A stretch of 64,000 bases of DNA. Source: a bacterium (GTDB lineage Bacteria > Elusimicrobiota > Elusimicrobia > UBA1565 > UBA9628). The notes beneath the pieces were generated by a model, which was not told the origin of the DNA, ran no database searches, and was given only the letters and a program-made list of their open reading frames with translations. The stretch is taken from NCBI GenBank assembly GCA_021822495.1, contig JAKAQO010000002.1, positions 1-64,000 of the forward strand, written 5' to 3'. Positions 1 to 64,000 of this stretch are shown here, in pieces; within the stretch, counting starts at the first letter, position 1, and every line of letters begins with the position of its first letter. A program made the position numbers and the translations under genes.

Positions 1-480
1 TTTATCAACCGCTGCGGGGTTTTATCCGGAGCCGGGCAATTTGGCCACGCAGAACAGGGGATATTTAGCTATTGGATTCATTCCTGGCGGGAAAAGCGGC
101 CGCTTCGCTACATTGGCTTTAAAGGCCTGGGCTATCAGGTTCGAGACTGTCTGCACCCTCGCGATTTGGCGGCCCTTTTGGAAAAGCAAATTCGCTCTCC
201 GAAATCTTCGGCTCCCAAAATCCTAAACGTTTCCGGCGGTTTGGAAAACAGCATGTCTCTGGCGCAGCTATCCTTATGGTGCGAGCAAAGATTTGGAAAA
301 CACGCCGTGAGTTCGGAAAATCAAACGCGGCCCTTTGATATTGCCTGGCTCGTTTTGGATTCTTCCCTCGCTCAAAAGACCTGGAATTGGAAGCCTCAAC
401 TCAAGATTCAAGACATTCTATCTGAGATCGCCGCGTTTGCCGAGAAAAACCCAAATTGGACGCAGATTTCTCACTCTTGA
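1..480 (+). CDS. NAD-dependent epimerase, CDP-paratose 2-epimerase-like (3' part)
   Basis: Frame 1 is open from the first base, so the gene begins outside the window and only the last 159 residues are visible. The stretch NRCGVLSGAGQFGHAEQG, then YIGFKGLGYQVRD and LNVSGGLENSMSL, matches the C-terminal half of extended short-chain dehydrogenases of the CDP-paratose 2-epimerase (RfbE) type, which interconvert nucleotide-activated deoxysugars. The Rossmann cofactor site and the YxxxK motif would lie upstream and cannot be checked. A glycosyltransferase follows 4 bases later, which suggests a surface-polysaccharide or lipid-sugar locus. The exact substrate is uncertain. Confidence 0.8.
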   Translation, partial: FINRCGVLSGAGQFGHAEQGIFSYWIHSWREKRPLRYIGFKGLGYQVRDCLHPRDLAALLEKQIRSPKSSAPKILNVSGGLENSMSLAQLSLWCEQRFGKHAVSSENQTRPFDIAWLVLDSSLAQKTWNWKPQLKIQDILSEIAAFAEKNPNWTQISHS

Positions 481-484
481 ACAA

Positions 485-1258
485 ATGAACGGACCATCGG
501 CGACGCCATTAAAATTTTTGTCCGTTGTTATTCCCGCCCGCGATGAAGAAGGCTGTATCGCGGCGACCGTCGAACATCTGCACGTGGAACTAAGACTCCA
601 AAACATTCCACATGAAATTGTCGTCATTGATGATGGAAGTAAGGACCGGACCTGGGAAATCTTACAAAAACTTTCTCAGCGCATTCCTGAGATAAAACCA
701 TTTAAAAACGAGGGCGAACACGGTTTTGGCCGCGCGGTTCAACTGGGCTTAGAACATTATCAGGGCAATGCGGTCGTCATCATGATGGCCGATGAGTCCG
801 ATGATTGCCGGGACGTAACGCGTTACTGGCAAAAGCTGGGCGAGGGGTTTGACTGCGTTTTTGGAAGCCGGTTTATGAAAGGCGGCGGCGTGATTGATTA
901 TCCGCGCATCAAACTCATCCTTAATCGTCTAGCCAATTTGTTTATCCGGGTCTTGTTTGGCTTTAAGCTCAACGATACCACCAATGCCTTCAAGGCTTAC
1001 CGAAGAGAAGTCATTGATGGCTGCCGTCCGTTCTTATCCCCGCATTTTAACTTAACGGTGGAGTTGCCGCTCAAAGCCATTGTGCGCGGTTATTCTTGGA
1101 CCGTCGTCCCCATCACTTGGCGAAACCGAAAAGCGGGCGAGGCTAAATTTAAGATTAAAGAGATGGGTAGCCGCTACCTTTTCATCTGCCTCTATGTCTG
1201 GCTGGAAAAGCATTTTTCACGCGGCGATTACATTAAAGATCCCCTTGAAAAAAATTGA
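485..1258 (+). CDS. Family 2 glycosyltransferase, dolichol-phosphate-mannose-synthase-like
   Basis: A 257-residue GT-A glycosyltransferase. Visible motifs are the N-terminal LSVVIPARDEEG strand, VVIDDGSKDRT for nucleotide-sugar binding, and FGSRF in the acceptor region, as in polyprenyl-phosphate glycosyl/mannosyl transferases. The frame is open upstream to 335, but that would overlap the epimerase by about 145 bases. The ATG at 485 sits 4 bases after the epimerase stop and directly before the conserved domain. No C-terminal membrane segments are obvious. It probably loads a sugar onto a polyprenyl phosphate for use by the adjacent membrane glycosyltransferase, which is an inference from context. 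Confidence 0.85.
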   Translation: MNGPSATPLKFLSVVIPARDEEGCIAATVEHLHVELRLQNIPHEIVVIDDGSKDRTWEILQKLSQRIPEIKPFKNEGEHGFGRAVQLGLEHYQGNAVVIMMADESDDCRDVTRYWQKLGEGFDCVFGSRFMKGGGVIDYPRIKLILNRLANLFIRVLFGFKLNDTTNAFKAYRREVIDGCRPFLSPHFNLTVELPLKAIVRGYSWTVVPITWRNRKAGEAKFKIKEMGSRYLFICLYVWLEKHFSRGDYIKDPLEKN

Positions 1259-1267
1259 GGCCAAACC

Positions 1268-2881
1268 GTGATTGCTTTGAAAAAATTAATTCGGGATAAA
1301 TCTCCTTGGCTTTTTCTTTTCCCGTTTCTTGTTTTTATCCTTTTGAGAATTCCTCTACTACGCCTGCCTCCCTTTGGAGATGAGGATCAGCTCATTCGAG
1401 ACGCCATTTTTTTAGGCCACTCCGCGGAAACTGGTTACCCCATCCTCGGACTTTTCTTTCTACGACTCGGTCTCTTTTTCCTTGACTGGAATCATCTCCG
1501 ATGGGTCCCTTTTCTGTTTAGCGTCGGAGTCTTTATTCTCACCAATCTGATATCCAAGGAGCTGATTGGATTTGAGGGGGCGCTTTGGTCCACCTGGCTT
1601 TTGTCCATCAACCCTCTCAACGTATCGGTATCGCCCCAGCTTCTTTTCGACGGTTCTTTTGTGGCTTTTTTCCTCCTTTTGATGGTTTATTTTTATCTGC
1701 GATTCTTAAGAGAGCCCGAGAAAAACCGCATTTTTCTGATCCTTTGCGGGTTCTCTTTCGGATGTTTGTGGCTAACTAGTTACGCCGCTTTTTCTCTCGC
1801 CGCCGGAGCCGCGCTTTACGCGCTTCTCTCGCGCAACTGGAAAGCCGCGATTTTAGATGTTGTGACTATTGGAATTGTAGGACTTGCTGTTTTTTCAGTT
1901 TATCCTCTTTTGTTGCCCCATCACTATCATCTCTCGACTCAGAAGCTCTCCGTCATTGGCAGTATCCCTCTCCTCAAATTCAAAAAACTTGAATGGCTTT
2001 ATTTTTCAAGCTGGGCCAAGGCGTTTATTTTTGTCGGACCGCTTCTTTTATGGGGATTTTCCCGCGCACTTTTATCCGAAGATTTAAGGCGCCGCATTGG
2101 ACTACCTCTTTCAATTTGCGCGGGTTATATAGTCCTTGTGTTGGTTTTAGTTAATCCAGATCGCACAATGGGGTACTGGTCGCCGCTCACTCCATTTTTT
2201 TGTATAGCGACGTCGGCGATCATTGTGAAGGATAAAGAAACCGATTCTATTTTCCCATTACTCCCGTCCATGGCAGTCTATTACGCGTTGATGGCCATCT
2301 TAACTCAAACCGGCCCTCATGCGGTTTCATCCGTTCATCCGCTGAGATGGAGTTGGATGAATTTTTTCCCAATCCGAATGTTTTATGGCCCGTCTCTTGC
2401 GCTTTACCTTCGCCCCGCCGCCGTTGTCTTCCCTTTTTTGGCCGTTTTTTCTCTTGCGTTCGCCCCGCCTCGCTGGAAAAAACTTAAACTGCAAATGATC
2501 GCCTTGGGACTGGCCTACGGACTTTTTTACTCCAGCGAATACGCCTATTCCATATTTAGCCCGAACCCAAACGCAGTTGGCCAAGAACTTCTCATGAGTC
2601 TTAAACGAGAACCGCCAAAAGAACCAGTTTATCTGCATGGTTATGGCGCTTTGGAATGCGAAATGAATGGCATCAGAGTTCAGCCGTTTATGTATGACGA
2701 AGGCGTCATTAACAGGATATTACCACTGATGGCGCGCACGAAAGGAACCGTCATTCTTATGAATTTCCCGATGATTGGATTAAAAACGCCCTTGCGCCTT
2801 TTTTTATCTACACACGCAACTCTTGAACGCAAATTTTCTAGCGACTCTATTTCTCTTGCCGGAATTTGGCGGCTTCAATAG
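1268..2881 (+). CDS. Polytopic membrane glycosyltransferase, PMT/ArnT-like
   Basis: A 537-residue integral membrane protein with about ten hydrophobic segments and an early acidic loop (FGDEDQLIRDA), the place where GT-C enzymes such as ArnT and PMT carry catalytic Asp/Glu residues. These enzymes move a sugar from a polyprenyl-phosphate donor to lipid, glycan or protein on the outer face of the inner membrane. The start is GTG, 9 bases after the GT2 gene. The 3' end overlaps the convergent gene at 2847 by 35 bases. Donor and acceptor cannot be told from sequence. Confidence 0.7.
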   Translation: MIALKKLIRDKSPWLFLFPFLVFILLRIPLLRLPPFGDEDQLIRDAIFLGHSAETGYPILGLFFLRLGLFFLDWNHLRWVPFLFSVGVFILTNLISKELIGFEGALWSTWLLSINPLNVSVSPQLLFDGSFVAFFLLLMVYFYLRFLREPEKNRIFLILCGFSFGCLWLTSYAAFSLAAGAALYALLSRNWKAAILDVVTIGIVGLAVFSVYPLLLPHHYHLSTQKLSVIGSIPLLKFKKLEWLYFSSWAKAFIFVGPLLLWGFSRALLSEDLRRRIGLPLSICAGYIVLVLVLVNPDRTMGYWSPLTPFFCIATSAIIVKDKETDSIFPLLPSMAVYYALMAILTQTGPHAVSSVHPLRWSWMNFFPIRMFYGPSLALYLRPAAVVFPFLAVFSLAFAPPRWKKLKLQMIALGLAYGLFYSSEYAYSIFSPNPNAVGQELLMSLKREPPKEPVYLHGYGALECEMNGIRVQPFMYDEGVINRILPLMARTKGTVILMNFPMIGLKTPLRLFLSTHATLERKFSSDSISLAGIWRLQ

Positions 2882-4610
2882 GCTTCAACTTAAAGATTCT
2901 CATCGCGGTATTGACGTAATAATTTGGATCCACCGAGAATAGGCCTAGAGAAAACGGTTTAAAAGCCGCCGCCAAACGATAATTCTTTTTTATAAATAAA
3001 TGCGTTTGGGGGTCGGAATAGCCTTCCTGATCTAAGACTACATATTCAGGAAAAGTTTTCAGAAAATCCGGGCGCTCAAAGACGATGAGGTCATACTGAT
3101 CATATCGAAAAAGAGGAGTGGAATACGGTTGGGGATAGCGGGATAAGCCAACGCTACTGCCTGGCTTAATATTTTTTTGAATCCAAAACGCCGCCTGCGC
3201 GCGGGTCGAATCTTTCGAATCGTTGAGAGATAAATTTTTAAGATAGACAAAACAGTTCAAAGAGTTGAACGCCAAGACAATCGCCAAGAAAGGCCAGCGC
3301 AAATTTTGAGAAATAAAATCGGAAACAAAAAACTCGGCCGCCAAAAGAGAAAAAAGGCCAAGGAATGGATAAAAAAATCGAACGCTCACAGAGCTGTTTA
3401 AAAATCCCCAGACCAGAGCCAAAAGAACCCAAAGAAGCAACAGCCCACCCATTGAAACAACGGCAAAAAAGCGCTTCTTACTTTTTCCTCTAAACATCAC
3501 TATCAGCCCCAAAACCGACGCAACCGCAAGGCCGCAGCCAAGAGCCCTCGGAAAATAGTCGGTAAAAAATAAAAAAGCGGAGTTCAATGAGAAACTGGCC
3601 TTGTGCCGCGGATAGACCAATAATTCCCAAACGTAATATCCGGGGTCTATAAAAAGATACGGGTTGGTCGCGGCAAAAGTCAAAAAAGAAAGAAAAGAAC
3701 CCGCCAATGATCGGCGAAACAATTCCCGTGGGCGTCCGCGCCACAGCCAAACAAGCAGAGGCAGCGCTCCAAAATAGAAGAACGAGAGATTGGCTCCGGC
3801 CGCCAGCCCCGCAAAAACCCCGCACCAAGACAGAGCGTTCCCTGACTCCGCCTTCAAGGCCCTGACAGCCCAATCCACGCTGAGGATCGCCCAAAAGGCG
3901 GCGTAGGGATGCGGCTTAAGAACATGGGAATTGGGAATCACCGCCGGTATTAACGAAAACAAAAGAGCGGCTAAAGCCCCCATGCGTTCGCTTGAAATTC
4001 GGCGGCCAATGTCGAAAAGAACCAAGGGCATCGCCAACGTTGAAAAAAACATCAGCATCCGCCCGACGACATAAAAAAGGGCCATTTCTTCCGGATGAAG
4101 TAAGTAATAAGACAACCCATGCGTTAAATGAATCCATTTAAGATGAGCGCAAATCTCAAGCAAAATTCCGCAGGAATAGACGAAAAAACCGCCGTATTGG
4201 ATATAAATCGGCTTAAAATTTAAGCGCGCGGGATTCATTTGCGCCAAAACAGTGAAGGTCTTTTGCTCATCCGGATTTTGAGAACGCAAAAGCATCGAGC
4301 GATAAGAATGGACAAGCTCTCCTGGCGGCCAAGACCAACCGGGTTTAAATTCCTCAACCCCTTTGACGCTTGGCATGGACTCATCCGTATCTTCCTTCCG
4401 GGATTGTCTAACTCCTTGATAAATTTTCTTCCAGCTCTGTTCAAGCTTTTCCGGCATTTTGGAATCAGATAACATCGTCGGCGAGAAAATGGAAAAACGA
4501 GAAGCGTTTGGCAGCCCCCAGGTCAGCCCCATCAAACCAAAAACAAACTCCAAAGAGACAGCTATGAAAATTAAGCCCAAAGCAACTTTATCTTGCGGGC
4601 GGGTTCTCAC
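2847..4610 (-). CDS. Polytopic membrane glycosyltransferase or mannosyltransferase-like protein
   Basis: A 587-residue protein with an N-terminal membrane segment, a polar insert of about 90 residues (roughly 45-140), then 9-10 further hydrophobic helices and a soluble C-terminal tail. The architecture fits GT-C/PMT-type glycosyltransferases. It is the last gene of a minus-strand run, starting 3 bases after the GT2 gene at 4614-5375 with which it probably works. No signature motif allows a finer call. Confidence 0.65.
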   Translation of the reverse strand: MRTRPQDKVALGLIFIAVSLEFVFGLMGLTWGLPNASRFSIFSPTMLSDSKMPEKLEQSWKKIYQGVRQSRKEDTDESMPSVKGVEEFKPGWSWPPGELVHSYRSMLLRSQNPDEQKTFTVLAQMNPARLNFKPIYIQYGGFFVYSCGILLEICAHLKWIHLTHGLSYYLLHPEEMALFYVVGRMLMFFSTLAMPLVLFDIGRRISSERMGALAALLFSLIPAVIPNSHVLKPHPYAAFWAILSVDWAVRALKAESGNALSWCGVFAGLAAGANLSFFYFGALPLLVWLWRGRPRELFRRSLAGSFLSFLTFAATNPYLFIDPGYYVWELLVYPRHKASFSLNSAFLFFTDYFPRALGCGLAVASVLGLIVMFRGKSKKRFFAVVSMGGLLLLWVLLALVWGFLNSSVSVRFFYPFLGLFSLLAAEFFVSDFISQNLRWPFLAIVLAFNSLNCFVYLKNLSLNDSKDSTRAQAAFWIQKNIKPGSSVGLSRYPQPYSTPLFRYDQYDLIVFERPDFLKTFPEYVVLDQEGYSDPQTHLFIKKNYRLAAAFKPFSLGLFSVDPNYYVNTAMRIFKLKPIEAAKFRQEK

Positions 4611-4613
4611 GAA

Positions 4614-5375
4614 TCACTTCCTCTGGGGATAAAGATAGCGCGCGGGCAAAGACGGCAAAAGGAAATCCGCTTCCTTGCGCAAAAAATTATATCTGACAAT
4701 ATGCCATAAGGCAGCGAACCCATCTTTCCAGCCTATTTTTTTCCCCTGCTGATAAGAGCGCGGGTAATAATGAATGGGAACTTCTAAAACCCGGAGATTT
4801 AAGCGCGAAATCTTAGCCGTAATCTCAGGCTCAAAACCGAAGCGATCTGAATCAAGAACGATATTTTTGATGATATCGGCCCTAAACATTTTGTAGCAAG
4901 TCTCCATATCGGAAAAGTAAAGCCCCGAACAGAGATTGGAAAAAGCCGTCAAAAACCGGTTTCCCAACCGGTGCCAGGTGCGATGAACCTGGGAGCCTGA
5001 AATTTTAAACCTGGAGCCGTAAACCACATCGGCTTCATCTTCCAAAATCGGCCTCAATAAAGCAGGGATATCTCGAGGCTCGTATTCCAAATCGGCGTCT
5101 TGAATGATGATGATATCTCCAGAGGCCAAAGAAATTCCGCGCCGAATGGCCGCTCCTTTTCCTTGGTTTCTATCCTGGAAATGGAAGACGACATCCGGAA
5201 ATTTTTCAGAAAACTCTTTAATAAGCGCTTGGGAATTATCTTTTGAAGAATCGTCAATAAAAACGAATTCCGTCTCAATTCCGTAAGGGACTTCCCTTAA
5301 TTTTTTAAAAATCACGGGCAAGGTTTCCGCTTCATTATAAACCGGAATAATAATGGAAAGCCGAGCGTCTTTCAT
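4614..5375 (-). CDS. Family 2 glycosyltransferase (DPM1-like)
   Basis: 253 residues with the complete dolichol-phosphate-mannose synthase pattern: SIIIPVYNEAETLP, FIDDSSKDNS, GKGAAIRRGI, IIIQDADLEYEP (the metal-binding DAD) and VYGSRF. There are no C-terminal transmembrane helices, so this is the short soluble class that makes polyprenyl-phosphate sugar at the inner membrane. It lies between purA (3-base gap) and the membrane glycosyltransferase, its likely partner. Confidence 0.88.
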   Translation of the reverse strand: MKDARLSIIIPVYNEAETLPVIFKKLREVPYGIETEFVFIDDSSKDNSQALIKEFSEKFPDVVFHFQDRNQGKGAAIRRGISLASGDIIIIQDADLEYEPRDIPALLRPILEDEADVVYGSRFKISGSQVHRTWHRLGNRFLTAFSNLCSGLYFSDMETCYKMFRADIIKNIVLDSDRFGFEPEITAKISRLNLRVLEVPIHYYPRSYQQGKKIGWKDGFAALWHIVRYNFLRKEADFLLPSLPARYLYPQRK

Positions 5376-5378
5376 GCG

Positions 5379-7635
<2,257 letters not shown>

Positions 7636-7636
7636 T

Positions 7637-8512
7637 TTAAATTCGCGAACGGGGGTGAGATTTCCCGTAAACATCTTTAAGGCGGTCCAGGGAAACATGG
7701 GTGTAAATCTGGGTATTGGCGAGATTTTTGTGTCCTAGCATCTCCTGCAAAGAACGCAGATCGCAGCCCGCGTTGAGAAGATGGGTCGCGAAGCTATGCC
7801 TAAACATATGCGGAGTGAGTCTTTTGGGCCAATTAAGGCTGTTTTTCCACTTTTTAACGATCAAAGCGATTCCCTCTTCTGAAAGGCGAGCTCCTCTGGC
7901 GTTGAGAAACAAGGGCTCTCCCCCATTTCGTAAAGGCCTTGAGTTGAGATAGGAGCGCAAAACCCCCAGGGCTTGGTTTCCGACTGGAACAACCCGTTCC
8001 CGCGAGCCTTTTCCAAACGCGCGGAGAAAACCTCCGTTAAAATCGACATCCCCTATATTGAGAGAGGACAATTCCGCGCGGCGAAGGCCCGAGGAATAAA
8101 GAATTTCCAAAAGCGCTCTATCTCTCAAAAAGAAACGACCAATGGATGAAGGGGCTTCCAAAAGCTTTGAGACTTCGCTCTCCGTCATAAATTTAGGAAG
8201 CAATTTCTCTTTTTTAGGAAGAACAAGGCCCACAAAAGGAGAATCAGGGATTAAGTTTCTCTCAACGAGAAACCGCGTTAAGGAACGCACGGCTGAAATT
8301 TTTCTCAAACAACTATTGCGAGAAAGGTTTTTTCTTTTTTGAAGATCGGCGATATAGGCGCGAATAGACCCTCGCTCGATCTCAGGAAGAGACTTTACCT
8401 TTGAAATCGCAAGAAACTCCTTTAAGTCGGACTCATAAGCTCTTAAGGTATGAGCGGAATACTGCCTTGTTCCCCGCAAATAAGATAAAAAGTCAACAAT
8501 ATGTTCCCGCAC
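7637..8512 (-). CDS. xerC: Tyrosine recombinase XerC/XerD
   Basis: 291 residues, typical for Xer proteins that resolve chromosome dimers at dif. The N-terminal SAM-like core-binding domain is followed by a catalytic domain with all active residues visible: GLRRAEL (Arg), FGKGSRER (Lys), HMFRHSFA (His/Arg), LGHKNL (His) and TQIYTHV (nucleophilic Tyr). It overlaps topA by one base (TAATG), so the two are translationally coupled. No transposon context is evident, which favours the housekeeping role. XerC versus XerD is not decidable here. Confidence 0.9.
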   Translation of the reverse strand: MREHIVDFLSYLRGTRQYSAHTLRAYESDLKEFLAISKVKSLPEIERGSIRAYIADLQKRKNLSRNSCLRKISAVRSLTRFLVERNLIPDSPFVGLVLPKKEKLLPKFMTESEVSKLLEAPSSIGRFFLRDRALLEILYSSGLRRAELSSLNIGDVDFNGGFLRAFGKGSRERVVPVGNQALGVLRSYLNSRPLRNGGEPLFLNARGARLSEEGIALIVKKWKNSLNWPKRLTPHMFRHSFATHLLNAGCDLRSLQEMLGHKNLANTQIYTHVSLDRLKDVYGKSHPRSRI

Positions 8513-10866
8513 TATTTTTTCCGCAAGCCTTTAGCGAAATTTTTCTCCGCTTCATCGCGCAAGGTCTGCCCTTCTTCTTTCGACAGAGGCTTTAGGTTTC
8601 GGCATTTAGGAAAGCCCGAACACGCAAGAAAAAAGCCGCGCTTTCCTTTTCTAATCCACATCGGCTTTTGACATTTATCGCATAAACGGCTCGTGAGCAA
8701 GGGACGCGAATCCATGATTTTTTTGCCTTCTGCGTCCAATGAGAAAGTATTCTTGCAGGCGGGATAACCGGAACACGCCATAAAGCGACCCTTTCTTCCA
8801 GTTCTAATCACCATGGGCTTTCCACAGACATCGCATATCTCATCAGTCTTCTCGGGCTCAAGCTTTTTTCCTTCCGCGTTGAGCGCGATTTTTCCCTTAC
8901 ACTCAGGAAAACGCGAGCACGAAATATACTGTCCAAAACGGCTTTCGCGCAAAAGCATCGGGCTTCCGCACAAGGGACAAATTTCATTGGTTTGTTTGGG
9001 CTCTATGCGGGACACCGTCATTTCCGAAGCGGCCTTTTTGACGGATTGAGAAAAGGGCTTATAGAAATCCGCGATGACCCCGTTCCATTCCTCAACGCCT
9101 TCCGCAATTTTATCCAAACGCTCCTCAACTTCGGCGGTGTATCCCAAACTCACGACATCCGGAAAATGTTCTTTGAGCTTGGCAGTCACTAAGTTCCCTA
9201 ATTCAGTAACCAAAAGTTGCCGATCTTTCTGCCTGCGCACGTATCCGCGATCGACGATGGTCTTAATGGTCGGCGCGTAAGTGGAGGGCCGCCCGATGCC
9301 GTGTTTTTCCATCGTGCGAATGAGACTCGCCTCATTATAAAACGGAGGCGGGCCGGTTTTCTTCATTTCAGGCTTAAACTGCGTCAACTGGAGAGCGTCG
9401 CCTTCTTGAAGAGGCGGCAGAGGCCGATCTTGAGAATTTCCAATTTCCTCCGTTCCTTCTGACTCCTCTTTGTCTATCGAATAAACTTTGAGAAACCCCT
9501 CGAATTTAAGAACCCGTCCCGAAGCGTGAAAAACGGCTTCGCCCTTGCCTTTAATATCGACAGACAGAGTGTCGTAAACGGCTTCCCTCATTTGACTTGA
9601 AACAAACCGTTTCCAGATTAGGTCGTAGAGTTTCGCCTGATCGGAATTAATGCGGCTTTTTAATTCCTCGGGGGTTCTTAAGACGCTGGTTGGGCGAATG
9701 GCCTCATGCGCTTCCTGGGCGGCCATGGTTTTTGTTTGGTAGACCGGAGGAGAATCCGGAGCGTAATCCGAGCCAAAACGGTCCTTGATGAAAGTGGACG
9801 CTTCACCAGCGGCGATTTTAGAAACAGAAAACGAATCGGTTCTCATATAGGTAATCAAACCGACGGTTTCTCCGTTTCCCAAATCAATTCCTTCGTAGAG
9901 AGACTGCGCGGTCCGCATCGTGCGCTCGGCGGTAAAGCCAAGCTTCATCGAAGCCGCCTGCTGAAGAGCGCTCGTTGAAAAGGGAGGAGCCGGACGCCGG
10001 CGCGTTTCCTTTCTCTCAGCCGAAATGACGGTAAAAGCGTTTAGAGCGGCATCTTTTTCCACTTCTTTAACATCTGACTCATTTTTAAGGGAACTCATGC
10101 GGACGCGATAAGGCTCCGCAAAAAGATCAAAAGTCTTGGTCTGCTCAACCTTCTCGCCCTTCCATAAGTTTAAATCGGCGAGAAAAGCCGGAAAGCCTTC
10201 CTTTTTAAAGAGAACTTGCGCGACCCAAAAAGATTCCGGAACGAAGGATTTAATTTCCCTCTCCCGTTCAGATAAAAGCCTGACCGCCACCGATTGCACC
10301 CGTCCGGCGGACAAGCCTTTTTTAATTTTCTCCCATAACAAAGGAGACAATTCATAACCGACCAAGCGGTCGATGATTCTACGCGCCTGCTGGGCGCCCA
10401 CCAAGCGCTGGTCAATATCCCTGGGGCTGGCCAGCGCTTCCTTGATGGCTGGAAGGGTGATTTCATGAAAGGTAATCCGGCGAGCCTTTTGAGAATCCAA
10501 ATGGAGAATATCGCTTAAATGCCAAGCAATGGATTCTCCCTCCCGGTCATGGTCAGTCGCGAGATAAACATAGGCCGACTTATCCGCCAGCTTCTTAAGT
10601 TCCGCGATGACTTTTTTCGCGCGCGGCAAAACCACGTATTCAGGGCGAAAACCCTTATGAACGTCAACCCCCATTTTTCTAACCGGCAAATCCCGCACGT
10701 GTCCGAAAGAGCTTTTGACGATGATATTCCCTTTTAGCAGGCGTGAAATAGTTCGTTCCTTGGCCGGAGACTCAACGATCAGAAGCGAGGCCTCATGAGC
10801 GCTTTTTGTTTTTTTGACGCTTTCTTTCTTGACTTTCTTTTCTTTAGTTTCTTTTTTTGATGGCAT
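8512..10866 (-). CDS. topA: DNA topoisomerase I
   Basis: A 784-residue type IA topoisomerase that relaxes negative supercoils. An N-terminal lysine-rich tail of about 25 residues precedes the TOPRIM domain (LLIVESPAKERTI, later ATDHDREGE). The catalytic Tyr lies in GLITYMRTDS. The C-terminus carries three four-Cys zinc ribbons (starting at CPLCGSPM, CDVCGKPM and CDKCQKPM), which bind single-stranded DNA. It overlaps dprA upstream by 23 bases and xerC downstream by one base. Confidence 0.97.
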   Translation of the reverse strand: MPSKKETKEKKVKKESVKKTKSAHEASLLIVESPAKERTISRLLKGNIIVKSSFGHVRDLPVRKMGVDVHKGFRPEYVVLPRAKKVIAELKKLADKSAYVYLATDHDREGESIAWHLSDILHLDSQKARRITFHEITLPAIKEALASPRDIDQRLVGAQQARRIIDRLVGYELSPLLWEKIKKGLSAGRVQSVAVRLLSEREREIKSFVPESFWVAQVLFKKEGFPAFLADLNLWKGEKVEQTKTFDLFAEPYRVRMSSLKNESDVKEVEKDAALNAFTVISAERKETRRRPAPPFSTSALQQAASMKLGFTAERTMRTAQSLYEGIDLGNGETVGLITYMRTDSFSVSKIAAGEASTFIKDRFGSDYAPDSPPVYQTKTMAAQEAHEAIRPTSVLRTPEELKSRINSDQAKLYDLIWKRFVSSQMREAVYDTLSVDIKGKGEAVFHASGRVLKFEGFLKVYSIDKEESEGTEEIGNSQDRPLPPLQEGDALQLTQFKPEMKKTGPPPFYNEASLIRTMEKHGIGRPSTYAPTIKTIVDRGYVRRQKDRQLLVTELGNLVTAKLKEHFPDVVSLGYTAEVEERLDKIAEGVEEWNGVIADFYKPFSQSVKKAASEMTVSRIEPKQTNEICPLCGSPMLLRESRFGQYISCSRFPECKGKIALNAEGKKLEPEKTDEICDVCGKPMVIRTGRKGRFMACSGYPACKNTFSLDAEGKKIMDSRPLLTSRLCDKCQKPMWIRKGKRGFFLACSGFPKCRNLKPLSKEEGQTLRDEAEKNFAKGLRKK

Positions 10867-11962
10867 AACGTTGTCCTGGTTCGCTGATAATCAATCCGTC
10901 CATTTCAAGTTCAAACAAGTCCGAGGAAAGAGTAGAAAAATCAAGGCCGCACCCAAGACCAATTTCTTCAAAACCCAAGGCCTGTGAACCGATGAATTGT
11001 AGAATTTTACGCTTGCTTAAGGAAAGAGCGCGGGGAATGTCGGAGGCGAAAAGACTCCGTTCGGAAACCTGGGTTTCTTCTTTAAAACACGACGGAGGCA
11101 TCTCTTCCAACACATCGTCAAAACGGGTAACCAATTTCGCCCCTTGCGAAATCAAAAGATGAGGAGCCTCGCTTAAGGGAGAGTCAACCGGGCCGGGAAC
11201 CGCAAAGACCGAACGCCCTTGTTCCGCCGCGATTCGAGCGGTAATCAAGGAACCTGATTTTTCTTTTCCTTCTACCACCAACACTCCCCAGGAAAGGCCT
11301 GAAATGATTCGGTTTCGCATCGGAAAACAAGCGGGCCAGGGCTTACTTTCAAGCGGAAATTCGCTCATCAAGCAGCCTCCGTTTTCTATAATTTGATCCG
11401 ACAGCTTTTTGTTTTCCGCCGGATATAAGTTTAAGAGTCCCGATCCTAAAACCGCCCAGGTCTTTCCTTTATTTTCAACCGCCGCCCGATGGGCTTCGGT
11501 GTCAATTCCCCTGGCCAAGCCGCTGACAATCGTAAGTCCCGAGGAAACCCCTTCCCGGGAAAACCGAGAAGCCATTCTCCGCCCATAAGGAGTGGGACAT
11601 CTTGTTCCCACGATAGCCAGGGAATTGGCCTCATGGATTTCGCCTAAAACATAGATCGCCAAAGGCGCATGAGGCAGACTTTTAAGCGTTTCAGGATAAT
11701 CTTTTTCTCCATCAAAAAGAACGCGCGCGCCCATTAAACGAACGCGCTCAAGCTCTTTGACCGCGTCAAAAGAAGACGTCTCCTCTTTAAGTTTGCCGGC
11801 CGAGGCATAAGACAATCCCGCGACCTCCGCCCAAATTTCCGCGGGTTTCGCCCACAAGGAAGTTCCCAATTCTTTTAGCAGTTTTCTTCTTGCCTCGGGA
11901 GAAAAATTAAAAGCCGAGTTAAGCTTTAAGGCCGTCTCGGTCATTTCGTTTGAGAAATCCAT
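10844..11962 (-). CDS. dprA: DNA processing protein DprA
   Basis: 372 residues. DprA protects incoming single-stranded DNA and loads RecA during natural transformation. The Rossmann core is clear: AIVGTRCPTPYGRRMASR, SGLARGIDTEAHRAA and the SGSLITARIAAEQGR segment. A C-terminal winged helix of about 60 residues follows (ILQFIGSQALGFEEIGLG...). comM lies two genes upstream in the same run, so competence genes are grouped here. Confidence 0.95.
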   Translation of the reverse strand: MDFSNEMTETALKLNSAFNFSPEARRKLLKELGTSLWAKPAEIWAEVAGLSYASAGKLKEETSSFDAVKELERVRLMGARVLFDGEKDYPETLKSLPHAPLAIYVLGEIHEANSLAIVGTRCPTPYGRRMASRFSREGVSSGLTIVSGLARGIDTEAHRAAVENKGKTWAVLGSGLLNLYPAENKKLSDQIIENGGCLMSEFPLESKPWPACFPMRNRIISGLSWGVLVVEGKEKSGSLITARIAAEQGRSVFAVPGPVDSPLSEAPHLLISQGAKLVTRFDDVLEEMPPSCFKEETQVSERSLFASDIPRALSLSKRKILQFIGSQALGFEEIGLGCGLDFSTLSSDLFELEMDGLIISEPGQRYAIKKRN

Positions 11963-12496
11963 TCACCAATCCTTTTTAATTAAGTCTCCGCCTTCCACCG
12001 CATCGTTGGCGGTTTCGATTTTAATTTGGCAAAGAGACTTCCCCATAATCTTTACGACTTTGGCCGTTCCAATTTTAAACAAATAACGCGCGCGAACGTC
12101 TAAATCCTTTTCATGGCGGGATGCAACGCGGTAAACAGTCAAGCGATCATTCACAGAGACATGAACCCCTTTTCGAAGACGCGCCTCGATCTTCGCGCCT
12201 GGCGGGCTCATGAGCTGAAATTCACCAGTCTCTTTTATTTTGGAAGCTTTTTTCTCTAAAATCCAGCCATCCGCCCGCCATTTCAAGGGTGCCTTAAATC
12301 TTCTGGCCGAAGGAAATTGCCCCGCAAGCCCCGGAGGTTCGGAAACCGATAAACTTTCAAGCAAGGAACTCGGTTTTTTTTCTTCTCCTTTAGGAATAGG
12401 CTGTTCAACCGAAACGGAAGCAGTCGTAGCGCTGGAAATGGTTTGAGCATGAAGAACTTGATACGGCCACAAGCAGAAAATAAAAAATAGATTCAT
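11963..12496 (-). CDS. Secreted hypothetical protein with FlgT-C-like tail
   Basis: 177 residues with an N-terminal signal-like segment ending near LHAQ, then a Pro/Ser/Glu-rich linker and a C-terminal beta-rich domain of about 75 residues (VSVNDRLTVYR..., GTAKVVKIMGKSLCQIKIET..., GGDLIKKD). The tail loosely resembles the C-terminal domain of FlgT-like or other periplasmic assembly factors, but no flagellar genes are in the window. The start overlaps the comM stop by 4 bases (ATGA). Function unknown. Confidence 0.55.
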   Translation of the reverse strand: MNLFFIFCLWPYQVLHAQTISSATTASVSVEQPIPKGEEKKPSSLLESLSVSEPPGLAGQFPSARRFKAPLKWRADGWILEKKASKIKETGEFQLMSPPGAKIEARLRKGVHVSVNDRLTVYRVASRHEKDLDVRARYLFKIGTAKVVKIMGKSLCQIKIETANDAVEGGDLIKKDW

Positions 12497-14043
12497 AACG
12501 AATTCCTCGCTTTATCCAAGGCCCGGTAATTCATGGCCTCGGCAATATGTCTAGTTTCAATGGAGTTGGAATCCTCCAAATCCGCAATCGTACGGGAAAC
12601 CTTAAGAATACGGTCTAGTCCGCGAGCCGATAAATCGAATTTTTGAGCGGCTTGTCTTAAGGCGTCCATGGCGGAGGAAGAAAGAACGCAATGCCGCTTA
12701 ATTTCCTGCGGGGTCAAATAGGCGTTCGCCGCGAAGTCTTCCCGCCCCATCCGTTCTTGCTGTTTAAAGCGGGCGCGAGCGACCCGCTTTCTGATTTCTG
12801 CCGAAGATTCGCTCCCCATGTTGGTTTGAACAGCCCAATCGGAAAAGTCCAGGGGAAACATTTCAACCTGAAGATCAATTCGGTCAAGGAGCGGCCCCGA
12901 AACCCGGGAAAAGTAGCTCAAAACGGCCTTGGGACTGCAGATGCAAGGCTTGGTTGGGTGTCCTCTGAACCCGCAGGGACAAGGGTTTAGCGCCGCGACC
13001 AAAATAAAGCGCGCGGGATATTCCACGCAATCCTTGGCCCGCGAAATTGTAATTTTAAAATCTGATAACGGCTGGCGCAAGGCTTCCAAAGTAGCCCTAT
13101 TAAATTCCAGGACCTCGTCTAAAAACAGAACTCCCCCGTGCGCCAGGGAGACTTCTCCGGGCTTGGCCGCAGGCCCTCCGCCCACCAAGGAAACCAAGGA
13201 AGCGCTGTGATGGGGGGCCCTAAACGGTCTCTGAAAAATGAGGCCGGAGCCTTCTTTGGATCTGGCCGAATGAATGCGCGTCACCTCCAAAATTTCACCC
13301 CGGCTCATCGGCGGCAAAATGCCGGGAAGACGGCGGGACAGCATTGATTTCCCAATTCCCGGCGGCCCCATCACAATCAAATTGTGGGCTCCTGCCGCCG
13401 AAATTTCCGCGGCTCTTTTTGCCAGAGTTTGCCCCTTAATCTCAGCCATGTCTTCCGTACTTTTCCCCGGCTTTGACGCTGAAAAAAAATCCTCAAATGG
13501 ATCTGAAAAAATAAAATCTCTTCGGGATGATTGCGGGCTGATGAGAAAATCCACGATTTCTCTGAGAGTTTCACCCGTCACGACCTCAATTCCGACAGCT
13601 CTCGCCTCCGCCGCATTGGCCTTGGGGACAATCATGGCTTTAAAACCATCCTGCCGCGCCCTCATGGCCATGGAAAGCGTACCCCGAACCGGGCGCAAGG
13701 TCCCGTCCAAAGCCAGTTCCCCAATGCAGCAATACTTTCCCTCCCAGCTCTCCGACGTAATTTGTCCTGAAGCCGTTAAAAGAGCCAAGGCAATCGGCAA
13801 ATCAAAATGGCTGCCTTCCTTGCGCGACTGGCCCGGCGCTAAATTAACGGTAATTTTCTTTTGCGGGAGATTAAAGCCGCAATTTCTAAGAGCCGCAATC
13901 ACTCTTTCCCGAGACTCTCTAACCGCGTCATCCGGCAGGCCCACCGTCGTGTATCCCGGAAGCCCGTTGGACAAATCAAGTTCGACTAAGACAGGATAAC
14001 TTTCAATTCCGCAAAGCCCCATTGAACTGACATGAGCAAGCAT
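12493..14043 (-). CDS. comM: YifB/ComM family Mg-chelatase-like AAA+ ATPase
   Basis: 516 residues from the ATG at 14043. The frame is open 52 codons further up, but 14043 follows the kinase stop by one base, has AGGAGG 8 bases upstream, and matches where the family begins (MLAHVSSMGLCGIES). The N-terminal Lon-protease-like domain (VGLPDDAVRESRERV) is followed by Walker A GPPGIGKSML, Walker B and a C-terminal Mg-chelatase helical domain. ComM is a hexameric helicase that promotes branch migration in transformation, consistent with dprA nearby. Confidence 0.93.
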   Translation of the reverse strand: MLAHVSSMGLCGIESYPVLVELDLSNGLPGYTTVGLPDDAVRESRERVIAALRNCGFNLPQKKITVNLAPGQSRKEGSHFDLPIALALLTASGQITSESWEGKYCCIGELALDGTLRPVRGTLSMAMRARQDGFKAMIVPKANAAEARAVGIEVVTGETLREIVDFLISPQSSRRDFIFSDPFEDFFSASKPGKSTEDMAEIKGQTLAKRAAEISAAGAHNLIVMGPPGIGKSMLSRRLPGILPPMSRGEILEVTRIHSARSKEGSGLIFQRPFRAPHHSASLVSLVGGGPAAKPGEVSLAHGGVLFLDEVLEFNRATLEALRQPLSDFKITISRAKDCVEYPARFILVAALNPCPCGFRGHPTKPCICSPKAVLSYFSRVSGPLLDRIDLQVEMFPLDFSDWAVQTNMGSESSAEIRKRVARARFKQQERMGREDFAANAYLTPQEIKRHCVLSSSAMDALRQAAQKFDLSARGLDRILKVSRTIADLEDSNSIETRHIAEAMNYRALDKARNSL

Positions 14044-14044
14044 C

Positions 14045-15469
14045 TCAAGCCTCCTGCATCTTTCCCGTTCTCTGTTGACCGGGGCCGCCGTAGCGGTTGA
14101 CTGAATAGATGACGAAATGAGCTTTTGTCCCCTTCTCCAAAGAAGATTCAAGCCATAAACGGCCGCCATGCAAATCGAGGACTTTTTTCGATATCGCAAG
14201 GCCGAGGCCAGTTCCCAAAATATTTAATTCCCGCGCGTTCGGGGCCCGGTAAAATTTTTCAAAAATATGAGAGAGGCCCTCTTCGGAAATGCCGATGCCG
14301 TCATCTTCAACGATGGTCTCAACGCAATCTCCTTTATCAAAAATAGAAATAGCAACGCGCCCGCCAGACTTGCTAAATTTAAGGGCATTGGACATCAAGT
14401 TTTCAACGACCACCGCAATCCATTTGGGATCGGCAAAAACCTCCGGCAAATCTTTGGGAGAATTAAGCTGAATTTCCTTCTTGGCTGAAACCGCTTCCAA
14501 TTTATGAGATTCGACCACGGAAGAAATCAGCGGAATCAGCGAAAAAGCCTTCATCTCCATTTTCATCCCTGATTCAAGACGAGAAATATCCAAAAGATCG
14601 GAAACCATGTTCGAGAGCCTCTCTACCGCGTTTCGCGCCATTAGCATAAATCGTTTTTGATCCTCGCTCACCGGCCCAATTTCTCCTTCCAGCATAAGCC
14701 CTAAAAAACCCGCCAAGGTCGTCAACGGCGTCTTGAACTCATGACTGACCGTTGAAACGAACTCATCTTTCATACGGCTTAGGGCCCTTAATTGTTCCCT
14801 ATCCTGCACTAATTGTTGATTGAGAACCGACATTTCAATCATAATCGCCGCGTCTTCTGCGATCGCGCTCATCAGCTCCACATGTTCCTGGGTAAAGGCG
14901 TAAGGTTTTCGGCTTCCCACCCTCATCACGCCCCAAGAATGCCCTTGTTTAGAAACGGAAACAACGATAAGAGAGCGAATCTCCCATAATTTGGCGTAAT
15001 GAGTAATCACCCCCGGATCATCTTGGGCGTCTCCCGCGACAAAAGGCTTCCCGGTTTTAAAAGTCCTAACCGACGAGGCATTTTCCTCAAGCAGGGATAT
15101 CTTGTAAATCTGTTCTTCCTTTTCAAGGCCGTAAGCCCCGGGCTGAGTGACCAGTTCCTGTGAAGCCTCATCCAAAAGTAGAAAGGCGACCAAATCAACT
15201 TCCATGTAGCGGGTGACAATGGAGACAATTCCCGCCAAGGCCGCCGCCAAATCCATTGGAGAAACGGCAGACCTCATAGTATCTTGGAGGGTTTTGATTT
15301 CTCGGGATTTGGCATCCAAACGAGTTTGAGCTTCTGTTAATTCTTCTTTTAAGTCCTGGGAATCTGGATCATTTTTAACAAACAGCTCTCTTAAAAAAAA
15401 CGTCCCGCCCGTTCCGAGAATCAACCCTGCTCCAAGCCACGCGCTATCTTTTAAAATTTCAGCGTTCAT
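14045..15469 (-). CDS. Membrane-anchored sensor histidine kinase with GAF domain
   Basis: 474 residues: one N-terminal membrane segment (about 9-28), a short coiled coil (about 35-65), a GAF-like sensor domain (about 70-220), HisKA with the phosphoacceptor His in VSHEFKTPL, and HATPase_c with the N box (ENLMSNALKFS), G1 (VEDDGIGI) and G2 (GTGLGLAISK) boxes. All residues for autophosphorylation are present. No response regulator is in the window, so its partner is encoded elsewhere. The start overlaps the ATPase stop by 4 bases, linking the two products. Confidence 0.92.
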   Translation of the reverse strand: MNAEILKDSAWLGAGLILGTGGTFFLRELFVKNDPDSQDLKEELTEAQTRLDAKSREIKTLQDTMRSAVSPMDLAAALAGIVSIVTRYMEVDLVAFLLLDEASQELVTQPGAYGLEKEEQIYKISLLEENASSVRTFKTGKPFVAGDAQDDPGVITHYAKLWEIRSLIVVSVSKQGHSWGVMRVGSRKPYAFTQEHVELMSAIAEDAAIMIEMSVLNQQLVQDREQLRALSRMKDEFVSTVSHEFKTPLTTLAGFLGLMLEGEIGPVSEDQKRFMLMARNAVERLSNMVSDLLDISRLESGMKMEMKAFSLIPLISSVVESHKLEAVSAKKEIQLNSPKDLPEVFADPKWIAVVVENLMSNALKFSKSGGRVAISIFDKGDCVETIVEDDGIGISEEGLSHIFEKFYRAPNARELNILGTGLGLAISKKVLDLHGGRLWLESSLEKGTKAHFVIYSVNRYGGPGQQRTGKMQEA

Positions 15470-17229
15470 GAAATCAAATCCAAATGAGCTCTCAGGAAAT
15501 AGGCATAAACTTTAATCCCTTGTAAGGGAATATGGGCCGAGACAATCCCCATGGATTCTAAAACATGGCGCGTCGCATGAACCCACTCGGTTTCTCTTTC
15601 TCCCAATGGAGTTTGAGGCAAAGGCCCCAAAAGAACCGCCGCTCTTGGCGACAGTTTTCGACAGATTTCCCCAATTTTAAACGGCAGGCCCAGGGGTTGC
15701 GCGGGATCATAAGACTGCGGCGGAAGGTTTCGGTAGGAACGAAGAATTCCCATGTCAGTCATAGCCTGAACAAACATCATCTGCGCCCATGGAACCACTG
15801 AATCCGAACCCTTCGGAAAAAACCAAATGATGGGCGCCGCATCGGCCTTGGCTTTAGGGAAAAGGAAATTATTAACCTTCGCCACATCATTAGGATCCGG
15901 TAAGGCCTTCGCCTGCTCCGGCAAGGCCAGATCAAAAAGCACCGGCAACAAAGCCGCGATCTGGGGATTTTGTCCCAACGAAACACCCAAATCTAACAAA
16001 CGAATTAACCGCCGGGTCCAAAGATGCGCCTCTAATGGAAATGCGGATAAACGTTCTACAAGCGCCGCTGATTCATCGTCGGAGACATTGAAGTCTTTTC
16101 CCCGGGCAAAATCATTGAATTGTTCTGTATGAATAGAGGGCGGAACGGTTTTCATTTCAACAGACAAAGCCTGGGCGCCCGTGAAGGAAATCTTAAGTCT
16201 TTGAGCCATCGGTTCCAACGCCTTAGGAGGATACACGGCTGTAATCACGAGTTGACGCCCCCCTGAAAGAAACCAGGAAATCATCTTTTCAATCAAGGCC
16301 TGATTTTGTTCGGTCAGGGCCATTAAGTGGATATCGTCAATAATCATTGCCTTAAAATGTCCAGACATTTCCTCCCACCAGACAGTCTGAGCCTTAGCGG
16401 AGGTAGAAATCGTGGCTGCCGAAAGTTTCCAGCCCGAAGTCAGCAAAACAGTTTTTTCTCCTAGATTTTTTGAAAATTCCTGAGCCAAGGCATGACTCAA
16501 ATGAGTTTTTCCAGACCCAGGAGGTCCGTAAATAAATAGCGGGTTGTGCATCGCCCCAGGAGCGCCGGCAACGGAAATGGCCGACGCATGAGCGAAACGA
16601 TTGTAAGAACCAATTTTAAGAGTTTCCAAGCTCTTTAGGGGATCCGGCGAAATGGCCGGAGTTGCCAAGGATTCCAAGGGCGGTTGGGCCATGGGAACAA
16701 CAGCTTCCTTCTGTTCGGGAACCGCGACGGCGGGTTCTTCCCTCCTTGGCGCTTTCTCAACCGTAGCTTGAGTTTGAGCCACCGGCTGTGGAAGTTCCAC
16801 GAGCGGCACGGCTGAAGGAGGAGTCTCAAGAGCCGGAATCTCTTCCTTGGGTGGCTGGAATGTTTGTCCTGGTTGCGGCGCCGGAGAGACTTCAAGCTCG
16901 ATTCCAGGAGTTGGCAATGACGCCTCTTTCGGCGGCTCTTGAACGGTTTGAGTCTCAAGGGCCGGCTCTGGCGCCACCGCAGTCACAGGTTTTTGAGGTA
17001 GCAGTGAATCCAAAAACTGATTTAGTTCTCTAATGATTTCATCAGTCGGATGGTGAAGCGGCAAATGCCAATTGTATCCACTCGCAGGGTCTGCGGCCGC
17101 TGGGCGCCCGCACAGCTTGCCGAATTTTTTGATTATTTTCTGCACATCTGATTTCCTTCCCGCAATGAGAAGAGATTTGTGCATCGAATCCTTAGCGTTA
17201 GGGTCTTCCTTAATTGTCCATTGTTCCAT
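15466..17229 (-). CDS. DnaA-like AAA+ ATPase with Pro-rich linker and novel C-terminus
   Basis: 587 residues from the ATG at 17229. A TTG 30 bases further up is the only longer option. An N-terminal domain (about 1-85) is followed by a Pro/Glu/Gln-rich linker (about 85-205), then a DnaA domain III-like AAA+ module with RFAHASAISVAG, Walker A GPPGSGKTHLSHAL and Walker B AMIIDDIHLM. The last 170 residues do not contain the DnaA helix-turn-helix and I do not recognise them. It is therefore not the replication initiator itself. It is more like a DnaA/Hda-derived regulator coupled to the downstream histidine kinase. It is the first gene of the minus-strand run. Confidence 0.7.
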   Translation of the reverse strand: MEQWTIKEDPNAKDSMHKSLLIAGRKSDVQKIIKKFGKLCGRPAAADPASGYNWHLPLHHPTDEIIRELNQFLDSLLPQKPVTAVAPEPALETQTVQEPPKEASLPTPGIELEVSPAPQPGQTFQPPKEEIPALETPPSAVPLVELPQPVAQTQATVEKAPRREEPAVAVPEQKEAVVPMAQPPLESLATPAISPDPLKSLETLKIGSYNRFAHASAISVAGAPGAMHNPLFIYGPPGSGKTHLSHALAQEFSKNLGEKTVLLTSGWKLSAATISTSAKAQTVWWEEMSGHFKAMIIDDIHLMALTEQNQALIEKMISWFLSGGRQLVITAVYPPKALEPMAQRLKISFTGAQALSVEMKTVPPSIHTEQFNDFARGKDFNVSDDESAALVERLSAFPLEAHLWTRRLIRLLDLGVSLGQNPQIAALLPVLFDLALPEQAKALPDPNDVAKVNNFLFPKAKADAAPIIWFFPKGSDSVVPWAQMMFVQAMTDMGILRSYRNLPPQSYDPAQPLGLPFKIGEICRKLSPRAAVLLGPLPQTPLGERETEWVHATRHVLESMGIVSAHIPLQGIKVYAYFLRAHLDLIS

Positions 17230-17268
17230 GTGTTGTAAAGTTACAAAAATAACAGGCAAAAAACAACA

Positions 17269-18818
17269 AATCGCATCAACTCATGCTAAATGTTACCGAA
17301 GGAGTGAGGGTCGCCTCATACAAAATGTTACCGAAAAAAGGGGATGGTATGATCATTCCTGAAGGTCTCCAGAGGGGATCGGGAGGTCATTTTGATGAGT
17401 CCAAATGGGAGGTGGGAATATATGAAGGAGATGTATGTTCGGTATCACAAGGCAATAGGGAAGAAAGCGAAAGGCGAGATTCTTGGGGAGTTTTGCGAGG
17501 TGTATGGGTGTCACCGGAAGTCGGCGATACGGATGATGAACGGAGCGTCTCCTGGGGAGAAGCGTGTGATTAAGGCGCGAGGGCGGCGAATGGTTTACGG
17601 GAGGCGTGAGATAGAAGCCATTGAGGAGATGTGGAAAGCGAGCAATTATCCATGGTCTCGGAACCTCAAAGCGGCGATACCTTTGTGGAGGGAGTCGTTG
17701 GTGAGGCGGTTTAAGCTGAGTGAAGAGGAATAGTTGAGACTTGAGCGCATCAGCCCCGCGACGATAGACCGAAGGCTTAAGGCCAAGAAATACGAGTTTA
17801 AGAAGAAGGTTTACGGGAAAACGAAGAAGAGCTCGTATCTACTTCGGCATAAGATTCCGATACGGACCGAGTTTAGAAACCCCAAGGAGGCTGGTTTGAG
17901 CGAGATTGACACGGTGAGCCATTCGGGGCCGTGGGCCGCAGGAATGTTCGCCCAGACCGTCAATCAAACCAGTATTCTGACGCAGTGGGTGGAGAAGGAA
18001 GCGGTGTTGGGGAAAAGCGCGGTGAACGTGCGGGATGCGATGGGGAGAATGAAGGAGCGGTTTCCCTTTAAGTTGCTTGGGGTTGACTCGGATAATGGGG
18101 ATGAGTTCATTAATAAGCTGGTGTGGGCTTGGTGCGAGGGTCACAAGATTATTTTTACCCGTTCCCGAGCCTACAAGAAAGACGATCAAGCGCACATTGA
18201 GCAGAAGAACAAGACCCATGTTCGCAAGTGGGTAGGGTGGCTGCGCTATGACACTGCGGAAGTTGTTGAAGCCTTAAACGATCTCTACAGAAACGAGTTG
18301 AGGCTGTTTGAGAATCTGTTTATGCCGTCGGTGAGGCTGATTAAGACAGTGAGGCGAGGTTCGAAGACGACTCGAGTTTTTGACAAGCCGCAAACGCCGT
18401 TGGACCGGGTCGTGGCCTCGAAGCAGGGCGATTCTCACAAGGTCGCGGAGCTTGTTGAACTGAGAAAAAGGCTGGACCCTTTTGAGTTATCGAGAGTGAT
18501 AGACATCAAGCTCAAGAGAATTTATGGTTTGGCCTCTAAGACGTCTCTTCAAGCGCCGGCCCCTCCCCGTCCCATGAAGAACCGGTTGCGCCCTTGGAGT
18601 CTTTCAACGGGGTTTAAAGGGTGGGGCTATTCCAGGGAGGTCGGACGTTTGAAAAAAGTTCACGGAAAGGAAAGAATGCTGGGAACATGGTAGTTATCCA
18701 CACCTGTCCACATTCTTTTCACAAAGAAAAAAGATACAAAAAAGAAAAATAAGGACAACAAAACGATGAAACGGCCTATGAACTTTTCGGTAACATTTTC
18801 AAATGAGTTGACACGATT
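17269..18818 (+). mobile_element. Insertion sequence with DDE transposase
   Basis: The element of about 1.55 kb is bounded by imperfect inverted repeats. The left end holds TCAACTCAT (17276-17284) followed by AAATGTTACCGAA (17288-17300). The right end carries the reverse complements TTCGGTAACATTT (18786-18798) and ATGAGTTGA (18803-18811). A second copy of the 13-mer lies at 17323-17335, probably a second transposase binding site. Similarity may extend outward to AATCG/CGATT. I see no clear target-site duplication. It separates the long minus-strand operon from the accessory genes at 18.9-21.6 kb. Confidence 0.8.
17395..18693 (+). pseudogene. DDE transposase interrupted by an in-frame TAG
   Basis: Two open segments in the same frame (17395-17733 and 17734-18693) are separated only by the amber codon TAG at 17731-17733. 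The N-terminal part has a helix-turn-helix-like region (GEFCEVYGCHRKSAIRMM). The second part carries the catalytic core with Asp in SEIDTVSHSG, Asp in GVDSDNGDEFIN and Glu in DQAHIEQKN, the layout of integrase-core transposases of the ISNCY/IS1202 type. GGGAGG precedes the ATG. A single substitution inactivated it, or the stop is read through. The DDE triad itself is intact. Confidence 0.8.
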
Positions 18819-18905
18819 CCTCCTAAATTTTTCTCGGCCTTGTTTTAACCCGCTCGATTTAAAGTAATCCAGGAAAAATGATAAGGAAAGGTCTCGTCGG
18901 AAAAT

Positions 18906-18934
18906 TTGCTGAGCCAGTCTTAACATCATATAAT
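18906..18934 (+). promoter_or_regulatory. Candidate promoter for the nuclease-like gene
   Basis: TTGCTG (18906-18911), a 17-base spacer, then a perfect TATAAT (18929-18934). The ATG at 18944 lies only 9 bases after the -10 box and no Shine-Dalgarno sequence fits, so the message would be leaderless or nearly so. Confidence 0.5.
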
Positions 18935-18943
18935 TTAAATTAG

Positions 18944-19501
18944 ATGCCAACGATAGCGGCGACACAGATCAAGACGTTTTGCGTTGCTCATCCTCGGCGC
19001 AACCTTCCAGTAATATCGTCGCGTCGGCGCCTGGAATCCATATTTTCACGGGCTTTTCAACGCGCTTTCCTAGCGTTGGATGGGAACCGGGGCTTGGGCG
19101 GGCATGAGTTTGTTGTTTCCGGCTATGGGATAGCCGACTTTGTTTGGGCTGCGGCTCGAACTCGTAATGGCAATTGGCGTAGCATAGATGGTCCGGTAAC
19201 TGTGACTGCGTTTGAGATGAAGTTGGGCGACTGGCGCCGCGCTCTCCGTCAAGCTTATCGTTACACTTATTTTTCCGACAGGACGATCGTGGTGCTACCC
19301 GCCGATGTTGGACGATCGGCAAAGGGTGCGCTACCATTATTCAGGGATCTTGGTATTGGGCTTTGGATGTTCCAGAAGGAACTGGGCACGATCACTAAGG
19401 TCTTCACTCCGCGCGCCAAGCGTCCAAAGAACCCGCTCGCGCGAGAGCGGGCGCTTGCGGTCCTACGCAGTAAGTTTGATCTCGGCCGCGCACGCAAATA
19501 A
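18944..19501 (+). CDS. PD-(D/E)XK nuclease-like hypothetical protein
   Basis: 185 residues. The arrangement YGIADFVW (Asp65), then TAFEMKLGDW (Glu91, Lys93), then RQAYRYTYFSDRTIVVLPA fits the D...ExK core of PD-(D/E)XK nucleases with a conserved Gln helix (Gln103). No DNA-binding domain is visible besides a basic N-terminus. Its 3' end overlaps the convergent 403-residue gene by 39 bases. Composition is richer in G+C than the neighbouring chromosome, consistent with transfer. The nuclease assignment is by motif only. Confidence 0.5.
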   Translation: MPTIAATQIKTFCVAHPRRNLPVISSRRRLESIFSRAFQRAFLALDGNRGLGGHEFVVSGYGIADFVWAAARTRNGNWRSIDGPVTVTAFEMKLGDWRRALRQAYRYTYFSDRTIVVLPADVGRSAKGALPLFRDLGIGLWMFQKELGTITKVFTPRAKRPKNPLARERALAVLRSKFDLGRARK

Positions 19502-20674
19502 CCTCACAGCTTCGGAAATCGGAGCGAGATGGTCGTCGCCGGATTTGGTGTCTAGGGCGTAGCCTACACGGCTAATAGCAGAATAGGTTTCACCCGCTTT
19601 ATCCAGCGCTCCGCTTAATGCGATAAGGCTATCCCGCACGTTGCCCTTTACGAACTCCCCGTTGAGATTTTTGATCGCTTCCCATGACTGGAAAACTTCC
19701 TGGTTACGCTTAGGCTCCGAACCCGCATTGGTATCGTAAAGTTCGTCGGTATTAAGTTCGTTGAGGACTTGTGGGAAGCGCGTACGGAGCGCATCAAGTT
19801 CAGAAAACGTGATCCGGTTGAGCAATCGCTTGCTGAGATAGCGCGGTATCGGCAGTCTACCTCCGTTCGAAGGACCGAAGCGTCCCATTGAGAAGGTCCG
19901 CAGGTTGGAGAACCACCCCGTGCAACCCGCATCGGCGCCGGTCGCGCCAAGAAGGGGAGTGAAAATGTCCGAGTAGCCGTTGACTGTCTCGAAGCCATTG
20001 ATTTTGAGTGCATGGTTTAAGAGCATCCAGGCGGACAACGTGTCAGCGTTGCAGATTTCGCCTCGCACTTCTGATGAGGTAGCCCCAATGAGCAGGTAAA
20101 ATCCTGTGGGCGGATTATCGAGCACTGTAATCTCGTTCAGAAACTCGGTCAATTCCTGTTTATCGATCAATGCGTCCCTCGCAATGGCTAAGGTAACCAA
20201 TAGTCGGCGTTTGGTCTTCAGCTTCGCGTGCTCCTCCGAGGCGTTACGGATAAAGTTCTTTGCGATTACAGCCTCGATCGAGTCGAGAGAACGGGGGATC
20301 AAGATATTTGGAGCGATGTGGGCGCTCACCTCCAGCTTCTTTTGGAAGCAAAGCGAATCCCGCAGAACTTCGATAACGCTTGCCTCACGCTCTAATTCCC
20401 GCCTAGTCCTAGGTTTGAAGTAGTCGATATAGTCATCTTTGCCTAGAAAGCCCAATCGGGATTCGGCTCCAGTAGCGGCGAAGCAGGCATAAAACTGAGG
20501 GTCGATAAGCCGTTCAATCTCTGGCTGGCTATCCTTCAGCTTCTTTAACTCCGTTGCTAAATTTTTGTAAGAGATATCTCTTGGACTGTAGACCACGCCA
20601 TCGATAATTTTTCGGTCGATGCCTTCGTCGATTTTTTGGCCGCATTGGGCGCCGTGTTGAGCGAAAAGTTTCAT
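19463..20674 (-). CDS. Uncharacterised kinase partner, possibly alpha/beta barrel
   Basis: 403 residues, family not recognised. A run of strand-like segments each followed by helices (IDGVVYSPRDI, LIDPQFYACF, IAPNILIPRSLDS, RLLVTLAIA, GFYLLIGA, DIFTPLLGATGADAGCTGWF) suggests a TIM-barrel-type fold reminiscent of tRNA-guanine transglycosylase-like proteins, but no catalytic motif can be named. There is no signal peptide. Its ATG overlaps the kinase stop by 4 bases (ATGA), so the two are co-translated. The pair plus the convergent nuclease-like gene resembles a defence or stress module, which is inference. Confidence 0.5.
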   Translation of the reverse strand: MKLFAQHGAQCGQKIDEGIDRKIIDGVVYSPRDISYKNLATELKKLKDSQPEIERLIDPQFYACFAATGAESRLGFLGKDDYIDYFKPRTRRELEREASVIEVLRDSLCFQKKLEVSAHIAPNILIPRSLDSIEAVIAKNFIRNASEEHAKLKTKRRLLVTLAIARDALIDKQELTEFLNEITVLDNPPTGFYLLIGATSSEVRGEICNADTLSAWMLLNHALKINGFETVNGYSDIFTPLLGATGADAGCTGWFSNLRTFSMGRFGPSNGGRLPIPRYLSKRLLNRITFSELDALRTRFPQVLNELNTDELYDTNAGSEPKRNQEVFQSWEAIKNLNGEFVKGNVRDSLIALSGALDKAGETYSAISRVGYALDTKSGDDHLAPISEAVRLFACAAEIKLTA

Positions 20675-21570
20675 GGGGGTGATCCTGCCTTCGCAAGAAG
20701 TGCCTTTAGGTTCGCGGGTCTGAGAGAAGGCTTCTTCTTGAGTAGCTGGTCGATAGTATCGCAGAAATTGGTTGGCAGGTCAGGACGATGCTTGTAAAGA
20801 GGTGCGGGAATCTCGTGAACCGCCCGGCTGATCGTAACCATAGAGTCTTCGAGGTTTCCAGCAATCGGATGACGTTGCGCTCCATACTCGTAAATGGTCA
20901 AGGCTGTGGTGTAGAGGTCGCTCCGGTAGTCGAGGCTCTCACGGAAATTGGGTTGAATCATCTCGGGAGCCATATAGCGGTTTGTACGCGGGAATCCCGC
21001 GTTAGTCAGTGCCGTCTCGCCGATTACGAAAGCAATTCCGAGGTCGAGCAGGATGAAGGGTCGCTTCGGATTGGCCAGCTTCATCACGTTCGGCGGCTTG
21101 ATGTCCCGATGCACGGTCTTTTTTTTCCGCATTTCCTCGATCGCATTGATCAAAGATGTGAAAAGTGTTCTCAACTCCGCTTCGGTCGGTTTCTTACCGC
21201 CCTCCCGCAATATATCCCACAGGGTCTTTCCTTCCAAAAATTCCTCCGAGTAGGCGATAAAGTCCTGGCCATCAATGCGGACTTCTTTTGGAGGCAAGGA
21301 GCCCAGCTTCACGACCTCGGGACACTTGAGCGTCGATAAAATATTAATCTCACGCATGACGCGGCTCTTTACTTCCTGCTGAAGCAAGACCTCTTCCTCG
21401 ATCTCCGGGTTGGAGACCGGAGGAATATAAACGAGTTTGAGCGCCTCTTTCGCCGTCGTGGATGTGCCAGAATAGACCGCCTTGAATCCGCCTTTCTGAA
21501 TGAAGGCGACATTCCCGAGCTCAGGGATTGCTCTTGCGACTGCCGCAGGTTGTGGTGATGTGAACGACAT
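20671..21570 (-). CDS. Serine/threonine protein kinase (Hanks type)
   Basis: 299 residues, essentially only the kinase domain. Gly-rich loop QKGGFKAVYSG, ATP-anchoring Lys45 (ALKLVYI), catalytic loop HRDIKPPN (Asp156, Asn161), DLG in place of DFG (176-178) and APE (201-203) are all present, so it should be active. It lacks the transmembrane and PASTA regions of the PrkC class and is therefore cytoplasmic. It is the first gene of a two-gene operon, and the partner is a candidate substrate or effector. Confidence 0.9.
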   Translation of the reverse strand: MSFTSPQPAAVARAIPELGNVAFIQKGGFKAVYSGTSTTAKEALKLVYIPPVSNPEIEEEVLLQQEVKSRVMREINILSTLKCPEVVKLGSLPPKEVRIDGQDFIAYSEEFLEGKTLWDILREGGKKPTEAELRTLFTSLINAIEEMRKKKTVHRDIKPPNVMKLANPKRPFILLDLGIAFVIGETALTNAGFPRTNRYMAPEMIQPNFRESLDYRSDLYTTALTIYEYGAQRHPIAGNLEDSMVTISRAVHEIPAPLYKHRPDLPTNFCDTIDQLLKKKPSLRPANLKALLAKAGSPP

Positions 21571-21660
21571 TGTGTCATTGTATTAATTTTGGCGTAGACT
21601 GGGAAATGACACGCAAATCGCAAAGAAAAGTAAAAAATCGGTAAAAAAACTAATGAGCCC

Positions 21661-21689
21661 TTGACAGAATACAGGGACGGGGTTATATT
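21661..21689 (+). promoter_or_regulatory. Strong sigma70-type promoter
   Basis: TTGACA (21661-21666), 17-base spacer, TATATT (21684-21689). It is the best consensus promoter I see in the window and drives the secreted glycine-zipper protein starting at 21718, which also has a GGAGG site at 21706-21710. Confidence 0.75.
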
Positions 21690-21717
21690 TATAAAGCGAA
21701 AGCAGGAGGCATTTATA

Positions 21718-23325
21718 ATGAAATTAAAGCGAGCAATGATGTTATCAGCTTTTCCGATTCTAACTCTCTGTTTATTCCCAATAAAATCTCAAGCCAATCC
21801 AACAGATGACCTCATGCAGAAGTGCATAAAGTCTCCTAAACATTTGATTGAAGAGGGCAATAGCTATTACGCCTGCGATTCCGTCTCCCGCGTGGATGAT
21901 AAGTCATTAGCCATGGACACCGCCGATAATCGCGCGCGTTTTCGTTTTGCTCAAGCATTTCTTCAAGGAAAAAATTCCGGAATGGTTCTAAAAGGGGTTC
22001 AAGTTATAGACCACTGGAAGAAATCTAATTCTTCTAAATCTCCGCTTTGGGCTCTCGCGAAATATAAACCTTCGCCAAGCGAGAAAAAAAAGCTGGATGA
22101 TTTCATTAAAAATGCAAACAACTCAGGATTGACCCCCAAGCAAACACAAGCCTTGAATCAAAATGTAGCGGGAGCGATAAGTCAAGCCAAGGGAGCTTTG
22201 AATTCCTCCAACAACGCAACAACCCCAACGCCGACGCCCAATACGGCGATGGGAAGTCTTGCGCAAACAAAAGGAAACAATCCAACAAATCCATCTTCCC
22301 AAACCCCAGGAAACTCGGGAACGCCCACAACTTCTCCTAACGCATCTCCCAGCGCAACTCCTCAAACTCCGACAACTCAAGACGTCCAAAAACCAATCAC
22401 GACTCCACCCGCGCCGGAAAAACCTCAACCTAAAAAAAGTAAGCCCGGGTTTTTCGCGAAAATTTGGAATGGGATCAAAAAAGTCGGCCATTATCTTGCC
22501 ACTTCCCGCATAACCACCGGGCTTCTTTTAGCCGGAGCCGCCGCTCTCATGGTCACAGGCTTTGGAGCCGCGCCGGGCGTCATCATCGCGGCGGCCGTTC
22601 TTGGCGGAGGGATCGGCCTTGCGGCTGGACCTCTCAGCCAAGGCGGATCGTCAAAATCTCTTCCGCCTCCCGCGCCTGTCGCATCTTCTCCTAATTCTGG
22701 AAATAACGGCGCTCCCACAACTCCTCAGCCAACGCCAAAAGATACGTTTGGAGAAAAGTCTCCTGCCAATAACATTTCAGCAAACAAAGCAAAAACAATG
22801 GGAGACGCTCAAGCCATAGCCAATGCGCTCAACCAAAATAAAGAAAATGATGCCGTAACGCCCGGAGCGCCTTCGGCCGCGGTCACCGCTAATAATAAAG
22901 GACAAGCTAAAAATTCCACGCCTGCCCCTTTAGCGCAGAAAACTTCCTCGCACAAGAATCTCTCGAAGCCTCATGTAAAAGCGCCTGTCAAGCAAAAAAA
23001 GCCTGCTCCTCAACAGACCAGTTATGTTAAAGACGCGCTGAAGGGCGCAAGCATTGGCGCAACCGCCGGAGCAGCCATCGGCGGAGCCGCAGGCACATTC
23101 TTTGGCGGATTTGGCGCCGGGCCAGGAGCGGCCATAGGAGCGGTCACGGGAGCCGCCATTGGAGCGACGGTTGCCGCTTGGCGCGATTATTCAAAAAACA
23201 AAGAGTCTTCTCAGCAGAAATCTTCACCCCCAAACCCCAAAAGCGACAAAAAAAATTGGGAGAAGCAAAAACCCGCTCTCCCAGCGACTCCTCCCAAAAC
23301 TACCCTGGGATCAGCGGCCTCTTGA
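21718..23325 (+). CDS. Secreted low-complexity protein with two glycine-zipper segments
   Basis: 535 residues from the ATG at 21718 (the upstream in-frame start would put translation inside the promoter). Signal peptide ending near KSQA, a small N-terminal domain with two Cys, then a Pro/Thr/Ser/Asn-rich linker, a first hydrophobic Gly/Ala zipper (about residues 262-300), more P/Q/N-rich linker, and a second, longer GxxxG zipper near residues 440-485. Such segments insert in or associate with membranes. No homologous function can be named. Confidence 0.6.
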   Translation: MKLKRAMMLSAFPILTLCLFPIKSQANPTDDLMQKCIKSPKHLIEEGNSYYACDSVSRVDDKSLAMDTADNRARFRFAQAFLQGKNSGMVLKGVQVIDHWKKSNSSKSPLWALAKYKPSPSEKKKLDDFIKNANNSGLTPKQTQALNQNVAGAISQAKGALNSSNNATTPTPTPNTAMGSLAQTKGNNPTNPSSQTPGNSGTPTTSPNASPSATPQTPTTQDVQKPITTPPAPEKPQPKKSKPGFFAKIWNGIKKVGHYLATSRITTGLLLAGAAALMVTGFGAAPGVIIAAAVLGGGIGLAAGPLSQGGSSKSLPPPAPVASSPNSGNNGAPTTPQPTPKDTFGEKSPANNISANKAKTMGDAQAIANALNQNKENDAVTPGAPSAAVTANNKGQAKNSTPAPLAQKTSSHKNLSKPHVKAPVKQKKPAPQQTSYVKDALKGASIGATAGAAIGGAAGTFFGGFGAGPGAAIGAVTGAAIGATVAAWRDYSKNKESSQQKSSPPNPKSDKKNWEKQKPALPATPPKTTLGSAAS

Positions 23326-23371
23326 TTGAAACCAGTCAAAGCTCTTTCCCTCAAGTGATACAATAAGGCTC

Positions 23372-24499
23372 ATGCGGAGAATAGGCCCCCTCTTTCTTGC
23401 CGTTGGAATTTTTCTTGCTTGTTCCAGCCCCAAGCCCAAGGCCATTTTAGCCGTCGCCGTTCCGCTCTCAGGCCCTATTGGCGCCGAAGGCGGCGGCATT
23501 GTCCGCGCGGTGAAATTGGCTGTTTCTCGGTTTAACCGCTCATCAGATATCCCTTGGAGAATCATCGTTCGCACCTATGACGATCAAGGAACTCCCCAGG
23601 GAGCGATGAAGGCCGCCAAGGAAATAACCTCCAATCCCAAGGTCTTTGCCGTCATTGGGGACTTTACCTCGGACTCATGCCTGGCCGCCGCGCCCATTTA
23701 CGCTACGGCTTCTATTCCGATGATTACGCCTTCCGCGGCCAATAGCTTCCTTACATCCCAACAAAAGAGTCCAAATTGGAAATGGAAAAGAAATATTTTC
23801 CGTATGCCGCCTACTGATTTAGCCCAAGCCCGCTACGCCGCCCATTTCGCCTATTCCCGGCTCGGTCTTCATTCTTTTTTTGTCGTTGACGATCAAAGCT
23901 CCTATGGAATGGAATTCGCGCAAGCCTTTGACGCCGATTTTAAAAAAGAAGGCGGAAAAATTCTCGGGTTCATTGATCTCACTCCGGATACGTCCAATTT
24001 TTCAGGACTTCGAGAAACCCTTCAAAATTCAAGGCCGCAGGGGCTTTTTTTCGGCGGGTTTTATCCGGAGGCGGCGCGCATACTCAAAATGCTCAGCCAA
24101 GCCCGCTTAAACCTCGTTTTTTTATCTGGCGGGGCGTCCAAAGAAAACACCTTATTTAAGCTCGCGGGTCCCGCTTCAAATGGCGCCTATTTCGCGATCA
24201 GCGGAGTACCGGTTGATTTTTTGCCCAGCGCCAATCCTTTTATTTCACAATACCGCTCCTTGTTTAAGACCGATCCCCGAACCTATGACATCTACGCCTA
24301 TGAAGCGGCTCAAATTTCCCTCGCAGCCTTTCAAAACGCAGGGCTTGACCGTTCAAGAATGCTCGAAGCCCTCAGGGAAACTGCGCATGACGGCATCATC
24401 GGGATGATTCGTTTTGACGACAAGGGAGATAACACCAACCAACTCGTCACAATCGTCCGCGCAAACTATGAAAAAAGAAAATTTGAACCTGTTTACTAA
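23372..24499 (+). CDS. ABC-type branched-chain amino acid/amide substrate-binding lipoprotein
   Basis: 375 residues with a signal peptide and lipobox FLACSS (Cys17), followed by a periplasmic-binding-protein type I fold: AVAVPLSGPIGAEGG, DDQGTPQGAMKAAKEI, VIGDFTSDSCLAAAPIY, TPSAAN and VVDDQSSYGMEFAQAF are the LivJ/LivK landmarks. No permease or ATPase genes adjoin, so it is an orphan binding protein that either feeds a distant transporter or acts in sensing. Its 3' end overlaps malQ by 32 bases. Confidence 0.88.
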   Translation: MRRIGPLFLAVGIFLACSSPKPKAILAVAVPLSGPIGAEGGGIVRAVKLAVSRFNRSSDIPWRIIVRTYDDQGTPQGAMKAAKEITSNPKVFAVIGDFTSDSCLAAAPIYATASIPMITPSAANSFLTSQQKSPNWKWKRNIFRMPPTDLAQARYAAHFAYSRLGLHSFFVVDDQSSYGMEFAQAFDADFKKEGGKILGFIDLTPDTSNFSGLRETLQNSRPQGLFFGGFYPEAARILKMLSQARLNLVFLSGGASKENTLFKLAGPASNGAYFAISGVPVDFLPSANPFISQYRSLFKTDPRTYDIYAYEAAQISLAAFQNAGLDRSRMLEALRETAHDGIIGMIRFDDKGDNTNQLVTIVRANYEKRKFEPVY

Positions 24500-25970
24500 T
24501 CGCTCTTGCGGAATCTTGTTCCATTTGAGTTCTTTATCCGGAGAAGCCGGGACAGGGGATATGGGTTCTCAAGCGCATCGTTTTGCCGCTTGGTTATCCG
24601 AAGCCGGACAAAAATATTGGCAGATGCTCCCGGTAAACCCCACCGGAGCGGGAAATTCTCCCTACAGCTCTATTTCCGCCTTCGCCGGAAACCCTGTTTT
24701 TATTAGTCTTGAAGGCGCTGTTGAAGACGGATTTTTAGAGCCCTCGGAAGTTCCCGCCTTCAAAGGCCTAAGCGCATCTCAAGCGTTGATGGAAAAAGAA
24801 AAAGTTCTAAGACTGGCCGCCTCCCGATTTCAAAAAGAAAACCCAGAAGGCGCGTGGGCTGAATTTCATTCCTTTTTAGACCGGGAATCTTTTTGGATCA
24901 ACGATTACGCCTGGTTTTGCGCGCTTAAAGAGCGTTTCCGAAACGCTCCGTGGACGGATTGGCCGGAAAAAATCCGTAAACGCAATTTTCGTTTTTGGGA
25001 AAGAGACCTCCTGCATTTTTTAGGCGAAACTTCGTTCTACTATCAATTTGAACAATTTATCTTTGATCGCCAATGGAAGCGGCTCAAAAACGCCTGCCAA
25101 AAAAACGGAGTTTCTCTCATTGGAGACCTCCCGATTTTCGTTTCCCATGACAGCGCGGATGTTTGGGCGCATCAAAATATCTTTGATTTAGACGAACAAG
25201 GTTTTTCCGTCGCGGTTTCCGGAGTTCCCCCCGATTATTTTTCAAAAACCGGTCAACTTTGGGGAAACCCGCTCTACCGTTGGGACGTCCTCAAAGAATC
25301 CGGCTATGAATGGTGGGAAAAAAGACTTGAGATTTCTTCCCTGCGTTTTAACGTCGTGAGATTGGATCACTTTATCGGATTTTGCCGCTACTGGCGCATT
25401 CCCGCCGGAGAAAAAACCGCCGTTCAAGGTCAATGGGTCAAAGGCCCGGGCTCGGATTTTTTTTCCTTGATTCTTCCGAAACTCCCCCAACTTCAAATTA
25501 TCGCGGAAGATTTAGGCGTCGCGGGCGAAGACGTCTATCAATTGCGGGATGAGTTTCATTTTCCAGGGATGAACGTCCTTCAATTTTCTTTCGGAGGAGA
25601 AGAAAAATTCTTGCCTCAAAATTACGCGCCCAATTCCGTCGCTTATACCGGAACCCACGATAACGACACGCTTAAGGGCTGGATTGAGAATGCTCCTCAA
25701 GGAGAAGTCAAACGGGCGCTTGATTATGCCCATACTTCAAAATCTGACTTTGAAAACAACTGGAAACTGATCCAAGTCCTTTTGGACTCTCCCTCCAACA
25801 CCGCCATAATCCCCATGCAAGATGTTTTAGGCCTTGGTTCGGAAGCGCGAATGAACACTCCCGGAACTATTTCCGGAAACTGGGCCTGGAAAATAAAACC
25901 GGAACAACTTAACTTAGAAATCGCCCAACGGCTCAGACAGATTAGCGCATCCGCGCGGCGAATATCCTAA
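24468..25970 (+). CDS. malQ: 4-alpha-glucanotransferase (amylomaltase)
   Basis: 500 residues from the ATG at 24468; an earlier in-frame codon at 24414 would enlarge the overlap with the binding protein. A GH77 enzyme that transfers maltodextrin segments between glucans. Landmarks: GILFHLSSLSGEAGTGDMG at the N-terminus, QMLPVNPTGAGNSPYSS, the nucleophile region VVRLDHFIGF, the acid/base IIAEDLGV and the YTGTHDNDT motif. It pairs with glgB immediately downstream for glycogen or maltodextrin metabolism. Confidence 0.95.
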   Translation: MKKENLNLFTNRSCGILFHLSSLSGEAGTGDMGSQAHRFAAWLSEAGQKYWQMLPVNPTGAGNSPYSSISAFAGNPVFISLEGAVEDGFLEPSEVPAFKGLSASQALMEKEKVLRLAASRFQKENPEGAWAEFHSFLDRESFWINDYAWFCALKERFRNAPWTDWPEKIRKRNFRFWERDLLHFLGETSFYYQFEQFIFDRQWKRLKNACQKNGVSLIGDLPIFVSHDSADVWAHQNIFDLDEQGFSVAVSGVPPDYFSKTGQLWGNPLYRWDVLKESGYEWWEKRLEISSLRFNVVRLDHFIGFCRYWRIPAGEKTAVQGQWVKGPGSDFFSLILPKLPQLQIIAEDLGVAGEDVYQLRDEFHFPGMNVLQFSFGGEEKFLPQNYAPNSVAYTGTHDNDTLKGWIENAPQGEVKRALDYAHTSKSDFENNWKLIQVLLDSPSNTAIIPMQDVLGLGSEARMNTPGTISGNWAWKIKPEQLNLEIAQRLRQISASARRIS

Positions 25971-26009
25971 AATGGAATTGGAAAACGATATCATGAATTT
26001 GAGGGAGAA

Positions 26010-27917
26010 ATGATGCATAACAATTTAGGACTCTTTAGTAGCCTGCTCACTCCGGAAGACCTTCATTTCTTTAATGAAGGCACGCACCGACGTCTTTATC
26101 GAAAGCTCGGGGCGCACTCTTCCCCCAAAAAAGACGGGGTCTCTTTTTCCGTTTGGGCGCCCAACGCCAGCGCGGTCTACGTGATGGGAGATTTCAACTC
26201 CTGGCGGAAAACAAGCCACCCTTTGTTTCCGCGCGGAAATTCTGGAATTTGGGAAGGGTTTGTCGCGGAAGCAAAAGAAGGTTCCGCCTACAAATACCGC
26301 ATTGTCTCCAAGGATTTAAATTTTGAAGCGGAGAAAGCCGATCCTTTTGGTTTTCACTTTGAAATCGCCCCAAAATCCGCCTCGCTTGTCTTCGATTTAT
26401 CCTATGAGTGGAAGGACCGCGATTGGATGAATTCTCGCGCCCACAAAAACTCGCTTGATTCTCCCATCTCGATTTACGAGCTCCATCTGGGTTCCTGGAG
26501 AAAGGTGCCGGAAGAGAACCAAAGGTCGCTCAGCTACCGTGAAATGGCTAAAATTTTGCCGGAATATCTCCGCAAGATGAATTTTACCCATGTCGAGATT
26601 TTGCCGGTCATGGAACACCCCTTTTACGGTTCCTGGGGATACCAGACCTTGGGATACTTCGCGCCCACCTCCCGATACGGAACCCCGCAAGATTTCATGT
26701 TTCTCATTGATTCCCTTCACCAGCATGGAATCGGCGTCATTTTGGACTGGGTCCCCTCCCATTTCGCGACCGACGGCCACGGCCTCGGGCTTTTTGACGG
26801 CACGCACCTCTACGAACATTCAGACCCACGGCAAGGGTTCCATCCCGATTGGGGTAGCTACGTCTTTAACTACAGCCGCCATGAGGTCCGCAGCTTTCTT
26901 TTATCCAGCGCGATGTTTTGGCTGGACGTCTATCATGCCGACGGGCTTCGGGTTGACGCCGTCGCCTCCATGCTTTATCTTGACTATTCCCGAAAAGACG
27001 GGGGTTGGATTCCCAATCGCTACGGTGGTTGCGAGAATCTCGACGCTATTTCTTTTTTGCGGACGCTCAACGAAACGGCTTACCTCGATCATCCGGGAAT
27101 TCAAATGTTCGCGGAAGAGTCCACCGCCTGGCCCATGGTTTCCCGCCCCACCTCTTGCGGAGGACTTGGTTTTGGCTACAAATGGGACATGGGTTGGATG
27201 CATGACAGCCTCCACTACTTTAGAGAAGACCCCATTCACCGGAAATATCATCACAACAGCCTTACCTTTCGGATGCTTTACGCCTGGCATGAGAACTTTG
27301 TTTTGCCTCTCTCACATGATGAGGTCGTTCACGGCAAGGGCTCACTCATCGGCCAAATGTCGGGAGACTTTTGGCAAAAATTCGCCAACCTCAGACTTCT
27401 TTTCGCCGATCTTTACGCGCAGCCGGGAAAAAAACTTCTGTTTATGGGCGGGGAAATCGCGCAATGGAACGAATGGAATCACGATCATAGTCTTGACTGG
27501 CATCTCCTTCAATACAAGGAACACGAGGGGATTAGACTCTGGGTTCAAATGCTCAATAAAATTTATAGAGAAGAGCCCGCGCTTCATGAAAACGACTGTT
27601 CCCCTGAAGGTTTTGAGTGGATCGACTGCGCTGATTCCGCCGCCAGCGTTCTAAGCTGGAAAAGAAAGTCAAAAAGCGGAGAAACAATGATCGTAGTTTT
27701 AAACCTGACCCCGGTTCCGAGAATTAATTACCGCATTGGCGCCCCTAAATCAGGGTATTGGAAAGAGCTTTTAAACAGCGACTCCGTCGAGTATGGCGGA
27801 AGCGGAATGGGAAATTTGGGCGGGGTCTGGTCGGAAAATATCGCGTTTCATAACCAGCCTTATTCGATTAATTTAACCCTTCCGCCCTTGGCCGCCCTCT
27901 TTCTGAAAGCGGGTTAA
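26010..27917 (+). CDS. glgB: 1,4-alpha-glucan branching enzyme
   Basis: 635 residues. An N-terminal CBM48 domain (VSFSVWAPNASAVYVMGDFNSW) leads into the GH13 barrel with nucleophile Asp in DGLRVDAVASML, acid/base Glu in MFAEESTAWP and stabilising Asp in LPLSHDEVVHG, then a C-terminal beta domain. It makes alpha-1,6 branches in glycogen. GAGGGAGAA precedes the start. With malQ it forms a small glycogen operon, while glgA, glgC and glgP are not in the window. Confidence 0.96.
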   Translation: MMHNNLGLFSSLLTPEDLHFFNEGTHRRLYRKLGAHSSPKKDGVSFSVWAPNASAVYVMGDFNSWRKTSHPLFPRGNSGIWEGFVAEAKEGSAYKYRIVSKDLNFEAEKADPFGFHFEIAPKSASLVFDLSYEWKDRDWMNSRAHKNSLDSPISIYELHLGSWRKVPEENQRSLSYREMAKILPEYLRKMNFTHVEILPVMEHPFYGSWGYQTLGYFAPTSRYGTPQDFMFLIDSLHQHGIGVILDWVPSHFATDGHGLGLFDGTHLYEHSDPRQGFHPDWGSYVFNYSRHEVRSFLLSSAMFWLDVYHADGLRVDAVASMLYLDYSRKDGGWIPNRYGGCENLDAISFLRTLNETAYLDHPGIQMFAEESTAWPMVSRPTSCGGLGFGYKWDMGWMHDSLHYFREDPIHRKYHHNSLTFRMLYAWHENFVLPLSHDEVVHGKGSLIGQMSGDFWQKFANLRLLFADLYAQPGKKLLFMGGEIAQWNEWNHDHSLDWHLLQYKEHEGIRLWVQMLNKIYREEPALHENDCSPEGFEWIDCADSAASVLSWKRKSKSGETMIVVLNLTPVPRINYRIGAPKSGYWKELLNSDSVEYGGSGMGNLGGVWSENIAFHNQPYSINLTLPPLAALFLKAG

Positions 27918-27952
27918 TGGCCGTTCGGCAACCATAAAAAGCGACAATTCCC

Positions 27953-28039
27953 GCTTCGCCACTCATTTCATCACTGGGTCCTTTATCGCCCGGCGTCTAG
28001 GACTTTCGACCCTGTTTTCTTCTCGGATTTGGGTATAAA
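27953..28039 (+). repeat. Duplicated leader, copy 1
   Basis: 87 bases that match 28930-29016 at 78 positions by my count. The resemblance continues more weakly to the ribosome binding sites of the two downstream genes. It contains the 16-bp motif at 27997-28012 and an A/T-rich -10-like stretch. It lies upstream of the 28111 gene. Confidence 0.8.
27997..28012 (+). promoter_or_regulatory. Shared upstream motif, site 1
   Basis: CTAGGACTTTCGACCC. The same 16-bp pattern (CTAGGnCTTTnGrCCC) recurs in the same orientation upstream of four other genes in the window (28974, 59467, 60492, 62315), always about 100 bases before the start codon and some 35-40 bases before a -10-like sequence. It is a candidate activator site. 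Confidence 0.5.
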
Positions 28040-28110
28040 CTATGATCGACGCTGGACATTCCGGCGTGATTTGAAAGACATTCCGCTTCAAGCAAAGGAG
28101 AAGGAAAGGT

Positions 28111-28749
28111 ATGGATAAATTCAAAAGCGTGGCGCGTTCAATGCTTCCCGATCTGGCCCCGGGGCTAGTTTTTTTCATCGCCAATCATTACTGGGGCCTA
28201 AAGGTTGCCGTGCTCAGTTCCTTGGCTTTCCTGACGGTCGACTTGACGCGCAAGGTCTATCGCCGAGAAAAGCCAAGCGCGATCTACATTTACGCCGCCG
28301 TAATCACCGTGGTCTTCGGCGGCATCGATCTCTATCTCAAGCGAGCGTTGTTTTTCCGTTACGAGGCGTCCCTGACCAACCTCCTGACGGCTGTTTTCTT
28401 CGCGACGACGCTGCGCGATGGTCGCTCGATCATACAGGATTTTGCTGAGAAGGCGATGCAGGCTGAAGGCAAGGCTATGACGCCGGATCACATCTACTAC
28501 TTCCGAATGCTGACAATCGTTTGGATATCATATTTCATCGCGAAGGCCAGCGTCTACACCTATCTAGCCGCAAGCCCTATATCGTTCGAGCATTTACTAA
28601 TTGTAAGAGCGGTTATTGGAAATGTCAGTCTCTACGCGTTGCTTGCCGCCTCGATCTTTGGAAGCAAACCTATTTTTTCTTTCTTGCGGGGCTCGCGGTT
28701 GTTGCCGTCGACGCGTGTACAGACGCTGGAAGGCTTACCGATGCCTTAG
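28111..28749 (+). CDS. Membrane protein, YciB/septation-protein-A-like
   Basis: 212 residues with about five membrane segments. The opening LPDLAPGLVFFIANHYWGLKVAV and the VVFGGIDLYLKRALFFRYEASLTNLLTAVFF stretch recall the YciB (intracellular septation protein A) family, which is normally about 180 residues. The C-terminal 20 residues are polar. An AAGGAGAAGG site precedes the ATG. Codon use is more G+C-rich than in glgB, hinting at a different history. The family assignment is tentative. Confidence 0.5.
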   Translation: MDKFKSVARSMLPDLAPGLVFFIANHYWGLKVAVLSSLAFLTVDLTRKVYRREKPSAIYIYAAVITVVFGGIDLYLKRALFFRYEASLTNLLTAVFFATTLRDGRSIIQDFAEKAMQAEGKAMTPDHIYYFRMLTIVWISYFIAKASVYTYLAASPISFEHLLIVRAVIGNVSLYALLAASIFGSKPIFSFLRGSRLLPSTRVQTLEGLPMP

Positions 28750-28824
28750 ATGCCCGCGCGAGGCAACCCTCACCATCCTAGATCGATGCCATGCACCCTA
28801 TGCATCTTCCGTACTGTCCTTGGG

Positions 28825-28868
28825 GGCGGCATTGTCCCGACCTTAAGATTATTGAGGAAAGGGGCTAC
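28825..28868 (+). repeat. Dispersed REP-like repeat, copy A (partial)
   Basis: GGCATTGTCCCGACCTTAAG then ATTATTGAGGAAAGGGGC. It matches the core of the repeats at 36850-36934 and 48207-48298. Only the core half is conserved here. It lies in the 333-base gap 28750-29082. Confidence 0.6.
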
Positions 28869-28915
28869 TAATTTCCATTCGGCAAACATTTTTTCCAAAG
28901 AGAAGACACTAAAAA
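28868..28915 (-). pseudogene. Remnant of a mutY 3' end
   Basis: Read on the minus strand, 15 codons ending in TAG encode FLVSSLWKKCLPNGN, nearly identical to the last residues of the mutY gene at 29895 (LLVSSLWKKCLPGGN). This is a leftover of a tandem duplication that carried the mutY terminus and the adjacent leader. The rest of the 28750-29082 gap holds only REP copy A and leader copy 2. Confidence 0.65.
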
Positions 28916-28929
28916 ACGTAACAACTCCA

Positions 28930-29016
28930 GCTTCGCCACTCATTTCATCACTAGGTCCTTTGCCGCCCGGCGTCTAGGCCTTTCGGCCCTGTTTTCTTTT
29001 CGGATTTAGGCGTAAA
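28930..29016 (+). repeat. Duplicated leader, copy 2
   Basis: Second copy of the 27953-28039 leader with about 9 substitutions in 87 bases. It sits upstream of the secreted protein at 29083 and directly after the mutY remnant. It contains the motif CTAGGCCTTTCGGCCC at 28974-28989. Confidence 0.8.
28974..28989 (+). promoter_or_regulatory. Shared upstream motif, site 2
   Basis: CTAGGCCTTTCGGCCC, upstream of the 29083 gene. An A/T-rich -10-like sequence (TAAAATTATATT) starts about 39 bases after the motif begins. Confidence 0.5.
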
Positions 29017-29082
29017 ATTATATTGTCGTTGGTTGCTTCGATGTATGACGAGACGTTCCGTTTTTAAGCGAAGGAGAATAAA

Positions 29083-29868
29083 ATGAAAAAAGAAACAATG
29101 GCGCTTTCGGCGATAGTCGCGAGTATTTTCATGCTGACTCGGACAGGGCAATGCGCGGCTCTCTCTGGGGCCTGGAAGAATTGGCAAGATATCAAGACCG
29201 CCGCTCACGACCCAGCCCACGCAACGGCGACGCAAAAGCCGACTCCCACGGCCACCTTTGATGTCGACGCCTTGGTTCAGCATATCGACGCGCTAAGAGA
29301 AAACATTCGCAAGAGCGAGCCGCGACTTGAACAAGAACTCGGAGCGGGGCTTAACAATTGCTCGATCAATCAGCCCAATCTTTCCAGCGAGACCGGACTT
29401 GAATGCTTAAATTCCGAGGAACAATTCAAGGATGATTACGCGAAATATGTGACGCGAATCAAGGCTCTCGATCAAGTAACCCGCTTTGTCTTCGGCGATA
29501 AAAAATGGCAAGGCATTTACCCATCTCTAGGTTTTACCCAAGCCGTCAAGTTAGCTGCATCCTTGAGCTCCGCCATATTTTTTGGCGACCAAATGCCTGG
29601 ACGCCACGAGGCGCCCCATAGATTTTATATTCCAAGCGGGCGGGAAGGAGAGGCTTATCAAGGCGCATTGGATCAAATCAAAAAACTGGCCGATCAAGAG
29701 GAAGTCTTTAGGAAATCCATCAACAAAAGATATATCAGCAACGTCTGCGGAAAAAATGCGCTCCTTCCCCCCATCGCGTCCAATGGACTTTTATCCGTAT
29801 CGCAATGCTTGCTGATTGAAGACGTATACAATCAAGTGGAATTCGCTCCTCCCTGGTCACCGGAATGA
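29083..29868 (+). CDS. Secreted hypothetical protein
   Basis: 261 residues with a clear signal peptide (MKKETMALSAIVASIF..., cleavage near CAA). The mature part is helical and polar with Cys residues that could form disulphides (NNCSIN, LECLN, SNVCGKN, SQCLL). I do not recognise the family. GAAGGAGAATAAA provides the ribosome binding site. It shares its promoter region with the otherwise unrelated 28111 gene. Confidence 0.6.
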   Translation: MKKETMALSAIVASIFMLTRTGQCAALSGAWKNWQDIKTAAHDPAHATATQKPTPTATFDVDALVQHIDALRENIRKSEPRLEQELGAGLNNCSINQPNLSSETGLECLNSEEQFKDDYAKYVTRIKALDQVTRFVFGDKKWQGIYPSLGFTQAVKLAASLSSAIFFGDQMPGRHEAPHRFYIPSGREGEAYQGALDQIKKLADQEEVFRKSINKRYISNVCGKNALLPPIASNGLLSVSQCLLIEDVYNQVEFAPPWSPE

Positions 29869-29894
29869 CGGGTATCCCGTTGCGAAACCAGGAA

Positions 29895-30899
29895 TTAATT
29901 CCCGCCCGGCAAGCACTTTTTCCAAAGAGAAGACACTAGAAGCTTAGGCAATTCTCTTTTCTCAACCCAAATCGCCTGCGCCGGATTTTTTTCCCTAAGA
30001 TTTCCCGCATAAACTCGCAGGCGAATCTGATGATGGGTGATCGTATGCGCCCCGGATTTAATGAGCGCGCCGACTTCCGCTTTTACTTTCCCCACTTCCG
30101 GGAGCCCCCAATGATTTTTTAAAAGTTTTTCCGATTCGCCGCGCTTCCAAAGAAGCGCCTTTCCCTCCCGCTCAATCCACAAAAAACTCCAGTCCAGCCT
30201 CACAAACGGCTTTTTAATTTTAGGCACGGGAAAAAGATTTTGGGTTTTGGTTTTAAAAGCCTGGCAAGCCGGAGAAATAGGACAAATTTCGCAACGCGGA
30301 TTCTCCGGAGCGCAAACCGTCGCCCCCAATTCCATCAAAGCCTGATTCCAATCGCCGGGATGATCGCGGTCCAAGTATTCTTCCGCCATCTTCCAAAACT
30401 CTTGCGAGGTTTTGTTTTGAGCCGCCAAGCGAGAAAAAACACGAGAGACATTCCCGTCTAAAACCGGATAGGGCTTTTGAAAGGCGATGGATAAAATCGC
30501 GCCTGCGGTGTAGCGCCCCACCCCCGGCAAGGAAATGACGGAATCAAAATCGCTCGGAAATATCCCGCGATGTTCCTTAACTATTTTTTGCGCGGCCAAA
30601 AAGAGATTCTTGGCCCGGGAATAATATCCCAGGCCCGCCCATAAAGCCAAAACTTCTTCTTCCTGGGCCGAAGCCAGTCTTTCGACATTGGGAAACTTTT
30701 TGATAAAACGTTCAAAATACGGAATGACGAAGGCCACCGTCGTCTGCTGAAGCATGATTTCGGAAACCCAGGTTCGGTAAGGAGAAGGGTCGTCCCGCCA
30801 CGGCATCGGCCTTTGGTGGCGGCGATACCACCCCAGAAGTTGCCTCAAACTATTCTTTGACGGCAAGGTTGAAAGTTGGTTCTTTGACTCCGCGAACAT
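29895..30899 (-). CDS. mutY: A/G-specific adenine glycosylase
   Basis: 334 residues from the ATG at 30899. The frame is open to 31004, but that enlarges the overlap with the BON gene. It removes adenine mispaired with 8-oxoguanine. Visible are PWRDDPSPYRTWVSEIMLQQTTV, the helix-hairpin-helix LPGVGRYTAGAI with the catalytic Asp in YPVLDGNVSRV, the 4Fe-4S motif C-x6-C-x2-C-x5-C (VCAPENPRCEICPISPACQAF), and a C-terminal NUDIX-like domain with the HHQIRLRVY region. Confidence 0.93.
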   Translation of the reverse strand: MFAESKNQLSTLPSKNSLRQLLGWYRRHQRPMPWRDDPSPYRTWVSEIMLQQTTVAFVIPYFERFIKKFPNVERLASAQEEEVLALWAGLGYYSRAKNLFLAAQKIVKEHRGIFPSDFDSVISLPGVGRYTAGAILSIAFQKPYPVLDGNVSRVFSRLAAQNKTSQEFWKMAEEYLDRDHPGDWNQALMELGATVCAPENPRCEICPISPACQAFKTKTQNLFPVPKIKKPFVRLDWSFLWIEREGKALLWKRGESEKLLKNHWGLPEVGKVKAEVGALIKSGAHTITHHQIRLRVYAGNLREKNPAQAIWVEKRELPKLLVSSLWKKCLPGGN

Positions 30900-31134
30900 G
30901 ATAGACAATGTCCTCAATGAGCTTTTCTTGTTGGATGGAGTCCACCATTCCGCTGATGACAACCATTCCCGCGTCAACATCAACCTCGACATGAGAAAGG
31001 TCAAGACCCTTTTGTTGCTTTAAAGCGGAGACAATCGAGCCCTTGAGAGTAGAATCCCCTGGAGGCGAGCTCAAGCCTAACGCCGCGCATCCAAAAAAGC
31101 CAAGAACCGATAACAGAATCAATCCTCTTTTCAT
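30850..31134 (-). CDS. BON-domain lipoprotein
   Basis: 94 residues from the ATG at 31134; longer in-frame starts run into rdgB. Signal peptide with lipobox FFGCAAL, then a single BON domain (LKGSIVSALKQQKGLDLSHVEVDVDAGMVVISG..., IVYHVRGVKEPTFNLAV) of the OsmY type, which binds phospholipid and helps envelope integrity. It overlaps the mutY start by 50 bases. It is divergent from rdgB with a 40-base gap holding both promoters. Confidence 0.82.
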   Translation of the reverse strand: MKRGLILLSVLGFFGCAALGLSSPPGDSTLKGSIVSALKQQKGLDLSHVEVDVDAGMVVISGMVDSIQQEKLIEDIVYHVRGVKEPTFNLAVKE

Positions 31135-31174
31135 CTTAGAAATGTTACAATTTCTCAACGCATTATCAAACACG

Positions 31175-33481
31175 ATGAAGCGAATTTTGCTCGCAACCAG
31201 AAACCCGCACAAAGAAAGAGAAATTTCGGAAATATTGGGACCCGAAATTTCCATTCTTTCCCTCAAGGATTTTTCGTCTCTTCCTGAAACTGCGGAAGAT
31301 CAGCCCACATTGGAGGGTAATGCGGCTAAAAAAGCGCGGGAAGCGGCGCTTCAAACAAAACTTTGGGCGCTGGCTGATGACACCGGCCTTGAGGTCAAAG
31401 CCCTTCAAGGCGCCCCTGGAGTTTTTTCCGCCCGCTATGCCGGAGAAAAAGCTTCTTTTAAAGACAATATCAAAAAACTTCTCCGCGAACTTTCTCAAAC
31501 GCCCGCTGAAAAACGGCAAGCCGTCTTTCGCACCGTGATGGCCCTTTCAAGCCCTGAAGGTAAAACCGAAACGGTCGAAGGCCGAATCGAAGGCGTTATT
31601 ACCAATGAGCCCAAAGGAGAAGAGGGGTTTGGATACGATCCCGTTTTTTTTGTTCCTTCCCTTCAAAAAACTTTCGCGGAGATGAATCCGGAAGAAAAAA
31701 ATTCGCTCAGCCACCGGGCGCTGGCGCTCAAAAAAATTATTCCGCGCATTTTATCCTTGGCGCTAATCCTTAGTTTTCTGTTCCCTCTATGGGCCAAAGC
31801 CGACATTGACGCTAATAAAGCCGGTTCCAACACCATTTGGGATCAAATCATGGCCTCCCAAGCAGGCCGCAACGAGTACGTCGGCTCTGAATATTTGCAG
31901 CGCGGACACTACGATATGGCGGCGGAAGAATTTGGCCGCGCGGTCGCGGCTAATCCGCAAGATCCCAAAGCTCACATGATGCTCGGAGTCGCTTATTACT
32001 GGCTGGGCCAAGTTCAAAAATCGCTTCAGGAATATCAGACGAGTTTGGAGCTTGACCCCAAAAGCGCCCAGGTTTATATGCTCATTGGAATTTCGCTCGC
32101 CTGGGAAGGCAACAACCAAGGCGCCTACCAAGAATTTAAGACCGCAGCCAAACTCAACCCCTCAAGGCCCGACATCCAGATGAATCTGGGATCAGTGGAA
32201 GAGAGTCTCGGGAAAATCCAGGACGCGCTGGAACATTTGCGAGAAGCGGTAAGCCTGGACCTTAAATATCCCCTTTACCATTATCAATTGGGAATGCTGT
32301 ATCGCCGGCTTGGGAGATACACCGAAGCCACCGATGAATTTGCCGCCGCTCTCGAACTTTTCCCTGATTATGAAGACGCCCTTCTTGAAATGGGTTCGAT
32401 GGCCGTCAGAGACCATCAATACCATAAGGCCATGGATGATTTCAGCCATGCCGTGGACTTAAAAGAAAGAGACTCTGTGGCCCGCCTTTTACTCGCTCAC
32501 CTTTATCTGCTTGAAAACAAATATAAGGACGCCCGCTCGGTCATGGCCAACGCCTTTGATTTAACTCCCAAAGAAGGAGGCCCGGGGCTCAGGCTCTCTC
32601 TTTCTTACTCGGGCGGGAAATCAAAAAATACCCCGCAAAAAAATCAAAAACCGCAAAAACCCCAGAAAAACCACGGCCCGACCGCCCCACCGAAACCAAA
32701 ATCTCCTTCAAATGACCCTTTAAATGTCTTTAAAAAGAACCTTGAGCGCATTCCGCTTAATCAAGGCGCAATTTTACAAGTCGAAGTGGTCTTCATGCCC
32801 AAACCCAAGCTTAAACTCGCCGACAACGAAAGCAAATCCTCTCTTCAACGGGAATTGGAAAAGAAATTGGGAGATGCGCAGGCCACCCCTCAAGCGGTTC
32901 AGCGCGAGTATCCCATTCACGCGGGCTCATCCCAGGAAAGAAAAGCGGAAATCGCTCAAATCATTCACAACTTAAGACAAACGCTCAAAAAAGCTCCGCC
33001 CAATTCCAATGTGCGCTTCGGCATGAACCTCACTTATAAAAACCTGGAACATGTCTCAACCGGCGGCCCGCGCCCGACAAACAATCCTCTCAACGTTTCT
33101 TATCAACCCCATGCGGTCGGAAATGATCTCGGGCTTTGGATCATGGGAACTGGCTGGATGGATTTGGTCTCCGAGATTTTACCGCGTCCGGGGCAAACCG
33201 TTCACCATCCCGATCAAACCGATTGGTGGACTGAAGAAGGTCTTGCGCACGCAACATTAGGCAAAGGGCCGGAAGCATTGGATGATTTTGAGCGCGCCTG
33301 TCGTCTTGACCCCACCAACGATGTCGCCTGGCTTGGGCGCGCGGTAGCCTCCATCATCATGGGAAATGAAAAAGACGCCGTTAAATATCTCAGAAAAGCC
33401 CTGACCTTAAATCCCCGTAACATAACAGCTAAAGAAGGACTTAAATGGCTACTCAAACCATCCGCTCAATCTCACAAATGA
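31175..33481 (+). CDS. rdgB: RdgB/HAM1 NTP pyrophosphatase fused to a membrane or secreted TPR protein
   Basis: One uninterrupted 768-codon frame. Residues 1-190 are a complete RdgB/HAM1 (LATRNPHKEREI, TLEGNAAKKAREA, ADDTGLEV, GFGYDPVFF, SHRALALKK), which hydrolyses dITP and XTP. Residues 192-209 form a hydrophobic segment ending WAKA that looks exactly like a signal peptide. Five or more TPRs follow (about 220-440), then a Lys/Pro/Gln-rich linker and a final TPR pair near the C-terminus. Either a true fusion with cytoplasmic RdgB and exported TPRs, or a second start (TTG at 31757) makes the TPR protein separately. The 3' end lies just before murC. Confidence 0.85.
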   Translation: MKRILLATRNPHKEREISEILGPEISILSLKDFSSLPETAEDQPTLEGNAAKKAREAALQTKLWALADDTGLEVKALQGAPGVFSARYAGEKASFKDNIKKLLRELSQTPAEKRQAVFRTVMALSSPEGKTETVEGRIEGVITNEPKGEEGFGYDPVFFVPSLQKTFAEMNPEEKNSLSHRALALKKIIPRILSLALILSFLFPLWAKADIDANKAGSNTIWDQIMASQAGRNEYVGSEYLQRGHYDMAAEEFGRAVAANPQDPKAHMMLGVAYYWLGQVQKSLQEYQTSLELDPKSAQVYMLIGISLAWEGNNQGAYQEFKTAAKLNPSRPDIQMNLGSVEESLGKIQDALEHLREAVSLDLKYPLYHYQLGMLYRRLGRYTEATDEFAAALELFPDYEDALLEMGSMAVRDHQYHKAMDDFSHAVDLKERDSVARLLLAHLYLLENKYKDARSVMANAFDLTPKEGGPGLRLSLSYSGGKSKNTPQKNQKPQKPQKNHGPTAPPKPKSPSNDPLNVFKKNLERIPLNQGAILQVEVVFMPKPKLKLADNESKSSLQRELEKKLGDAQATPQAVQREYPIHAGSSQERKAEIAQIIHNLRQTLKKAPPNSNVRFGMNLTYKNLEHVSTGGPRPTNNPLNVSYQPHAVGNDLGLWIMGTGWMDLVSEILPRPGQTVHHPDQTDWWTEEGLAHATLGKGPEALDDFERACRLDPTNDVAWLGRAVASIIMGNEKDAVKYLRKALTLNPRNITAKEGLKWLLKPSAQSHK

Positions 33482-33489
33482 CCTCAACA

Positions 33490-34869
33490 ATGAACAGAGA
33501 CTTCATGAGCGCCTTCATTCAGCGCGTCCATTTCGTCGGAATTGGCGGGGTCGGGATGAGCGGCATCGCCGAAGTGCTTTTAAATCTCGGCTATCAGGTT
33601 TCAGGCTCAGATATCAAAGAAAGCGAAACGACCCGCCACCTTAAAAATCTCGGCGCGAAAATTTTTTACGGCCACAAGGCCTCTCATATCGCGCGCGCCC
33701 AAGTCGTGGTCATCACTTCAGCCGTCTCTTCCCAAAACCCCGAGGTTGTGTCAGCGCACAAATCTAAAATTCCGGTCATCCCTCGCGCCGAGATGCTCGC
33801 TGAAATCGGGCGTATGAAAAAAACGATCACCATCGCGGGCTCTCACGGAAAAACAACCACTACCTCGATGACGGCGATGGCCTTAAGCGCGGCGAAGGCC
33901 AAGCCCACCATCATTATTGGCGGGCGGCTTAAAAACATCCACGCCGGCGCGAGGCTGGGAGAAAGCGATTATCTCGTGGCCGAAGCGGATGAATCCGACG
34001 GTTCTTTTATCCATCTTTCTCCCCTGGTCGCCATTGTCACCAATATCGACAACGATCATCTCGATTTCCACAAAACTATGGAAGCCCTCAAGGCTTCTTT
34101 CGTTGAGCATCTTAAGCGTCTCCCCTTTTACGGAGCGGCAATTCTCTGCGCGGACAATCCCCTGCTTCAAGAAATTTCAAATTCTCTTTCAAAACCGGTC
34201 ATCACCTATGGATTTGGAAAATCCAGCCAATGGACGGCCCAAAATATCAAGTTATCGAAAGATGGTTCCGACTTTGACGCTTTCTTTAAAGGAAAGAAGA
34301 TACGAAAAATTCATCTCTCGGTTCCCGGGAAACACAACGCGCTCAATAGCCTTGCCGCTCTTGCCGCAGGCCATTTTCTTGGTTTTGATCTTTCGCTTTT
34401 AGCCCAGGGACTTTCGGAATTTAAGGGAGTCGGGCGAAGACTGGATTTTCTTGGCCGCGCCGGCGGAGTTGAGTTTATCGACGACTACGGACATCACCCC
34501 ACTGAAATTAAAGCGACCTTATCCACCCTCGCAAATCTCTGGAAGGCCAAGCGCGTGATTGTCCTCTTTCAGCCGCACCGATACTCTCGAACGAAACTTT
34601 TAGCTCGGGAATTTGGCCCCGCGTTTAAGGGAGCGGACCAGGTTTTTGTCACGGACATCTACCCCGCGGGTGAAAAACCCATTCCCGGAGTCTCATCTCA
34701 TCTCATTCTTGACTCGATCAAGAAAAACGGCATCTCCTGCGCTCCCTATCCCGGCGCTCATGAATTATCAAAAATACTCAAACCCGGCGATGTCGTTCTA
34801 ACCTTGGGCGCGGGAAACGTCCGCTCTTTCGGCGAAGAACTATTGCGCTCCGCGCAAGAACAACGCTAA
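33490..34869 (+). CDS. murC: UDP-N-acetylmuramate--L-alanine ligase
   Basis: 459 residues from the ATG at 33490, 8 bases after the TPR stop. An earlier in-frame ATG overlaps that gene. It adds L-Ala to UDP-MurNAc in peptidoglycan synthesis. The N-terminal HFVGIGGVGMSGIAEVL binds UMAG, GSHGKTTTTSM is the ATP P-loop, and AEADESDGSF and the C-terminal DDYGHHPTEI are family signatures. Other mur and division genes are not adjacent, so the usual dcw cluster is broken here. Confidence 0.96.
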   Translation: MNRDFMSAFIQRVHFVGIGGVGMSGIAEVLLNLGYQVSGSDIKESETTRHLKNLGAKIFYGHKASHIARAQVVVITSAVSSQNPEVVSAHKSKIPVIPRAEMLAEIGRMKKTITIAGSHGKTTTTSMTAMALSAAKAKPTIIIGGRLKNIHAGARLGESDYLVAEADESDGSFIHLSPLVAIVTNIDNDHLDFHKTMEALKASFVEHLKRLPFYGAAILCADNPLLQEISNSLSKPVITYGFGKSSQWTAQNIKLSKDGSDFDAFFKGKKIRKIHLSVPGKHNALNSLAALAAGHFLGFDLSLLAQGLSEFKGVGRRLDFLGRAGGVEFIDDYGHHPTEIKATLSTLANLWKAKRVIVLFQPHRYSRTKLLAREFGPAFKGADQVFVTDIYPAGEKPIPGVSSHLILDSIKKNGISCAPYPGAHELSKILKPGDVVLTLGAGNVRSFGEELLRSAQEQR

Positions 34870-34946
34870 GTTTTAAGTTTCAAGAACACATCAATTAATT
34901 AGGGAATCTCTCCGGAAATTAAGTGATGTGCCCCCAGAATTTGGTC

Positions 34947-35510
34947 TTAAGGATTAGGCGGCGGGAGTTTGTCTGGAGTTCCCTGGAAAACGGTCGGCCC
35001 GGGAAAAGAGTTGAGAACCGCTCCATTTTTACCTGGAACTGGCTGCTCGATGGGATTGACTTTTTTAAGTTGCGGCATGGAACTCGCGCTTTTTTTATAG
35101 CCGGTCGCCGCGGATTTAAGCCCATTTGAAGCAGAATCTCCCCCGGCCTTGGAATTTTTCGCGGCTTGGGCGAAACAGGCTTTAATAATCGCGTTTTGTT
35201 TTTTTTGGCTCAAATATTTTCCCTGAACCTTTTTATCCACACAGGCCAAGGCTTGATTTCTTTGGGCAATCGTCAAAGGTCCGGATACGAAACCAGCAGA
35301 CGATGAGGCCTTAGATTGAGAAACGCAAATATACGGCTGAAACGCGGAATTGGTTTTTTGAGGAACAGAGCCCGGCGGACAAGCCGAAGCCTTGCCCGCT
35401 AGCGTTTTCCCCGAAACTGAGGCCAGCGCGGCCGCGAAAACTTTTGGAACCGCCAAAAACATGACGGTCACAAGCGCCGCGATCTGGACAGCCTGATATG
35501 ATGTTTTCAT
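34947..35510 (-). CDS. Secreted hypothetical protein, Cys-containing
   Basis: 187 residues from the ATG at 35510, chosen for the AGGGAGG site 5 bases upstream. Signal peptide cleaved near FAAA. The mature part has paired Cys (ACPPGS / YICVS; LACVD / KACFAQ), a basic middle region and a Pro-rich C-terminus. There are no recognisable domains. A good promoter precedes it. Confidence 0.6.
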   Translation of the reverse strand: MKTSYQAVQIAALVTVMFLAVPKVFAAALASVSGKTLAGKASACPPGSVPQKTNSAFQPYICVSQSKASSSAGFVSGPLTIAQRNQALACVDKKVQGKYLSQKKQNAIIKACFAQAAKNSKAGGDSASNGLKSAATGYKKSASSMPQLKKVNPIEQPVPGKNGAVLNSFPGPTVFQGTPDKLPPPNP

Positions 35511-35530
35511 AGAGCCTCCCTTCATTAAGA

Positions 35531-35559
35531 AGGATAATGCCTCGTTTTCTTTTTGTCAA
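35531..35559 (-). promoter_or_regulatory. Promoter of the secreted protein at 35510
   Basis: On the minus strand TTGACA (35559-35554), 17 bases, TATCCT (35536-35531). The -10 box is about 20 bases before the start codon, with the ribosome binding site between. Confidence 0.65.
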
Positions 35560-35596
35560 GTAAAAATTCGGTAAAAAATTGGTAAAAATTTTTCCC

Positions 35597-35626
35597 TTGC
35601 GCCCCGGCGCACAGATTATGTATGAT
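35597..35626 (+). promoter_or_regulatory. Candidate promoter of rplM-rpsI
   Basis: TTGCGC (35597-35602), 18-base spacer, TATGAT (35621-35626), 30 bases before the rplM start. The -35 match is weak. Confidence 0.4.
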
Positions 35627-35655
35627 AAATTTACATCTTTAACTGGAAGGCAAAT

Positions 35656-36081
35656 ATGCAAGATACATTCATCATTAAACCGAACACGGCCGCAAGTCTC
35701 AGGAAGCGGCACACCTTGGACGCCAAGGGCAAAATTCTCGGACGACTCGCGACCCAAGCGGCGGGTCTTCTGCGCGGCAAACATAAACCAATTTTCGCTC
35801 CTAGCGTTGACTGCGGCGATTTTGTCATCGTCACCAACGCCGCGGAAGTGGCCTTAAGCGGAAATAAGATGGAAACGAAAGCCTATTTCAGCCACTCCGG
35901 TTACGCAAGAGGCGCGAAAATGACTCCTCTTAAGCGCATGATGGAAAAAGACCCTCGCAAAGTCGTCTATTTAGCCGTCAAGAGAATGTTGCCGAAAAAC
36001 CGCTTAAGCGACCGCCAAATGACTCGGCTTAGAATTTTCAAGGGCGCGGAAAACGTCGCCTCAAAACAATCCGTTAACTAA
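35656..36081 (+). CDS. rplM: 50S ribosomal protein L13
   Basis: 141 residues. WHTLDAKGKILGRLAT-like opening (HTLDAKGKILGRLATQAAG), LRGKHKPIF, VDCGDFVIVTNA, and the GYARGAKM and AVKRMLPKN motifs are diagnostic for L13. The N-terminus is slightly longer than usual. It is followed 17 bases later by rpsI, the standard pair. Confidence 0.97.
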   Translation: MQDTFIIKPNTAASLRKRHTLDAKGKILGRLATQAAGLLRGKHKPIFAPSVDCGDFVIVTNAAEVALSGNKMETKAYFSHSGYARGAKMTPLKRMMEKDPRKVVYLAVKRMLPKNRLSDRQMTRLRIFKGAENVASKQSVN

Positions 36082-36098
36082 AAGAAAAAAGGGATATT

Positions 36099-36494
36099 AT
36101 GTCAACACAGTTGCTTGCAACCGGAAGAAGAAAAACCGCCGTGGCCCAGGTAAGAATGATTCCCAACGGCACGGGAAAAGTCACGATCAATTCCAAAACC
36201 GTCGATCAGTATTTCCACGGAACCGAACACAAGCAATTTTCCGTTTTGTCCCCCCTCAAACTTGTTGAAGCCGCCAAAAATTATGATTACGTCCTTAAAA
36301 TCGTCGGCGGAGGGCTCACCGGCCAAGCCGAAGCGGCCCGCCACGCCATCGCGCGCGCTCTGGTCAAACTCGAAGAAAAAAACCGCCGCATCATGCGCGC
36401 CGAGGGCTTTTTAACCCGCGACCCCAGGGAAGTGGAGCGCAAGAAAAGCGGTCAGCCCAAAGCCCGCAAGCGCTTCCAATACTCGAAACGCTGA
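36099..36494 (+). CDS. rpsI: 30S ribosomal protein S9
   Basis: 131 residues, full length: TGRRKTAVAQVRMIPNGTGK at the start, GGGLTGQAEAARHAIARAL in the middle, and the C-terminal KKSGQPKARKRFQYSKR tail that reaches the decoding site. Confidence 0.98.
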   Translation: MSTQLLATGRRKTAVAQVRMIPNGTGKVTINSKTVDQYFHGTEHKQFSVLSPLKLVEAAKNYDYVLKIVGGGLTGQAEAARHAIARALVKLEEKNRRIMRAEGFLTRDPREVERKKSGQPKARKRFQYSKR

Positions 36495-36495
36495 G

Positions 36496-36831
36496 GTGTC
36501 TTCAGAAGAAGCGTCTTTTTCGGCTGAGACCGAAACTGTTTACATTGCGCCCTTGGCTCGTTTAACGGCTTCTATTTTCGCCGTCTGGGGAGTATTAATT
36601 GCGCTCAAGGCCCTCTACGATCTTTTCTGGGGGACTCCGGAAGCCAATCTTTATTCGGCGCATCCCTGGCAATTCATCAGCCTTCCCCAATGGATCCGCT
36701 ACGCTGGTTTTGAGCTTTCTTACGGAATTGCCTGCGTCTTTCTTGCCATGGGAATACGGGCTTATTCCAAATTCCTTCCGGAAACGCGCGTCCGCCCGAA
36801 GAAAGCAACCGCGATAAATCTCTTTAAATAA
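36496..36831 (+). CDS. Small membrane protein, hypothetical
   Basis: 111 residues starting at GTG one base after the rpsI stop, so it is co-transcribed with the ribosomal genes. It has two transmembrane segments (about 18-38 and 68-90) and a basic C-terminus. No family recognised. Confidence 0.5.
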   Translation: MSSEEASFSAETETVYIAPLARLTASIFAVWGVLIALKALYDLFWGTPEANLYSAHPWQFISLPQWIRYAGFELSYGIACVFLAMGIRAYSKFLPETRVRPKKATAINLFK

Positions 36832-36849
36832 ATTGTCTTTAAAATAGTA

Positions 36850-36934
36850 GAATTTCCCCTGTGCCTCTTCTTAATAATAGTTCTTGCAGACGGCGCTGTC
36901 CCGACCTTAAAATTATGAGGAAAAAGGGACTGTG
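36850..36934 (+). repeat. Dispersed REP-like repeat, copy B
   Basis: About 85 bases. Its reverse complement aligns along its length with the repeat at 48207-48298: CACAGTCCC..., CCTCATAATTTTAAGGTCGG, GACAGCGCCG, AAGAGGCACAGGGG. Its 3' end supplies the GTG start and upstream GAGG of the next gene. Confidence 0.7.
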
Positions 36935-37492
36935 AACCATCTTCAAAACCCCCTTTCGGGATTCTCGACCCTTGAATCTCAAGTTAAAATTATTTTCGGC
37001 ATTTCCTCCATCGCTGAGGAGTTCTTCAAGAATCCAAACCATGTTTTCGTTGAGAAAATTAAAGCTCAAAAAAATCTGGAATTGAAGATTTGGAAACAAG
37101 CGCAAGACAATCTCGATGCTAATGAAGACCGAACGCCTCTTTTATTGTCTTCTTTGGCCCACCGCCTGGCGGAAGAAATTTCGCTGGCGGTCATCGAAAC
37201 AGAAGAATTCAACCTCCTTCCGACTCCGGAAATCATCTTAATGATTCAAAAAACCAAGGAAGCAGTGAAAGCCCTCTCCGATAAATTCTCCACCGATTCA
37301 ATCGTCGCGGCGAACAACCGTTCTCTTGAAACTCTTCAAATATTTAAAAAAGCGCGCCAAGACGCATTTAAAGATGAAAAGAGCGTGCGAGGCCTAAAGA
37401 ACTCAGAAATCGCGCTGAGGTTTTCCGAAGCGGCCAATTTAATTGAAAAGTTAGTTTATACGCTTGGCGAAATTATCATCAAGGAGCCTTAA
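36932..37492 (+). CDS. Hypothetical helical protein
   Basis: 186 residues, almost entirely helical and charged with no signal peptide or membrane segment. Helices around residues 75-100 and 150-186 could form a bundle or coiled coil. No family recognised. The GTG start lies in the end of a REP-like repeat, and no other good start is seen upstream of the conserved-looking body, so the true N-terminus is uncertain. It lies 3 bases before the phosphatase-like gene. Confidence 0.5.
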   Translation: MNHLQNPLSGFSTLESQVKIIFGISSIAEEFFKNPNHVFVEKIKAQKNLELKIWKQAQDNLDANEDRTPLLLSSLAHRLAEEISLAVIETEEFNLLPTPEIILMIQKTKEAVKALSDKFSTDSIVAANNRSLETLQIFKKARQDAFKDEKSVRGLKNSEIALRFSEAANLIEKLVYTLGEIIIKEP

Positions 37493-37495
37493 ATC

Positions 37496-38098
37496 ATGGC
37501 GTTTCATAAAAAAGTCAAGGAAAAAGCGGAAACCTACTGGTCAAGAACCAAGAAAATGGTTTTTCTATTAGCGGTCTGGGGAGTTGTTTTTAGCATAGCG
37601 ACCATCGCGAAACTGGAAGTAGGATTCGGTTACGACACGACCTTGGTCTGCTCAACCGCCGCTTATCGAAAAGCTCTGGATGAAGGAGTCGCGCCTTATT
37701 CTTACTCTTTTTGGTCCATTGTCAATCGTTCTTACGACCTAGAACATCCAAAAATTGTCCCCATGGCAATTGCGTGGGCTTTTCGCATTTTTGGGTTTAA
37801 GGTCTCCATTATCACTTCTCGTCCTGATATTGATTCAAGCGGTCTCAAGAAAGACTGGCGGCTCCTAGTCGCCCCCGCGCGGTTTATTTTCGCTGAATCT
37901 AATACATCGAAAGTTCAATATTTAGACAGCGGAAACTTTATCTTATTTTTTGGCGGCGCGGATTCCGAAATTAAAGCCGCGAAAGAAGCCCATGTCTATC
38001 CGCTCAGAATTCTTCAATCCACGGAATGCCTCTTAAATCCCGCGGATTATCATCCGGGCGAGTTTCATGATCATAAAGTTCCCTTGTCACAATATTGA
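37496..38098 (+). CDS. HAD-superfamily class B acid phosphatase-like protein, nucleophile missing
   Basis: 200 residues with an N-terminal membrane anchor (about 20-40). The body aligns by eye with AphA: VGFGYDTTLVCS against the catalytic VGFDIDDTVLFS, KVSIITSRPD against motif II, LFFGGADSEIKAAKEA against YGDSDNDITAARDV, and the shared YPLRILQST and terminal VPLSQY. The nucleophilic Asp is replaced by Gly and the acidic motif IV is weakened, so hydrolysis is doubtful. It may be a lipid-anchored or binding version. Family AphA/OlpA by motif order. Confidence 0.65.
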   Translation: MAFHKKVKEKAETYWSRTKKMVFLLAVWGVVFSIATIAKLEVGFGYDTTLVCSTAAYRKALDEGVAPYSYSFWSIVNRSYDLEHPKIVPMAIAWAFRIFGFKVSIITSRPDIDSSGLKKDWRLLVAPARFIFAESNTSKVQYLDSGNFILFFGGADSEIKAAKEAHVYPLRILQSTECLLNPADYHPGEFHDHKVPLSQY

Positions 38099-38132
38099 CG
38101 AACAGCTTATAAATTGCTTTAATAACTAATAT

Positions 38133-38453
38133 ATGGCTCAAACAAAGAAAAAAACTGGCCGTCACCATTCTGCAATCAAAGCCGCTCGCCAAGCGGAGAA
38201 AAGAAATCTCCGCAACCGTCTCGCTAAAAAAGCGATTCGTTTGTCGCTCAAAGACGCGCTGGAATCCGCCCAAAAAAAAGATTCCCCAAAAGCGACGGAG
38301 TCTTTGTCTAAAAGCGTCAGCCTCTTGGATAAAGCGGCCAGAAAAGGCTTCATCCATTGGAAGGCCGTAGCCAGAAAAAAATCCTATCTCGCTCGCCGAG
38401 TTTCCAGTTCCTTAACGGCAACTGAAAGCAAAGCTTCAGTCGCGGCGGCCTAA
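38133..38453 (+). CDS. rpsT: 30S ribosomal protein S20
   Basis: 106 residues, basic and helical: the SAIKAARQAEKRNLRNRLAKKAIR opening, the LDKAARKGFIHWKAVARKKSYLARRV core and an Ala/Ser-rich tail about 15 residues longer than usual. It converges on holA. Confidence 0.93.
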   Translation: MAQTKKKTGRHHSAIKAARQAEKRNLRNRLAKKAIRLSLKDALESAQKKDSPKATESLSKSVSLLDKAARKGFIHWKAVARKKSYLARRVSSSLTATESKASVAAA

Positions 38454-38456
38454 AGC

Positions 38457-39458
38457 CTAATTACCGCAAAGTTCCTCGGCCAAGAGTTCTATTTCCATTC
38501 CTGGGTTAAGCCAAGACTGGGATTTAAGCCTCATCTCCGCCTCAAGGCAGGATTTTAGATTATTTCTCAATGTGGATTCATCCACGCCCGAGAAATGATC
38601 AAAAAAACCCTTGTCCCAATAGGGATGAAGCCGCAGTTTTTTTTCTATCGCGGGCTTTGATTCTCCCGCTTCCAGCATCATTCTCGCCTTGAGCTGTTTG
38701 AGAATAACCGCGCTCATTTGAGATAAAGCCCTAAACGCCTGATCCTGAGCTTTCCCCTCTTGAAGAAATAGATACAGATGAGATAGAACCGCTTTTTTAT
38801 CCCTTTTTTCAATCAAGCGCGATAAAAGAAAGGGATCGCTTTCTTTTCGATATCCCAAAGAAAGGGAAACTTCTTTTAAGGAAATTTCTATTCCCTCCGC
38901 GGACAAGCACAGTTTTTCAATTTCCTGGCTTAAAAGCCCCCAATCCGTTCCCACTTCGCGAACTAAAAACTCACAAACCTCGGATGAAATTTCCTTGCCA
39001 TTTTTTTTGACGAGCTTGACTACTTGAGAAATGGCCTCATTTTCCTTAAGCTTGGCGAAAACGCAAACCGCCCCTTGACGCGAAACTTCATGAAAGAGAG
39101 AATCTTTCATGTCCGGCTTAGCCTCGTCCGAATGAAGAATAAGAATGGATGAAGCGAGGGGCGCTTTCAGATAGTCCACCAGGGCTTTTTTAAGCGCGGC
39201 GCCGGAATCGGGCATTTCAACGAGAACGAACCGATGGGGAGAGAAAACTGGGAGGCTTAAGAGTTCGGAAATAATATCAGAAGTTTGGGACAAAGCCGCC
39301 GTTTTAGAGAATTCTCTCAAATTAAAAGAGTCGGCGTTTTTTTTAATGAAAGAAAGGGCTGCTTGTTTGGAAAAGGCCTCTTCTCCGCACAAATAATAAA
39401 CCGGCCGGTAAGCGCCTGACTTCCATTCCTTGGACAGTTCGGACGGAGAAATCTCCAT
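38457..39458 (-). CDS. holA: DNA polymerase III subunit delta
   Basis: 333 residues. Delta opens the beta clamp in the clamp loader. PVYYLCGEEAFSKQAAL at the N-terminus, SLPVFSPHRFVLVEMPD, LILHSDEAKPD, and the C-terminal helical collar (QMSAVILKQLKARMM) match the family. It is third in the leuS-lptE-holA operon, a widely conserved arrangement, and overlaps lptE by one base. Confidence 0.92.
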   Translation of the reverse strand: MEISPSELSKEWKSGAYRPVYYLCGEEAFSKQAALSFIKKNADSFNLREFSKTAALSQTSDIISELLSLPVFSPHRFVLVEMPDSGAALKKALVDYLKAPLASSILILHSDEAKPDMKDSLFHEVSRQGAVCVFAKLKENEAISQVVKLVKKNGKEISSEVCEFLVREVGTDWGLLSQEIEKLCLSAEGIEISLKEVSLSLGYRKESDPFLLSRLIEKRDKKAVLSHLYLFLQEGKAQDQAFRALSQMSAVILKQLKARMMLEAGESKPAIEKKLRLHPYWDKGFFDHFSGVDESTLRNNLKSCLEAEMRLKSQSWLNPGMEIELLAEELCGN

Positions 39459-40111
39459 TAATAGGGAGTCACCGGTGGAGTAAAGGTTGAAGGCGGCTGA
39501 GCCACGGGCGCGGTCGATGGCGCGGTTGAGGTAATGACGCGGGAGGCTTCTCCCATCACTGTTCCAAAGCCGTGAACAACGCGAGTCACGACATCATTGG
39601 CCAATACCGGATAAAGCTCTTCCCGCGCCTGCTCCTCGGTAATTCCGCCGGGAATGGCGGCATCCGTATAATTGACCGTTTCTTGAATATTCGGTTGATC
39701 CCATAAAACGGTATTGGTTTTATAATCCACAAATTGAATATCCAAGAGCATCAAGAGCTGATAGGTCTCAGGGGTCAAATTTTGATTAAAGGTCAGGGGC
39801 GTGTTGATGTAGCGGGTAATTGAGGTCTCAACAATTCCTTCCGCGTCTTTATCTGGAACAATCATATAATCGCCATTCTTAATAAAATGATCGCGAATGA
39901 CAATGGATAGTTTGTCCGAGATTCCAAACTGCTGGGTCTTATTAACCACTGGGTGAAGAGCGATCTTTTGAATGTTATGCGGCAAAAGCTGCTCGGACGG
40001 ATTATACTGAACGTCAACTCCGCCAACGGAGGCATTGCTGCATCCATAAAACAAAGGCGAAAGACACGCAAAGACGAAAGACAGAGACAATGGCATTTTT
40101 TTTGTTCTCAT
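39458..40111 (-). CDS. lptE: LPS assembly lipoprotein LptE-like
   Basis: 217 residues with signal peptide and lipobox LFYGCSN. The middle matches the LptE/LptF-associated family: IALHPVVNKTQQFGISDKLSIVIRDHFIK and TSITRYINTPLTFNQNLTPETYQL, with a Pro/Thr-rich C-terminus. LptE plugs LptD in the outer membrane, so its presence implies an LPS-bearing diderm. It overlaps leuS by 4 bases. Confidence 0.85.
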   Translation of the reverse strand: MRTKKMPLSLSFVFACLSPLFYGCSNASVGGVDVQYNPSEQLLPHNIQKIALHPVVNKTQQFGISDKLSIVIRDHFIKNGDYMIVPDKDAEGIVETSITRYINTPLTFNQNLTPETYQLLMLLDIQFVDYKTNTVLWDQPNIQETVNYTDAAIPGGITEEQAREELYPVLANDVVTRVVHGFGTVMGEASRVITSTAPSTAPVAQPPSTFTPPVTPY

Positions 40112-42636
40112 GGCGCAAATTTCTCCTTGACTACGATATTGACCAGCCGATGCGGAACAACGATTGTCTTAACTATTTCTTTTCCCTGGGTCATCGCCTT
40201 TATTTTATCTAAAGAGAGGGCGGTAAATTTCAGATGTTCTTGAGAAATATTTTTTGAAACAGTCAACGCTTCTCTATTTTTACCATTAACCTGAATGACG
40301 TATTCAATTTGGTCTTCTTCTAAATATCTCGCTTCCCAAGAAGGCCATGGTTGCCGCGCCAAGAAATCCCGGTGCCCCAAAACTTCCCATAACTCCTCGC
40401 TGATATGAGGAGCCAGAGGGTTAATCAATGACAAAAGAGTTTCGATATCTATTTTGGCCGGATTCGCCTCGGCATGAATTTGGTTGGCGTAAATCATGAG
40501 AGTTGAGACCACCGTGTTAAAGCCAAATCCCTCGATGTCCTCGGTCACTTTCTTAATCGTGCGGTTTCTGAGAAAGATTAAGCCTTCCCCCTCCGTCCAT
40601 TTAACTTCGTGAACCAGGGTCCAAATTTTTCTTAAGAAGCGGTAAGAGCCTTCAATTGAACGCATGTCCCAGGGTTTAGACTGCTCAAAAGGCCCCATGA
40701 ACATCTCATAAATCCTAAAAGTATCGGCGCCGTAGCGGCGAATGATTTCATCGGGGCTGACCACATTTTTCTTGGACTTGGACATTTTCTCAACTTGACT
40801 CTCCAGCTTTTCGCCGGTTTGAGTGAGAATAGGTTCGCCCGCAGAGTTAAAAGAAACCTCGTCATAAGGATGATAAACGCCGTTAGAATCGCGATAGGAG
40901 AAAGAAAGAATAAGCCCTTGGTGTCGGAGTTTTTGAAATGGCTCCGGAGTCGAAACCGCGCCCTGGTCAAAAAGAAATTTATGCCAAAACCGGGCATACA
41001 AAAGATGGAGAACCGCGTGCTCGCTGCCCCCCACATAAACATCCACTGGCATCCAAGCCTTTTCCAGTTTTGGCTCCCACGCCAAATTTTTATTTTGCGG
41101 GTCAATAAAGCGCAGATAATACCAACAGGACCCGGCCCACTGGGGCATGGTATTGGTTTCCCGCTTGGCCGCGCCGCCGCATTGATGGCAAGAAGTATTG
41201 ACCCAATCTTCAACCAAAGCGAGCGGAGATTCCCCCGTTCCAGTCGGCTTATAATTGTCTATCTTGGGAAGCAAAACCGGCAAATCCTTTTCCGGGACGG
41301 GAAGACTTCCGCATTTCGGGCAATGGAGGATGGGAATAGGTTCCCCCCAATAGCGCTGTCTTGAAAAAATCCAGTCCCGCAGGCGATATTGCACCGCCCG
41401 TTTTCCCAAACCTTTTTCCTCCAAGACCTGAATCATTTTTTCTTTGGCTTCCTGGGTCGTAAGACCGTCAATGACCGGAGAATTGGCCGCAACGCCGTCC
41501 TCCACGTAGGCAAATTCCTTGACTTCTTCCAAAAGACCGGACAAAGGCCGCACCACAGGAACAATGGGAAGGCCAAATTTTTTAGCGAAAGCGAAATCCC
41601 GCGCGTCATGGGCCGGAACGGCCATGACGGCCCCCGTCCCATAACTGACGAGAACGTAATCAGCGATCCAAATGGGAACTTTTTTTCCCGTCAGAGGATG
41701 AACAGCGTAAGACCCGGTAAACACGCCGGTTTTATCTTTCTGTAAATCCGAACGCTCCAGCTCCGCCTTGTTTTTGGACTCCTCAATATAGGCCGACACC
41801 GCCGACGCTTTGTCTACTGAAGACAGCTTAAGAGACAAGGAGTGTTCCGGAGACAAAACCAAATAAGAAACTCCATAAAGGGTGTCGGGGCGAGTCGTAA
41901 AGATGGGAATTGATTCTCCCGATTCGGTCTTAAAATAAATCTCGGCCCCCTCGGATTTTCCGATCCAGTGTTTTTGCATTGCTAAGGTCGAATGGGGCCA
42001 ATCAAGAATCTCCAAATCTTTTTCAAGCCTATCGGCATAAGCGGTAATTTTTAGCGTCCACTGCCGAATATTTTTTCTCTCAACCCGCGACTGACAACGC
42101 TCACAGGAACCGTTAAAAACCTCTTCATTAGCGAGCCCCGTTTTGCAAGAGGGGCACCAGTTAATAGGGGCCGTGCTTTCATAGGCCAAGCCTTTTTTAA
42201 AGAGCTGCAAAAAAATCCATTGCGTGCATTTATAATATTCGGGGTCCGTCGTATTAATCTCGCGCTCCCAATCATAAGAAAAGCCCAGGGATTTGACCTG
42301 GCGTTTAAAATTGGCGATATTTTCGCGCGTAATGTCTTCTGGATGCCGCCCGGTCTGAATCGCGAAGTTTTCAGCGGGAAGACCGAAGGCGTCCCACCCC
42401 ATCGGATGCAAAACGTCAAAGCCGAGACGACGCTTAAAGCGGGAAAGAATGTCGGTAGCGATATATCCTTCCGGATGCCCCACGTGAAGCCCGGCCCCGG
42501 AGGGATAGGGAAACATATCGAGACAATAGAATTTTTTTCCAGACTGGGGAACCTTGGGAGCTTTAAAAAGCCCGGAAGATTCCCACTTCTCCTGCCATTT
42601 GGCCTCTATTTCAAAGAATGGAATTAAGTCTGTCAT
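40108..42636 (-). CDS. leuS: Leucyl-tRNA synthetase
   Basis: 842 residues. Class I HIGH motif as GLHVGHPEGY, KMSKS as VEKMSKSKKN, zinc-site cysteines (CPSCKTGLANEE, CERC; also CPKCGSLP, CHQCGG), and the CP1 editing domain with TTRPDTLYGVSY and GTGAVMAVPAHDARD. First gene of the leuS-lptE-holA operon, with a tRNA gene just upstream on the same strand. Confidence 0.98.
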   Translation of the reverse strand: MTDLIPFFEIEAKWQEKWESSGLFKAPKVPQSGKKFYCLDMFPYPSGAGLHVGHPEGYIATDILSRFKRRLGFDVLHPMGWDAFGLPAENFAIQTGRHPEDITRENIANFKRQVKSLGFSYDWEREINTTDPEYYKCTQWIFLQLFKKGLAYESTAPINWCPSCKTGLANEEVFNGSCERCQSRVERKNIRQWTLKITAYADRLEKDLEILDWPHSTLAMQKHWIGKSEGAEIYFKTESGESIPIFTTRPDTLYGVSYLVLSPEHSLSLKLSSVDKASAVSAYIEESKNKAELERSDLQKDKTGVFTGSYAVHPLTGKKVPIWIADYVLVSYGTGAVMAVPAHDARDFAFAKKFGLPIVPVVRPLSGLLEEVKEFAYVEDGVAANSPVIDGLTTQEAKEKMIQVLEEKGLGKRAVQYRLRDWIFSRQRYWGEPIPILHCPKCGSLPVPEKDLPVLLPKIDNYKPTGTGESPLALVEDWVNTSCHQCGGAAKRETNTMPQWAGSCWYYLRFIDPQNKNLAWEPKLEKAWMPVDVYVGGSEHAVLHLLYARFWHKFLFDQGAVSTPEPFQKLRHQGLILSFSYRDSNGVYHPYDEVSFNSAGEPILTQTGEKLESQVEKMSKSKKNVVSPDEIIRRYGADTFRIYEMFMGPFEQSKPWDMRSIEGSYRFLRKIWTLVHEVKWTEGEGLIFLRNRTIKKVTEDIEGFGFNTVVSTLMIYANQIHAEANPAKIDIETLLSLINPLAPHISEELWEVLGHRDFLARQPWPSWEARYLEEDQIEYVIQVNGKNREALTVSKNISQEHLKFTALSLDKIKAMTQGKEIVKTIVVPHRLVNIVVKEKFAP

Positions 42637-42643
42637 AAAAATT

Positions 42644-42717
42644 TGCGCCCGGCAGGACTTGAACCTGCGACCCTCCCGTTATGAGCGGGGTGCTCTGACC
42701 AACTGAGCTACGGGCGC
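42644..42717 (-). tRNA. tRNA with anticodon CAT (Met, or Ile2)
   Basis: 74 bases on the minus strand. The acceptor stem GCGCCCG/CGGGCGC pairs fully. Other elements are the D arm TAGCTCAGTTGGTCAGAGCA, anticodon loop CTCATAA, and the T arm around GGTTCAAGTCC, with discriminator A and no encoded CCA. The fully paired first acceptor position argues against initiator tRNA. Elongator Met and lysidine-modified Ile(CAT) cannot be separated by eye. Confidence 0.93.
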
Positions 42718-42884
42718 GTGCGTAAAATCGTTCCTTACCAGGGCGCATTAATTTTACCAAAAAGGAGTCCGCCACTTCCGTCATCCAAACGTCACGCGGA
42801 ATTTGCGCTTTCACTATGGTCTTTGGAGACTTAGCCAAGCTATCATAAAAAGGACGGCTAAATTTAAACTGGGAGAAATCAAAA

Positions 42885-43463
42885 ATGCAAAAAATTAAAG
42901 ACAAGATTGCAAAACACTTAATCTGCGGGGCTTTCCTTACTATCAGCGTCCCTGCCGCGCGGGCCACAGGCGTTTCTGATTTAGGACAAAACTTTCAAGA
43001 ACTAAGCCAAACCATCAAGACTCAATTTCCCAATGTCCGCTACCATCTGGTTTTAGAACGGAACGTGGGTTTGAGATGCGAGGATCGCGACGGCGTTGAA
43101 GGCCACAACGCGATTGATCTAGACGATATCCCCGAGGAATTTTACGTCGGAAAGGGCGAATGCGCCAATCTCGCCGGCGCCGATCTGCGCGCCTATGAGC
43201 TCGCAAACTTCAACTTTAGCGGAGCTTATATGAGGAAGGCGAATTTGAATGGGGTAGATTTAAGAGGCTCCAATTTTTACGGAACCGATTTAAGCCAGGC
43301 CGATCTTAGAGGAGCTGACTTAAGGGACGCAAAAAACCTCATCACCGCCAATATCAAAGGGGCCATCTTTGATATGGAGACGAAGTTTCCCTGGGTAGAG
43401 GGTCAGGCAAAGATTCACGGCATGATTTGCGTGGGCGATCCCGACTGGTGCATGGATCAATGA
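42885..43463 (+). CDS. Secreted pentapeptide-repeat protein
   Basis: 192 residues. Signal peptide ending near ARATG. The C-terminal half has about 9 consecutive A(D/N)LxX repeats (CANLAGADLRAYELANFNFSG..., SQADLRGADLRDAKN), which fold as a right-handed quadrilateral beta-helix. Cys pairs flank the repeats (LRCED, MICVGDPDWCMD), fitting an extracytoplasmic site. Upstream, CTATGGTCTTTGGAGAC at about 42814 weakly resembles the shared 16-bp motif. Confidence 0.8.
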   Translation: MQKIKDKIAKHLICGAFLTISVPAARATGVSDLGQNFQELSQTIKTQFPNVRYHLVLERNVGLRCEDRDGVEGHNAIDLDDIPEEFYVGKGECANLAGADLRAYELANFNFSGAYMRKANLNGVDLRGSNFYGTDLSQADLRGADLRDAKNLITANIKGAIFDMETKFPWVEGQAKIHGMICVGDPDWCMDQ

Positions 43464-43523
43464 CGGAAGCTCTAATGTCGCGAAACGTCACGCGTTTGTT
43501 ACTCGTTTGTTGCGTTCAAGTCA

Positions 43524-43552
43524 TTGACACCAAGGCCCTGAAACCGATACCT
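43524..43552 (+). promoter_or_regulatory. Candidate promoter of the DUF47-pit operon
   Basis: TTGACA (43524-43529), 17 bases, ATACCT (43547-43552). The start codon at 43560 is 7 bases further and no Shine-Dalgarno sequence is present, so the transcript would be leaderless. Confidence 0.4.
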
Positions 43553-43559
43553 TGTCTCT

Positions 43560-44183
43560 ATGATTAGATTTATCCCACGCGAAGAAAAATTTTTCGACCT
43601 CTTTGAGGCTCAGGCCGCGCATAACGTCGAGGCCGCGGGCGTTTTTAAAGACCTTACTTCTCAGTGGAGCCTTGAATCTCCTCTCTTTCAGAAACTTCAA
43701 GATATTGAGCATGAAGCCGATATCACGACCCATGAGGTTTACGATCGTTTAAACCGCACTTTCATTACCCCTTTTGACCGCGAGGACATCCACGAACTCG
43801 CCTCCGAGCTTGACGATATCGTGGATTTGATTCAATCAGTTTCCATTCGCATGAAAATTTATCGCATCGACCGCTCGGACGCCCCGCTTCTCAGTCTCGC
43901 CGAAATTTTGCTCAACGCCACCGAAAATATCCAGAAAGCGGTCTCTGAACTCAGGCGCCCTGAAAAACAACGGCGCGTTTTGGATTATTGCATCGAGATC
44001 AACCGCCTTGAAAACGCCGGGGATAAGGCCCTTGAAGAAGCGCTCAGCCATCTTTTCGACGGACGCCCGGAGCCCCTTGAAGTCATCAAGTGGAAAGAAA
44101 TTTACGAGGGCATCGAAACGGCCATTGATAAGTGCGAGGACGTGGCCAATGTTTTTGAGTCCATTCTCGTTAAATCCTCGTAA
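43560..44183 (+). CDS. DUF47 / PhoU-like phosphate transport regulator
   Basis: 207 residues, all helical. FFDLFEAQAAHNVEAAGVF, IEHEADITTHEVYDRLNRTFITPFDREDIHELASELDDIVDLI and the second helical hairpin match the DUF47 (Pit accessory, PhoU-like) family, which has metal-binding E/DxxxD helices. Its stop overlaps the Pit start (TAATG), as is common, and it modulates the transporter. Confidence 0.92.
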   Translation: MIRFIPREEKFFDLFEAQAAHNVEAAGVFKDLTSQWSLESPLFQKLQDIEHEADITTHEVYDRLNRTFITPFDREDIHELASELDDIVDLIQSVSIRMKIYRIDRSDAPLLSLAEILLNATENIQKAVSELRRPEKQRRVLDYCIEINRLENAGDKALEEALSHLFDGRPEPLEVIKWKEIYEGIETAIDKCEDVANVFESILVKSS

Positions 44184-45178
44184 TGCCTCACTTAACTCTT
44201 GTTTACGGCATCGTCGGTCTCGCTCTTTTCTTTGATTTCTTAAATGGAATGCATGACGCCGCCAATGAAATCGCGACCGTCGTCTCAACCCGGGTTCTTT
44301 CCCCCCGAAACGCGGTTTTATGGGCCGCCTGCTTTCACATGGTCGCGGCCTTTGGGTTCGGCGTTCATGTCGCCGACACCATAGGAAAAGGTCTTGTTTC
44401 GCCCAAAACTATGGATAACGCCGTCATTCTTGGCGCGCTCGTTGGAGGATCTCTTTGGAATTACCTCACCATCCGCGTCGGGCTTCCGGTCAGTTCTTCC
44501 CATTCTTTGATTGGCGGCCTCGTTGGGGCCGCGGTCGCGAAAGCGGGCTGGGGGTGTCTCATGCCCTGGGGAATCGGGCTTGTCGTCGCCTTCATGATTA
44601 TTTCTCCTCTTTTTGGACTTCTTTTAGGCTATACCCTCATGATTCTCAGCTCCTGGGCTTTTCGCAAGAGTTCTCCTCGACACGTGGATATTTTCGCGCG
44701 CGTTGGGCAATTGGCATCCTCCGCTTTTTTAAGTCTTGCCCACGGCCTTAACGACGCTCAAAAAACCATGGGGGTCATCGCCATTCTCCTGTTTTCAAAC
44801 GGAGTGTTGGGCCCGCACTTTTACATTCCTAAATGGGTCATCTTAAGCTGTTACGCCGTGATGTCTCTTGGAACCTTGGCTGGAGGCTGGAAGGTCGTCC
44901 ACACAGTCGGGCAACGGATCACTAAACTGCGCCCCTTGAGCGGAATGTGCGCCGATCTCGGTTCCGGAACCGTCATGTTTGTTTGCGGAATAGTGGGAAT
45001 TCCGATTTCGACGACGCATCTCGTCAATGGAACCTTGATGGGAGTGGGCGCGACTCAAAGGCTTTCCGCCGTGAGATGGGGAGTGGTCAAGGAAATCATC
45101 GTCGCATGGCTCATCACCATTCCCTGCGCGGCGGCAGTCGCCGCCATCAGCTATCATATTTTCGCGCATTTTATTTGA
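44183..45178 (+). CDS. pit: Inorganic phosphate transporter, PiT family
   Basis: 331 residues with about ten membrane segments. Both PiT signatures are present: FDFLNGMHDAANEIATVV in the first half and LSLAHGLNDAQKTMGVI in the second. LPVSSSHSLIGGLVG and IPISTTHLVNGTLMGVG mark the paired re-entrant regions. It takes up phosphate (with metal) by proton or sodium symport and is coupled to the DUF47 partner. Confidence 0.95.
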   Translation: MPHLTLVYGIVGLALFFDFLNGMHDAANEIATVVSTRVLSPRNAVLWAACFHMVAAFGFGVHVADTIGKGLVSPKTMDNAVILGALVGGSLWNYLTIRVGLPVSSSHSLIGGLVGAAVAKAGWGCLMPWGIGLVVAFMIISPLFGLLLGYTLMILSSWAFRKSSPRHVDIFARVGQLASSAFLSLAHGLNDAQKTMGVIAILLFSNGVLGPHFYIPKWVILSCYAVMSLGTLAGGWKVVHTVGQRITKLRPLSGMCADLGSGTVMFVCGIVGIPISTTHLVNGTLMGVGATQRLSAVRWGVVKEIIVAWLITIPCAAAVAAISYHIFAHFI

Positions 45179-45228
45179 CTTTAGACGCTAAAAGGGTCAA
45201 AATAACAGGGTCAAGGAGATTTCCCCCA

Positions 45229-45591
45229 ATGAAAATATCCCTAATAAAAAATAGCGTCTCTTTTATCCTCCTCACGGCGCTGGTCGCCAGCTTTTCGGGA
45301 TGCCTCTATACCAATACTTACGCGCCCGATTCTTACCGATCAGCCACGCCCATTGACGTCAAGGCCGCCGCCTCCGATCCCATCGTTTCCGGACAGGGAT
45401 GCACCTATTCTGTTTTATGGATGGTCAGTTGGGGAAATTCAGGATACGCCATCGCAACCCACCGCGCTTTAAAAAACGACCCCCAAGGTGTTCTTTATGA
45501 CGTCAAAGCGGATCTAAAAGTGACTTCCTATGTGCTTGGATTATGGACCAGGGCTTGCACCATTGTCACCGGCAGAGCCGGACACGTGTGA
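45229..45591 (+). CDS. TRL-like lipoprotein 1
   Basis: 120 residues from the ATG at 45229. Lipobox SFSGCLY. The pattern of an early Gly-Cys (SGQGCTYSVLWMVSWGNSG), an A...AL helix, DVKADLK and a final LGLWTRACTIVTGRA matches the TRL-like small protein family of unknown function. It overlaps the next, related gene by 4 bases (GTGA). Confidence 0.6.
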   Translation: MKISLIKNSVSFILLTALVASFSGCLYTNTYAPDSYRSATPIDVKAAASDPIVSGQGCTYSVLWMVSWGNSGYAIATHRALKNDPQGVLYDVKADLKVTSYVLGLWTRACTIVTGRAGHV

Positions 45592-46037
45592 AAAAATTAT
45601 TTTTAATTATCGCCTTTTTACCCATCAACGCTTTTTCCGCCACCTATACATCCAATCCATCCATCGTCAGTCCCAGCGGATATTTCATCGTCTATGACGT
45701 TCAAGGAACCCTTTCTTTTGAACCCTCCACCCGCTGGGAATTGCCTAAAGACATCACAACCATAGGCCAAGTGACCGGGCAAAGTTGCGCTTATGCCCTC
45801 AGCATCCCTATCGCCCTAGCTTTGACCGCTTCCAAGGTTTCGGGAGCTTATGGAGAAAACGGATATAATAAAGCGGTCAAAAACATTTTAAAAGTCCATC
45901 CGGATATTTCCGGGATTTATGACGTCAAAGTCGACACGCATATCATCACCGTCCTAGGGATATTTACGCGACAATGCTTGCTCCTTTCAGCTCGGGCGTT
46001 TAAAATCCAAAACCCAAAGGCAGGGCAAAAAATATGA
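45588..46037 (+). CDS. TRL-like secreted protein 2
   Basis: 149 residues starting at GTG. Signal peptide cleaved near NAFSA. It keeps the same pattern as its upstream neighbour (GQSCAYALSIPIAL, AVKNILK, YDVKVDTH, LGIFTRQCLLLSARAF), so the two are tandem paralogues with one lipid-anchored and one soluble. Its stop overlaps the PAP2 start. Confidence 0.58.
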   Translation: MKKLFLIIAFLPINAFSATYTSNPSIVSPSGYFIVYDVQGTLSFEPSTRWELPKDITTIGQVTGQSCAYALSIPIALALTASKVSGAYGENGYNKAVKNILKVHPDISGIYDVKVDTHIITVLGIFTRQCLLLSARAFKIQNPKAGQKI

Positions 46038-46600
46038 GAGAAACGCTGGTCTCTTTCGATCGCTACCTATTTCACATCATCAACGGCGTTTTGGTCTGTC
46101 GTCCGCTTAATTACGTGATGCCGACCATTACGGACTTTCACAAAATCTCTCTTGTTCGCTTTGTTCTTTTACCGGCCATCATCCTTTTTTGGATTTGGAA
46201 AAGAAGAGGCGAAGCCCTTCGGGTCATTTTAGTTCTGGGAATCGTCGCCGGATTTACCGATTTGATCGCTTATCGGATCGTCAAACCCCTAGTTGGAAGA
46301 TTGCGCCCCCCCTTAGCCGGAATTCCCGTCGTTTTGAGAGCGCATTTCGGCGGAAAACTTAGTTTTCCCTCCAATCACGCGGCTAATATGTTTGCCGCCG
46401 CCGCGGTCCTCAGCGCGGCTTACCCCACCTTAACCCCGTTTTTTTACACCGCCGCCGTCATTGTCTCTTATAGCCGCGTTTATGTCGGCGTCCATTATCC
46501 TTTTGACGTCATTGGCGGAGCCGTTTTGGGTTCCATTATCGCCTTTATCGCAATACGCGCCGCCCGAAAAACCGGCATTTTTCAACAATCAAAAGCCTAA
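46034..46600 (+). CDS. PAP2-family membrane phosphatase
   Basis: 188 residues with about five membrane helices and the three PAP2 motifs: KPLVGRLRP, SFPSNHAAN and SRVYVGVHYPFDVIGG. Members dephosphorylate undecaprenyl pyrophosphate or lipid A. The adjoining membrane glycosyltransferase makes a polyprenyl-phosphate substrate plausible. Confidence 0.9.
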   Translation: MRETLVSFDRYLFHIINGVLVCRPLNYVMPTITDFHKISLVRFVLLPAIILFWIWKRRGEALRVILVLGIVAGFTDLIAYRIVKPLVGRLRPPLAGIPVVLRAHFGGKLSFPSNHAANMFAAAAVLSAAYPTLTPFFYTAAVIVSYSRVYVGVHYPFDVIGGAVLGSIIAFIAIRAARKTGIFQQSKA

Positions 46601-46624
46601 TCCCCGTTACGATTTAAAAACAGA

Positions 46625-48205
46625 GTGACCGCAAAAAAAATCTCCGCCCTTTTTCTTTTGCTGGTATTGCCCTCGGTCTTATTTCTGCTAAGAAAAAATC
46701 AAATTTCCATTCCCCTTATCAGCGACGAAGGCGAATACGCCTATGAAGCCCGACTTCTCACTCAAGGAGGTCTGCCCTATCAAGACGCCTATAATCAAAA
46801 GCCGCCTCTCGTTTTTTTTCTCTATCGTCTGGCCTATGGGTTTTCCCAAAACCCTCTTGCGCCCCGAGTTCTTGATTTCATTTTCGCGTGTTTGACGATG
46901 GTCTTTCTTTTTCTTTTGACCCCGGAAACTTGGAGTTTGGCTTCTCGGCTAGCCTCTCCGGCTGTTTTCGCGGTCATAAGTTCCACCCCTTTGGCCGATC
47001 TATTTTCCGCTAATTGCGAAATGTTTTTAGTCCTTTTTAACGCCGCCTCTATTTGGACGCTGGTGAAGTTTTGGAAAAGCCCCCGGCATTTGTTTTGGGC
47101 GTTTCTCTCCGGCCTTTTTTGCGGATTGGCCTTCATGACCAAGCAAACCGTCTTCTGGTTCATCCTAGGGCTCATCCCGTTTTTCATTTGGACCTATCAG
47201 CGCCCGAAAGCTCTCAAGCAAACAGGTCTTTTTGGCGCGGGCGTTCTTTTGCCCCCACTGGCCTTCGTTTTTTATTTTTGGATCAGGGGAGACTTGCGGC
47301 CCTTTATGGCGGAAGCCTTTCTCAATAACGGGCGATATATCGGCATTATCTCGCATCTAGGCATGGGAGCAATTTTCCAACACGTTGTCCTCTGGTGGGG
47401 CGGATGGTATGGAAAAAAGGTTATTCTCCCCGACTGGCCGATTTGGGGGCTTTGTTTTTATGCCTTGAGCGTCCTTCAAATCAATGAAGAAAATCGCTTC
47501 GGGGTTTTGGCAACATTGTGGCTGGGAACCAGTTTCATGGGCGCCATGACCGGGCTTTTTTTATTTCCGCATTATTTTTTTACCGTCTATCCGCCGCTCT
47601 CAATTCTTGCGGCTCAAGGAGTCCAATGCCTCAAGGAAAAATATCAATTGTCTTCGCGTTCTCTCGGATTCTTAATCCTTACGGCGTGTCTCTACCCTAT
47701 TTTTATTCAAAGCCGCGCTTATTTCGAGGAATCTCCTCTTGAGCTTTCCAAAACTCTTCTTTATCCAAATCCGCTCTTTGAATCAAAACTCATCGCCCAA
47801 GAAATTCAAGAACAAACCAGCCCCGAGGAAAAAATTTATGTATTCGGATCTGAGCCCGAGATTTATATTTATAGCGAAAGAAAGGCCGCGACGCCCTACA
47901 TCACCTCTTATCCCTTGACCTTATTTCCCAAGGATAAGGCCCAAATATCCGAGGAACTCTCTCGACTTCAGAACGCGCCTCCTAGCTCAATTGTCTATTG
48001 CGACATCGCAGGCTCTCAAGTCATCGGCTCTAATTTAGGAATCTATTTTCGGGACGAAATCCAAAATTTTCTTAAAACGCGCTATTCTCTTGTTGGAAAA
48101 GTTCCCGTTTTACCCAATGACGCCCCGCCTCAATTTATTTCAGAAACGAATTTCCCCTTATTTGACGACAGCAACACGCTCTATCTTTTCCGTTTAAAGG
48201 AATAA
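46625..48205 (+). CDS. PMT/ArnT-family membrane glycosyltransferase
   Basis: 526 residues starting at GTG. The first extracytoplasmic loop ISDEGEYAYEARLLTQGGLPYQDAYNQKPPLVFFLYRL is the classic GT-C signature with the catalytic Asp/Glu and KPPL. About 10-11 membrane helices and a short C-terminal domain follow. It transfers a sugar from polyprenyl phosphate on the periplasmic side. Its stop codon abuts REP copy C, which can fold as a terminator. Confidence 0.85.
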   Translation: MTAKKISALFLLLVLPSVLFLLRKNQISIPLISDEGEYAYEARLLTQGGLPYQDAYNQKPPLVFFLYRLAYGFSQNPLAPRVLDFIFACLTMVFLFLLTPETWSLASRLASPAVFAVISSTPLADLFSANCEMFLVLFNAASIWTLVKFWKSPRHLFWAFLSGLFCGLAFMTKQTVFWFILGLIPFFIWTYQRPKALKQTGLFGAGVLLPPLAFVFYFWIRGDLRPFMAEAFLNNGRYIGIISHLGMGAIFQHVVLWWGGWYGKKVILPDWPIWGLCFYALSVLQINEENRFGVLATLWLGTSFMGAMTGLFLFPHYFFTVYPPLSILAAQGVQCLKEKYQLSSRSLGFLILTACLYPIFIQSRAYFEESPLELSKTLLYPNPLFESKLIAQEIQEQTSPEEKIYVFGSEPEIYIYSERKAATPYITSYPLTLFPKDKAQISEELSRLQNAPPSSIVYCDIAGSQVIGSNLGIYFRDEIQNFLKTRYSLVGKVPVLPNDAPPQFISETNFPLFDDSNTLYLFRLKE

Positions 48206-48206
48206 A

Positions 48207-48298
48207 AAAGGGACAGTCCCCTTTTCCTCATAATCTTAAGGTCGGGACAGCGCCATCCTTAAGAATTATGAAGAAACGGCACAGTCCCCTTTTTAGGA
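48207..48298 (+). repeat. Dispersed REP-like repeat, copy C
   Basis: About 90 bases, the most complete copy. Ends carry AAAGGGGAC-type motifs in inverted orientation (GGGACAGTCCCC at the left, GGCACAGTCCCC at the right). The centre has an inverted pair CTCATAATCTTAAGG / CCTTAAGAATTATGAAG, so it forms a long hairpin. It lies between convergent genes, ends inside the stop of the next gene, and could act as a bidirectional terminator. Confidence 0.75.
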
Positions 48299-48979
48299 AC
48301 ACGAATCCGTGCCTTCCTTGCAACCGTAACGGGACTGATAAAAGCACTCCTGTTGAAGCTCTTGGTTTTTTTGAACCTTGGCCTCGCATTCTCCCTGAAG
48401 CCGGACTGATTTCTGATAAGAAGCGTCTTTTTGGAGACAATGCCTTAAACAATCTTTTTGACAGGATTTCCCCGAAAAACTAAAAAGCCTCTTCTTTTCA
48501 CACCGACTTCGACATTTTGGTTTACACAAGAGTTCTAATTCTTCTTCAGCGCTCGCGGCATAGACAGCCTCGCAGTGAGTAACACCGTTTCTCACGCAAA
48601 TTTTCGAATTCCACTCGACGCATTGATCAAGAGAGCAGGAAGGGTTTGCCCCCGAGTCTTGAACAGATATTTGATTGGGCGAGGAAGAATTTCCCGCGCC
48701 CACGACATATTCTCCGGTTGGACCTCCATGAAAAGCCGAACGAACCGTCGGCGCGCGTACTGAGGGTTGAGAAACCTCAAAAGCTCCGCCGGGGACGGAT
48801 TTAACGGCGTCATTATGGGTAAAATTATTTTTCAGTCTCGCGAAATCAACCTGGGTATTGTCGGTCGGGTACCCCGAGCTCCCTCCATCAAGAGTTGGAA
48901 ACTGCTGAGCCCTGAGTGGAAAAACGAAAACCGCGCTTGTAAGAGTTAAAAACGCCACGCCTAGGCAAAACCCACGCAT
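48293..48979 (-). CDS. Cysteine-rich secreted hypothetical protein
   Basis: 228 residues from the ATG at 48979. Signal peptide ends near LRAQ. The N-terminal 110 residues are Ser/Gly/Asn-rich. The C-terminal half holds about 14 Cys (CSLDQCVEW, CVRNGVTHCEA, CKPKCRSRCEKK, CQKDCLRHCLQ...), probably a disulphide-rich domain. No family recognised. The stop codon is within the REP repeat, so the last residues may have been altered by its insertion. Confidence 0.58.
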   Translation of the reverse strand: MRGFCLGVAFLTLTSAVFVFPLRAQQFPTLDGGSSGYPTDNTQVDFARLKNNFTHNDAVKSVPGGAFEVSQPSVRAPTVRSAFHGGPTGEYVVGAGNSSSPNQISVQDSGANPSCSLDQCVEWNSKICVRNGVTHCEAVYAASAEEELELLCKPKCRSRCEKKRLFSFSGKSCQKDCLRHCLQKDASYQKSVRLQGECEAKVQKNQELQQECFYQSRYGCKEGTDSCS

Positions 48980-49149
48980 AAAACCATTATGCGCCGAATT
49001 TAGGGGTTTGTCAATTGGAAAACTAATTACTGTCATTTAAAATTGAAAAGTGAACTCTTTGGGAAGCCGTTTTTTATTCTGATTTCCTAAAAAGAAATAT
49101 CATCGTCGGCGTGTGGAGCGAGTGGGCAACCTGAAAGGTTGTCCAAGCG

Positions 49150-49248
49150 GCAGTGGAAGAGGGCATCCCTTATCAGACCCTGATGGGTAGCATCTTCCAC
49201 CGATACGCCTCTCACCGTTTGATGGACCGAAACTCTTATCTTAGGTAA
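49150..49248 (+). pseudogene. Fragment of a CopG/BrnA-type antitoxin
   Basis: Frame 1 encodes AVEEGIPYQTLMGSIFHRYASHRL then 8 residues and TAA. This is the characteristic C-terminal ribbon-helix-helix end of CopG/BrnA-like antitoxins. Upstream the frame is broken by TGA at about 49132, and no toxin gene adjoins. It is the only coding trace in the 49037-49276 gap. Confidence 0.5.
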
Positions 49249-49276
49249 CGCCGCGCCTCATTTTGTGGAAGGATTC

Positions 49277-50824
49277 TCATCGCAAAACAATCGGAAAAAT
49301 CTTCGCGCGGACAGACCTTGGTAAAAGCTGGGGATTTTGAGAGTGATTTTTTAAATCCGCCTGGGACTCAACCTCGGGAGACAGATAATCGTAGAGAGAG
49401 CCCATACTGATATGTTTAAGATTATTGAGAGCTTTACCGTTAAGGCCGCGCAAAAAATAATAGGTCAAAAGCCCGTGGCCTTGCCGTTTAAGGACCTCGG
49501 CGGTTTGGTTGTCCCGCGCGGCGGTCAAAACGACGATTTTACCGTTTCCAGGAACAAAGCCGGGGTTAATATGGGTCTCAAGCGGGCGAAGGCCGGGACG
49601 GATAATCGAGCGCGGACCCGCTCCGGAGAAACAAGAGTCTAAAATAACAATCACGCGGTGGGCGGGAATTTTTAAAAGATCGCCGTAAAGCCTTTTTAAA
49701 GGATAGGCGGTCTTCGTCAAAAATTCTGGATTCCCGTCAAAGGGCACTAAATAAGCCTCGCCTGTGTCCGGGTTGGGAGCGCCGTGGCCGGAAAAATAAA
49801 AATATACGCGGGAATCTTTTTTGACGTTTTTAGGAAGCCAATCTTCCAAATAGGCCGCTAAATCGCTTTTGGTTGCGGTCTCGTTAAGCAAAAGGCGCAA
49901 ATGTTCATCAGGAACCCCCAAGGCTAAAAAATGCTTTTGAACGGACACGGCGTCCCGCTCAGAAAATTCAGAGGGCATGACGCCTCCGGCATATTTTTCA
50001 ACGCCGACCACAACCGCAAAATCATCGGGCTTAATGGGACTATGATAGGTGGGAGCGTCCACATCGCTTTTAATTTCGGGAGGTTTTTTAGCTTTCTTAG
50101 ACTCTTTAAGGCTTTCAATTTCTTTTGCCAGAACATCCAAGCGATGAGCGATGTTTTTCTGGGTTGAATTTTGCGCTTCTTGCGCGACTCGAGAAGCAAT
50201 GCGGGTTATTTCTTCTTTTGACAAATTCTGGCCCGACAAGCGTTCCACCTCACGCCGAGCGCCCGGCGACGGAGGATGAAGACGATAGTCTTCAATGAGC
50301 GCAGCAACCTGCTGATGCTCCATCTGGTAGGCATAATCCAAAGCCGTGTGGCCGCTGTCGTCCCGCACCCCCACTCTCGCGCCATGTTTCAAAAGAATTC
50401 TCACTAAATCCACTTGTCCATATTTCGCGGCAAGCATCAAAGCCGTATGCCCATATTTGTTTTGCAAATTGACATCCGCCCCATGTCGAATTAAAAACCG
50501 AGCGATGCGCGTTCCCTCTTGAGAAGGGGCAACTGAAACGCTGAGCGGGCGAAACTTTGGAAACCGAAACGTGGGTTCAATGAAGTTTGTATTTCTCCAC
50601 AATTGCGGCATATCCGTGTGCCCACCGGATGCGATCTCCATTAAGGCTGTGTCGCCAGAGGAATTCGTAGCATTGATGGAAGCGCCTTGAGAAACGAGTA
50701 TCCGCGCTTGGGAGAAATCCCCATTTGATACGGCGCTTAAAAAATCGGAATTAAGACCGGCAAAAGCCCAAGACGACGGGAAGAAAGAAATAAAGAATAA
50801 AAGGGAAATAGTCCGAGAGTTCAT
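49277..50824 (-). CDS. Secreted ankyrin-repeat caspase-like (peptidase C14) protein
   Basis: 515 residues. Signal peptide (1-22), three to four ankyrin repeats (about 28-180, e.g. NKYGHTALMLAAKYGQVDLVRILL), a coiled-coil linker (about 200-250), then a caspase/metacaspase domain with catalytic His347 in YFYFSGHG and Cys398 in VILDSCFSG. It is expected to be an active periplasmic or extracellular cysteine protease cutting after Arg/Lys or Asp. The start overlaps radical SAM C by 4 bases (ATGA), placing it at the end of the RiPP-like operon. Confidence 0.85.
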   Translation of the reverse strand: MNSRTISLLFFISFFPSSWAFAGLNSDFLSAVSNGDFSQARILVSQGASINATNSSGDTALMEIASGGHTDMPQLWRNTNFIEPTFRFPKFRPLSVSVAPSQEGTRIARFLIRHGADVNLQNKYGHTALMLAAKYGQVDLVRILLKHGARVGVRDDSGHTALDYAYQMEHQQVAALIEDYRLHPPSPGARREVERLSGQNLSKEEITRIASRVAQEAQNSTQKNIAHRLDVLAKEIESLKESKKAKKPPEIKSDVDAPTYHSPIKPDDFAVVVGVEKYAGGVMPSEFSERDAVSVQKHFLALGVPDEHLRLLLNETATKSDLAAYLEDWLPKNVKKDSRVYFYFSGHGAPNPDTGEAYLVPFDGNPEFLTKTAYPLKRLYGDLLKIPAHRVIVILDSCFSGAGPRSIIRPGLRPLETHINPGFVPGNGKIVVLTAARDNQTAEVLKRQGHGLLTYYFLRGLNGKALNNLKHISMGSLYDYLSPEVESQADLKNHSQNPQLLPRSVRAKIFPIVLR

Positions 50825-51816
50825 CGCTGATCAGATTGCTTTAACTCATCCCACGAGTCCCAACACTCATTAGCATGAAGTAACAGGGCGGGGTCTTCCT
50901 GCATCCGTTCGACAAATTTTTTAACAATCGGAGAACTCCAGGCTTGAACGGCTTTTTTCCAAGCGGCATCCAGTTTTTCTTTCTTTAAGTCCGCCGCGTA
51001 AAAAGGAAGGGCGTTGAGAAGTTTGACCTTGCCATCGGGAACGACCAAGACCATGGATTGCGGGTTTTGAAGCCTGACTGCGGCTTCGCGGCGAATGTCC
51101 CAGGGGTAAGCCGAAATTTTGACCGGATTTCCCAAGACGTTGGCCCGCTCTTTAATTTTTTGAAGCGTCTTTTCCCAAAGTTCATCGGGAATAGATAAAC
51201 GCTCCCAAGCCGCAGCGGCTCGCCCCAAACGCATCATGGGACCAGTCACAAAAAGACGCGCTCCCAATTGGGCGGCCAACTCGTAAGCAGAAACAGCGTC
51301 TTCTATATTCAACTTATTCGGCACGAAAACGAACTCCGGTTCAAGACCCGCCTGGGCCAAGGCCTTAAGAGAATCAACGGCTTTTTTCCAGGAACCACTG
51401 GGCCTGACCCGTTCATGAATTTCAGCCCTTGAGCCATCCACGCTAATTTGAATGGAGGAAATTCCCAGATGCTTCAAGCGTTCAATGGCCGCATCATCAA
51501 TAAAAAGCCCGTTGGTCTCGATTTTAATTTGAGCCCCGCCGCGGCTTAAAATCTCAAAAACATCCCAAGAGTGCTCAATTAAAAGCGGTTCTCCGCCTCC
51601 AAAGGCGACATAGGGAATTCCCAGTTCGACGATTTGGCGAGATAAGCTTAAGGCTTCTTCTTTTGAGAGTTCTTTTTTCCAAGCCTTATCCGGACCGGAT
51701 TCCTCGCAACAATGAAGGCAAAAAGAAGTGCAACGGTTGGTCAGTTGCCAAGCAAGAAAGAGGGGAGCGCTATAATCTGCGATCCGCGCCCCCCTTCCCT
51801 CAGAATCTTTTAGCAT
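50821..51816 (-). CDS. Radical SAM protein C of the RiPP-like cluster (PqqE-like)
   Basis: 331 residues from ATG 51816 (a GTG lies two codons up). CxxxCxxC is CTSFCLHC, with GGGEPLLIEHSW and IKIETNG typical of PqqE/MftC-type enzymes. The C-terminal domain follows the SPASM layout (VVPDGKVKLLNALPF...) but lacks the cysteines for auxiliary clusters. The first 9 residues derive from the inserted Fic segment; the original start was GTG at 53435, overlapping the peptide gene. It is paralogous to proteins A and B. Confidence 0.85.
   Translation of the reverse strand: MLKDSEGRGARIADYSAPLFLAWQLTNRCTSFCLHCCEESGPDKAWKKELSKEEALSLSRQIVELGIPYVAFGGGEPLLIEHSWDVFEILSRGGAQIKIETNGLFIDDAAIERLKHLGISSIQISVDGSRAEIHERVRPSGSWKKAVDSLKALAQAGLEPEFVFVPNKLNIEDAVSAYELAAQLGARLFVTGPMMRLGRAAAAWERLSIPDELWEKTLQKIKERANVLGNPVKISAYPWDIRREAAVRLQNPQSMVLVVPDGKVKLLNALPFYAADLKKEKLDAAWKKAVQAWSSPIVKKFVERMQEDPALLLHANECWDSWDELKQSDQR
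51732..51795 (-). repeat. 64-bp direct repeat, copy inside radical SAM C
   Basis: Perfectly identical to 53360-53423. It covers the codons for GARIADYSAPLFLAWQLTNR of radical SAM C. The two copies flank the Fic gene and mark an insertion with duplication. Confidence 0.95.
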
Positions 51817-51838
51817 CGCCACAATTTCAGCTATCTCG

Positions 51839-53341
51839 TTAAAAACGCTTCATCAAACGCGCTAATGCCGCTGTTAACCCATTGTCAAGAAGTTCATCCA
51901 ATTCCTTCTTGCGGTCTACAATAATAGAATCCGCCTTCTCCGCATGCACAAACCGAAATGAATCCTTGTTGCTTTCAATATCGCGCGAGGGAGATTGGAC
52001 ATCCTTTCTCCCAGATGGATCGTCTTCTATGACGGCAAATGTCGTCACGGCCATAACGCCCGAGTCTCGGCCAGCGCCATGTAGAGACGTCACATATTTT
52101 AACTGCAAGCCTTCAACGCGAATACGAAGGCTCGCCCAGGAAGAAAAAAGAGTGAAATCAGCCAAATGGCCCGCAACGCGAGAGGAGTTTATAATATCGT
52201 TTTTATACCAGTGCGCATTTGAATCGCCGGGACCAGCGCAATCAAAGACAATTTTTACATCAGAAATACCTTTTTCCTTAAAGATGCCGCGTAATTCTTC
52301 ATTTTTCTTTTTAAACCAATGCTGAATTTCTGCCTGAACCGCTTTAGCTCTACTATTAAGGGCTTTTTGCCTCTGCGTTTCTTGCCTGCGCCGCAAAGCC
52401 GAAAGCTGATCCGCAAGAGTGTGCGCGACATCGGCGGATAGTCCGCCAACAAGAAGCTCTTGCGGCCGCTCCAACTCGCCAGCGAGGGCATTGCTTTCTA
52501 AACGCGTAAAAAGAGCGACCAAGGGATTTAAGTCCCCGTCATTAGCCACATCCAATGCTTTAAGATAGTCATCTCTATGAAAACGATCCACGACCAAAGG
52601 CGCAAAATGATGTTTATCAAGAACCAAAAGAGTGAGAGCGCGCGCAACCCTCCCATTTCCATCAGCGAACGGATGAACGCAAACAAAGCCATGATGAAAC
52701 CAAGCGGCCTTCACAATTGGGTGAATTTCTTGTTTAGAATCAATTTCTTCAAACAAACGGACAAGCTCATCCATTTCTGAAGCGACATGCTCCGGAGGAG
52801 TGTACTCTAAAATCGTACCGTCTTGCCTTTCCACATGATTGGGTTGAATCTTCCACCCGCCATGGTCGAGAGGGACCTCCATTTTTCGGCCATTCACGTC
52901 GTAAACGATATGCGTCAACTGGGTACGGGTAAGCGCGCTATGCAGTTCTTTAATGAATGCCGTGTTAAGATTTCTCTCCGCGCGGACAAATTCAAGCACC
53001 ATCTGCAGACTATCTCTTTGGGCTTTAAGCGTCTCCAAAACATCTTCATTAATCCGCCCACCTTCCCGTTCAACGACATCTCGGCTAAAGCCTTCGGCGA
53101 CAAGAGTCAACGTTAATCCCCAATCAATATCATACAAGCGTTCAATAATACCCGTTTCTATTGATAATTTGCGCAGGCTTCTTTGACGAACCAAAGTCCG
53201 CTCTTTTTCCGACATGGATTTTAAATATTCGGCCCATTCCTCGCGCAGGGAATCAAGGGCCGCCAAGCTCCCATTGGTGGATATTTTTCTCATGTCCAAA
53301 GGAGCAATACGGCGCCATGGAATTTTTTTTTCGTTAGACAT
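51839..53341 (-). CDS. Fic-domain protein (AMPylase-like)
   Basis: 500 residues. The active-site motif HPFADGNGRVAR (His223) is complete, so it can transfer AMP or a related group to target hydroxyls. An upstream SIETGIIE stretch (60-67) lies where the inhibitory helix of class II Fic proteins sits, though the usual Gly/Asn after Glu is Arg. The C-terminal 170 residues are an added helical/beta domain. It interrupts the RiPP-like operon between two 64-bp direct repeats, so it is a later acquisition. No antitoxin gene adjoins. Confidence 0.9.
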   Translation of the reverse strand: MSNEKKIPWRRIAPLDMRKISTNGSLAALDSLREEWAEYLKSMSEKERTLVRQRSLRKLSIETGIIERLYDIDWGLTLTLVAEGFSRDVVEREGGRINEDVLETLKAQRDSLQMVLEFVRAERNLNTAFIKELHSALTRTQLTHIVYDVNGRKMEVPLDHGGWKIQPNHVERQDGTILEYTPPEHVASEMDELVRLFEEIDSKQEIHPIVKAAWFHHGFVCVHPFADGNGRVARALTLLVLDKHHFAPLVVDRFHRDDYLKALDVANDGDLNPLVALFTRLESNALAGELERPQELLVGGLSADVAHTLADQLSALRRRQETQRQKALNSRAKAVQAEIQHWFKKKNEELRGIFKEKGISDVKIVFDCAGPGDSNAHWYKNDIINSSRVAGHLADFTLFSSWASLRIRVEGLQLKYVTSLHGAGRDSGVMAVTTFAVIEDDPSGRKDVQSPSRDIESNKDSFRFVHAEKADSIIVDRKKELDELLDNGLTAALARLMKRF

Positions 53342-53435
53342 AATATTTAGTCAACTGAAAACGGTTGGTCAGTTGCCAAGCAAGAAAGAGGGGAGCGCTA
53401 TAATCTGCGATCCGCGCCCCCCTCTCGTGAGTCAC
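53334..53435 (-). pseudogene. 5' stub of the original radical SAM C gene
   Basis: GTG at 53435 overlaps the peptide stop as GTGA, the same coupling used elsewhere in this operon. It reads VTHERGARIADYSAPLFLAW... for 26 codons identical in part to radical SAM C, then diverges at the insertion edge into QLTKYYV and TAA. It shows where the intact gene began before the Fic insertion. Confidence 0.75.
53360..53423 (-). repeat. 64-bp direct repeat, copy beside the peptide gene
   Basis: Identical to 51732-51795. It is the operon-side copy, located in the stub of radical SAM C 9 bases after the peptide stop codon. Confidence 0.95.
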
Positions 53436-53554
53436 GTGAACCGAATGTAGGGCTGCGCCATCACCCGCTCGGAAACCTCTTCCATTTTGGGAGTTTCCCA
53501 GACGAGCTTTTTCGAGGCTTTCGCCCCCTCGCTCACGTTTTTTTGGTCGTTCAT
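53432..53554 (-). CDS. Candidate RiPP precursor peptide, PqqA-like (40 aa)
   Basis: ATG at 53554, TGA at 53432-53434, with AAGGAGACAGA directly upstream, a near-ideal ribosome binding site 19 bases after radical SAM B. A Lys-rich N-terminus leads into W19-x2-P22, then E25 E26, M32, P35, Y36 and a C-terminal IRFT. Measured from Trp, Pro is at +3, Glu at +7 and Tyr at +17, the spacing of PqqA. The PqqA glutamate at +13 that is cross-linked to Tyr is Met32 here, so the product is not PQQ. The GTGA junction with the radical SAM C stub supports real translation. Confidence 0.8.
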   Translation of the reverse strand: MNDQKNVSEGAKASKKLVWETPKMEEVSERVMAQPYIRFT

Positions 53555-53573
53555 TCTGTCTCCTTCGTGCCGA

Positions 53574-54542
53574 CTAGACCATAGCCGGCAAATCAGATTC
53601 TTCCAAAGGCTTCAAGTGATTCGCTGTCGCTAAAACCGAAGAATCTTTGAGAATCTCATCAAAGCCTGAAGATATCTTAGGATTTTGATAAGCCTTTTGA
53701 CACTTCTCCCAAGACTCAATCAAATTTTCTTTTCTCAAATCAGCGCAGATATAAGGCAAAAAACCTGAAACGCGCACGCGCCCATCCGGCAAAATTAAAA
53801 GAGTCGCGGGCATAGCCCCCTTTTTCATTTTTAAATCTTCTTCGATAGAAAACGGCCTAAATGAGAGTTCCATCTGTCCGGCCAATTCTTTCTCCTTTCT
53901 CTCAAGCAGATTATAAAATTTTTTGTATTCGGCGCGCGAAAGTTCAAGTCTGTCCCACAGTTTTGCCGCGGTCCCAATTCTCATGAGGCTCCCGCTGTTA
54001 AAACGAAAAGCCCCGAGACTGGCGGCCAAATCAATGACGGCCTCGGCCTCGGCGATGTTAATTTGAGTGGGAGCAAAGGTAATTTCAAGCGGGAGATTGT
54101 ATTTTCGCGCCGCGCGACAGGCGGAAATAGTTTTTTCCAGAACCCCTCCTGGGCGCATTTTAGAATAAACGGCCTGGGTGGCCCCGTCTATTGAAATTTG
54201 AAGAGAGCGAATCGGCAAGAAAGAGAGTCTCTCCGCTTCTTTTTCCCCAAAAATTTGCCCATTGGTCTCGATTTTAAGATAGACCGCGCCGCCGCGCCCC
54301 AAAGCCTCCGCGACTTCAAAGAAATGCGGGACAGTCAAGGGTTCTCCCCCCGCTAACAAGACATAGGGAACCTGAGCTTGAATTATTTGATCGGCAACGG
54401 ACAAAGATTCCTCGCGGTTTAATTCATTGGGAAAAGGCTTATGGGGCGCGGAATCGGTGCAACAATGGAGACACGCCAGATTGCAATCCCGGGTCATTTG
54501 CCAGGCGATAAAACTCGGGGCCGATAGTTCGGAAATTTTCAC
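53574..54542 (-). CDS. Radical SAM protein B of the RiPP-like cluster (PqqE-like)
   Basis: 322 residues from GTG 54542, whose GTGA overlaps the UbiA stop. An ATG at 54593 would overlap UbiA by 55 bases. Cluster motif CNLACLHC (Cys20, 24, 27), AGGEPLTVPHFFE, LKIETNG. The C-terminal SPASM-like region (LILPDGRVRVSGFLPYICADLRKENLIESW) keeps the fold pattern with only scattered Cys. The peptide gene lies 19 bases downstream. Likely role: carbon-centred modification of that peptide. Confidence 0.87.
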   Translation of the reverse strand: MKISELSAPSFIAWQMTRDCNLACLHCCTDSAPHKPFPNELNREESLSVADQIIQAQVPYVLLAGGEPLTVPHFFEVAEALGRGGAVYLKIETNGQIFGEKEAERLSFLPIRSLQISIDGATQAVYSKMRPGGVLEKTISACRAARKYNLPLEITFAPTQINIAEAEAVIDLAASLGAFRFNSGSLMRIGTAAKLWDRLELSRAEYKKFYNLLERKEKELAGQMELSFRPFSIEEDLKMKKGAMPATLLILPDGRVRVSGFLPYICADLRKENLIESWEKCQKAYQNPKISSGFDEILKDSSVLATANHLKPLEESDLPAMV

Positions 54543-55459
54543 CGGTGAATAATCAAGCTTAAAGTAAAAACGGAAGTCGCGACCAAATAGCACAAAACGA
54601 TATTTTTAATGGCTGGAACAAAGAGGCGCGGGCTGTCCCAGGTTTTCAAAGCGGTCTTCGCGCTGAGAACCCAAAAGGGAATTCCGGCCAAGGCCGCAAA
54701 AAAAGCGAGTTTTGGGAAAACGCCCAGAACTGATCCGATGATTGAAACCAGAAGCCCCAAAGCGGAAAGCCCCAAATACAGAAAAACGCCGTTTTTGCGC
54801 CCCAACCTCACGACCAAATTTCTCTTTCCCACCAAGCGGTCCTGATAGAAATCAGGAATGGCATTGACAACGGCTAAGGACATAATCAAAAGCCCGGGAA
54901 CCAAAGACGCCGCCAAAGCGTTCCAAGAAAAATGATGGGTGTAAAGGGCTAAACTCCCCAAGGTCATCCACGGCCCATAAGAAAGGCCGATCATGAGTTC
55001 TCCCATTCCCCGGTAAACCCAGCGAATGGGCGGGCCCACATAAAAAAGAGCGGCAAGGCCGCCCAGAAGAGTGTAGAGAATAACGGGCCATCCGCCAAAT
55101 TTAGCCAAATAAAAGCCGACAGATGCCGCAACCGCGAAAGAAGCGATTCCCAGCCACAGCATCCACTCCGGGATATATTCATCGTCGGAAGGATTAAAGA
55201 CGCGATCAGTTCCCATGCGGGCATCAAAATATTCATTGAAGGACTCAACCCCGACAACCGAGAGAAATATTCCAAACAGCCCAAGCCCGAACAAGTAGAA
55301 GGAAAAAGTTTTCTCTACGCCATAGGCCCAGGCCGAACCTAAAAGATAAGGAAGAAGCCCCGCATAGAGAAAAAACCGGTAGCGAATCAAAGAGAAGACG
55401 CGAAAAGGCGCGTCTAAAACTCCAAGACGCTCTTTTACGATCGCTTCAGCCACGCTCAA
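54539..55459 (-). CDS. UbiA-family prenyltransferase
   Basis: 306 residues, starting at TTG 55459 whose TTGA overlaps the stop of radical SAM A. About eight to nine membrane helices with both Asp-rich motifs: NEYFDARMGTD (NxxxDxxxxxD) and DFYQD. UbiA enzymes (MenA, UbiA, chlorophyll synthase) attach polyprenyl chains to aromatic acceptors at the inner membrane. No menaquinone or ubiquinone genes adjoin. Coupling to three radical SAM genes suggests that the acceptor is the peptide-derived product. Confidence 0.9.
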   Translation of the reverse strand: MSVAEAIVKERLGVLDAPFRVFSLIRYRFFLYAGLLPYLLGSAWAYGVEKTFSFYLFGLGLFGIFLSVVGVESFNEYFDARMGTDRVFNPSDDEYIPEWMLWLGIASFAVAASVGFYLAKFGGWPVILYTLLGGLAALFYVGPPIRWVYRGMGELMIGLSYGPWMTLGSLALYTHHFSWNALAASLVPGLLIMSLAVVNAIPDFYQDRLVGKRNLVVRLGRKNGVFLYLGLSALGLLVSIIGSVLGVFPKLAFFAALAGIPFWVLSAKTALKTWDSPRLFVPAIKNIVLCYLVATSVFTLSLIIHR

Positions 55460-56433
55460 ACCTCAACCCATTTATGGAGCTTTGAAACCACCGTCGGATC
55501 TCTTTCCAGTTCCTGGACAAAGCCGTAAACCTTCGGGTTTTTCCAGGCTTCCTGAAAATGCTTCCAGACTTGGCCCAGGGATTGCTGGCGCAAATTCCCG
55601 CAGACAAAGGGAAGGGCGTTGATGAGTTTCACCTTGCCGTTGGGCAAGATAATGAAAAGGGCCGCCGGGTTTTCCAGGCGATATTTCAGCTCTTCTAAAA
55701 TCCCCATTTCATGAAAATACACCCGCATTCGGCCATCATATTCTTTAGCTTTCAAACGCAAAGTATCAAAAAAGGTGGGGTAATCGGCTTCATCGGGCGC
55801 GGTTATCTTCCAGGTCCGAACGGCGTTTCCGGTGTACATGATTTTTCCGGTGTAGAAGCTGTAAGCTCCAAGCTGGTATGCTAAATCGACCACATCAGCG
55901 ATTTCCTTGATATTAAATTTCGCTGGAACGAAATTAATCTCAATAGGAACCCCCGCTTCGCGCAAATTTTTAATTCCCTCGATGGCCGACTCAAAGCGCC
56001 CGTGAATCCGCATCTTATCAAAGGACGCCGGGTTGGCGCCGTCTAAAGAAACCTGAACGGCCTTGACCCCGAAAGTTTTAAGCCGCTTGCAATTTTCAGG
56101 CGTCAAATAATGGCCATTGGTCTCAATTTTAAGTCCCACCCCGCCTTTGATGATTCTTTCAACCATCTCGAAAAAATGCGGATGAACCATCGGCTCTCCG
56201 CCGGAAAATGAGACGTAGGGCACTTGCCCGGCAATCAACTGATCGATGACGGAAAAGGCCTCGTCTTTTGTCAGCTCGTCTTTAAAGGCTTTTCCAGGAC
56301 CCGATTCTTCAATACAATGCAGGCAAGCGAGGTTACACTCATTGGTAATCTGCCAGGCGACATACAGGGGCGCGCCTAAATCTTCCGAAGAAACGGTTTC
56401 GTCCGCTTCTTTAACTTGGGTTACAGAAGCCAT
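55456..56433 (-). CDS. Radical SAM protein A of the RiPP-like cluster (PqqE-like)
   Basis: 325 residues. CNLACLHC (Cys33, 37, 40) binds the SAM cluster; FSGGEPMVHPHFFEM and LKIETNGHYL complete the barrel signature. The C-terminal part ILPNGKVKLINALPFVCGNLRQQSLGQVW is SPASM-shaped but has one cysteine only, so auxiliary Fe-S clusters are probably reduced or absent. The start overlaps the PqqD-like stop by one base (TAATG), a typical PqqD-PqqE coupling. Confidence 0.88.
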   Translation of the reverse strand: MASVTQVKEADETVSSEDLGAPLYVAWQITNECNLACLHCIEESGPGKAFKDELTKDEAFSVIDQLIAGQVPYVSFSGGEPMVHPHFFEMVERIIKGGVGLKIETNGHYLTPENCKRLKTFGVKAVQVSLDGANPASFDKMRIHGRFESAIEGIKNLREAGVPIEINFVPAKFNIKEIADVVDLAYQLGAYSFYTGKIMYTGNAVRTWKITAPDEADYPTFFDTLRLKAKEYDGRMRVYFHEMGILEELKYRLENPAALFIILPNGKVKLINALPFVCGNLRQQSLGQVWKHFQEAWKNPKVYGFVQELERDPTVVSKLHKWVEV

Positions 56434-56873
56434 TATTCGATGATGAGGCCCTTGCCTTTGAGCTCGCTTAAAAAGCTGGCGGCCTCTTTTTCCATGTTTC
56501 CAGATGAGTCTTCGTATTTTTCCTTAAGTTTTCCAATCAAAGACGAAGAATCAGCTCCGGCGACGATCTCCCGCACAACGGCCGCGCCGGTCGGGCTTAA
56601 AGTATAAACTTTCTCGGAACGCGTCTCAAACAAAACCGCTCCAAATTTCTCTTCTCTAAATTTCACAAACGGCGCTAATTTCATGACTCCTCCCTTTGAT
56701 GCGGCTAAACACGAAGACGCGTCCGCCGCTTCTCTTTCGATGATTTCCTCTAGTTCCCGCCGCACGTTCTCGCGGTTCTGAACATTTTTTGCGTCCTTTG
56801 AATTTGCGTCATCTTCCGATACGACAAAATCCCCCGACTTCCAGGCTTTCTTTAAAAGAGATTGATAGGACAT
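56433..56873 (-). CDS. PqqD-like peptide chaperone (RRE) with N-terminal extension
   Basis: 146 residues. The last 80 (FVKFREEKFGAVLFETRSEKVYTLSPTGAAVVREI..., FLSELKGKGLIIE) form a PqqD-type winged-helix domain that presents precursor peptides to radical SAM enzymes. The first 63 residues are a polar helical extension. The internal ATG at codon 64 (56684) is preceded by GGGAGGAG, so a short PqqD of normal length may also be made. It is coupled by single-base overlaps to both neighbours. Confidence 0.82.
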   Translation of the reverse strand: MSYQSLLKKAWKSGDFVVSEDDANSKDAKNVQNRENVRRELEEIIEREAADASSCLAASKGGVMKLAPFVKFREEKFGAVLFETRSEKVYTLSPTGAAVVREIVAGADSSSLIGKLKEKYEDSSGNMEKEAASFLSELKGKGLIIE

Positions 56874-57826
56874 TAAAATTCTCTTTTGGCCATCACTTCA
56901 ATAAAGAAAGACAAATCCTTGGCTTCATTTTTTAAGGGCAAGCCCTGACAAAGGGTTTTCATGGAATCGACAATCTCCCGCCCTTTAGAGCGGGCCTCAT
57001 CCAAAAATCCTTCCGCCTTCACAAATGAAATCGCCTGCTTGACCGCTTGAAGATCGGTTTCGCCTTTGCGCCACAAATCTAAAAAATCTCCGCGGGTTTT
57101 TTGGTTTTGAAGAGCGAGAATGCAAGGGAGCGTCAAACGGCGGTTCAACATATCCTGGGCCGCGGGCTTGCCTGAAACTTCTTCGGTCAGTAAAAAATCG
57201 TGAATATCATCCACAATCTGAAGCAAGATTCCGGCGGATAAAGCGAGCCTTGGCGGATCGGAAGCATCATGGGGAAAAGGACTGATTTCAGAAAGAACTT
57301 TTCCGCACCATTCAAAGAGAGCCCCAGTTTTTCGAGCGGCGATTCCCAAATAAGCCTCAACCGAAACTTCAACGCTCCCCTTTAAAAATTCTTCCTGGAG
57401 TTCCCCGGCCGCCATTTCCCGAACCGTCGTCACCAAATGTTCCGGCGCGCGCGGAGAAATATCAATGGCTTCCTCAAGCCCTTGAGAAAAAGCAAGATCG
57501 CCTAGAAGAAGAGCGACCGTGTTTCCGAAAAGAGCGTTTGGGGTCGCGAGTCCCCGCCTGGTGTCAGCCTTATCCACGCAATCATCATGCAAAAGAGAAG
57601 CGTTATGGACAAACTCCATCGCGCGGGAAGCCGCCTCCGCTTTTTTCTCATCCACGCCCAAGGCTTTGGCTAGTAACAGACAAAAACGCGCCCGCAGCAT
57701 TTTTCCCGGGCGGCCGACGTATCCGGCCAGGGTTTCGCCCACGCGGCCGGACAAGCGCTTCGAGCGGTTTTCCATGCCGAGCCGAACCCGCTCGACCGAA
57801 TCTTCAAGACTAAGTAAAGTCAACAT
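56873..57826 (-). CDS. Polyprenyl diphosphate synthase
   Basis: 317 residues. First Asp-rich motif in LLHDDCVDKADTRRG (DDxxD), second in LLQIVDDIHDFL (DDxxD), plus the LLLGDLAFSQ helix of trans-isoprenyl synthases (IspB/HepT type). It makes a C30-C50 chain from IPP. As first gene of the operon it probably supplies the donor for the UbiA enzyme. The start codon has no Shine-Dalgarno sequence and lies 14 bases after a TATAAT. Confidence 0.93.
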   Translation of the reverse strand: MLTLLSLEDSVERVRLGMENRSKRLSGRVGETLAGYVGRPGKMLRARFCLLLAKALGVDEKKAEAASRAMEFVHNASLLHDDCVDKADTRRGLATPNALFGNTVALLLGDLAFSQGLEEAIDISPRAPEHLVTTVREMAAGELQEEFLKGSVEVSVEAYLGIAARKTGALFEWCGKVLSEISPFPHDASDPPRLALSAGILLQIVDDIHDFLLTEEVSGKPAAQDMLNRRLTLPCILALQNQKTRGDFLDLWRKGETDLQAVKQAISFVKAEGFLDEARSKGREIVDSMKTLCQGLPLKNEAKDLSFFIEVMAKREF

Positions 57827-57840
57827 ATCGCTAGATATTT

Positions 57841-57846
57841 ATTATA
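57841..57846 (-). promoter_or_regulatory. -10 box of the RiPP-like operon
   Basis: Perfect TATAAT on the minus strand, 14 bases before the polyprenyl synthase start. No convincing -35 is seen 16-18 bases upstream, which suggests activator dependence. The mRNA would have a 5' leader of only a few bases. Confidence 0.5.
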
Positions 57847-57917
57847 GCATTGCTGGAAAAACTCCGCCATTAAAAATGCGCTGAAATTTCAGGAAAAGGT
57901 TGCTCAGGCGCTGCGAC

Positions 57918-57951
57918 CCTAAATTAAAAGATAGGGTTCGTCTAATTTAGG
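57918..57951. terminator. Inverted repeat between protease and RiPP-like operon
   Basis: CCTAAATTA (57918-57926) and TAATTTAGG (57943-57951) are perfect complements separated by 16 bases. The right arm contains the protease stop codon. It may be a terminator for the protease or an operator upstream of the operon. There is no following U-tract. Confidence 0.4.
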
Positions 57952-58781
57952 CGGCTCTCCCAATCCCGGATGATTTCCAGAACCCAACTCTTGCGCGCGG
58001 TCAAATCGCAAAAGCGGTTGGCGGTCTCATCGCTATAGCCCATGCCGGACCTTGTATCGTTGGGATTAAGCTGGGAGGAGATAATTCCCGCAACCTCCCA
58101 TTGATTGTTGTTTCGGATTAAAAGCGGACCACCGGATTCGCCGGGGCTTGTGACGCAGTCGGAGAGAATAGCTCCGTTCTTTATGTTCCGTATTGAGCAG
58201 TGAGGGCTGATTTCTTCATCCCCGCCGGGAAAGCCGAGCGCGACGGCGGCTTGGCCGACCGAGAATTTATCGGCGATGGTTAAACCCTCGCCGGAGAGAA
58301 AAAGCGGCTCTTTAAAGAGCAAAACGGCCATGTCCGTCCGCGAGTCGATAGCGCCATTGCCGACCGGCTTTTGATAGCCGGGGAGAAAGACGATCCGGAA
58401 AACCCGGACTTTCTTTTTCCGGCCTCTTGACTCATATCGAAACGTGTACCCGCCCTTCTTGTCCACGCAGTGGGCGGCGGTCAAGGCGGCGCGGCGGGAG
58501 ACGATGAACGCCGTGCAGGTTCCTTCGCTCCCGCTGAGTCGTCCGACTAAACTATAGGGGCTTTCCGATGAATCCTCGATGGGTTCGCGGTTGTCGTCGT
58601 AGCTAAAATACCCCGCCAGGACCGCGCGCGGCGGATGGATATTCCGCCGCGCTTGCCTCATCTCGCTTGAAGCCTCGCGAAAGGAGGACGCAAGGTTTAT
58701 CGCGGAATCTTCTGCCGCGAGGACCGGGGCGGCCAAGGCCGCCCACAGCCCCAGACCTAGAAGGACGCTTTTTCCTTGCAT
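57942..58781 (-). CDS. Secreted trypsin-like serine protease
   Basis: 279 residues with signal peptide (cleavage near LAAED). S1 family triad: His104 in LTAAHCVDK, Asp150 in DMAVLLF, Ser216 in GESGGPL. Paired Cys around the active site fit an extracytoplasmic enzyme. It follows a glycine-zipper protein by 12 bases, and a truncated paralogue lies at 60544-60746. Being directly upstream of the RiPP-like operon it could serve as leader peptidase, but the shared unit with the zipper proteins is the closer association. Confidence 0.92.
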   Translation of the reverse strand: MQGKSVLLGLGLWAALAAPVLAAEDSAINLASSFREASSEMRQARRNIHPPRAVLAGYFSYDDNREPIEDSSESPYSLVGRLSGSEGTCTAFIVSRRAALTAAHCVDKKGGYTFRYESRGRKKKVRVFRIVFLPGYQKPVGNGAIDSRTDMAVLLFKEPLFLSGEGLTIADKFSVGQAAVALGFPGGDEEISPHCSIRNIKNGAILSDCVTSPGESGGPLLIRNNNQWEVAGIISSQLNPNDTRSGMGYSDETANRFCDLTARKSWVLEIIRDWESRLN

Positions 58782-58793
58782 GAATTCTTATTA

Positions 58794-59369
58794 TTAATCG
58801 TCGTTGCTGACAGCCTTGGGATCGGCAGTTCCTACAACGCTTCCGATGATACCACCTACTATTGCCCCCGCAATTCCAAGAGGAAACAGAAGAACTCCAA
58901 AAAACGTGGCTACGGTCTCGCCACTGCTATCATGGAGATCATGGGATGACTGTGCGATAAAGGCAGGGAAATCTGCAATCATGAACCCTTTATAGACCCC
59001 CGTTTTGGCCCCATTTTTAAGCCCTTCTATGTGCGAAGGAGCATCAGACGTTCCCTTATATCCCGGAATAGCTAGAGACTCGCGGCAGCCAGGGACGGTG
59101 ACGTCGCATTTCGCGGCGGCTTTCTTTTCCTGGGCCTTCGCCAAATGAAGTTTGTTAGCCGAGGTCTTAATGTTCTTAAGACCCTTCAGCGTCTGGGCCG
59201 CTTGGCTGTTTTGGTTTTTTCCCATCGCCATGTGAGGAACCGCGAGATCAAACATCTGACTCGCGCCAATGGATTGAGTCTCGATACTGTCCGTAGCATA
59301 GGCGGACACGTTGGCCAATCCCAAGCACAGAAGCCCGAGGACGGCGGCTTGAACTTTCACGTTTTTCAT
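58794..59369 (-). CDS. Secreted glycine-zipper protein, tandem copy 1
   Basis: 191 residues. Signal peptide (LLCLGLANVSAYA), a conserved helical segment (IGASQMFDLAVPHMAMGKNQNSQAAQTLKGLKNIKTSANKLHLA), a CDVTVPGC disulphide motif, and a C-terminal Gly zipper (FPLGIAGAIVGGIIGSVVG) likely to insert in the membrane. AGAGGTAAATCAGAA precedes the ATG. The intact partner of the protease downstream. Function unknown. Confidence 0.65.
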   Translation of the reverse strand: MKNVKVQAAVLGLLCLGLANVSAYATDSIETQSIGASQMFDLAVPHMAMGKNQNSQAAQTLKGLKNIKTSANKLHLAKAQEKKAAAKCDVTVPGCRESLAIPGYKGTSDAPSHIEGLKNGAKTGVYKGFMIADFPAFIAQSSHDLHDSSGETVATFFGVLLFPLGIAGAIVGGIIGSVVGTADPKAVSNDD

Positions 59370-59466
59370 TTCTGATTTACCTCTTAATTTACGATTTGAC
59401 TGCGTTGGCGTCCCAACGCCAGCGCCATGTTCTGATATCCTAGCACGCTCCGGAAAAAATCCGTAT

Positions 59467-59482
59467 GGGTCTAAAGGCCTAG
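59467..59482 (-). promoter_or_regulatory. Shared upstream motif, site 3
   Basis: CTAGGCCTTTAGACCC on the minus strand, about 100 bases upstream of glycine-zipper copy 1, followed by ATACGGATT and later TAGGATATC as a candidate -10. Confidence 0.5.
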
Positions 59483-59539
59483 AAAAGCTCCGGCAGAAGG
59501 CCCAAACCTTTTGACCTATTAGGTTAAATTAGTATTAGC

Positions 59540-59608
59540 ATGATCAAACGATTTGTCTTGGATCAGCTACTCGCCGAGATAGAAAACCCGGAAAATCATC
59601 CGCTGCAA
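59540..59608 (+). pseudogene. Possible 5' fragment of an AAA ATPase gene
   Basis: ATG at 59540 opens MIKRFVLDQLLAEIENPENH..., which looks like the first residues of AAA_14/DUF4143-type ATPases, but the P-loop that should follow is absent and the frame soon runs into the antisense of copy 2. A weak call based on about 20 residues. The remainder of the 59370-59620 gap holds leader sequence of copy 1. Confidence 0.2.
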
Positions 59609-59620
59609 TCTTCCCCAAGA

Positions 59621-60394
59621 TTAGATCTTCCCTCGGGTAATGAAACCTACAATAGCCCCAATCAAAGCTCCGACTAAAGCGGCGGCGAAAAGAAGCGCAA
59701 ATCCCATGGGTCCAGAAAGTTGCATCGCTCCAAGCATGAGTCCAATATCAATAGGAGAGATAACAACAGCCCCAATAAAAGCTCCCAAGCCGGCGCCATT
59801 AAGAGCGGCTTCCCCTCGTCCCATTGTTCCCTCATATTGCGGCGCGGGGAAACACCCAGGAACGGTGACATCGCACTTTTTCACGCTCATTCCCGCTTGA
59901 GCCATCAGAGTAGGCAACGCGGCGGAGAGGATTTGGGCGCTGGCCGGATCCTTTATGTTTTTGATCGCGGCCATGATTTCCGCGCATCTCGAAATCTTGG
60001 CGTCGCATTTCGCCGTGACTTCCTTATTGGCCAGCATCGTTTGAACTTCCGCGCTGAGGGCCAAAACATCCTCCGGGGTCTTTATCTTTTTGAACGCGGC
60101 CAATGTCTCCCGGCAACCAGGAACAGTCACGTCACATTGGATTTGAATCCCCTGTTTCGCTACCGCCAAATGAAGTTTATTGGCCGAGGTCTTGATGTTC
60201 TTAAGACCCTTGAGGGTCTGGGCCGCTTGGCTGTTTTGGTTTTTTCCCATCGCCATGTGAGGAACCGCGAGATCAAACATCTGACTCGCGCCAATGGCTT
60301 GAGTCTCGATACTGTCCGTAGCATAGGCGGACACGTTGGCCAATCCCAAGCACAGAAGACCCAAGGCGACGGCTTTCATTTTCATGTTTTTCAT
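59621..60394 (-). CDS. Secreted glycine-zipper protein, tandem copy 2
   Basis: 257 residues from the ATG at 60394; the frame is open 66 codons further but those lie in the leader. Same signal peptide and helical segment as copy 1. It is longer because the Cys unit is expanded: CDVTVPGC, CDAKISRC and CDVTVPGC occur about 60 residues apart with LAAFKKIK / MAAIKNIK helices between. The C-terminal zipper (GAGLGAFIGAVVIS..., ALLFAAALVGALIGAIVG) is distinct from copy 1. Confidence 0.65.
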   Translation of the reverse strand: MKNMKMKAVALGLLCLGLANVSAYATDSIETQAIGASQMFDLAVPHMAMGKNQNSQAAQTLKGLKNIKTSANKLHLAVAKQGIQIQCDVTVPGCRETLAAFKKIKTPEDVLALSAEVQTMLANKEVTAKCDAKISRCAEIMAAIKNIKDPASAQILSAALPTLMAQAGMSVKKCDVTVPGCFPAPQYEGTMGRGEAALNGAGLGAFIGAVVISPIDIGLMLGAMQLSGPMGFALLFAAALVGALIGAIVGFITRGKI

Positions 60395-60491
60395 TTCTGA
60401 TTTACCTCTTAATTCACGGTTTGACTGCGTTGGCGTTCCAACGCCAGCGCCATGTTCTGATATCCTATCACGCTCCGGAAAAAATCCGTAT

Positions 60492-60507
60492 GGGTCCAAA
60501 GACCTAG
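60492..60507 (-). promoter_or_regulatory. Shared upstream motif, site 4
   Basis: CTAGGTCTTTGGACCC on the minus strand, about 100 bases upstream of copy 2, again followed by ATACGGATT and TAGGATATC. The whole leader 60407-60530 is nearly identical to 59391-59505. Confidence 0.5.
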
Positions 60508-60543
60508 AAAAGTCGCGGCAAAGGACCCAGGGCGGGAGGACGT

Positions 60544-60746
60544 TTAAATCGGAGTTCGCGCAGCCCAGTTCGAGATGAAGGATAAAATCCAACCCTTGCG
60601 CGCGGCCAAATCTGTTCGTGGATCGGGGGCATCAAGGCCTCGCGAAAGGAGGACTCAAGGCTTATTCCGGAAGCCTCCGCCGTGAGGGCCGGGGCGGTAA
60701 AAACCGCCCACAGCCCCAGACCCAGAAGAACGCTTTTTCCCCGCAT
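60544..60746 (-). pseudogene. Truncated trypsin-like protease paralogue
   Basis: It begins MRGKSVLLGLGLWAV...SFREA like the intact protease at 57942, then jumps out of frame to the last residues (DLAARKGWILSFISNW..., compare DLTARKSWVLEIIRDW) ending at TAA 60544-60546. The whole catalytic domain was lost by one internal deletion plus a frame change. Confidence 0.8.
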
Positions 60747-60792
60747 GAATCCTCTGTATTCCCACAGGGGATATCATTCCCCATGTATGCGC

Positions 60793-61257
60793 CTAGTCGT
60801 TATAGTCTTGGGGATTTACAAGTCCGTTGCTTCCTCCAATGACACTTCCGATCAATCCGCCAACAAGACCGAGGGGAGCAAGAAGCACGCCGAAGAATGT
60901 GAACATATCCTGAACTCCCCGATCGCCGCGATTAGCGGCTTGCTGCGCCAATGACGCCGGAAAATCTCCAATAAAGAACCCTTGGGTAGCTCCCACTTTA
61001 ACCCCATCCTTGAGTCCCTCCCAATGCCGCGAATCGGACGTTCCCTTATACTCCGGAACGGCCATGGACTCGCGGCAACCAGGGACGGTGACGTCGCATT
61101 TCGCGGCGGCTTTCTTTTCCTGGGCCTTCGCCAAATGAAGTTTATTGGCCGAGGCCTTGATGTTCTTAAGACCCTTGAGGGTCTGGGCCGCCTGGCTGTT
61201 TTGATTTTTTCCCATCGCCATGTGAGGAACCGCGAGGATCAAACATCTGACTCCCTC
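60793..61257 (-). pseudogene. Glycine-zipper protein, tandem copy 3, 5'-truncated
   Basis: 149 codons from 61242 keep the helical segment, CDVTVPGC and zipper (LAPLGLVGGLIGSVIGG) and resemble copy 1 more than copy 2. One extra G near 61238 shifts the frame relative to copies 1 and 2, and homology stops at about 61257, so signal peptide, start and leader are gone. The 306-base gap 61243-61548 shows only this edge and a 47-codon minus-strand frame of no clear identity. Confidence 0.65.
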
Positions 61258-61548
61258 CCGTGCTTGTCGCGCAGTCAGGGCTCTTGACGAAATAATATGG
61301 GCATTCGGAGGCCCGGATTTGAGACAATCCCACCACTACTTTGTAAGCCCCCAGTCGCCATCTTCAAAAGTGGTGGTGGAACAAGTTCGACGCGTGAGAA
61401 TCCCACTCGCTACGGCTAAAACGACTGGATCAGACCCACGTTGAAGGTCACTTGATCCTTCTTGGTTCCGTCGTTACAGGGGAGCCATCTCCGGAGGACA
61501 GTCTCGGGGTCATCATAACCATGCCTTGAATTTCGGAAGAGCCTCAAT

Positions 61549-62229
61549 TCAATCATCATTTGGTCCCCTCTTGGCGCCTGCCTTGACGAGGGTTTGAAAT
61601 ATTTTGCTATTGGGAACCGCGTACCCTAGAGCGGTATGCCCAGAGATATTGGTCATATTGATATCGGCTCCCGATTTCATGAGAAGATTAAACCTGCGAA
61701 CATCGTTCGCTCTAACCACCTCCATCAAGGCCGTGTTCCCAGACCCATCCGCCTCGTTGATATCGGCGCCCGCCACGATGAGATACTTGAAGATATCGAT
61801 ATTGTTGGCATACATGAGGGCCGTACCGCCGTCATCGCCTCCAAGGTTGACATCAGCGCCTGCTTTTATGAGGAGTTTAACGATATCAATGTAACCGCGT
61901 AAGGATGCCTCAATAAGGGCCGTACTGCCATGTTCATCTCTCACATTGACATTGACTCCCATTTTGATAAGAGCTTTGACTATGCCTATATCGCCATTTG
62001 CGGCTTCCTTGACTATGGCTTTGCCGTCGCTAAACTCATACACCACTCCTGCTCCGGGAATTTTGTTCGTCTGCTTTTTCGCGTTCGCGCGCACCTCGGC
62101 AAGATGCGTCTTGGCCGTTTGAATCAGAGCTTTCGCCTGGGACGCAACGGCAGACAAGGCTTGTCCCTGCTGAGAGAACGCGTTTTGGGCGGATATTATG
62201 ACCACGCAAGCAAACAAGAATTTCTTCAT
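61549..62229 (-). CDS. Secreted ankyrin-repeat protein
   Basis: 226 residues. Signal peptide (cleavage near AFSQ), a helical region of 45 residues, then four to five ankyrin repeats (AANGDIGIVKALIKMGVNVNVRD, GSTALIEASLRGYIDIVKLLIKAGADVN..., GHTALGYAV). No catalytic domain, unlike the ankyrin-caspase at 49277. It shares the 16-bp upstream motif and the AATTAAGAGGTA leader end with the glycine-zipper genes. Confidence 0.85.
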   Translation of the reverse strand: MKKFLFACVVIISAQNAFSQQGQALSAVASQAKALIQTAKTHLAEVRANAKKQTNKIPGAGVVYEFSDGKAIVKEAANGDIGIVKALIKMGVNVNVRDEHGSTALIEASLRGYIDIVKLLIKAGADVNLGGDDGGTALMYANNIDIFKYLIVAGADINEADGSGNTALMEVVRANDVRRFNLLMKSGADINMTNISGHTALGYAVPNSKIFQTLVKAGAKRGPNDD

Positions 62230-62314
62230 CTTTCGCTACCTCTTAATTAAAACATAAGCGCTTTAGCTTCAGCGCCTCAGCTTTTATCGTAACACATACC
62301 CCAAGAATCCGTAT

Positions 62315-62330
62315 GGGTCCAAAGGCCCAG
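62315..62330 (-). promoter_or_regulatory. Shared upstream motif, site 5
   Basis: CTGGGCCTTTGGACCC on the minus strand, about 85 bases upstream of the ankyrin gene, followed by ATACGGATT as in sites 3 and 4 and then TACGATAAA. Confidence 0.5.
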
Positions 62331-62366
62331 AAAAGTCGTAAAAAAAGGCCTAATGAATTTTGGGGA

Positions 62367-62642
62367 TTATCCCTTTCGCAAAACCTCTTTAATTGAAATA
62401 AGTGATTGAATTTGAACAATCTGTCTTTCTACCCAAAATCCCCATACAATAACAGCAATAATAATTGTGGCTACTATAGGAATTCCTATTTTCAAGGCAA
62501 GACTTATAGTATATTTAGATACTTTTTCATCTGCTTCTTTACGAACATTTTCAATTTTATCTTCTAATTCTCTCCTAAGATCGTTTAAATTATCATAATT
62601 CGTTACATCTTCTATTGCTTGATTCCTTGGCTTTTTAGTCAT
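62367..62642 (-). CDS. Small coiled-coil membrane protein
   Basis: 91 residues: charged N-terminal coiled coil (about 18-42, LRRELEDKIENVRKEADEKV), one transmembrane helix (about 48-72) and a short polar tail. No family recognised. The sequence is much more AT-rich than the rest of the window. It overlaps the upstream gene by 4 bases (ATGA), so the two are a pair. Confidence 0.55.
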   Translation of the reverse strand: MTKKPRNQAIEDVTNYDNLNDLRRELEDKIENVRKEADEKVSKYTISLALKIGIPIVATIIIAVIVWGFWVERQIVQIQSLISIKEVLRKG

Positions 62643-63079
62643 TTCGTAGCCAAATTATGAACAGACGAGTCAACTTCTTGAAAAAAATCAGTAATAGCTT
62701 TATTATCTTGTATCGTATAGGTTAATCCAAAATTACCGCCCTTAAAATTAATAAATAAAGAAACAATTTCCTGAGATTCTGGAGAATCCTTTTTAACAGT
62801 TCTATTGACCCCACCAATTATTTGGTTTAAGAATGTGGCGTATGATTGGTATGCTTGGCCTTTAATGACTACCTTAATTAATCTCAGATTTGTAAGAATG
62901 TAAAGGATAATAACATCTTCTTTAATCTGATTTTTTGCGTCAAAAACAATATAGTTTTTTACTTCATCCCCATTGATAGTATTGGAGAGAAATTCTTCAA
63001 AAGAATGATGACTTGTCGTATAGCCTTTGAAGGCCATTTCAAAAACGTCTTTTAGTAAATTGGTGGGTAATTTCACCAT
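62639..63079 (-). CDS. Hypothetical protein, AT-rich accessory gene
   Basis: 146 residues, no signal peptide or membrane segment. Mixed alpha/beta pattern (DVIILYILTNLRLIKVVIKG, NQIIGGVNRTVKKD, GNFGLTYTIQDNKAI) without a recognisable motif. Strongly AT-rich codons indicate transfer. Coupled to the small membrane protein downstream. Confidence 0.5.
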   Translation of the reverse strand: MVKLPTNLLKDVFEMAFKGYTTSHHSFEEFLSNTINGDEVKNYIVFDAKNQIKEDVIILYILTNLRLIKVVIKGQAYQSYATFLNQIIGGVNRTVKKDSPESQEIVSLFINFKGGNFGLTYTIQDNKAITDFFQEVDSSVHNLATK

Positions 63080-63083
63080 AAAA

Positions 63084-63287
63084 TTATAGATAAGCCCTGC
63101 GCCATATTGCTACAGTATTATGCGATACACCCAATAATTCCCCTATCTCCCGTGTTGACTTATTGGCATCTTTAATTAGCGGTAATACAAACATCTCCCA
63201 AGCCTTAGCCCCAATCTCCCCGCCAAGCGTTATTTGCGGAGGATTTTTAACCTTTCTTGCTCTTTTTTTCTTTTTAACTTGACCCAT
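63084..63287 (-). CDS. Small helix-turn-helix protein
   Basis: 67 residues. A Lys/Arg-rich N-terminus is followed by a helix-turn-helix (STREIGELLGVSHNTVAIWRRAYL) of the transposase/Rep-type. It may be a DNA-binding accessory of the neighbouring transposon or a truncated regulator. It lies 4 bases upstream of the hypothetical pair. Confidence 0.5.
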   Translation of the reverse strand: MGQVKKKKRARKVKNPPQITLGGEIGAKAWEMFVLPLIKDANKSTREIGELLGVSHNTVAIWRRAYL

Positions 63288-63411
63288 TATGCCCTTTTCC
63301 TCCGCTTCTTTTTTGGCGGTTTGACCTTGAGTATCGCTGATAACGCTTCCTGAAATGATAACGGGCTAAGCGTGAGCTTCTCGTTATCTTTCCTCTTTCG
63401 AGTCTTGACCC

Positions 63412-64000
63412 TCAAATTGCCCCCTGCGCCTGTAGATTCCCGTAAACCAGTCTTTTGCCTTGAGTAGAAGACAGGGCCGCAAAAGCTCTTTCCGTATCCG
63501 TGGCGTCTTTATAATTCCAGCGGAAGGCGAACTCAGCGCAATACTGGGCTAAATGCTCTTTGCTGATATGATGGAAAGTCCCCATAATCCCGCGCTTAAG
63601 AATCGAAAAATAGGACTCCACTGTATTTGTATGAATATTGCCAAGGCGGACATACTGGTTTTCTGAGTGGTTTACCGTATGATGGCCGCCTTTGAATTGC
63701 TTGCCTACACCCGTATAAGCCCACCATCTATCAGTAATGACTTTTGCGCTCTTTTGGATATTCTCAACCATCGCGGATTTTAAAGTTTGAGCATTCGCGC
63801 TTTTGATGGGGAATGTCCCAACCCTACCATTGCGTTGAACCAAGGCCATAACAGGAACCTTGCGGGGCATAATGCCACGGTGTCGCATATCCAACGAACG
63901 ATTAGCCTGCTTGCCTCCCACATAGGTTTCATCCACTTCAACAATGCCCCTCAGCTTGCTTTTAACCTCTTCCTGGCTCATGGCATAACGGAGCCGATGG
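63412..64000 (-). CDS. IS1595-family (ISXO2-like) transposase, 5' part missing
   Basis: The frame continues to the right edge (HRLRYA precedes MSQEEV), so the N-terminal zinc-ribbon part lies outside the window. The DDE domain is intact: EVDETYVGGK (Asp), VITDRWWAYTGV (Asp), NTVESYFSILKRG (Glu), ending with the RWNYKD and ERAFAAL segments. This is the ISXO2-like DDE fold of IS1595 elements. Terminal repeats could not be identified; a short inverted pair GATAACG / CGTTATC (about 63356-63388) lies after the stop. Confidence 0.85.
   Translation of the reverse strand, partial: HRLRYAMSQEEVKSKLRGIVEVDETYVGGKQANRSLDMRHRGIMPRKVPVMALVQRNGRVGTFPIKSANAQTLKSAMVENIQKSAKVITDRWWAYTGVGKQFKGGHHTVNHSENQYVRLGNIHTNTVESYFSILKRGIMGTFHHISKEHLAQYCAEFAFRWNYKDATDTERAFAALSSTQGKRLVYGNLQAQGAI

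Follow-up and report, generated by a model that had tools for sequence, protein, structure and literature searches.

The window, which is the whole 64,000-nucleotide stretch of Elusimicrobiota DNA that was analyzed, holds an operon of seven genes, all on the minus strand. The coordinates given in a preliminary description of this DNA turned out to be correct, and the protein families that it named were confirmed by Pfam. Listed from the first gene of the operon onward, the features are as follows.

56873-57826, minus strand: polyprenyl diphosphate synthase, 317 aa, first gene of the operon (PF00348, polyprenyl_synt, 152 bits)
56433-56873, minus strand: PqqD-like peptide-binding protein (RRE), 146 aa, with an N-terminal extension of ~65 aa (PF05402, 40 bits, above the cut-off)
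55456-56433, minus strand: radical SAM enzyme A, 325 aa (PF04055, 95 bits)
54539-55459, minus strand: UbiA-superfamily prenyltransferase, MenA type, 306 aa (PF01040, 73 bits)
53574-54593, minus strand: radical SAM enzyme B (PF04055, 70 bits)
53432-53554, minus strand: precursor peptide, 40 aa, MNDQKNVSEGAKASKKLVWETPKMEEVSERVMAQPYIRFT, with homologues in related operons and a conserved MAQPYIRFT-stop tail
53435-53437, minus strand: ancestral start codon (GTG) of radical SAM enzyme C, overlapping the stop of the peptide gene (TGA); GTGACTCACGAGAGGGGGGCGCGGATC continues into the first 64-bp repeat copy
53360-53423, no strand assigned: 64-bp direct repeat, upstream copy, the 5' end of the original radical SAM C gene (100% identical pair)
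51839-53341, minus strand: inserted Fic/DOC-family gene, 500 aa (PF02661, 67 bits), not present in the gap between B and C of relatives
51732-51795, no strand assigned: 64-bp direct repeat, downstream copy, within the radical SAM C gene (100% identical pair)
50821-51822, minus strand: radical SAM enzyme C, 333 aa, intact (PF04055, 88 bits; CxxxCxxC)

Both the overlaps of 1 to 4 bases and the 19-base gap ahead of the peptide gene were confirmed in the sequence; the synthase and PqqD-like genes share a single base. The open reading frame of radical SAM enzyme B opens with a GTG at 54593, and a GTG at 54542, overlapping the stop of the UbiA gene (GTGA), is probably the start. That the genes form a contiguous run holds for the relatives and for the ancestral order, but not for this genome, in which a Fic gene separates the peptide from radical SAM enzyme C. 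The 1.6-kb insert carrying it is bracketed by the two 64-bp repeats, each of which duplicates the opening codons of the radical SAM C gene. The ancestral start of that gene has been severed by the insertion, and the enzyme persists with a new start. The Fic gene had no match in the operons of relatives, where the matches to B and C lie ~135 to 230 bp apart, which makes the insertion a recent one and the order originally described the ancestral one. Among the relatives compared, the insertion is confined to this genome, and the Fic gene is not part of the pathway.

The synthase has two DDxxD motifs, found in 37/37 full-length homologues from such operons, and an alignment of the PqqD-like protein with its homologues revealed the conserved motif VK.R.EKFG.V.F.T..EK. 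Invariant in the alignment of radical SAM enzyme A were CxxxCxxC and a single C-terminal cysteine, Cys278. Among PDB structures, those that the AlphaFold model of this enzyme (pLDDT 93) resembles most closely are SkfB and PqqE, followed closely by SuiB, and all three are peptide maturases. Enzymes B and C are paralogue clades in a tree that is unrooted as to the order of the A/B/C duplications, B forming a clade of its own and C one with a support of 100. The three enzymes had been called SPASM-like, which is borne out by the fold, similar to that of SkfB and PqqE, but not by the SPASM cysteines, which are lost save one: past the core domain, A has one invariant cysteine and C none that is fully conserved.

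The prenyltransferase shows the UbiA fold with both Asp-rich motifs, conserved as NE..D...G.D and N..PD...D.LVGK. All 26 diverse operon UbiA proteins that were compared matched MenA models, with a best score of 100 bits, far below the equivalog cut-off of 264 bits; the protein thus reads as MenA-like and not as MenA itself. It is unlike UbiA, MqnP, or CtaB, and its best PDB match is UBIAD1, the animal menaquinone enzyme. Relatives with the futalosine pathway have a different, MqnP-like UbiA. In three genomes of the set (G061, G067, and G069), the operon UbiA is the sole UbiA-family protein. The second UbiA-family protein of the genome studied here was considered as a quinone enzyme and ruled out, being the heme O synthase beside COX1.

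We then determined how far the peptide is conserved. Among the operons found via radical SAM enzyme A, the peptide was encoded in all 45 whose contigs span the peptide site, each time with the nine-residue MAQPYIRFT tail; two loci (L075 and L202), the contigs of which stop short of the site, were left out. Since this set was picked by the enzyme and not by the peptide, the invariance of the tail is no artefact of the search pattern, and homologous operons consistently lacking a short peptide gene, which would have spoken against the preliminary description, did not turn up. A degenerate MAQPYIRF pattern was also scanned over ~85,000 genomes (species), giving 103 contigs, compared with ~5 expected by chance as estimated from the information content of the pattern. 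Of the 80 contigs fetched, 78 encode the peptide, as W..P.[LMI]EDVS..VMAQPYIRFT-stop, mostly adjoining PqqD, radical SAM, and UbiA genes; the other two (L134 and L150) are chance matches. In every distinct full tail, MAQPYIRF is followed by Thr and an immediate stop, neither of which was required by the first pattern, and a tally of these tails showed that the W and P are fixed and that V or I precedes the M. The amino acids of the core are invariant, yet 62 nucleotide versions encode it. By this pattern, the peptide appears cofactor-like and not a diversifying bacteriocin. The precursor is co-encoded and co-conserved with the RRE and maturase, as in a RiPP pathway (45/45 operons; 78/80 contigs), and it matched none of the NCBIfam models searched.

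Searched for via radical SAM enzyme A, the system was found in 50 of the 341 genomes of the phylum Elusimicrobiota, namely, in most genomes of two families of the order (f1 and f2) and scattered others; a plasmid search with the same enzyme gave no match. The record titles of carriers name Elusimicrobiota, Omnitrophota, Planctomycetota, Lentisphaerota, and Alpha-, Beta-, and Gammaproteobacteria, and single MAGs labelled Armatimonadetes, Bacillota, Deltaproteobacteria, and Ktedonobacter also match, though such labels may be wrong. Cultured carriers are Rhodopila globiformis, Rhodovibrio sodomensis, Rhodothalassium salexigens, and the betaproteobacterial strain GR16-43. The order synthase-PqqD-A-UbiA-B-peptide-C is constant throughout f1 and f2 (~40 genomes), which, together with the excess of peptide matches over the ~5 expected, upholds the view that the cluster is more than a chance assembly. 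The gene system is certainly real and conserved. Two architectures were distinguished, PqqD-A-UbiA-B-peptide-C in f1, f2, and Pseudomonadota (45 loci) and peptide-PqqD-A-UbiA, sometimes with the synthase, in the other carriers (24 clear loci). Their comparison defines the peptide, PqqD, radical SAM enzyme A, and UbiA as the core of the system; A is the radical SAM enzyme common to all versions, and UbiA is present in nearly every one, including the minimal four-gene version known from Planctomycetota. Apart from nqr and flavoreductase genes, no additional gene recurs widely beside the homologous operons. The operons compared share no gene for a peptidase, hydroxylase, or dehydrogenase of their own, a point against the pathway proposed below. 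A recurrent "cluster 3" beside the operons was discarded as apparently antisense open reading frames of radical SAM genes in GC-rich genomes.

The closest known systems differ in several respects. Like the pqqABCDE system, in which a conserved core yields a redox cofactor, the operon combines a small peptide, a PqqD carrier, and a SPASM-fold radical SAM enzyme, but the peptide is unrelated to PqqA, the enzyme lacks the cysteines that bind the auxiliary Fe-S clusters, and UbiA and a polyprenyl synthase are added. PqqB and PqqC, already reported missing, are indeed absent from the operon in the window and do not recur beside homologous ones; the NCBIfam equivalog scores for PqqE (84 versus a cut-off of 381 bits) and PqqD (20 versus 46 bits) are low as well. 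With mycofactocin (mftABCDEF), the operon shares a peptide with a conserved C-terminal core, a PqqD-like protein (MftB), and a radical SAM enzyme (MftC), and that cofactor is tied to respiration, as proposed here. It differs in that the core VMAQPYIRFT does not end in VY, prenylation takes the place of glycosylation, there are up to three radical SAM paralogues, and MftD, MftE, and MftF are missing from the operon; the claimed absence of Mft genes also agrees with the scores for MftC (133 versus 265 bits) and MftB (20 versus 33 bits) and with the different MftA core. GeoRSP and other PqqD/radical SAM RiPP systems in NCBIfam likewise have a radical SAM enzyme, PqqD, and a short peptide, but the scores lie far under the cut-offs (65 to 92 versus 400 bits for GeoRSP), and we know of no GeoRSP-type system definition that includes a UbiA. 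No description of the system was found in NCBIfam, Pfam, the PDB, or the papers searched; no paper held the peptide motif or the combination of UbiA, PqqD, and radical SAM genes, in a literature coverage that left aside preprints and most subscription papers. The gene cluster, which occurs in several bacterial phyla, is so far undescribed.

Resemblance to the menaquinone pathways (Men and the futalosine route, Mqn) lies in the MenA-type prenyltransferase, the dedicated polyprenyl synthase, and a distribution that tracks oxidases, but a ribosomal peptide and radical SAM enzymes stand where the enzymes for a chorismate-derived head group would. In single-family searches, on which all genome-wide statements here are based, MqnA/D were found in none of the 50 carriers of the phylum and MenD in none of the 80 genomes tested, a set made up mostly of carriers, and the MenB model matched only other crotonases in genomes with the system. 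A complete menaquinone pathway elsewhere in the genome, with the UbiA and synthase belonging to it, would likewise have spoken against the preliminary description, and no such pathway came to light: MqnA/D, MenB, and MenD were not found in this genome, in which the only other UbiA-family protein is the heme O synthase. Full-length UbiE/MenG was found in none of the f1 and f2 carriers, which argues against ordinary menaquinone there; that UbiE/MenG finishes menaquinone on the product of the operon is accordingly unsupported for these families.

The genomic surroundings point to respiration. In eight loci, the operon lies directly beside, and comes after, genes of the NADH:quinone reductase (nqrABCDEF, complete in L110), these loci belonging to Planctomycetota, Omnitrophota, and Lentisphaerota; in a ninth, an NqrF-like gene adjoins it, and in another (L197), complex I genes follow within the contig, ~6 kb downstream. 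Over the 341 genomes, COX1 was associated with the system (odds ratio, 26) and with the futalosine pathway (odds ratio, 21) in Fisher tests that ignore phylogeny. The two never occurred together (0 of 341), and jointly they cover 66 of the 84 COX1 genomes in counts uncorrected for phylogeny. The remaining 18, including G008, G047, and G056, have neither, and several of them lack a non-heme UbiA (by position or family), so that this system alone does not account for respiration where known quinone genes are missing. The bd oxidase by itself did not track with the system in the same 341 genomes, and neither COX1 nor bd oxidase was found in six genomes that carry it, which speaks against the link to respiration.

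Among the cultured carriers, Rhodopila globiformis contains menaquinone-9 by HPLC, and menaquinone was modelled at QA (PMC9640540, PMC12542754). Its draft genome yielded no MqnA/D or MenD, and a candidate MenB was ruled out, being BadI in a cyclohexanecarboxylate/benzoate cluster. The five UbiA proteins of this draft are CtaB, UbiA, BchG, a phosphoribosyltransferase-like protein, and that of the operon, which is the only MenA-like one. Rhodovibrio, with MK-10, is an exception within its family and order (PMC7179689, PMC11316597, PMC10963914). The operon was found in R. sodomensis (L142); the menaquinone data concern R. salinarum and the genus. Rhodothalassium has, in addition to the operon, another MenA-like gene, located next to a NapC/TorC cytochrome. 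In Imhoff's taxonomy, MK-10 is reportedly assigned to Rhodothalassium as well.

Starting from what is established, i.e., the gene content, conservation, distribution, and absence of known quinone genes from the genomes searched, we infer the chemical steps and the function from the protein families. The system is probably a RiPP pathway that would yield a polyprenylated, quinone-like membrane electron carrier. The PqqD-like protein would hold the leader of the peptide while radical SAM enzyme A, in Elusimicrobiota and Pseudomonadota together with its paralogues B and C, oxidizes or cross-links residues of the fixed VMAQPYIRFT tail; the Tyr and Phe of the tail could provide the aromatic ring. 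A peptidase that is probably of the housekeeping kind would free the product, the operon synthase would build the chain, and the MenA-type UbiA would move it onto the aromatic head group. The product may then carry electrons from dehydrogenases (e.g., Na+-NQR or complex I) to terminal oxidases, replacing menaquinone or working alongside ubiquinone. The preliminary description had already proposed a membrane redox molecule that derives from a peptide and is prenylated, and the nqr adjacency, the MenA-type UbiA, and the co-occurrence with oxidases lend weight to that proposal. A more specific version is tentative and in our judgment doubtful: a third way of making an isoprenoid naphthoquinone, starting from a ribosomal peptide, in which the radical SAM enzymes would make a DHNA-like head group from VMAQPYIRFT, or a new respiratory quinone made by the same chemistry. 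If true, the naphthoquinone route would account for the menaquinone of Rhodopila and Rhodovibrio and for the respiration of Elusimicrobiota and Planctomycetota that lack known quinone genes.

A rather unlikely alternative is that the modified peptide is a soluble cofactor like PQQ or mycofactocin, the UbiA and synthase making a separate lipid and merely sharing the operon. PqqD and a SPASM-fold radical SAM enzyme near PqqE, MftC, and SkfB typify cofactor RiPPs, and the fixed core fits too; however, UbiA accompanies even the minimal four-gene version, which has no other quinone gene nearby, and no second head-group pathway (MenD or MqnA/D) was found in the genomes searched. Quite improbable is a scheme in which the peptide is a structural protein or small regulator that the radical SAM enzymes leave untouched, their substrate being a free metabolite from which they make a quinone head group. 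Radical SAM enzyme A does score against heme-type models (AhbD and NirJ), but the system includes PqqD, a peptide carrier, the tail is invariant through its last residue and stop, and the nearest solved structures are peptide maturases. Least probable is that the product is a signal, envelope component, or antimicrobial in the form of a prenylated or lipidated peptide: cyanobactins and ComX are prenylated RiPPs, but their prenylating enzymes are of the soluble ABBA or ComQ type and not UbiA, the surroundings of the homologous operons contain no conserved gene for an exporter, immunity, or a receptor, and the core shows no diversification across phyla.

Even with another product, it is a substantial gap that the family libraries searched lack a cofactor-like peptide which has stayed fixed across several phyla. 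To our knowledge, all pathways to respiratory quinones assemble the head group from small, free metabolites. If the preferred reading of a quinone-like carrier cut from a ribosomal peptide is true, it would introduce a new principle into bioenergetics, would link the world of PQQ and mycofactocin with the membrane electron chain, and would contribute to explaining how several uncultured lineages without known quinone genes respire.

Complex I and COX1 were present in the Elusimicrobiota genomes G008 (L225 and L228), G047, G056, G052, and G053, with a bd oxidase additionally found in G008. A search of the same genomes revealed neither genes of the futalosine (Mqn) or classical (Men) menaquinone pathways, nor those of the RiPP system, nor any non-heme UbiA.

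In relatives, the following operon genes were damaged, which reflects either assembly errors or decay.

G004, L041:8353-9278: UbiA, broken
G001:C133:7050-7970: rSAM B, internal stop codons
G241:C4:143837-144763: rSAM B, internal stop codons

The operon in the window is itself interrupted by a Fic/DOC gene, the target DNA being duplicated as perfect 64-bp copies (51732-53423 with both copies). At other loci, rSAM A is duplicated in tandem (two copies) in one Planctomycetota operon (L105:1513-3567), hydrogenase/sulfhydrogenase gamma- and beta-like flavoprotein genes adjoin the operon in place of nqr in Omnitrophota (L103:5519-7375 and L079:140-991), and in one Lentisphaerota operon a class I methyltransferase gene, possibly encoding a tailoring enzyme, overlaps that of UbiA (L187:9663-10460).

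Among the cultured carriers, Rhodothalassium salexigens has a second MenA-like gene directly following a NapC/TorC-type multiheme cytochrome gene (L221:5091-7160). The Rhodopila globiformis protein L183:7304-8212 was rejected as MenB (318 bits) in favor of BadI (464 bits); scoring as MenB, this BadI can mislead automatic pathway calls.
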